A DNA stretch of 14,901 bases, from the NCBI GenBank assembly GCA_905373195.1, contig CAJPSG010000003.1:1-14901 (forward strand), written 5' to 3'. Of this stretch, positions 1 to 14,901 are shown in pieces. Within the stretch, counting starts at the first letter, position 1; each line of letters starts with the position of its first letter. The notes beneath the pieces were generated by a model. It did no database searches. It saw nothing but the letters and a program-made list of their open reading frames with translations, and was not told the origin of the DNA. The position numbers and the translations under genes were made by a program. This DNA comes from Kingella oralis. GTDB taxonomy: Bacteria; Pseudomonadota; Gammaproteobacteria; Burkholderiales; Neisseriaceae.

Positions 1-65
1 GTTTACGCCTCTTATTTAGGGGTGTTGCACTTGGGATGCGAATGTAAGGCTGCCTCAAAGCGACC

Positions 66-97
66 AAACAAAAAAGCCGCCCCAAAAGGGCAGCTTT
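66..97 (-). terminator. Rho-independent terminator of the atp operon
   Basis: On the minus strand a GC-rich hairpin (arms 88-97 and 73-82, with one A/C mismatch at 92/78 and a loop of about five bases) is followed directly by a T-rich run, TTTTTTGTTTG. It starts 11 bases past the atpC stop codon and so closes the ATP synthase operon. Positions 1-65 show nothing else I can name; an AGGCTGCCT fragment near 48 is only half of an uptake sequence. Confidence 0.88.
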
Positions 98-108
98 CTA
101 TTTTTAAA

Positions 109-540
109 TCACTCTTTATGCACACGCAAATAATCCAATGTTTTCAGTTCTGCAATCGCAGCCGCTAACGCCACGTGCGCCTTATCTTGTGCATAATCAT
201 CATTAGACTGTTTCGCATGAGCCAATCGCTCTTGCGCCGCACGTTTCGCTTCTTCCGCGCGCGCCGTATCCAACTCAGCACTGCGAAGCGCAATATCCGC
301 TAGCACCATCACTTTATCAGGCTGCACTTCCAATATCCCGCCCGACACCGCAACCAACACTTCTTCACGCGAATCAGGCACGGTTAAACGCAAAGCACCA
401 GGGCGCACTAAGCTCATAATCGGCTCGTGTCGTGGATAAATGCCAAGCTCGCCGCTCACGGTTGGCACAACCACGAAGCTCGCTTCGCCTGAATAGATGT
501 GCTCTTCATTGCTGACTACTTCTACGCGCATGACACTCAT
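109..540 (-). CDS. atpC: ATP synthase epsilon subunit (F1)
   Basis: Epsilon subunit of the F1 sector (143 residues), part of the rotating central stalk with gamma; it couples proton flow to catalysis and can inhibit ATP hydrolysis. The N-terminal beta-sandwich shows the family signature around GELGIYPRHEPIMSLVRPG (about residues 31-49). The C-terminal third is an Ala/Glu/Lys-rich helical hairpin. I chose the ATG at 538-540, not the GTG six bases upstream, because a strong AAGGAGG lies just before the ATG with 5-base spacing and would overlap the GTG; the family also begins M-S-x-M-x-V-E-V. It is the last gene of the operon, 10 bases after atpD, with a terminator straight after it. Confidence 0.97.
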   Translation of the reverse strand: MSVMRVEVVSNEEHIYSGEASFVVVPTVSGELGIYPRHEPIMSLVRPGALRLTVPDSREEVLVAVSGGILEVQPDKVMVLADIALRSAELDTARAEEAKRAAQERLAHAKQSNDDYAQDKAHVALAAAIAELKTLDYLRVHKE

Positions 541-550
541 GCCCACCTCC

Positions 551-1957
<1,407 letters not shown>

Positions 1958-1976
1958 CTAACTTTGTTTTAGCATT

Positions 1977-1988
1977 TTCAGGCTGCCT
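1977..1988 (-). repeat. DNA uptake sequence (perfect 12-mer)
   Basis: AGGCAGCCTGAA reads on the minus strand. Its first A is the last base of the atpG TAA stop, so the repeat sits exactly at the gene end, in the atpG-atpD gap. It has no inverted partner here, so it is unlikely to terminate transcription inside the operon. Confidence 0.9.
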
Positions 1989-2860
1989 TATACGGCTGCT
2001 GCGCCTGCCACAATTTCTGACAATTCTGTGGTAATCGCCGCTTGGCGCGATTTGTTATACACCAAGCGAAGTTCTTTAATGGCATTGCCTGCGTTGTCGG
2101 TAGCAGCTTTCATCGCCACCATCCGCGCAGCCTGTTCTGCCGCCATATTCTCGCTTAGTGCCTCATAAACCACAGACTCTAAATAGCGTTTAACCAAATA
2201 TTCCAACACAGCAACTGGACTTGGCTCGTAGTGATAATCCCAGTTTCGTTGCTGGTTATCATCTTCGTTAAACACCGCCTCACCGATGGGCAACAAAATT
2301 TCCGAATGCGGCTCTTGTTTCATGGTGTTCACAAAATGCGAGCTGACCAAATGGATAACATCTAATTCATGCCGCTCGTAGCGACGGAAAATCTCCGTGA
2401 GCGCGCCCAGCATGGTTTCCATTTTAGGTGTGTCGCCCAGATTGGTTACACTTGCAATTACATTCAAGCCAACACGTTGACAAGCCAATAAGCCTTTGTT
2501 GCCTAGGCATACAATTTCAACATCAATGCCTTGGCTTTGATATTCCTGAACCTGTGCAAAGAATTTTTTCAGAACGTTGGCATTCAAACCACCACATAAA
2601 CCCTTGTCTGTTGTAATTAGGATAAAGCCAGCACGTTGCTTGGTTTTATGCTCTTCCAACAGCTTGATGCCGTGGTCTGTTTGTGTTTGCGCCAAACGAT
2701 TCATCACTAGGCGAACCGTATCCGCATAGGGACGCGCAAGGCGCATACGCTCTTGAGTCTTCCGCATTTTAGAGGTTGATACCATTTGCATCGCGCGTGT
2801 GATTTTTTGCGTATTTTGCACACTGCGAATCTTGGTAAGAATCTCTTTTCCAACTGCCAT
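1988..2860 (-). CDS. atpG: ATP synthase gamma subunit (F1 central stalk)
   Basis: Gamma subunit (290 residues), the asymmetric rotor shaft turning inside the alpha3beta3 hexamer and joining it to the c-ring. Both conserved coiled-coil ends are present: the N-terminal KIRSVQNTQKITRAMQMVS stretch (about residues 11-29) and the C-terminal run ending SRQAAITTELSEIVAGAAAV. The Rossmann-like middle (ITTDKGLCGGLN, near residues 82-93) is also typical. The start ATG has a GAGGGAG ribosome binding site. Located between atpA and atpD as in most proteobacteria. The stop codon overlaps the first base of a DNA uptake sequence. Confidence 0.98.
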   Translation of the reverse strand: MAVGKEILTKIRSVQNTQKITRAMQMVSTSKMRKTQERMRLARPYADTVRLVMNRLAQTQTDHGIKLLEEHKTKQRAGFILITTDKGLCGGLNANVLKKFFAQVQEYQSQGIDVEIVCLGNKGLLACQRVGLNVIASVTNLGDTPKMETMLGALTEIFRRYERHELDVIHLVSSHFVNTMKQEPHSEILLPIGEAVFNEDDNQQRNWDYHYEPSPVAVLEYLVKRYLESVVYEALSENMAAEQAARMVAMKAATDNAGNAIKELRLVYNKSRQAAITTELSEIVAGAAAV

Positions 2861-2885
2861 TTTAAGACTCCCTCGTTACTTACTT

Positions 2886-2897
2886 TCAGGCTGCATA
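2886..2897 (-). repeat. DNA uptake-like sequence (11/12) forming the end of atpA
   Basis: The minus strand reads ATGCAGCCTGAA, one base (position 2) different from the perfect repeat in this window. It supplies the last two alanine codons and the TGA stop of atpA. The A-T start recalls the AT-DUS versus AG-DUS difference known in Neisseria. Whether it promotes uptake cannot be judged from sequence. Confidence 0.55.
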
Positions 2898-4433
2898 GCT
2901 ATATGATGTTTTGAAAGTTTTGATTGCCTCTTCCAAAACTTTTTCGCTTTCATCAGACAATACGCCTGATGCATTGATTGCAACCAATGTATCGGGGTGT
3001 TGCGTGTGAACATAATTCAAAAAATCAGCCTCAAAAGCCAATGCTTTGCTAACAGGAACGTCTGCATACGAGCCATTATTGATTGCCCACAGCGTCAAAG
3101 CCATTTCTGCCGTGCTCAAAGTGTTGAATTGTTTTTGTTTCATCAATTCGGTAACCACTTCGCCGTGTTGCAACTGTTTGCGTGTTGCCTCATCCAAATC
3201 AGAAGCAAATTGAGCAAACGCCGCCAATTCGCGATATTGAGCCAACGCCAAACGAATACCACCGCCCAATTTTTTGATAACTTTGGTTTGCGCCGCACCA
3301 CCCACGCGAGATACAGAAATACCTGCGTTAATGGCAGGGCGAATACCCGAATTAAACAAGTCAGTTTCCAAGAAAATCTGACCATCGGTAATAGAGATAA
3401 CGTTGGTAGGTACGAATGCAGACACGTCGCCAGCTTGCGTTTCAATAATGGGCAAGGCAGTCAAAGAGCCTGTTTTACCTTTTACTTCGCCATTGGTAAG
3501 TTTTTCAACTTCATCCGCATTGATACGCGCGGCACGTTCCAACAAACGAGAGTGCAAATAGAACACATCGCCAGGATAGGCTTCACGACCAGGTGGACGG
3601 CGCAACAACAAAGAAATTTGGCGATAAGCAACTGCTTGTTTAGACAAATCATCGTAAACAATCAAGGCATCTTCGCCACGGTCGCGGAAATATTCACCCA
3701 TAGTGCAGCCTGAATAAGGCGCAATGTATTGCAACGCTGCGGCTTCTGATGCGGTAGCTGCTACAACAATGGTGTGCCCCATCGCGCCATGTTGTTCTAA
3801 TTGGCGCACAACGTTCGCAACAGAAGAGGCTTTTTGCCCCACTGCCACGTAAATACAAACCACACCTGTATCTTTTTGATTCACAATCGCATCTAGCGCA
3901 ACCGCTGTTTTACCTGTTTGACGGTCGCCAATAATCAACTCACGCTGACCACGACCAATCGGCACCATAGAGTCAATTGCTTTCAGCCCCGTTTGCATAG
4001 GCTGGTCAACAGATTGGCGCGTAATCACACCTGGTGCAATTTTTTCAATTGGTGCAGTTAATGTTGTATTGATTGGGCCTTTGCCATCAATCGGCTGCCC
4101 CAGCGCATTTACAACGCGACCAATCAATTCACGACCAATCGGCACTTCCAAGATGCGACCTGTGCATTTCACTTCGTCGCCTTCTTTGATATGCTCATAT
4201 TCGCCCAGCACCACAGCACCAACCGAATCTCGCTCCAAGTTCATCGCCAAACCAAATGTATTACTGGGGAACTCCAACATTTCCCCTTGCATCACATCAG
4301 ACAAGCCATAAACACGCACGATACCGTCAGTAACTGAAATAACTGTACCACGCGTTTTTTCTTCGGCGCGTGTGTTCAATTTTTCAATTTTAGCTTTCAG
4401 CAAATCGCTGATTTCAGCAGGATTAATCTGCAT
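2886..4433 (-). CDS. atpA: ATP synthase alpha subunit (F1)
   Basis: Alpha subunit (515 residues), the non-catalytic nucleotide-binding partner of beta in the F1 hexamer. Walker A GDRQTGKT is at residues 169-176, the Walker B region LIVYDD at about 257-262, and the [10 protein letters not shown] segment at 373-382 carries the arginine finger (R376) that reaches into the beta active site. A strong AGGAGG lies just upstream and overlaps the atpH stop, which suggests translational coupling. The C-terminus ends in Y-A-A encoded by a near-perfect DNA uptake sequence, so the protein end has probably been shaped by that repeat. Confidence 0.99.
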
Positions 4434-4442
4434 GAAATCCTC

Positions 4443-4991
4443 CTAGTTTGTCAGAGTCGTATACAGATTTTGTAATTTACCCTGTATAGACAAATCTAAT
4501 ATTTTGTCGCCCACAACCACTTTCACACCACCAATCAATTCTGGCTCGGTAATAAATGTGGCTTGCAAACCAACATGAAAATGCTGCTCTAAATCACTAA
4601 TGATTTTGGCACGCTGACCTTCACTCTTAACATCGTAAGCTGTGTAAACAATCGCTTGTTTGGTGTTATTGTTTGCCAAAACAAGCGTTTTGTATTGTTC
4701 AAAAATTTCAGGCAGCACAGCCAAGCGTTTTTCAACTGCGACCACATTGATGAAATTTTTAAACTCTGCGTTTTTCACCGCTTCGCAACCATCTAATAGT
4801 TTTACCAGTTGCAATGCTTTTTCGGAATCGCTTAAATCAACTGAACCAATTAAGCCAGTTACTTTGGGTTGCTGAACCAGCCAAGCCAGTTGTTCCAATC
4901 CATTAAGCCATAATTCAAATTGCTCGTTTTGTTGAGCCAATTCAAACACTGCTTTTGCGTAGGGGCGAGCAACGGTTGCATACTCTATCAT
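4443..4991 (-). CDS. atpH: ATP synthase delta subunit (F1, OSCP homologue)
   Basis: Delta subunit (182 residues), part of the peripheral stalk that holds the alpha3beta3 head still against the rotor. The N-terminal helical domain begins with the family-typical ATVARPYAKAVFELA (residues 5-19). The C-terminal end has the conserved EPELIGGVKVVVGDKILDLS pattern (about residues 150-169). It starts only 4 bases after the atpF stop, so the two are probably translationally coupled, and it ends 9 bases before atpA. Confidence 0.97.
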   Translation of the reverse strand: MIEYATVARPYAKAVFELAQQNEQFELWLNGLEQLAWLVQQPKVTGLIGSVDLSDSEKALQLVKLLDGCEAVKNAEFKNFINVVAVEKRLAVLPEIFEQYKTLVLANNNTKQAIVYTAYDVKSEGQRAKIISDLEQHFHVGLQATFITEPELIGGVKVVVGDKILDLSIQGKLQNLYTTLTN

Positions 4992-4995
4992 AAGG

Positions 4996-5466
4996 TTACA
5001 GCTCCTGTTTTAAGGCACCCAACATTTGAGCATGCTGTTTTTCATCCACTTCGCGGCGCAAAATAGATTCAGCACCTTTTACCGCCAAAGCAGCAACTTG
5101 TTCACGCAATGCTTCGCGTGCGCGGTTGATTTCTTGCTCGGCATCTGCTTTGGCTTGTTCGGTAATACTTGCTGCTTCGGTTATGGCTTGTGCTTTGGCA
5201 TCTTCCACAATTTTAGCGGCACGTTTTTCTGCGTTGGCTACGATTTCAGAAACTTGATTGCGACCTTCGGTTAAGAGTTCTGCAACTTTCTTTTCAGCCT
5301 GCTCAAAATCACTTTTTCCGCGCTCAGCAGCAGCCAAGCCTTCGGCGATTTTATCAGCGCGTTCATCCAATGCTTTTGCAATAGGTGGCCACACAAATTT
5401 CATGGTAAACCCACATAAAAGCAAAAAGACAATGACTTCCGCAATTAAGGTTGCATTTAAATTCAC
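4996..5466 (-). CDS. atpF: ATP synthase b subunit (Fo)
   Basis: Fo subunit b (156 residues), a dimeric peripheral stalk: one N-terminal membrane helix (about residues 5-25) followed by a long charged coiled coil rich in Ala, Glu and Lys that binds delta and alpha. I place the start at a GTG (5464-5466), giving [14 protein letters not shown] read with Met. This matches the start and 156-residue length I recall for Neisseria AtpF. The upstream in-frame TTG near 5496 would add ten residues (INPYKRAGK...) not typical of the family. An AGG sits four bases before the GTG, with a GAGGG further upstream. Confidence 0.95.
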
Positions 5467-5511
5467 TTTACCTGCCCTCTTGTAGGGGTTAATCAAACAA
5501 ATCGGTCGCGT

Positions 5512-5790
<279 letters not shown>

Positions 5791-6657
5791 TTAATGATGG
5801 TCGTGCGCTTGCCCAATGTAAACAAACGCCAAAGCCATAAAAATAAACGCTTGCAAGGCAATCACGAGAATATGGAAGATTGCCCATGCCAACCCTGCAA
5901 TAATATGGAATACAAACAATATCGGATCAATCAAGCTCACGCTGCCTGTTGATGCCCAAGCACCACCCAGCAAAGCAATCAGCAAGAACACCAATTCGCC
6001 TGCATACATATTGCCAAACAGCCGCATACCGTGCGAAACCGTTTTAGACAAAAATTCCATAATATTCAACAATAAATTAGCGGGCGCAAGTTTTGCACCA
6101 AATGGTGCAGCAACCAATTCATGCCCCCAGCCGCGCAATGTTTTGATTTTGATGCTGTAATAAATACACATCAACAAAACGCCAATGGCAATAGCGAGCG
6201 TAACATTTAAATCTGCGGTAGGCACAACACGCAGCAGCGCGTGAGATTCAGCTGTCATGCCTTGAAATATGCGCGGAAATAAATCCACAGGCAGCATATC
6301 CATCGCATTCATCAGAAAAATCCACACAAATAACGTTAAGCCAACAGGGGCAACGGCTTTGCGCGATTTTTCATTAGGGATGATGCTTTTGCACATATCA
6401 TCCACAAATTCAAACAGAATTTCTACGGCAGCCTGAAAACGCCCTGGCACGCCTGATGTGGCGCGTTGCGCAGCACGATAGAGCAGATAACTGCCTACTA
6501 CGCCCAAAAGGATAGAGAAAAACAGCGAATCAATATTGATAAACGAGAAGTCGGCGATATTTTTTAGCCCTTGCCCTTCGGTTACATCAGACAAACTTGT
6601 TAAGTTTTGTAAGTGGTGTTTGATGTACTCGGCAGCGGTCATAGATTCACTTGCCAT
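5791..6657 (-). CDS. atpB: ATP synthase a subunit (Fo)
   Basis: Subunit a (288 residues), the integral membrane stator forming the proton half-channels next to the c-ring. The essential arginine is in HGMRLFGNMYAGE (R212), followed by the conserved hydrophobic helix ELVFLLIALLGG; several further membrane helices are evident. The ATG at 6655-6657 overlaps the end of atpI by 11 bases, with GAGAG upstream. A second in-frame ATG five codons later is possible but less like the family start. The 3' neighbour atpE follows after 39 bases. The segment encoding RFQAAV (about residues 73-78) is an 11/12 uptake-sequence match. Confidence 0.98.
   Translation of the reverse strand: MASESMTAAEYIKHHLQNLTSLSDVTEGQGLKNIADFSFINIDSLFFSILLGVVGSYLLYRAAQRATSGVPGRFQAAVEILFEFVDDMCKSIIPNEKSRKAVAPVGLTLFVWIFLMNAMDMLPVDLFPRIFQGMTAESHALLRVVPTADLNVTLAIAIGVLLMCIYYSIKIKTLRGWGHELVAAPFGAKLAPANLLLNIMEFLSKTVSHGMRLFGNMYAGELVFLLIALLGGAWASTGSVSLIDPILFVFHIIAGLAWAIFHILVIALQAFIFMALAFVYIGQAHDHH
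6426..6437 (+). repeat. DNA uptake-like sequence (11/12) inside atpB
   Basis: CGGCAGCCTGAA on the plus strand, one mismatch at the first base. In the minus-strand atpB reading frame it encodes F-Q-A-A. Confidence 0.5.
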
Positions 6658-6994
6658 AACGTTGAACTCTCAAAAATAATAATAAAACCAAATGACTAAT
6701 GCTTAACAAGCCAATAAAATAGGGCAAAAATCGTATTTCGCGGTAGAGCGCGAATATTGCCACCATTAGTGCTAACGCCAGTATCATTTTTAAACCTTCC
6801 GATAGAATAAACCCCAAGCCTGCCCATTCGGGCGTGCGCGAAAATTTTAAAATTAACACCGAAAAAAACGTGGGCAGCAAGTAAGAAAATCCGCCCAAGC
6901 ATAGGGATAAAGCAGCCTGAAAACCGCCGATGATGTAGGCAATAAAACTCAATGCAACGGTTACAATCAATTGGATGCCAACTATTTTGAACAT
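6647..6994 (-). CDS. atpI: ATP synthase accessory protein I
   Basis: Small hydrophobic protein (115 residues), first gene of the operon and in the AtpI position. AtpI proteins are four-helix membrane proteins thought to help c-ring assembly or magnesium supply. Here four hydrophobic stretches are visible (about residues 4-20, 24-43, 55-80 and 88-108), beginning MFKIVGIQLIVTVALSFIA. I chose the ATG at 6992-6994 because it lies just downstream of the promoter; the longer open frame to 7225 would run through the promoter and the upstream DUS hairpin. The ribosome binding site is weak (GGAAATAAG). It overlaps atpB by 11 bases. An 11/12 DUS lies inside the gene and encodes F-Q-A-A. Confidence 0.9.
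   Translation of the reverse strand: MFKIVGIQLIVTVALSFIAYIIGGFQAALSLCLGGFSYLLPTFFSVLILKFSRTPEWAGLGFILSEGLKMILALALMVAIFALYREIRFLPYFIGLLSISHLVLLLFLRVQRYGK
6910..6921 (+). repeat. DNA uptake-like sequence (11/12) inside atpI
   Basis: AAGCAGCCTGAA on the plus strand, mismatch at position 2. In the atpI frame it encodes F-Q-A-A, the same tetrapeptide as the copy in atpB. Confidence 0.5.
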
Positions 6995-7024
6995 ACTTAT
7001 TTCCGTTGCGTGATACAGCGGTGC

Positions 7025-7053
7025 AATGTAATCAAATTGCGAAGAAGTGTCAA
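7025..7053 (-). promoter_or_regulatory. Sigma-70 promoter of the atp operon
   Basis: On the minus strand a perfect -35 TTGACA (7048-7053) is followed, after exactly 17 bases, by TACATT (7025-7030; four of six matches to TATAAT). Transcription would start near 7018, giving a leader of about 24 bases before atpI. It lies downstream of the DUS hairpin that ends metQ, so the atp operon should be transcribed independently of metQ. Confidence 0.8.
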
Positions 7054-7100
7054 GCTGAATTAACAGATTGCGTAGCGCGATGTAGTCGCACCATTTGGTA

Positions 7101-7139
7101 TTTTCAGGCTGCCTCCAAACGATAGAGGCAGCCTGAAAA
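7101..7139 (-). terminator. DUS inverted-repeat hairpin after metQ
   Basis: Two perfect uptake sequences face each other (7103-7114 and 7126-7137). Together with flanking bases they form a 15-base-pair perfect stem (7101-7115 with 7125-7139) and a 9-base loop. Paired DUS serving as terminators are well known in Neisseriaceae. The 3' arm ends in GAAAA with no T run, so termination efficiency is uncertain. It separates metQ from the atp promoter. Confidence 0.75.
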
Positions 7140-7152
7140 CGGATGGCACGAG

Positions 7153-8067
7153 TTATCGGGCAGGCGATGCCGCAGAAGTGGCAGAGGCTTCTTTCATAGC
7201 GTTTTGCGCGGCGTTGTCGCCCCACGCGGCGGGGTATTTGTAGCCCGCAAAGCGTTGTTTGGCGTATTGCTTAAATTCGTCTGAATTGTAGGCATCGGTT
7301 ACATCTTTTACCCATTTGCTGTCCTTATCGGCGGTACGCACGGCAGACCAGTTCACATAAGCAAAGCTGGGTTCTTGGAACAGGGCTTCGGTGAGCTTCA
7401 TGCCGCTTGACATGGCATAGTTGCCGTTTACCACCGCAAAATCAACATCTTGGCGACTGCGTGGCAAATTCGCAGCTTCCATTTCTACCAGTTTGATATT
7501 TTTGGTGTTTTCCGCGATGTCGGCTTTGGATGCTTTGAGCGGGTCAATATTGTCTTTCAATTTCAGCCAGCCCAGCTCGTTGAGCATCACCAAAGCGCGG
7601 GCAAAGTTAGACGGGTCGTCGGGCACGGCAACGGTGCTGCCGTTTTTCACTTGGTCAAGCGCAGTCAATTTCCCAGGGTACAAGCCCAGCGGCGCAGTTG
7701 GCACTTGGAATACTTCCACCAAATCTAATTTGTGCTCGGCTTTGAAGCCATCCAAATAGGGCTTGTGTTGGAAAATATTGATGTCAATCGCACCTTCGGC
7801 GAGGGCTTTATTGGGCGTAACGTAGTCGGGGAACTCGGTGAGCGTAACTTTGTAGCCTTGTTTTTCCAGCATGGGTTTGATTTTATCGGTAACCATCGTG
7901 CCGAAATCGCCTGGTGTGGTGCCGAATTTGATTTCGGTTTTTTCTACGGCAGGTGCGGCTGAACCCGATGCCGACGACGCGGCTGGCGTAGAGCTGCCAC
8001 CTTGCCCACAAGCTGCCAAGGCAAAAGCGATTGCGCTGGCGAGTGTGAGTTTGCTGAATGTTGTCAT
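7153..8067 (-). CDS. metQ: Methionine ABC transporter substrate-binding lipoprotein
   Basis: MetQ/NlpA-family lipoprotein (304 residues), expected to capture methionine in the periplasm and pass it to the MetNI importer. The N-terminus is a lipoprotein signal peptide with lipobox L-A-A-C (acylated Cys20), then a Ser/Ala/Pro-rich linker (about 21-50). The mature domain has the family patterns FGTTPGDFG, FPDYVTPNKALAEG, INIFQHKPYLDGF and VPDDPSNFARALVMLNELGW; it strongly resembles the Neisseria MetQ (GNA1946) sequence I remember. The open frame extends upstream to 8280, but the ATG at 8065-8067 has AGGAGA six bases away and starts the signal peptide. No metN or metI is present in this window. 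Confidence 0.93.
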   Translation of the reverse strand: MTTFSKLTLASAIAFALAACGQGGSSTPAASSASGSAAPAVEKTEIKFGTTPGDFGTMVTDKIKPMLEKQGYKVTLTEFPDYVTPNKALAEGAIDINIFQHKPYLDGFKAEHKLDLVEVFQVPTAPLGLYPGKLTALDQVKNGSTVAVPDDPSNFARALVMLNELGWLKLKDNIDPLKASKADIAENTKNIKLVEMEAANLPRSRQDVDFAVVNGNYAMSSGMKLTEALFQEPSFAYVNWSAVRTADKDSKWVKDVTDAYNSDEFKQYAKQRFAGYKYPAAWGDNAAQNAMKEASATSAASPAR

Positions 8068-8095
8068 AGTTTGTCTCCTGATAATGGATAAATGA

Positions 8096-8132
8096 TTTTC
8101 AGGCTGCCTAATAGGCTGAGGCAGCCTGAAAA
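8096..8132. repeat. DUS inverted-repeat hairpin between metQ and the upstream gene
   Basis: Perfect uptake sequences at 8098-8109 (minus) and 8119-8130 (plus) form a stem of 14 base pairs (8096-8109 with 8119-8132) and a 9-base loop. It lies downstream of the 110-residue minus-strand gene and only about 28 bases upstream of metQ. It probably terminates transcription from that gene, or acts as an attenuator if metQ shares its transcript. There is no T run on either strand. I see no convincing metQ promoter between hairpin and start codon. Confidence 0.7.
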
Positions 8133-8182
8133 CGGTTGCCATGCTACGCCAAATCAGCGCAGCGATAAACTTGAATTTATTG

Positions 8183-8194
8183 AGGCAGGCTGAA
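8183..8194 (+). repeat. DNA uptake-like sequence (11/12)
   Basis: AGGCAGGCTGAA, one mismatch at position 7, four bases beyond the stop codon of the 110-residue gene. It may be a decayed copy. Confidence 0.4.
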
Positions 8195-8197
8195 ACG

Positions 8198-8530
8198 CTA
8201 TTCCTCAATTTCCCAATCTTGTTCCGTGTATTCAACATGGTCACCAAATGGGCGGTCGTTATGCGTGCGCTCGCGGTCAAACGTGTTTAAAAACGCCATC
8301 AATTCCGCGTTGGTAACAGGCTCGTGGCGCAAATCTTCCACCAAAAAACCTTCGGCATAATGGCTTTCGTAAACAGGTGAGGCAGCCTGAAAAAGCTCCG
8401 CGCGTTGCTTAACGAATTTTTGCCAACTCTCGTCCAACAGCTCCAACAGCATCCCATGTTCTTGAATAAACGCAGATAACTGCTCTTCGCTGGCTTCGGG
8501 CTGCCAACTGCGCAATCGTTTCAGCATCAT
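8198..8530 (-). CDS. Hypothetical acidic protein (110 residues)
   Basis: I do not recognise this family. The protein is soluble-looking, without signal peptide or membrane segment. It starts with a basic patch (MMLKRLRSW), followed by a helical region (about 15-55) and a strongly acidic C-terminus (YTEQDWEIEE). I chose the first of two tandem ATGs (8528-8530), with AGGA about nine bases upstream; 13 further codons are open upstream but lie next to the candidate promoter. Part of it is encoded by a perfect uptake sequence (L-F-Q-A-A-S). It is divergent from the five-gene plus-strand operon and separated from metQ by a DUS hairpin. Intact frame and plausible RBS support a real gene. Confidence 0.72.
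   Translation of the reverse strand: MMLKRLRSWQPEASEEQLSAFIQEHGMLLELLDESWQKFVKQRAELFQAASPVYESHYAEGFLVEDLRHEPVTNAELMAFLNTFDRERTHNDRPFGDHVEYTEQDWEIEE
8380..8391 (+). repeat. DNA uptake sequence (perfect 12-mer) inside a gene
   Basis: AGGCAGCCTGAA on the plus strand inside the 110-residue minus-strand gene, where it encodes F-Q-A-A. Perfect DUS inside coding sequence are less common than intergenic ones, which hints that this stretch of the protein tolerates change. Confidence 0.88.
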
Positions 8531-8560
8531 GGTCAAATTCCTATTAAACGCGAAAACGTA

Positions 8561-8590
8561 AGAATACATAAAATCATGATAAAATTACAA
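8561..8590 (-). promoter_or_regulatory. Candidate promoter of the 110-residue gene
   Basis: On the minus strand TTGTAA (8585-8590) and TATTCT (8561-8566) are 18 bases apart, a fair sigma-70 match, about 31 bases upstream of the start codon. The region is AT-rich, so chance matches are likely. Confidence 0.35.
8577..8585 (+). promoter_or_regulatory. Candidate extended -10 promoter of the five-gene operon
   Basis: TGATAAAAT fits the extended -10 pattern TGnTATAAT with one mismatch, but no -35 box is visible 17 bases upstream. Start would be near 8592, leaving a leader of about 120 bases. It overlaps the opposite-strand candidate promoter at 8561-8590. The rest of 8592-8714 is AT-rich and holds no hairpin or other site I can support. 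Confidence 0.3.
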
Positions 8591-8714
8591 CAGCTAAACA
8601 GAACAAACGTGAAAATATTGCAGTAGCAAGGCGTTATCTGTTAAAGTGCCCCAATTTCCCTGCAATTTAGGCGGGAATAAATTTTTTATTTTAATTAGTA
8701 GTTAAGGAGTCGCT

Positions 8715-10142
8715 ATGGATGATCCAATAATACTCGGTATTATTGCCGTGGCAGTATTGGCGGTGCTCGGTGCATTTTTCTTAAAAAATAAGCAAAAAGC
8801 ATCAGCAGGCAAGAAAGACAAAAAATCGAGCAGCGCACGCAGCAGCCGCAATGCCAAAGCGGATGATGATGACGAAGACGACTATTCAGCCGAACCCGCA
8901 GAACACGAAAATTGGGACACAGTCGCCACTACCAATGTGGTAGACGACACCAAAGTTTCCGTTCAAGACGTGGACACGCTCACCGAATTCAACGTATACA
9001 AACAATTCGGCTACTTTGACAAAGCCGCCGAATCGCTTTCGGCTTATCTTGCTAAAACGCCTAAAAAAGACCCCCAACTGGCCGGCGAGCTGGTTGAACT
9101 ATGGTTACAAGCCAAAAATGTTGATGCGGCTACCGAAGCCCTAACCCAATACCAAGACACGCTTTCTGAAGAACAAATTACTCAATTTGTTAAAGAAGGT
9201 TTGGCGATTGACGAAAACCACTTGGGTTTGCGTGTGTTAGCGGAAAACAGACTGGGTTGGAGCGTGAAGAAAACTGCCGAAGAAATTGGCGAAAAAACAG
9301 GCTTGGGACTTGAAGAAGCCAAACCTGTTCAACCCACGATTCGCGGCAAGAAAAAAGAAGCAGAAGTTGAGAAAAAACAACCGCATAAACCTTTGGTTGC
9401 TGGGCGTGGCGTGATTTCAGGCGTGAGCACGGATGAAAAAGGCGCGGTGTTGGCGTTTATGGAACCCGAGCAAAGTGTCAAACTCCTAAAAAATGTTTTG
9501 AGCTACGACGCTGCGGTGAAATACATGAATAAAGCCATCCGTAAATCAGAAAAACCTGCTTCCTTGCTGATTGATGCTTTATCGCTGGATTATCGCGCTA
9601 AAAACATCAACGGCTTTGCGGGGCATTTGTGGAATCTGTATTACAGCCTAGGTCAATATGGCCGACAAGTAAAAGAACGCATGCTTGGCTGGGGTTATAC
9701 ATTAGGACAACACCCCGTGTTTGACCGCCTAGAAGCCGCACCTAATGAAGCTGCATTGCGCGACTTGGGCATCCAACAAGGATGGATTGATGGAGGCAGC
9801 CTGAAAAAAGCGCGTTACCAAGCTCTTGTAACCGAAAAAGCGGATGTCAATGCCGAACCAAGAACCGCCACTGAGCGCATCTTGAAAGAAGCAGAATCCT
9901 TGTTGATGTATGGTCAATTAGACAACTCAATGGAATTGTTGGAAAACGCCATTGTTGAGTATCCACAAGAATCACAGCTTTATATCACCTTGTTTGACTT
10001 GTATGAACGTGCAGAAGAATGGACTCGCTTGGAAAATCTCTTGCAAGAATTGCGTCCAAAAGTTCAAACATTACCTGAGGAAGTAGTGTTGGCAATGAGC
10101 CAACTGCTACAACGATTTAGTAACGGCTCATTCGGACATTAA
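8715..10142 (+). CDS. Membrane-anchored FimV-like TPR protein
   Basis: 475 residues. One N-terminal membrane helix (about residues 5-22) follows an acidic start (MDDP) and precedes a very basic stretch (KNKQKASAGKKDKK), which by the positive-inside rule puts the long C-terminal part in the cytoplasm. A low-complexity Ser/Lys then Asp/Glu linker (about 30-60, with DDDDEDD) leads to TPR-like helical repeats: EFNVYKQFGYFDKAAESLSAYL (near 91-112) and, at the end, about 385-460 (LLMYGQLDNSMELLENAI). This resembles the C-terminal cytoplasmic part of FimV, without the periplasmic LysM half. Strong AAGGAG, 5-base spacing. First of five closely spaced genes. A perfect DUS inside encodes G-S-L-K. Likely a scaffold for the downstream GTPase module; function inferred. 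Confidence 0.85.
   Translation: MDDPIILGIIAVAVLAVLGAFFLKNKQKASAGKKDKKSSSARSSRNAKADDDDEDDYSAEPAEHENWDTVATTNVVDDTKVSVQDVDTLTEFNVYKQFGYFDKAAESLSAYLAKTPKKDPQLAGELVELWLQAKNVDAATEALTQYQDTLSEEQITQFVKEGLAIDENHLGLRVLAENRLGWSVKKTAEEIGEKTGLGLEEAKPVQPTIRGKKKEAEVEKKQPHKPLVAGRGVISGVSTDEKGAVLAFMEPEQSVKLLKNVLSYDAAVKYMNKAIRKSEKPASLLIDALSLDYRAKNINGFAGHLWNLYYSLGQYGRQVKERMLGWGYTLGQHPVFDRLEAAPNEAALRDLGIQQGWIDGGSLKKARYQALVTEKADVNAEPRTATERILKEAESLLMYGQLDNSMELLENAIVEYPQESQLYITLFDLYERAEEWTRLENLLQELRPKVQTLPEEVVLAMSQLLQRFSNGSFGH
9794..9805 (+). repeat. DNA uptake sequence (perfect 12-mer) inside the TPR gene
   Basis: AGGCAGCCTGAA on the coding strand of the FimV-like gene, encoding part of G-G-S-L-K-K, between the middle domain and the C-terminal TPR region. 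Confidence 0.88.
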
Positions 10143-10147
10143 ATAAA

Positions 10148-11275
10148 ATGAATCATGACTTACCCCACGTCAAAACGGTGAAGTTGTTGTTTGTAGCTAT
10201 GGACGACCAGCAACAAGCCATGTTCAAGATGGCATTTAAAATGCACAACACAACCAATTACGAAGTAATCAGCGCAAATTCTGGTGAAAAACCTGAGTTG
10301 GTTATCGTGGATGGCGATGGTGCAAATGGCTTGGCGACATGGCAAAAAACGAAACATGACTATTCAAGCAGCGTTGTGGTGTTTTTCTCCAAATCACCTC
10401 CTGCCGTAACCGCACCCTATCTGCCCAAGCCCATTAAATTTGATTCGCTCTTCCTGAATCTGCGCAATTTATTGCAAGGCAATGGCATTTGGGTGGTTCG
10501 CTCAAACATGGCAAATGCATCAGCGCATCCACACAACACCGCTACACAAGAGCAACCCACACGTTCGGCACACGCCCATCGTTCTAGCGAAGTAACCATT
10601 CCGCGCTTTGACCCTCGTGTTGGCATCTTAGGCTCTTTCAGAGAAATTTTGGCACACCAACGTAACGCAGCCATTTTGATTGATGACAAGCCTGTTCTCG
10701 CCATATTCCCTTCTACGCAACGCGTGTGGATTGCTGTGCCTCCTGAGCAACTACGAAACTTGTGTCGCAAAGAGCGCCCCAATATCAAGCTCAAAAACAT
10801 CCCAGATGAAAACAATATTCTAGACCGTGCCAATGCAACCGTTACCTCTACCATGTGGCAAGTGGCATTGTGGACAGCTAATGGGCGTTTGGTGCATCCC
10901 ATCAATCCCAATACCGTGTTCAAATTAAAAAGCTGGCCCAATCTAACGCGCTTAACGCCACTACCCGAAGCCATGCGCTTATCCGCATTTTTAACGAAAA
11001 CATCGGTTAGTTTAAATATGCTCTATAAACTGATGCCTTTGGATATGGCGGATATTTTGAACTATATTGCAGCAACGTATCTGACGGATTACTTGGAAAT
11101 TACACAACAAGTAAACGAAGCACCAAGCGCACAATCAGCCACTCGCGCCACTGTGAACACATCTGCAACGCCACGCCCAGAACAAGTGCGTGCGGCACGC
11201 GCAAATGAAGCACATACACAGCAAAAAACAGGCGGTCTATTGAGTCGTCTCATGAAAAAATTGCTGAATAAATAA
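10148..11275 (+). CDS. Receiver-like protein with unknown central domain
   Basis: 375 residues. The N-terminal ~110 residues look like a response-regulator receiver: acidic pair D19/D20 after strand 1 (KLLFVAMDD), candidate phospho-acceptor D55 in LVIVDGD, S81 after VVVFF, and the K94-P95 of YLPKP. The S81-to-K94 gap is 13 residues against about 22 in CheY, so helix 4 seems lost. Then a His/Ser/Thr/Ala-rich linker (about 119-147), an unrecognised alpha/beta domain (about 148-320), a second low-complexity linker, and a basic amphipathic C-terminal helix (GGLLSRLMKKLLNK). It starts 5 bases after the TPR gene with little Shine-Dalgarno, suggesting translational coupling. Architecture recalls RomR, but the sequence family is unknown to me. 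Confidence 0.8.
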   Translation: MNHDLPHVKTVKLLFVAMDDQQQAMFKMAFKMHNTTNYEVISANSGEKPELVIVDGDGANGLATWQKTKHDYSSSVVVFFSKSPPAVTAPYLPKPIKFDSLFLNLRNLLQGNGIWVVRSNMANASAHPHNTATQEQPTRSAHAHRSSEVTIPRFDPRVGILGSFREILAHQRNAAILIDDKPVLAIFPSTQRVWIAVPPEQLRNLCRKERPNIKLKNIPDENNILDRANATVTSTMWQVALWTANGRLVHPINPNTVFKLKSWPNLTRLTPLPEAMRLSAFLTKTSVSLNMLYKLMPLDMADILNYIAATYLTDYLEITQQVNEAPSAQSATRATVNTSATPRPEQVRAARANEAHTQQKTGGLLSRLMKKLLNK

Positions 11276-11291
11276 TGAATGAGGGATTACT

Positions 11292-11831
11292 ATGCTGATA
11301 GAAAATAAAATCATCTTTACAGGCCCCGTAGGCGTTGGCAAAACAACCGCCATTGCTGCCTTATCTGATGAACCACCCATCCAAACAGATGCCAGCGCAT
11401 CCGATATGACAGCCGTACGCAAAGGCTATACTACTGTTGCTATGGATTATGGTTTGATTCAATTAGATGAAAACACCAAAGTCCATTTATACGGCACGCC
11501 AGGGCAAGAACGATTTGACTTTATGTGGGACATTCTAAGCCAAGGTAGCATGGGCTTGATTTTGCTGCTGGATAATACCCGTGGTAACCCATTAAAAGAT
11601 TTGAAATTCTTTTTGGATTCTTTTGCAGATTTGCTTAAAACTGCTCCATTGGTGGTTGGTGTAACCAAAATGGATATTCGCGCCGTACCTGGTATTGATG
11701 TTTACCAAAAATACTTGGCACAAAATGGTTTCAATGTGCCTGTGTTTGAAGTGGATGCACGTAACGAAGAAGATGTAAAACAGCTCGTTACGGCTATGCT
11801 CTTTCAAATTGACCCAGGTTTAGAGGTGTAA
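11292..11831 (+). CDS. MglA-like small Ras-superfamily GTPase
   Basis: 179 residues, a single compact GTPase domain. G1/P-loop GPVGVGKT at residues 11-18; G2 candidate Thr in KGYTTVAMDYG (T47/T48); G3 YGTPGQERF at 67-75, where Gly replaces the usual Asp of DxxG (MglA also lacks it, having Thr) while the catalytic Gln (Q72) is kept; G4 TKMD at 125-128; G5-like DAR at 155-157. This fits the bacterial predicted GTPases grouped with MglA and SRP-receptor-beta-like proteins (COG2229). It should bind GTP in the cytoplasm and act as a switch. GAGGG lies six bases before the ATG. The next gene follows after one base, and two roadblock-type proteins downstream are natural partners. Confidence 0.9.
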   Translation: MLIENKIIFTGPVGVGKTTAIAALSDEPPIQTDASASDMTAVRKGYTTVAMDYGLIQLDENTKVHLYGTPGQERFDFMWDILSQGSMGLILLLDNTRGNPLKDLKFFLDSFADLLKTAPLVVGVTKMDIRAVPGIDVYQKYLAQNGFNVPVFEVDARNEEDVKQLVTAMLFQIDPGLEV

Positions 11832-11832
11832 C

Positions 11833-12492
11833 ATGGAATCGACTCTTTCATTACAAACAAATTTATACCCACACATCACACCCGCTGGCGCATTCTATGC
11901 CATTGCCAACAAAAGTGTGAGTGCCAGCCGTACATTGCTGTCTAATATTTTAAAAGCAGATAGCCAGCAGCCTATCACGCAAGAAAAATTGTTAGAATGG
12001 TCTGAAACCAGCGATATTGAATCGGCATTAAATTTACTCTATCGTTTGCAGCGTCTTGAATTTTTGTATGGTGGCGACACCCCAGAAGAAAAATTTGAGC
12101 TTCAAGATGACACTTTAGCAAATTTATTGCCTCATTTGTCGGATAGCCAAAAAGCATTGTTGATTGACCATGATGGCTTTTATTTTGCAAACTCTGGTTT
12201 TAACCATGAGGCAGCAGAAGAAGTGGCTATTTTGGCGAGTGAAGCCATTCGATTATCTGAGCGCCACGCTCTTTTGATTAAAAACAACCTAAACATTTAT
12301 CAAAATGCATGGGGTTTATGCGACCCAACAGGGCAAAGCGAATTAACATTCTTCCCCATCTACATCAACGATACAAAATACATTTTGGTAACAGGTGGCA
12401 CACCACAATTACACAAAGAAGCTTTTGTAACTTTGGTGCGCGCACTTTATAAAACGGTTGAAGCGGCTAACAATTTGGGCGCTGATTTTTAA
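11833..12492 (+). CDS. Winged-helix-like plus roadblock-like protein
   Basis: 219 residues; not a family I can name. Residues ~30-80 form a helical, winged-helix-like segment (SRTLLSNILKA ... ITQEKLLEWS ... ALNLLYRLQRLEFLYGG). Residues ~103-210 follow the roadblock/LC7 pattern: a strand and turn KALLIDHDGFYFANSGF, a long Ala/Glu-rich helix (EAAEEVAILASEAIRLS), later a strand KYILVTGGTPQ, then a last helix (VTLVRALYKTVEAA). No signal peptide or membrane helix. One base separates it from the GTPase stop, and its GAGG site lies inside that gene, so the two are almost certainly made together. Possible GTPase regulator or adaptor; the fold call is by eye only. Confidence 0.75.
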   Translation: MESTLSLQTNLYPHITPAGAFYAIANKSVSASRTLLSNILKADSQQPITQEKLLEWSETSDIESALNLLYRLQRLEFLYGGDTPEEKFELQDDTLANLLPHLSDSQKALLIDHDGFYFANSGFNHEAAEEVAILASEAIRLSERHALLIKNNLNIYQNAWGLCDPTGQSELTFFPIYINDTKYILVTGGTPQLHKEAFVTLVRALYKTVEAANNLGADF

Positions 12493-12516
12493 AAATTTGG
12501 ATTGGACTAATATAAA

Positions 12517-12882
12517 ATGCATGAACAACTTTTAACTTCCGTATTAAGCGATTTAAACAGCTCTTCTGTTGATATTACCGCTTCTGCCGTTATTTCTACT
12601 GATGGTTTGCCGATTGCGCATCTGTTGCCTGCCAACATTGACCCCGACCGTGTAGGTGCGATGTCTGCTGCATTGTTGGCTTTGGGCAACCGCACCACGC
12701 AAGAATTGGCGTGTGGCGAGTTGGAGCAAGTAATTGTGAAAGGCAAGCTGGGCTATACGCTGCTGATTCAAGCGGGTGGCACGAATGTGTTGTGCTTGAC
12801 GGCCAAAGAGAGCGCGAAACTGGGTTTGATTCTGCTGGATGCTCGCCGTGCGGCGCGTGCGATTGTGGATATTACGAAATAA
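12517..12882 (+). CDS. Roadblock/LC7 (MglB-like) protein
   Basis: 121 residues, a single roadblock/LC7 domain: N-terminal helix (LLTSVLSDLNSSS), strand-turn ASAVISTDGLPIAHLLP (about 22-38) with the family's S-x-D-G-L-P/x-I, long helix DRVGAMSAALLALGNRT (44-60), strands ELEQVIVKGKLGYTLLIQAG (68-87) and a C-terminal helix (GLILLDARRAARAIVDI). Roadblock proteins of the MglB type dimerise and act as GTPase-activating proteins or exchange factors for MglA. The gene starts 24 bases after the preceding one, with weak Shine-Dalgarno. No terminator follows; the next one is beyond the tRNA. Confidence 0.92.
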   Translation: MHEQLLTSVLSDLNSSSVDITASAVISTDGLPIAHLLPANIDPDRVGAMSAALLALGNRTTQELACGELEQVIVKGKLGYTLLIQAGGTNVLCLTAKESAKLGLILLDARRAARAIVDITK

Positions 12883-12908
12883 TCAGATTTGGCTCTACCA
12901 TTATTCGT

Positions 12909-12937
12909 TTGACATCCTAGTTTGATTGTGTTCTAAT
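12909..12937 (+). promoter_or_regulatory. Promoter of tRNA-Phe
   Basis: Perfect -35 TTGACA (12909-12914), a 17-base spacer, and TCTAAT (12932-12937, five of six). Transcription would start near 12944, seven bases before the mature tRNA. Confidence 0.85.
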
Positions 12938-12950
12938 ATGCAGCTTGTTC

Positions 12951-13026
12951 GGCCAGATAGCTCAGTCGGTAGAGCAACGGATTGAAAATCCGTGTGTCGG
13001 CAGTTCGATCCTGCCTCTGGCCACCA
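12951..13026 (+). tRNA. tRNA-Phe (GAA)
   Basis: 76 bases with an encoded CCA end. The acceptor stem GGCCAGA (12951-12957) pairs with TCTGGCC (13016-13022), then discriminator A and CCA. The anticodon stem ACGGA/TCCGT encloses TTGAAAA, with anticodon GAA at 12984-12986 reading UUU/UUC. The T arm is GGCAG-TTCGATC-CTGCC. It has its own promoter and terminator but may also be read through from the roadblock operon. Confidence 0.97.
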
Positions 13027-13033
13027 AATATTT

Positions 13034-13061
13034 AAGCCCAAACATTTGTTTGGGCTTTTCG
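13034..13061 (+). terminator. Rho-independent terminator after tRNA-Phe
   Basis: AAGCCCAAACA (13034-13044) pairs with TGTTTGGGCTT (13047-13057), followed by TTC and a T-rich stretch. In practice the top of the stem opens into a four-base or larger loop. It ends the tRNA transcript and probably also the five-gene operon upstream. It lies only about 13 bases before the ribosome binding site of the peptidase gene. Confidence 0.85.
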
Positions 13062-13084
13062 TTTATTTTCAAATGGAGTTTTTT

Positions 13085-13945
13085 ATGCGTTGGCAAGACA
13101 GGGAAGGCAGTAACAATATTGAAGATGCACGCGGCAGCTCAGGCGGGGGCGGCATGGGTGGCAGCAAACCAATTGGCATTATTGGTTTGATTATTTTGTT
13201 GATTGGTGCTTACAACGGCGTGGATTTGAGCGGTTTAGTGAGTGGGGCAAATCAACTTGGCAACACGCAACAACAGCAAACGCGTCCGCAGCAATATTCG
13301 CAGCAAGAACAGCAGTTGTTTAAGCTCAGTTCGGTGGTATTGCGTGAAACGGAAAAAGTTTGGGGCGCGTATTTTCAAAAAATGGGGAAAACGTATCAAG
13401 AGCCTGTGTTGCAAATTTATTCGGGCGCGACACGAACAGGATGTGGCACAGGACAAGCCAGCGCAGGTCCGTTTTATTGCCCTGCGGATAATAAGCTATA
13501 CATTGATTTATCGTTTTACAACACCATGAAAAACCAACTTGGCGCGGAAGGCGATGCGGCGTTTGCTTATGTGATTGCGCATGAGGTGGGGCATCATGTG
13601 CAAACCTTGTTGGGCACGATTGGCAAGGTGCACAGTATGCAGCAGCAACTGGGCACTAAGCCAGAAGCTAATGCGTTATCGGTGAAACTGGAATTGCAGG
13701 CGGATTGCTATGCGGGCGTGTGGGGCTATTACGCGCAAAAAGATGGGCTGTTTGAAGATGGGGATATTGAAGAGGCTTATACTGCGGCGGAAGCGGTGGG
13801 CGATGATACCTTGCAACAGCGTGCGCAGGGCTATACCGTGCCACATACTTACACGCATGGCACATCGGCAGAGCGCAAAAAATGGTTGCAGCGTGGCTTG
13901 CAAACGGGCGATATTAGCCAATGCGATACATTTGCGGCGCAATAA
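13085..13945 (+). CDS. ypfJ: YpfJ-type neutral zinc metallopeptidase
   Basis: 286 residues. It starts MRWQDREGSNNIEDARGSS, typical of the YpfJ family, then a Gly-rich stretch and one membrane helix (about residues 29-42), then a Gln-rich linker (60-78). The zinc site HEVGHH is at 166-171 in VIAHEVGHHVQ, and the second-half ELQADCYAG (203-211) offers the Glu/Asp ligand candidates. The catalytic domain probably lies in the periplasm; the physiological substrate is not known to me. The ATG at 13085 has GGAG six bases upstream; the open frame further upstream runs through the tRNA and is not credible. The TAA stop overlaps a perfect uptake sequence. No clear own promoter. Confidence 0.92.
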   Translation: MRWQDREGSNNIEDARGSSGGGGMGGSKPIGIIGLIILLIGAYNGVDLSGLVSGANQLGNTQQQQTRPQQYSQQEQQLFKLSSVVLRETEKVWGAYFQKMGKTYQEPVLQIYSGATRTGCGTGQASAGPFYCPADNKLYIDLSFYNTMKNQLGAEGDAAFAYVIAHEVGHHVQTLLGTIGKVHSMQQQLGTKPEANALSVKLELQADCYAGVWGYYAQKDGLFEDGDIEEAYTAAEAVGDDTLQQRAQGYTVPHTYTHGTSAERKKWLQRGLQTGDISQCDTFAAQ

Positions 13946-13956
13946 GGCAGCCTGAA
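13945..13956 (+). repeat. DNA uptake sequence (perfect 12-mer)
   Basis: AGGCAGCCTGAA whose first base is the last base of the ypfJ TAA stop, the same arrangement as at atpG. Confidence 0.9.
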
Positions 13957-14006
13957 ATGCAAAACACCATGTGATTTGAGCTTCGCAGAAACTCGTTACA
14001 CTCGTT

Positions 14007-14018
14007 TTCAGGCTGCCT
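14007..14018 (-). repeat. DNA uptake sequence (perfect 12-mer)
   Basis: Inverted relative to the copy at 13945-13956, with 50 bases between them, between the convergent ypfJ and lactate dehydrogenase genes. The loop is long for an efficient terminator, but no other hairpin follows ypfJ until 14051. Confidence 0.9.
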
Positions 14019-14050
14019 CTGGGGTTTGCAAATGCCACAGCCTAAACACA

Positions 14051-14088
14051 AAAACCGCTTGGGCGAACAAATACACCCAAGCGGTTTT
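14051..14088. terminator. Terminator between ypfJ and ldh, possibly bidirectional
   Basis: Perfect 13-base-pair stem AAAACCGCTTGGG (14051-14063) with CCCAAGCGGTTTT (14076-14088) and a 12-base loop. T runs follow the stem on both strands (TTTTT on the minus side, TTTT on the plus side). It begins 11 bases past the lactate dehydrogenase stop and could also stop transcription coming from ypfJ. Confidence 0.85.
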
Positions 14089-14099
14089 CATATTGCGGA

Positions 14100-14901
14100 T
14101 TATTTCAAATATTCGTGCACTTTCTCTTGATAGCCGCGCAAGATGTTGGCGGAATCTGCAAATTTTTGTTTTTCTTCGGCATCCAAAGGTTGCTCAATAA
14201 TGCGCACAATACCGCTGCTGCCGATAACGGCGGGCGTGCCGATAAACACATCTTGCTCACCGTATTCGCCTTCCACCAGCGCGGAAATTGGCAAAATGGC
14301 GCGTTCATTGCGCAAAATCGCGCGGGTGATGCGCGCTAAGCCCATGCCGATGCCGTAATACGTTGCGCCTTTGCCTTCAATGATGGTGTAGGCGGCGCGC
14401 ATCACATCGTAGCGGATTTTTTCCATGCGCTCTTTGCCATCAGGCTGCGCGTCAAAATAGGCTTTGATTGATTGCCCTGCGATGGTGGCAGCGCTCCAAG
14501 CTGCCAAGATGCTGTCGCCGTGTTCGCCCACCATAAACGCATTGATGCTTTGCGGCGCAACGTTAAATTCTTTGGACAATTCGTCGCACAAGCGGGCGGT
14601 ATCCAACACCGTGCCCGAGCCGATTACGCGCTCTTTGGGGAAGCCCGAGAATTTGTAGGTGGCGTAAGACAACACATCAACGGGGTTCGCCGCCAGCAAG
14701 AACACGCCTTTAAAGCCTGATTTCACCACTTCGCCCACAATTTTGTTGAACACGTTAAGGTTGTTATCAATCAGTTGCAAGCGGGTTTCGCCTGGTTTTT
14801 GTGGCACGCCTGCGCAAATGGTAACGATGTCGGCATCGGCGCAATCGGCGTAAGTGCCTGCTTTGATAACGGTTGAAGTGGGACCATTGAACACGCCGTG
14901 T
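14100..14901 (-). CDS. ldh: L-lactate dehydrogenase, C-terminal part (cut by window end)
   Basis: About 266 codons are visible; the frame is open to the window edge, so the N-terminal NAD-binding glycine loop lies outside. NAD-dependent enzyme interconverting pyruvate and L-lactate in the cytoplasm. Visible: AGVPQKPGETR, where Gln at the specificity position marks lactate rather than malate dehydrogenase (which has Arg); NPVDVLSYATYKFSG; KERVIGSGTVLDTARL with the Asp and substrate-binding Arg; and GEHGDS with the catalytic His. The protein ends YQEKVHEYLK. It is convergent with ypfJ and followed by a strong terminator. A GTG near 14894 is internal, not the start. Confidence 0.93.
   Translation of the reverse strand, partial: HGVFNGPTSTVIKAGTYADCADADIVTICAGVPQKPGETRLQLIDNNLNVFNKIVGEVVKSGFKGVFLLAANPVDVLSYATYKFSGFPKERVIGSGTVLDTARLCDELSKEFNVAPQSINAFMVGEHGDSILAAWSAATIAGQSIKAYFDAQPDGKERMEKIRYDVMRAAYTIIEGKGATYYGIGMGLARITRAILRNERAILPISALVEGEYGEQDVFIGTPAVIGSSGIVRIIEQPLDAEEKQKFADSANILRGYQEKVHEYLK

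What the first reader, a model, noticed from the sequence alone, without database searches (positions are those of the whole stretch)
8715..12882. Five-gene MglA/MglB-like GTPase module with a FimV-like scaffold and a receiver protein
Five plus-strand genes with gaps of 5, 16, 1 and 24 bases encode a membrane-anchored TPR protein, a receiver-like protein, a Ras-like GTPase, a winged-helix/roadblock-like protein and a roadblock protein. The motifs for GTPase and roadblock are seen directly. From established knowledge, MglA (GTPase), MglB (roadblock GAP) and RomR (receiver) set the leading pole in Myxococcus, while FimV and PilG organise type IV pili at Pseudomonas poles. I infer a self-contained spatial switch for type IV pili, surface motility or cell polarity in this Neisseriaceae lineage. 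I do not know of a characterised system with exactly this set of five.
Basis: partly seen in the sequence, partly recalled or inferred. Interest (0 to 1): 0.85.

Follow-up and report, generated by a model that had tools for sequence, protein, structure and literature searches.

The report
Conserved MglA-type GTPase switch operon
A five-gene bacterial operon built round a small Ras-like GTPase keeps the same gene order across many beta- and gammaproteobacteria, and its so-called orphan partner gene often sits beside sensor-like genes, which suggests an environment-controlled switch, probably for surface movement by pili.

Summary
In detail: five plus-strand genes at 8715-12882, gaps 5, 16, 1 and 24. 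Four of the five are in print as the 'group 3' MglA neighbourhood (PMC4316618), and a Snodgrassella mgl locus with a remote mglB-3 has a motility-like phenotype (PMC11112851). So the GTPase/roadblock core is a member of a known kind. What I add: (1) the TPR gene is a constant fifth member; order T-R-G-W-B holds in the 80 best loci (3 cut by contig ends), and the set is jointly present or absent in Neisseriaceae genomes. (2) Protein R has a receiver fold with an incomplete acidic site, a winged-helix-like part and a C-terminal amphipathic helix like a membrane anchor; databases often call it 'alpha-glucan phosphorylase'. (3) The orphan roadblock often lies beside PAS and PhnD-like genes; the same genes follow the module in some gammaproteobacteria. 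(4) Elsewhere an ODP-family gene or a fused Ser/Thr kinase adjoins it, and FimV/HubP and bactofilin genes neighbour it in Thiothrix relatives. Likeliest role: a sensor-gated GTPase switch for type IV pili. That output is inferred; phyletic support is weak. 'FimV-like' is only partly right.

The parts
8715..10142 (+). T: N-terminal transmembrane segment (aa 5-23) followed by TPR regions, cytoplasmic by the positive-inside rule; scaffold or effector candidate
   Evidence: Pfam TPR_19 6.6e-7, TPR_14 2.5e-6; KD19 = 3.04 with 7 K/R in the next 15 residues; TM-like segment in 61 of 62 long T and 0 of 12 short T
10148..11275 (+). R: degenerate receiver (aa 9-112), disordered linker (120-145), alpha/beta middle part (148-217), winged-helix-like part (232-320, from predicted secondary structure), C-terminal amphipathic helix
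11292..11831 (+). G: MglA-type small GTPase, group 3 signature (GTPGQ, TT in switch I, D-x-R at G5)
   Evidence: Pfam Ras 1e-9; motif counts over 81 sequences
11833..12492 (+). W: winged helix (aa 12-81, from predicted secondary structure) plus diverged roadblock domain (aa 94-217)
12517..12882 (+). B: canonical roadblock/LC7 protein, MglB-like GAP candidate with invariant S-x-D-G-L
   Evidence: Pfam Robl_LC7 5.2e-13; D and G 80/80; PDB matches to Asgard roadblock 7f8m 1.9e-19, CvnB5 3leq 5e-5, Thermus MglB only 0.45

Best explanation
The window carries the core of a group 3 MglA GTPase switch. Shown by sequence and synteny: five genes T-R-G-W-B form one conserved unit. Inferred mechanism: G toggles between GTP and GDP; B (with W as a diverged roadblock partner, as homo- or heterodimer) sets the rate of GTP hydrolysis; R, held at the inner membrane by its C-terminal amphipathic helix, is a pseudo-receiver adaptor that recruits or senses G; T, anchored by its N-terminal helix, offers cytoplasmic TPRs to G-GTP and to the motor, as SgmX does for MglA in Myxococcus. 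The signal enters through roadblock-linked sensors that differ by lineage: a PAS protein and a PhnD-like binding protein (next to B in some gammaproteobacteria; next to the 'orphan' roadblock B' in many Neisseriaceae that have one), an ODP-family protein in other betaproteobacteria, or a Ser/Thr kinase fused to G. The output is most likely type IV pilus activity or placement, that is, surface motility.
For: Order T-R-G-W-B in the 80 best loci, and R, W, B beside G in 28, 27 and 28 of the 30 best class-level loci, T in 16 (flanks there reach only about 1.5 kb). Joint presence: G and roadblock in the same 70 of 83 genomes, R and near full-length T in the same 69; in 369 class genomes R and G together in 51, R only 10, G only 14, neither 294. 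Group 3 motifs as defined in PMC4316618 (sections 15 and 18 read). W contains a roadblock fold. R has a receiver fold and an amphipathic C-terminal helix. Sensor-like genes: PAS 10, PhnD-like 13, ODP 26 of 80 loci; orphan roadblock beside PhnD-like in 6 of 7 loci read, beside PAS in 5 of 7; PhnD-like in 33 of 70 G-positive and 0 of 13 G-negative genomes. FimV/HubP-family gene downstream in 7 of 80 and bactofilin upstream in 6 of 80 loci. Output: a Snodgrassella strain with orphan mglB-3 G78R spreads differently on 0.5% agar, and its authors name T4P (PMC11112851, sections 18 and 19 and passages); L153 has G at residue 78 of its copy (120 aa from my chosen start, 121 in the paper). Myxococcus precedent MglA/SgmX(TPR)/FrzS(pseudo-receiver) (PMC11580455, passages).
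Against: No physical interaction was tested; no multimer prediction was possible. Phyletic link to pili is weak: PilQ in 61 of 65 G-positive against 248 of 304 other class genomes (p 0.015), but 47 of 51 against 262 of 318 when R and G are both required (p 0.10); kinship was not corrected. 11 of the 13 module-free Neisseriaceae genomes have a PilQ match, 8 of them strong. No T4P gene was noticed beside the module, though flanking genes were only clustered and a few scanned. 37 of 70 G-positive genomes lack the PhnD-like gene, and none of these sensor-like genes is beside the module in the window. SgmX and FimV models match T only weakly (5 and 1 of 32). The moment of the R helix exceeds shuffles by a mean z of only 1.4. 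B' has at least two origins in the tree, so its link to PAS/PhnD may be repeated recruitment.
Confidence: 0.55

Rival explanations
1. A signal-transduction system that regulates transcription: R is a response regulator-like DNA-binding protein and W a second winged-helix regulator, both gated by the GTPase.
For: Proposed in PMC4316618 for group 3 (section 18); winged-helix-like regions predicted in R (232-320) and W (12-81); single R homologs hit HTH_29 and MarR_2 weakly (E 0.05-0.1).
Against: R ends in an amphipathic helix like a membrane anchor (43 of 46); its strictest motif is WPN-x-TR, and of 46 members only one each matched HTH_29 and MarR_2, at E 0.05-0.1; T is a membrane protein.
Confidence: 0.17
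2. A polarity, division-site or envelope-organising module that is not dedicated to pili; pili effects are secondary.
For: Bactofilin, FimV/HubP-family and OmpA/BON genes flank the module in Thiothrix relatives; PilQ association is weak; module occurs in Alysiella and Conchiformibius, which are multicellular (recalled).
Against: G kept in 7 of 12 genomes without true MreB (one of them with interrupted frames), against 63 of 71 with it, so this shape machinery is not a requirement; those flanking genes are limited to one lineage in the 80 loci.
Confidence: 0.2
3. One reading: a self-contained FimV-type polar landmark with its own GTPase, special to Neisseriaceae.
For: T is membrane-anchored with TPRs; the T profile scores 33-34 bits on the TPR part of FimV frames of two gammaproteobacteria (L141, L142).
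Against: Separate FimV_Cterm matches above cut-off in 10 of 10 genomes; only 1 of 32 T proteins matches FimV_Cterm, at 8.6e-4, and none FimV_core at E up to 0.1; the module is not limited to Neisseriaceae.
Confidence: 0.08

Closest known systems
Group 3 MglA systems (Wuichet and Sogaard-Andersen 2014, PMC4316618)
   Same: MglA with GTPGQ and DAR, one or two MglB, and the unknown receiver/winged-helix protein encoded alongside
   Different: In the main text I found no mention of TPR, 'PAS domain', phosphonate, diiron or FimV (term searches), and sections 15 and 18 do not describe a winged helix in an MglB, a kinase fusion or an anchor helix; its supplementary tables were not seen
Snodgrassella mgl locus (PMC11112851)
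   Same: One mglA, two coupled mglB and one remote mglB in the same family; G78 of the remote copy is present in L153
   Different: The paper calls mglB-3 orphan; in L153 it lies near PAS and PhnD-like genes. The terms 'PAS domain', tetratricopeptide, TPR and phosphonate do not occur in its main text
Myxococcus MglA/MglB with SgmX (TPR), FrzS (pseudo-receiver), RomR
   Same: Same kinds of parts: Ras-like GTPase, roadblock GAP, TPR effector, receiver-like adaptor
   Different: Group 1 GTPase with intrinsic arginine; parts encoded apart; T and R are not shown to be homologous to SgmX, FrzS or RomR
Streptomyces conservons (CvnA-D, group 2)
   Same: Operon of GTPase, roadblock and an unknown protein; CvnB5 structure is among the matches of B and W
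   Different: No histidine kinase among the five proteins
FimV/HubP polar landmark family
   Same: Transmembrane helix plus TPR-like repeats
   Different: T has no FimV_core match and almost no FimV_Cterm match; FimV is separate in the 10 genomes tested

Membership tests
MglA group 3 | G3 motif GTPGQ | tested here: met
   G68 and T69 81/81, P70 80/81, G71 81/81, Q72 80/81
MglA group 3 | Thr, not Arg, beside the conserved switch I threonine | tested here: met
   T47 and T48 81/81; definition from PMC4316618 section 15
MglA group 3 | DAR-type G5 | tested here: met
   D155 81/81, position 156 A 54, G 18, C 6, R157 81/81
MglA group 3 | G4 that deviates from [NT]KxD, often without the Lys | tested here: inconclusive
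   Window has TKMD; the Lys is kept in 69 of 81, R in 8, Q in 4, so these members deviate less than the paper's wording ('often lack') suggests
MglA group 3 | Neighbouring unknown protein with receiver N-terminus and winged-helix C-terminus, and one or two MglB | tested here: met
   R model, W and B; the winged helix in R rests on predicted secondary structure only
MglA group 3 | Placement in the group 3 clade of a GTPase tree | not tested
   No tree with groups 1-5 was built
MglB (roadblock/LC7 GAP) | Roadblock fold | tested here: met
MglB (roadblock/LC7 GAP) | Conserved D-G pair | tested here: met
   B: D 80/80, G 80/80. In W not kept: N 49, D 17, Q 6, R 6, S 2, one gap, with G 80 and one gap
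MglB (roadblock/LC7 GAP) | GAP activity on the partner GTPase | not testable with these tools
   Biochemical
Response regulator | Receiver fold | tested here: met
Response regulator | Full phosphorylation site (acidic pair, Asp, Thr/Ser, Lys) | tested here: not met
   Asp 55 (78/78) and Lys 94 (79/79) invariant, but position 19 is D in 56 of 79 and position 20 is D or E in 46; members such as L061, L071 and L079 lack the pair. The window protein itself has D19 and D20
FimV/HubP | FimV_core (LysM) N-terminus | tested here: not met
   No TIGR03505 match at E up to 0.1 in 32 T proteins
FimV/HubP | FimV_Cterm TIGR03504 | tested here: not met
   1 of 32, E 8.6e-4; none in the window protein at E up to 1
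SgmX | NCBIfam SgmX model | tested here: inconclusive
   5 of 32 members at E down to 1.2e-4, as other TPR models also match
RomR | Homology to RomR | not tested
   No RomR sequence was compared
Conservon (Cvn) | CvnA histidine kinase in the operon | tested here: not met
   No kinase match in the five window proteins; in three class-level genomes a Ser/Thr kinase, not a histidine kinase, is fused to G

The most novel reading that the evidence does not exclude
Group 3 MglA systems are a widespread sensory switch that replaces a chemotaxis-type input: a fixed membrane GTPase core (T-R-G-W-B) plus exchangeable sensor modules wired in through roadblock proteins (PAS with PhnD-like binding protein, ODP oxygen/iron-type protein, or a fused Ser/Thr kinase). 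In Neisseriaceae the sensor arm sits at a second locus with its own roadblock, which explains the 'orphan' MglB and why selection in a new host environment hit just that gene in Snodgrassella.
Probability: 0.35. Interest if true: 0.82.

Novelty: new variant of a known kind. Interest (0 to 1): 0.6.

Why it matters
Type IV pili of Neisseriaceae are well studied, but how their activity is tied to environment and position is not. A conserved GTPase operon with lineage-specific sensor-like genes gives a concrete candidate. Linking the 'orphan' mglB to PAS and PhnD-like genes gives a testable reason for a published colonisation phenotype, and the R family's label 'alpha-glucan phosphorylase' in public records hides the system from searches.

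Tried and rejected
Window's own genome: not held, so whether this genome has the B'-PAS-PhnD cluster is unknown; its closest genome by GTPase (G089, 96%) has it.

R-G fusion in L074: set aside, because that record holds unknown residues in this frame.

Cell-shape dependence: tested with MreB; G present in 7 of 12 genomes without true MreB and 63 of 71 with it (p 0.018, not corrected for kinship), so a tendency but no strict dependence.

PilQ co-occurrence at family level: uninformative, 79 of 83. Class level: weak.

GTPase profile against PDB with a strict cut of 1e-12: none; the single-sequence search had found Rab/Ras chains best (4.5e-7) and MglA chains at 3e-4. R profile against PDB sequences: only borderline receivers, best 0.013. 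T profile against PDB: mainly designed TPR proteins.

Fold searches covered mainly R 8-119 and W 89-211; the middle and winged-helix parts of R and the winged helix of W were not searched apart, so no claim is made on the novelty of their folds. Absence of families from those lists is not used as evidence.

Promoter and terminator scans: counts no higher than chance (5 against 8.8, 7 against 6.4); one long stem at 13034-13057 after the tRNA.
Full report
OBSERVATION. I call them T, R, G, W, B. Upstream on the minus strand lie a methionine-binding-type lipoprotein and the ATP synthase operon (recognised by eye, no family search); downstream lie a tRNA-Phe at 12951-13026 and a metallopeptidase-like ORF (by eye). 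The nearest copies of R are unnamed metagenome proteins at up to 98%; the nearest named ones are Wielerella bovis at 75% and Kingella kingae at 73% (best 120 of 255 listed), and the nearest named copies of G are Conchiformibius and Alysiella crassa at 93%. The organism is thus a Neisseriaceae, not identified further.

SYNTENY. In those 80 the order T-R-G-W-B on one strand holds wherever the contig allows: hits for T in 78, R 80, G 80, W 80, B 79; the misses are contig ends; T and W in L053 and R in L066 are split over frames, and R and G share one frame with unknown residues in L074. They include Neisseria, Snodgrassella, Eikenella, Alysiella, Stenoxybacter, Chromobacterium, Aquitalea, Vogesella, Acidithiobacillus, Thiothrix and Methylomonas. 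T is long with an N-terminal transmembrane segment in 61 of 62 long copies and short without one in 12 of 12 short copies (copies that start at a contig end left out). In the 30 best loci of a class-wide draw R, W, B and T adjoin G in 28, 27, 28 and 16, with flanks of about 1.5 kb.

PRESENCE AND ABSENCE. Among 83 genomes of the family, G is in 70, Robl_LC7 in the same 70, R in 69, T in 72, of which 69 near full length (one, G023, in two frames) and 3 partial. The 69 are the 70 without G070, which has only a divergent G paralog. The same 13 genomes lack G, roadblock and R; two of them (G020, G066) keep partial T-like matches. Some of the 13 are small or draft genomes, so incompleteness is possible. 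In 369 class genomes: G 65 (E up to 1e-20), R 61 (E up to 1e-10), both 51; only a few candidates per genome were scored, so these are lower bounds.

T AND FimV. In 32 T proteins FimV_Cterm matches 1 and the SgmX model 5, all weakly. The T profile scores 33-34 bits on the TPR part of FimV frames (cut at locus ends) of two gammaproteobacteria and reports none of the other eight loci. All 10 genomes tested have a separate FimV_Cterm match above the cut-off. So T resembles FimV in build, but is not it.

SENSOR-LIKE GENES. In 10 of 80 loci, mostly gammaproteobacterial, a PAS gene follows B directly and a PhnD-like PF12974 gene comes next; three betaproteobacterial loci have the PhnD-like gene without PAS (13 of 80 in all). 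In 26 of 80 loci, mostly Chromobacteriaceae and ruminant Neisseriaceae, an ODP-family gene (PF19583) lies directly upstream of T. ODP of Treponema denticola is an oxygen sensor for chemotaxis (PMC7666581, passages); transfer of that role is inference. In L134, L135 and L138 a Ser/Thr kinase domain is fused to G between R and W. In 7 of 80 loci (Thiothrix type) a FimV/HubP-type gene lies downstream (three of the seven were scanned: L072 passes both FimV cut-offs, L067 and L074 only FimV_Cterm), and in 6 a bactofilin gene lies upstream on the other strand.

THE ORPHAN ROADBLOCK. By my count, 23 family genomes have a roadblock match outside the module and away from paralogous GTPases. I read seven such loci. 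Six have a PhnD-like gene and five a PAS gene beside the roadblock; one (Stenoxybacter) has neither. The PAS proteins are 51-68% identical to those after B in the modules in their three best matches each. The PhnD-like gene occurs in 33 of 83 genomes, all 33 with G, none of the 13 without; by hand comparison it lies within 2 kb of a non-module roadblock in 18 of those 33, that is in 18 of the 23. L047 (Hydrogenophilus MAG) has B-PhnD-B-PhnD in tandem after the module, a possible intermediate. A tree of 45 roadblocks puts the seven orphans in two places: at least two origins, with long branches that make this uncertain. The Snodgrassella orphan in L153 has G at residue 78, the site changed in PMC11112851.

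OUTPUT. The only experimental data found are the Snodgrassella ones: spreading on 0.5% agar and competition. PilQ co-occurrence is weak and uncorrected for kinship. Hence the pilus output is the likeliest but unproved reading. PMC11580455 (passages) supplies the model MglA-SgmX-FrzS; PMC10653833 (passages) says that Myxococcus is not predicted to encode FimV.

LITERATURE SCOPE. Ten searches of the held open-access library; none gave a paper that joins MglB, PAS domain and phosphonate. Term searches found no 'PAS domain', tetratricopeptide or phosphonate in the main texts of PMC4316618 and PMC11112851. Subscription papers and supplements were not seen.

Noticed in passing
L134:1489-3009 (-), L135:556-2052 (+), L138:322-2049 (+): Single open frames join a Ser/Thr protein kinase domain (PF00069) to the GTPase, between R and W, in three genomes of the class-wide draw.
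   Followed up: partly
26 of 80 loci, e.g. L030:2454-3197, L042, L055: ODP-family metallo-beta-lactamase-fold gene directly upstream of T, likely in the same operon.
   Followed up: partly
L151-L155, L157: The 'orphan' roadblock gene is beside PAS and/or PhnD-like genes in six of seven loci read; L151 has two PAS genes round it.
   Followed up: yes
L067, L070, L071, L072, L074, L078, L080: FimV/HubP-type gene downstream; bactofilin gene divergently upstream in six of these seven.
   Followed up: partly
window 10148-11275 and homologs P0022, P0033, P0047, P0072: R family carries the database name 'alpha-glucan phosphorylase', not supported by any search here.
   Followed up: partly
window 12951-13026; L001:2887-2962; L002:2993-3068; L019:7065-7140: tRNA-Phe flanks the module downstream on the same strand in the window and L019, but upstream on the opposite strand in L001 and L002: the module seems inverted relative to the tRNA.
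   Followed up: partly
G033, G060; G213, G406, G456: GTPase frames split or interrupted by a stop, so some genomes may be losing a working copy.
   Followed up: no
G067-G069, G071-G074; L033:8390-10668 (-): Some Neisseriaceae genomes carry two or three GTPase matches; in L033 (sheep omasum MAG) a second R-G-B-like set lies inverted beside the module.
   Followed up: no
L047:5544-9750: Tandem B-PhnD-B-PhnD arrangement after the module.
   Followed up: no
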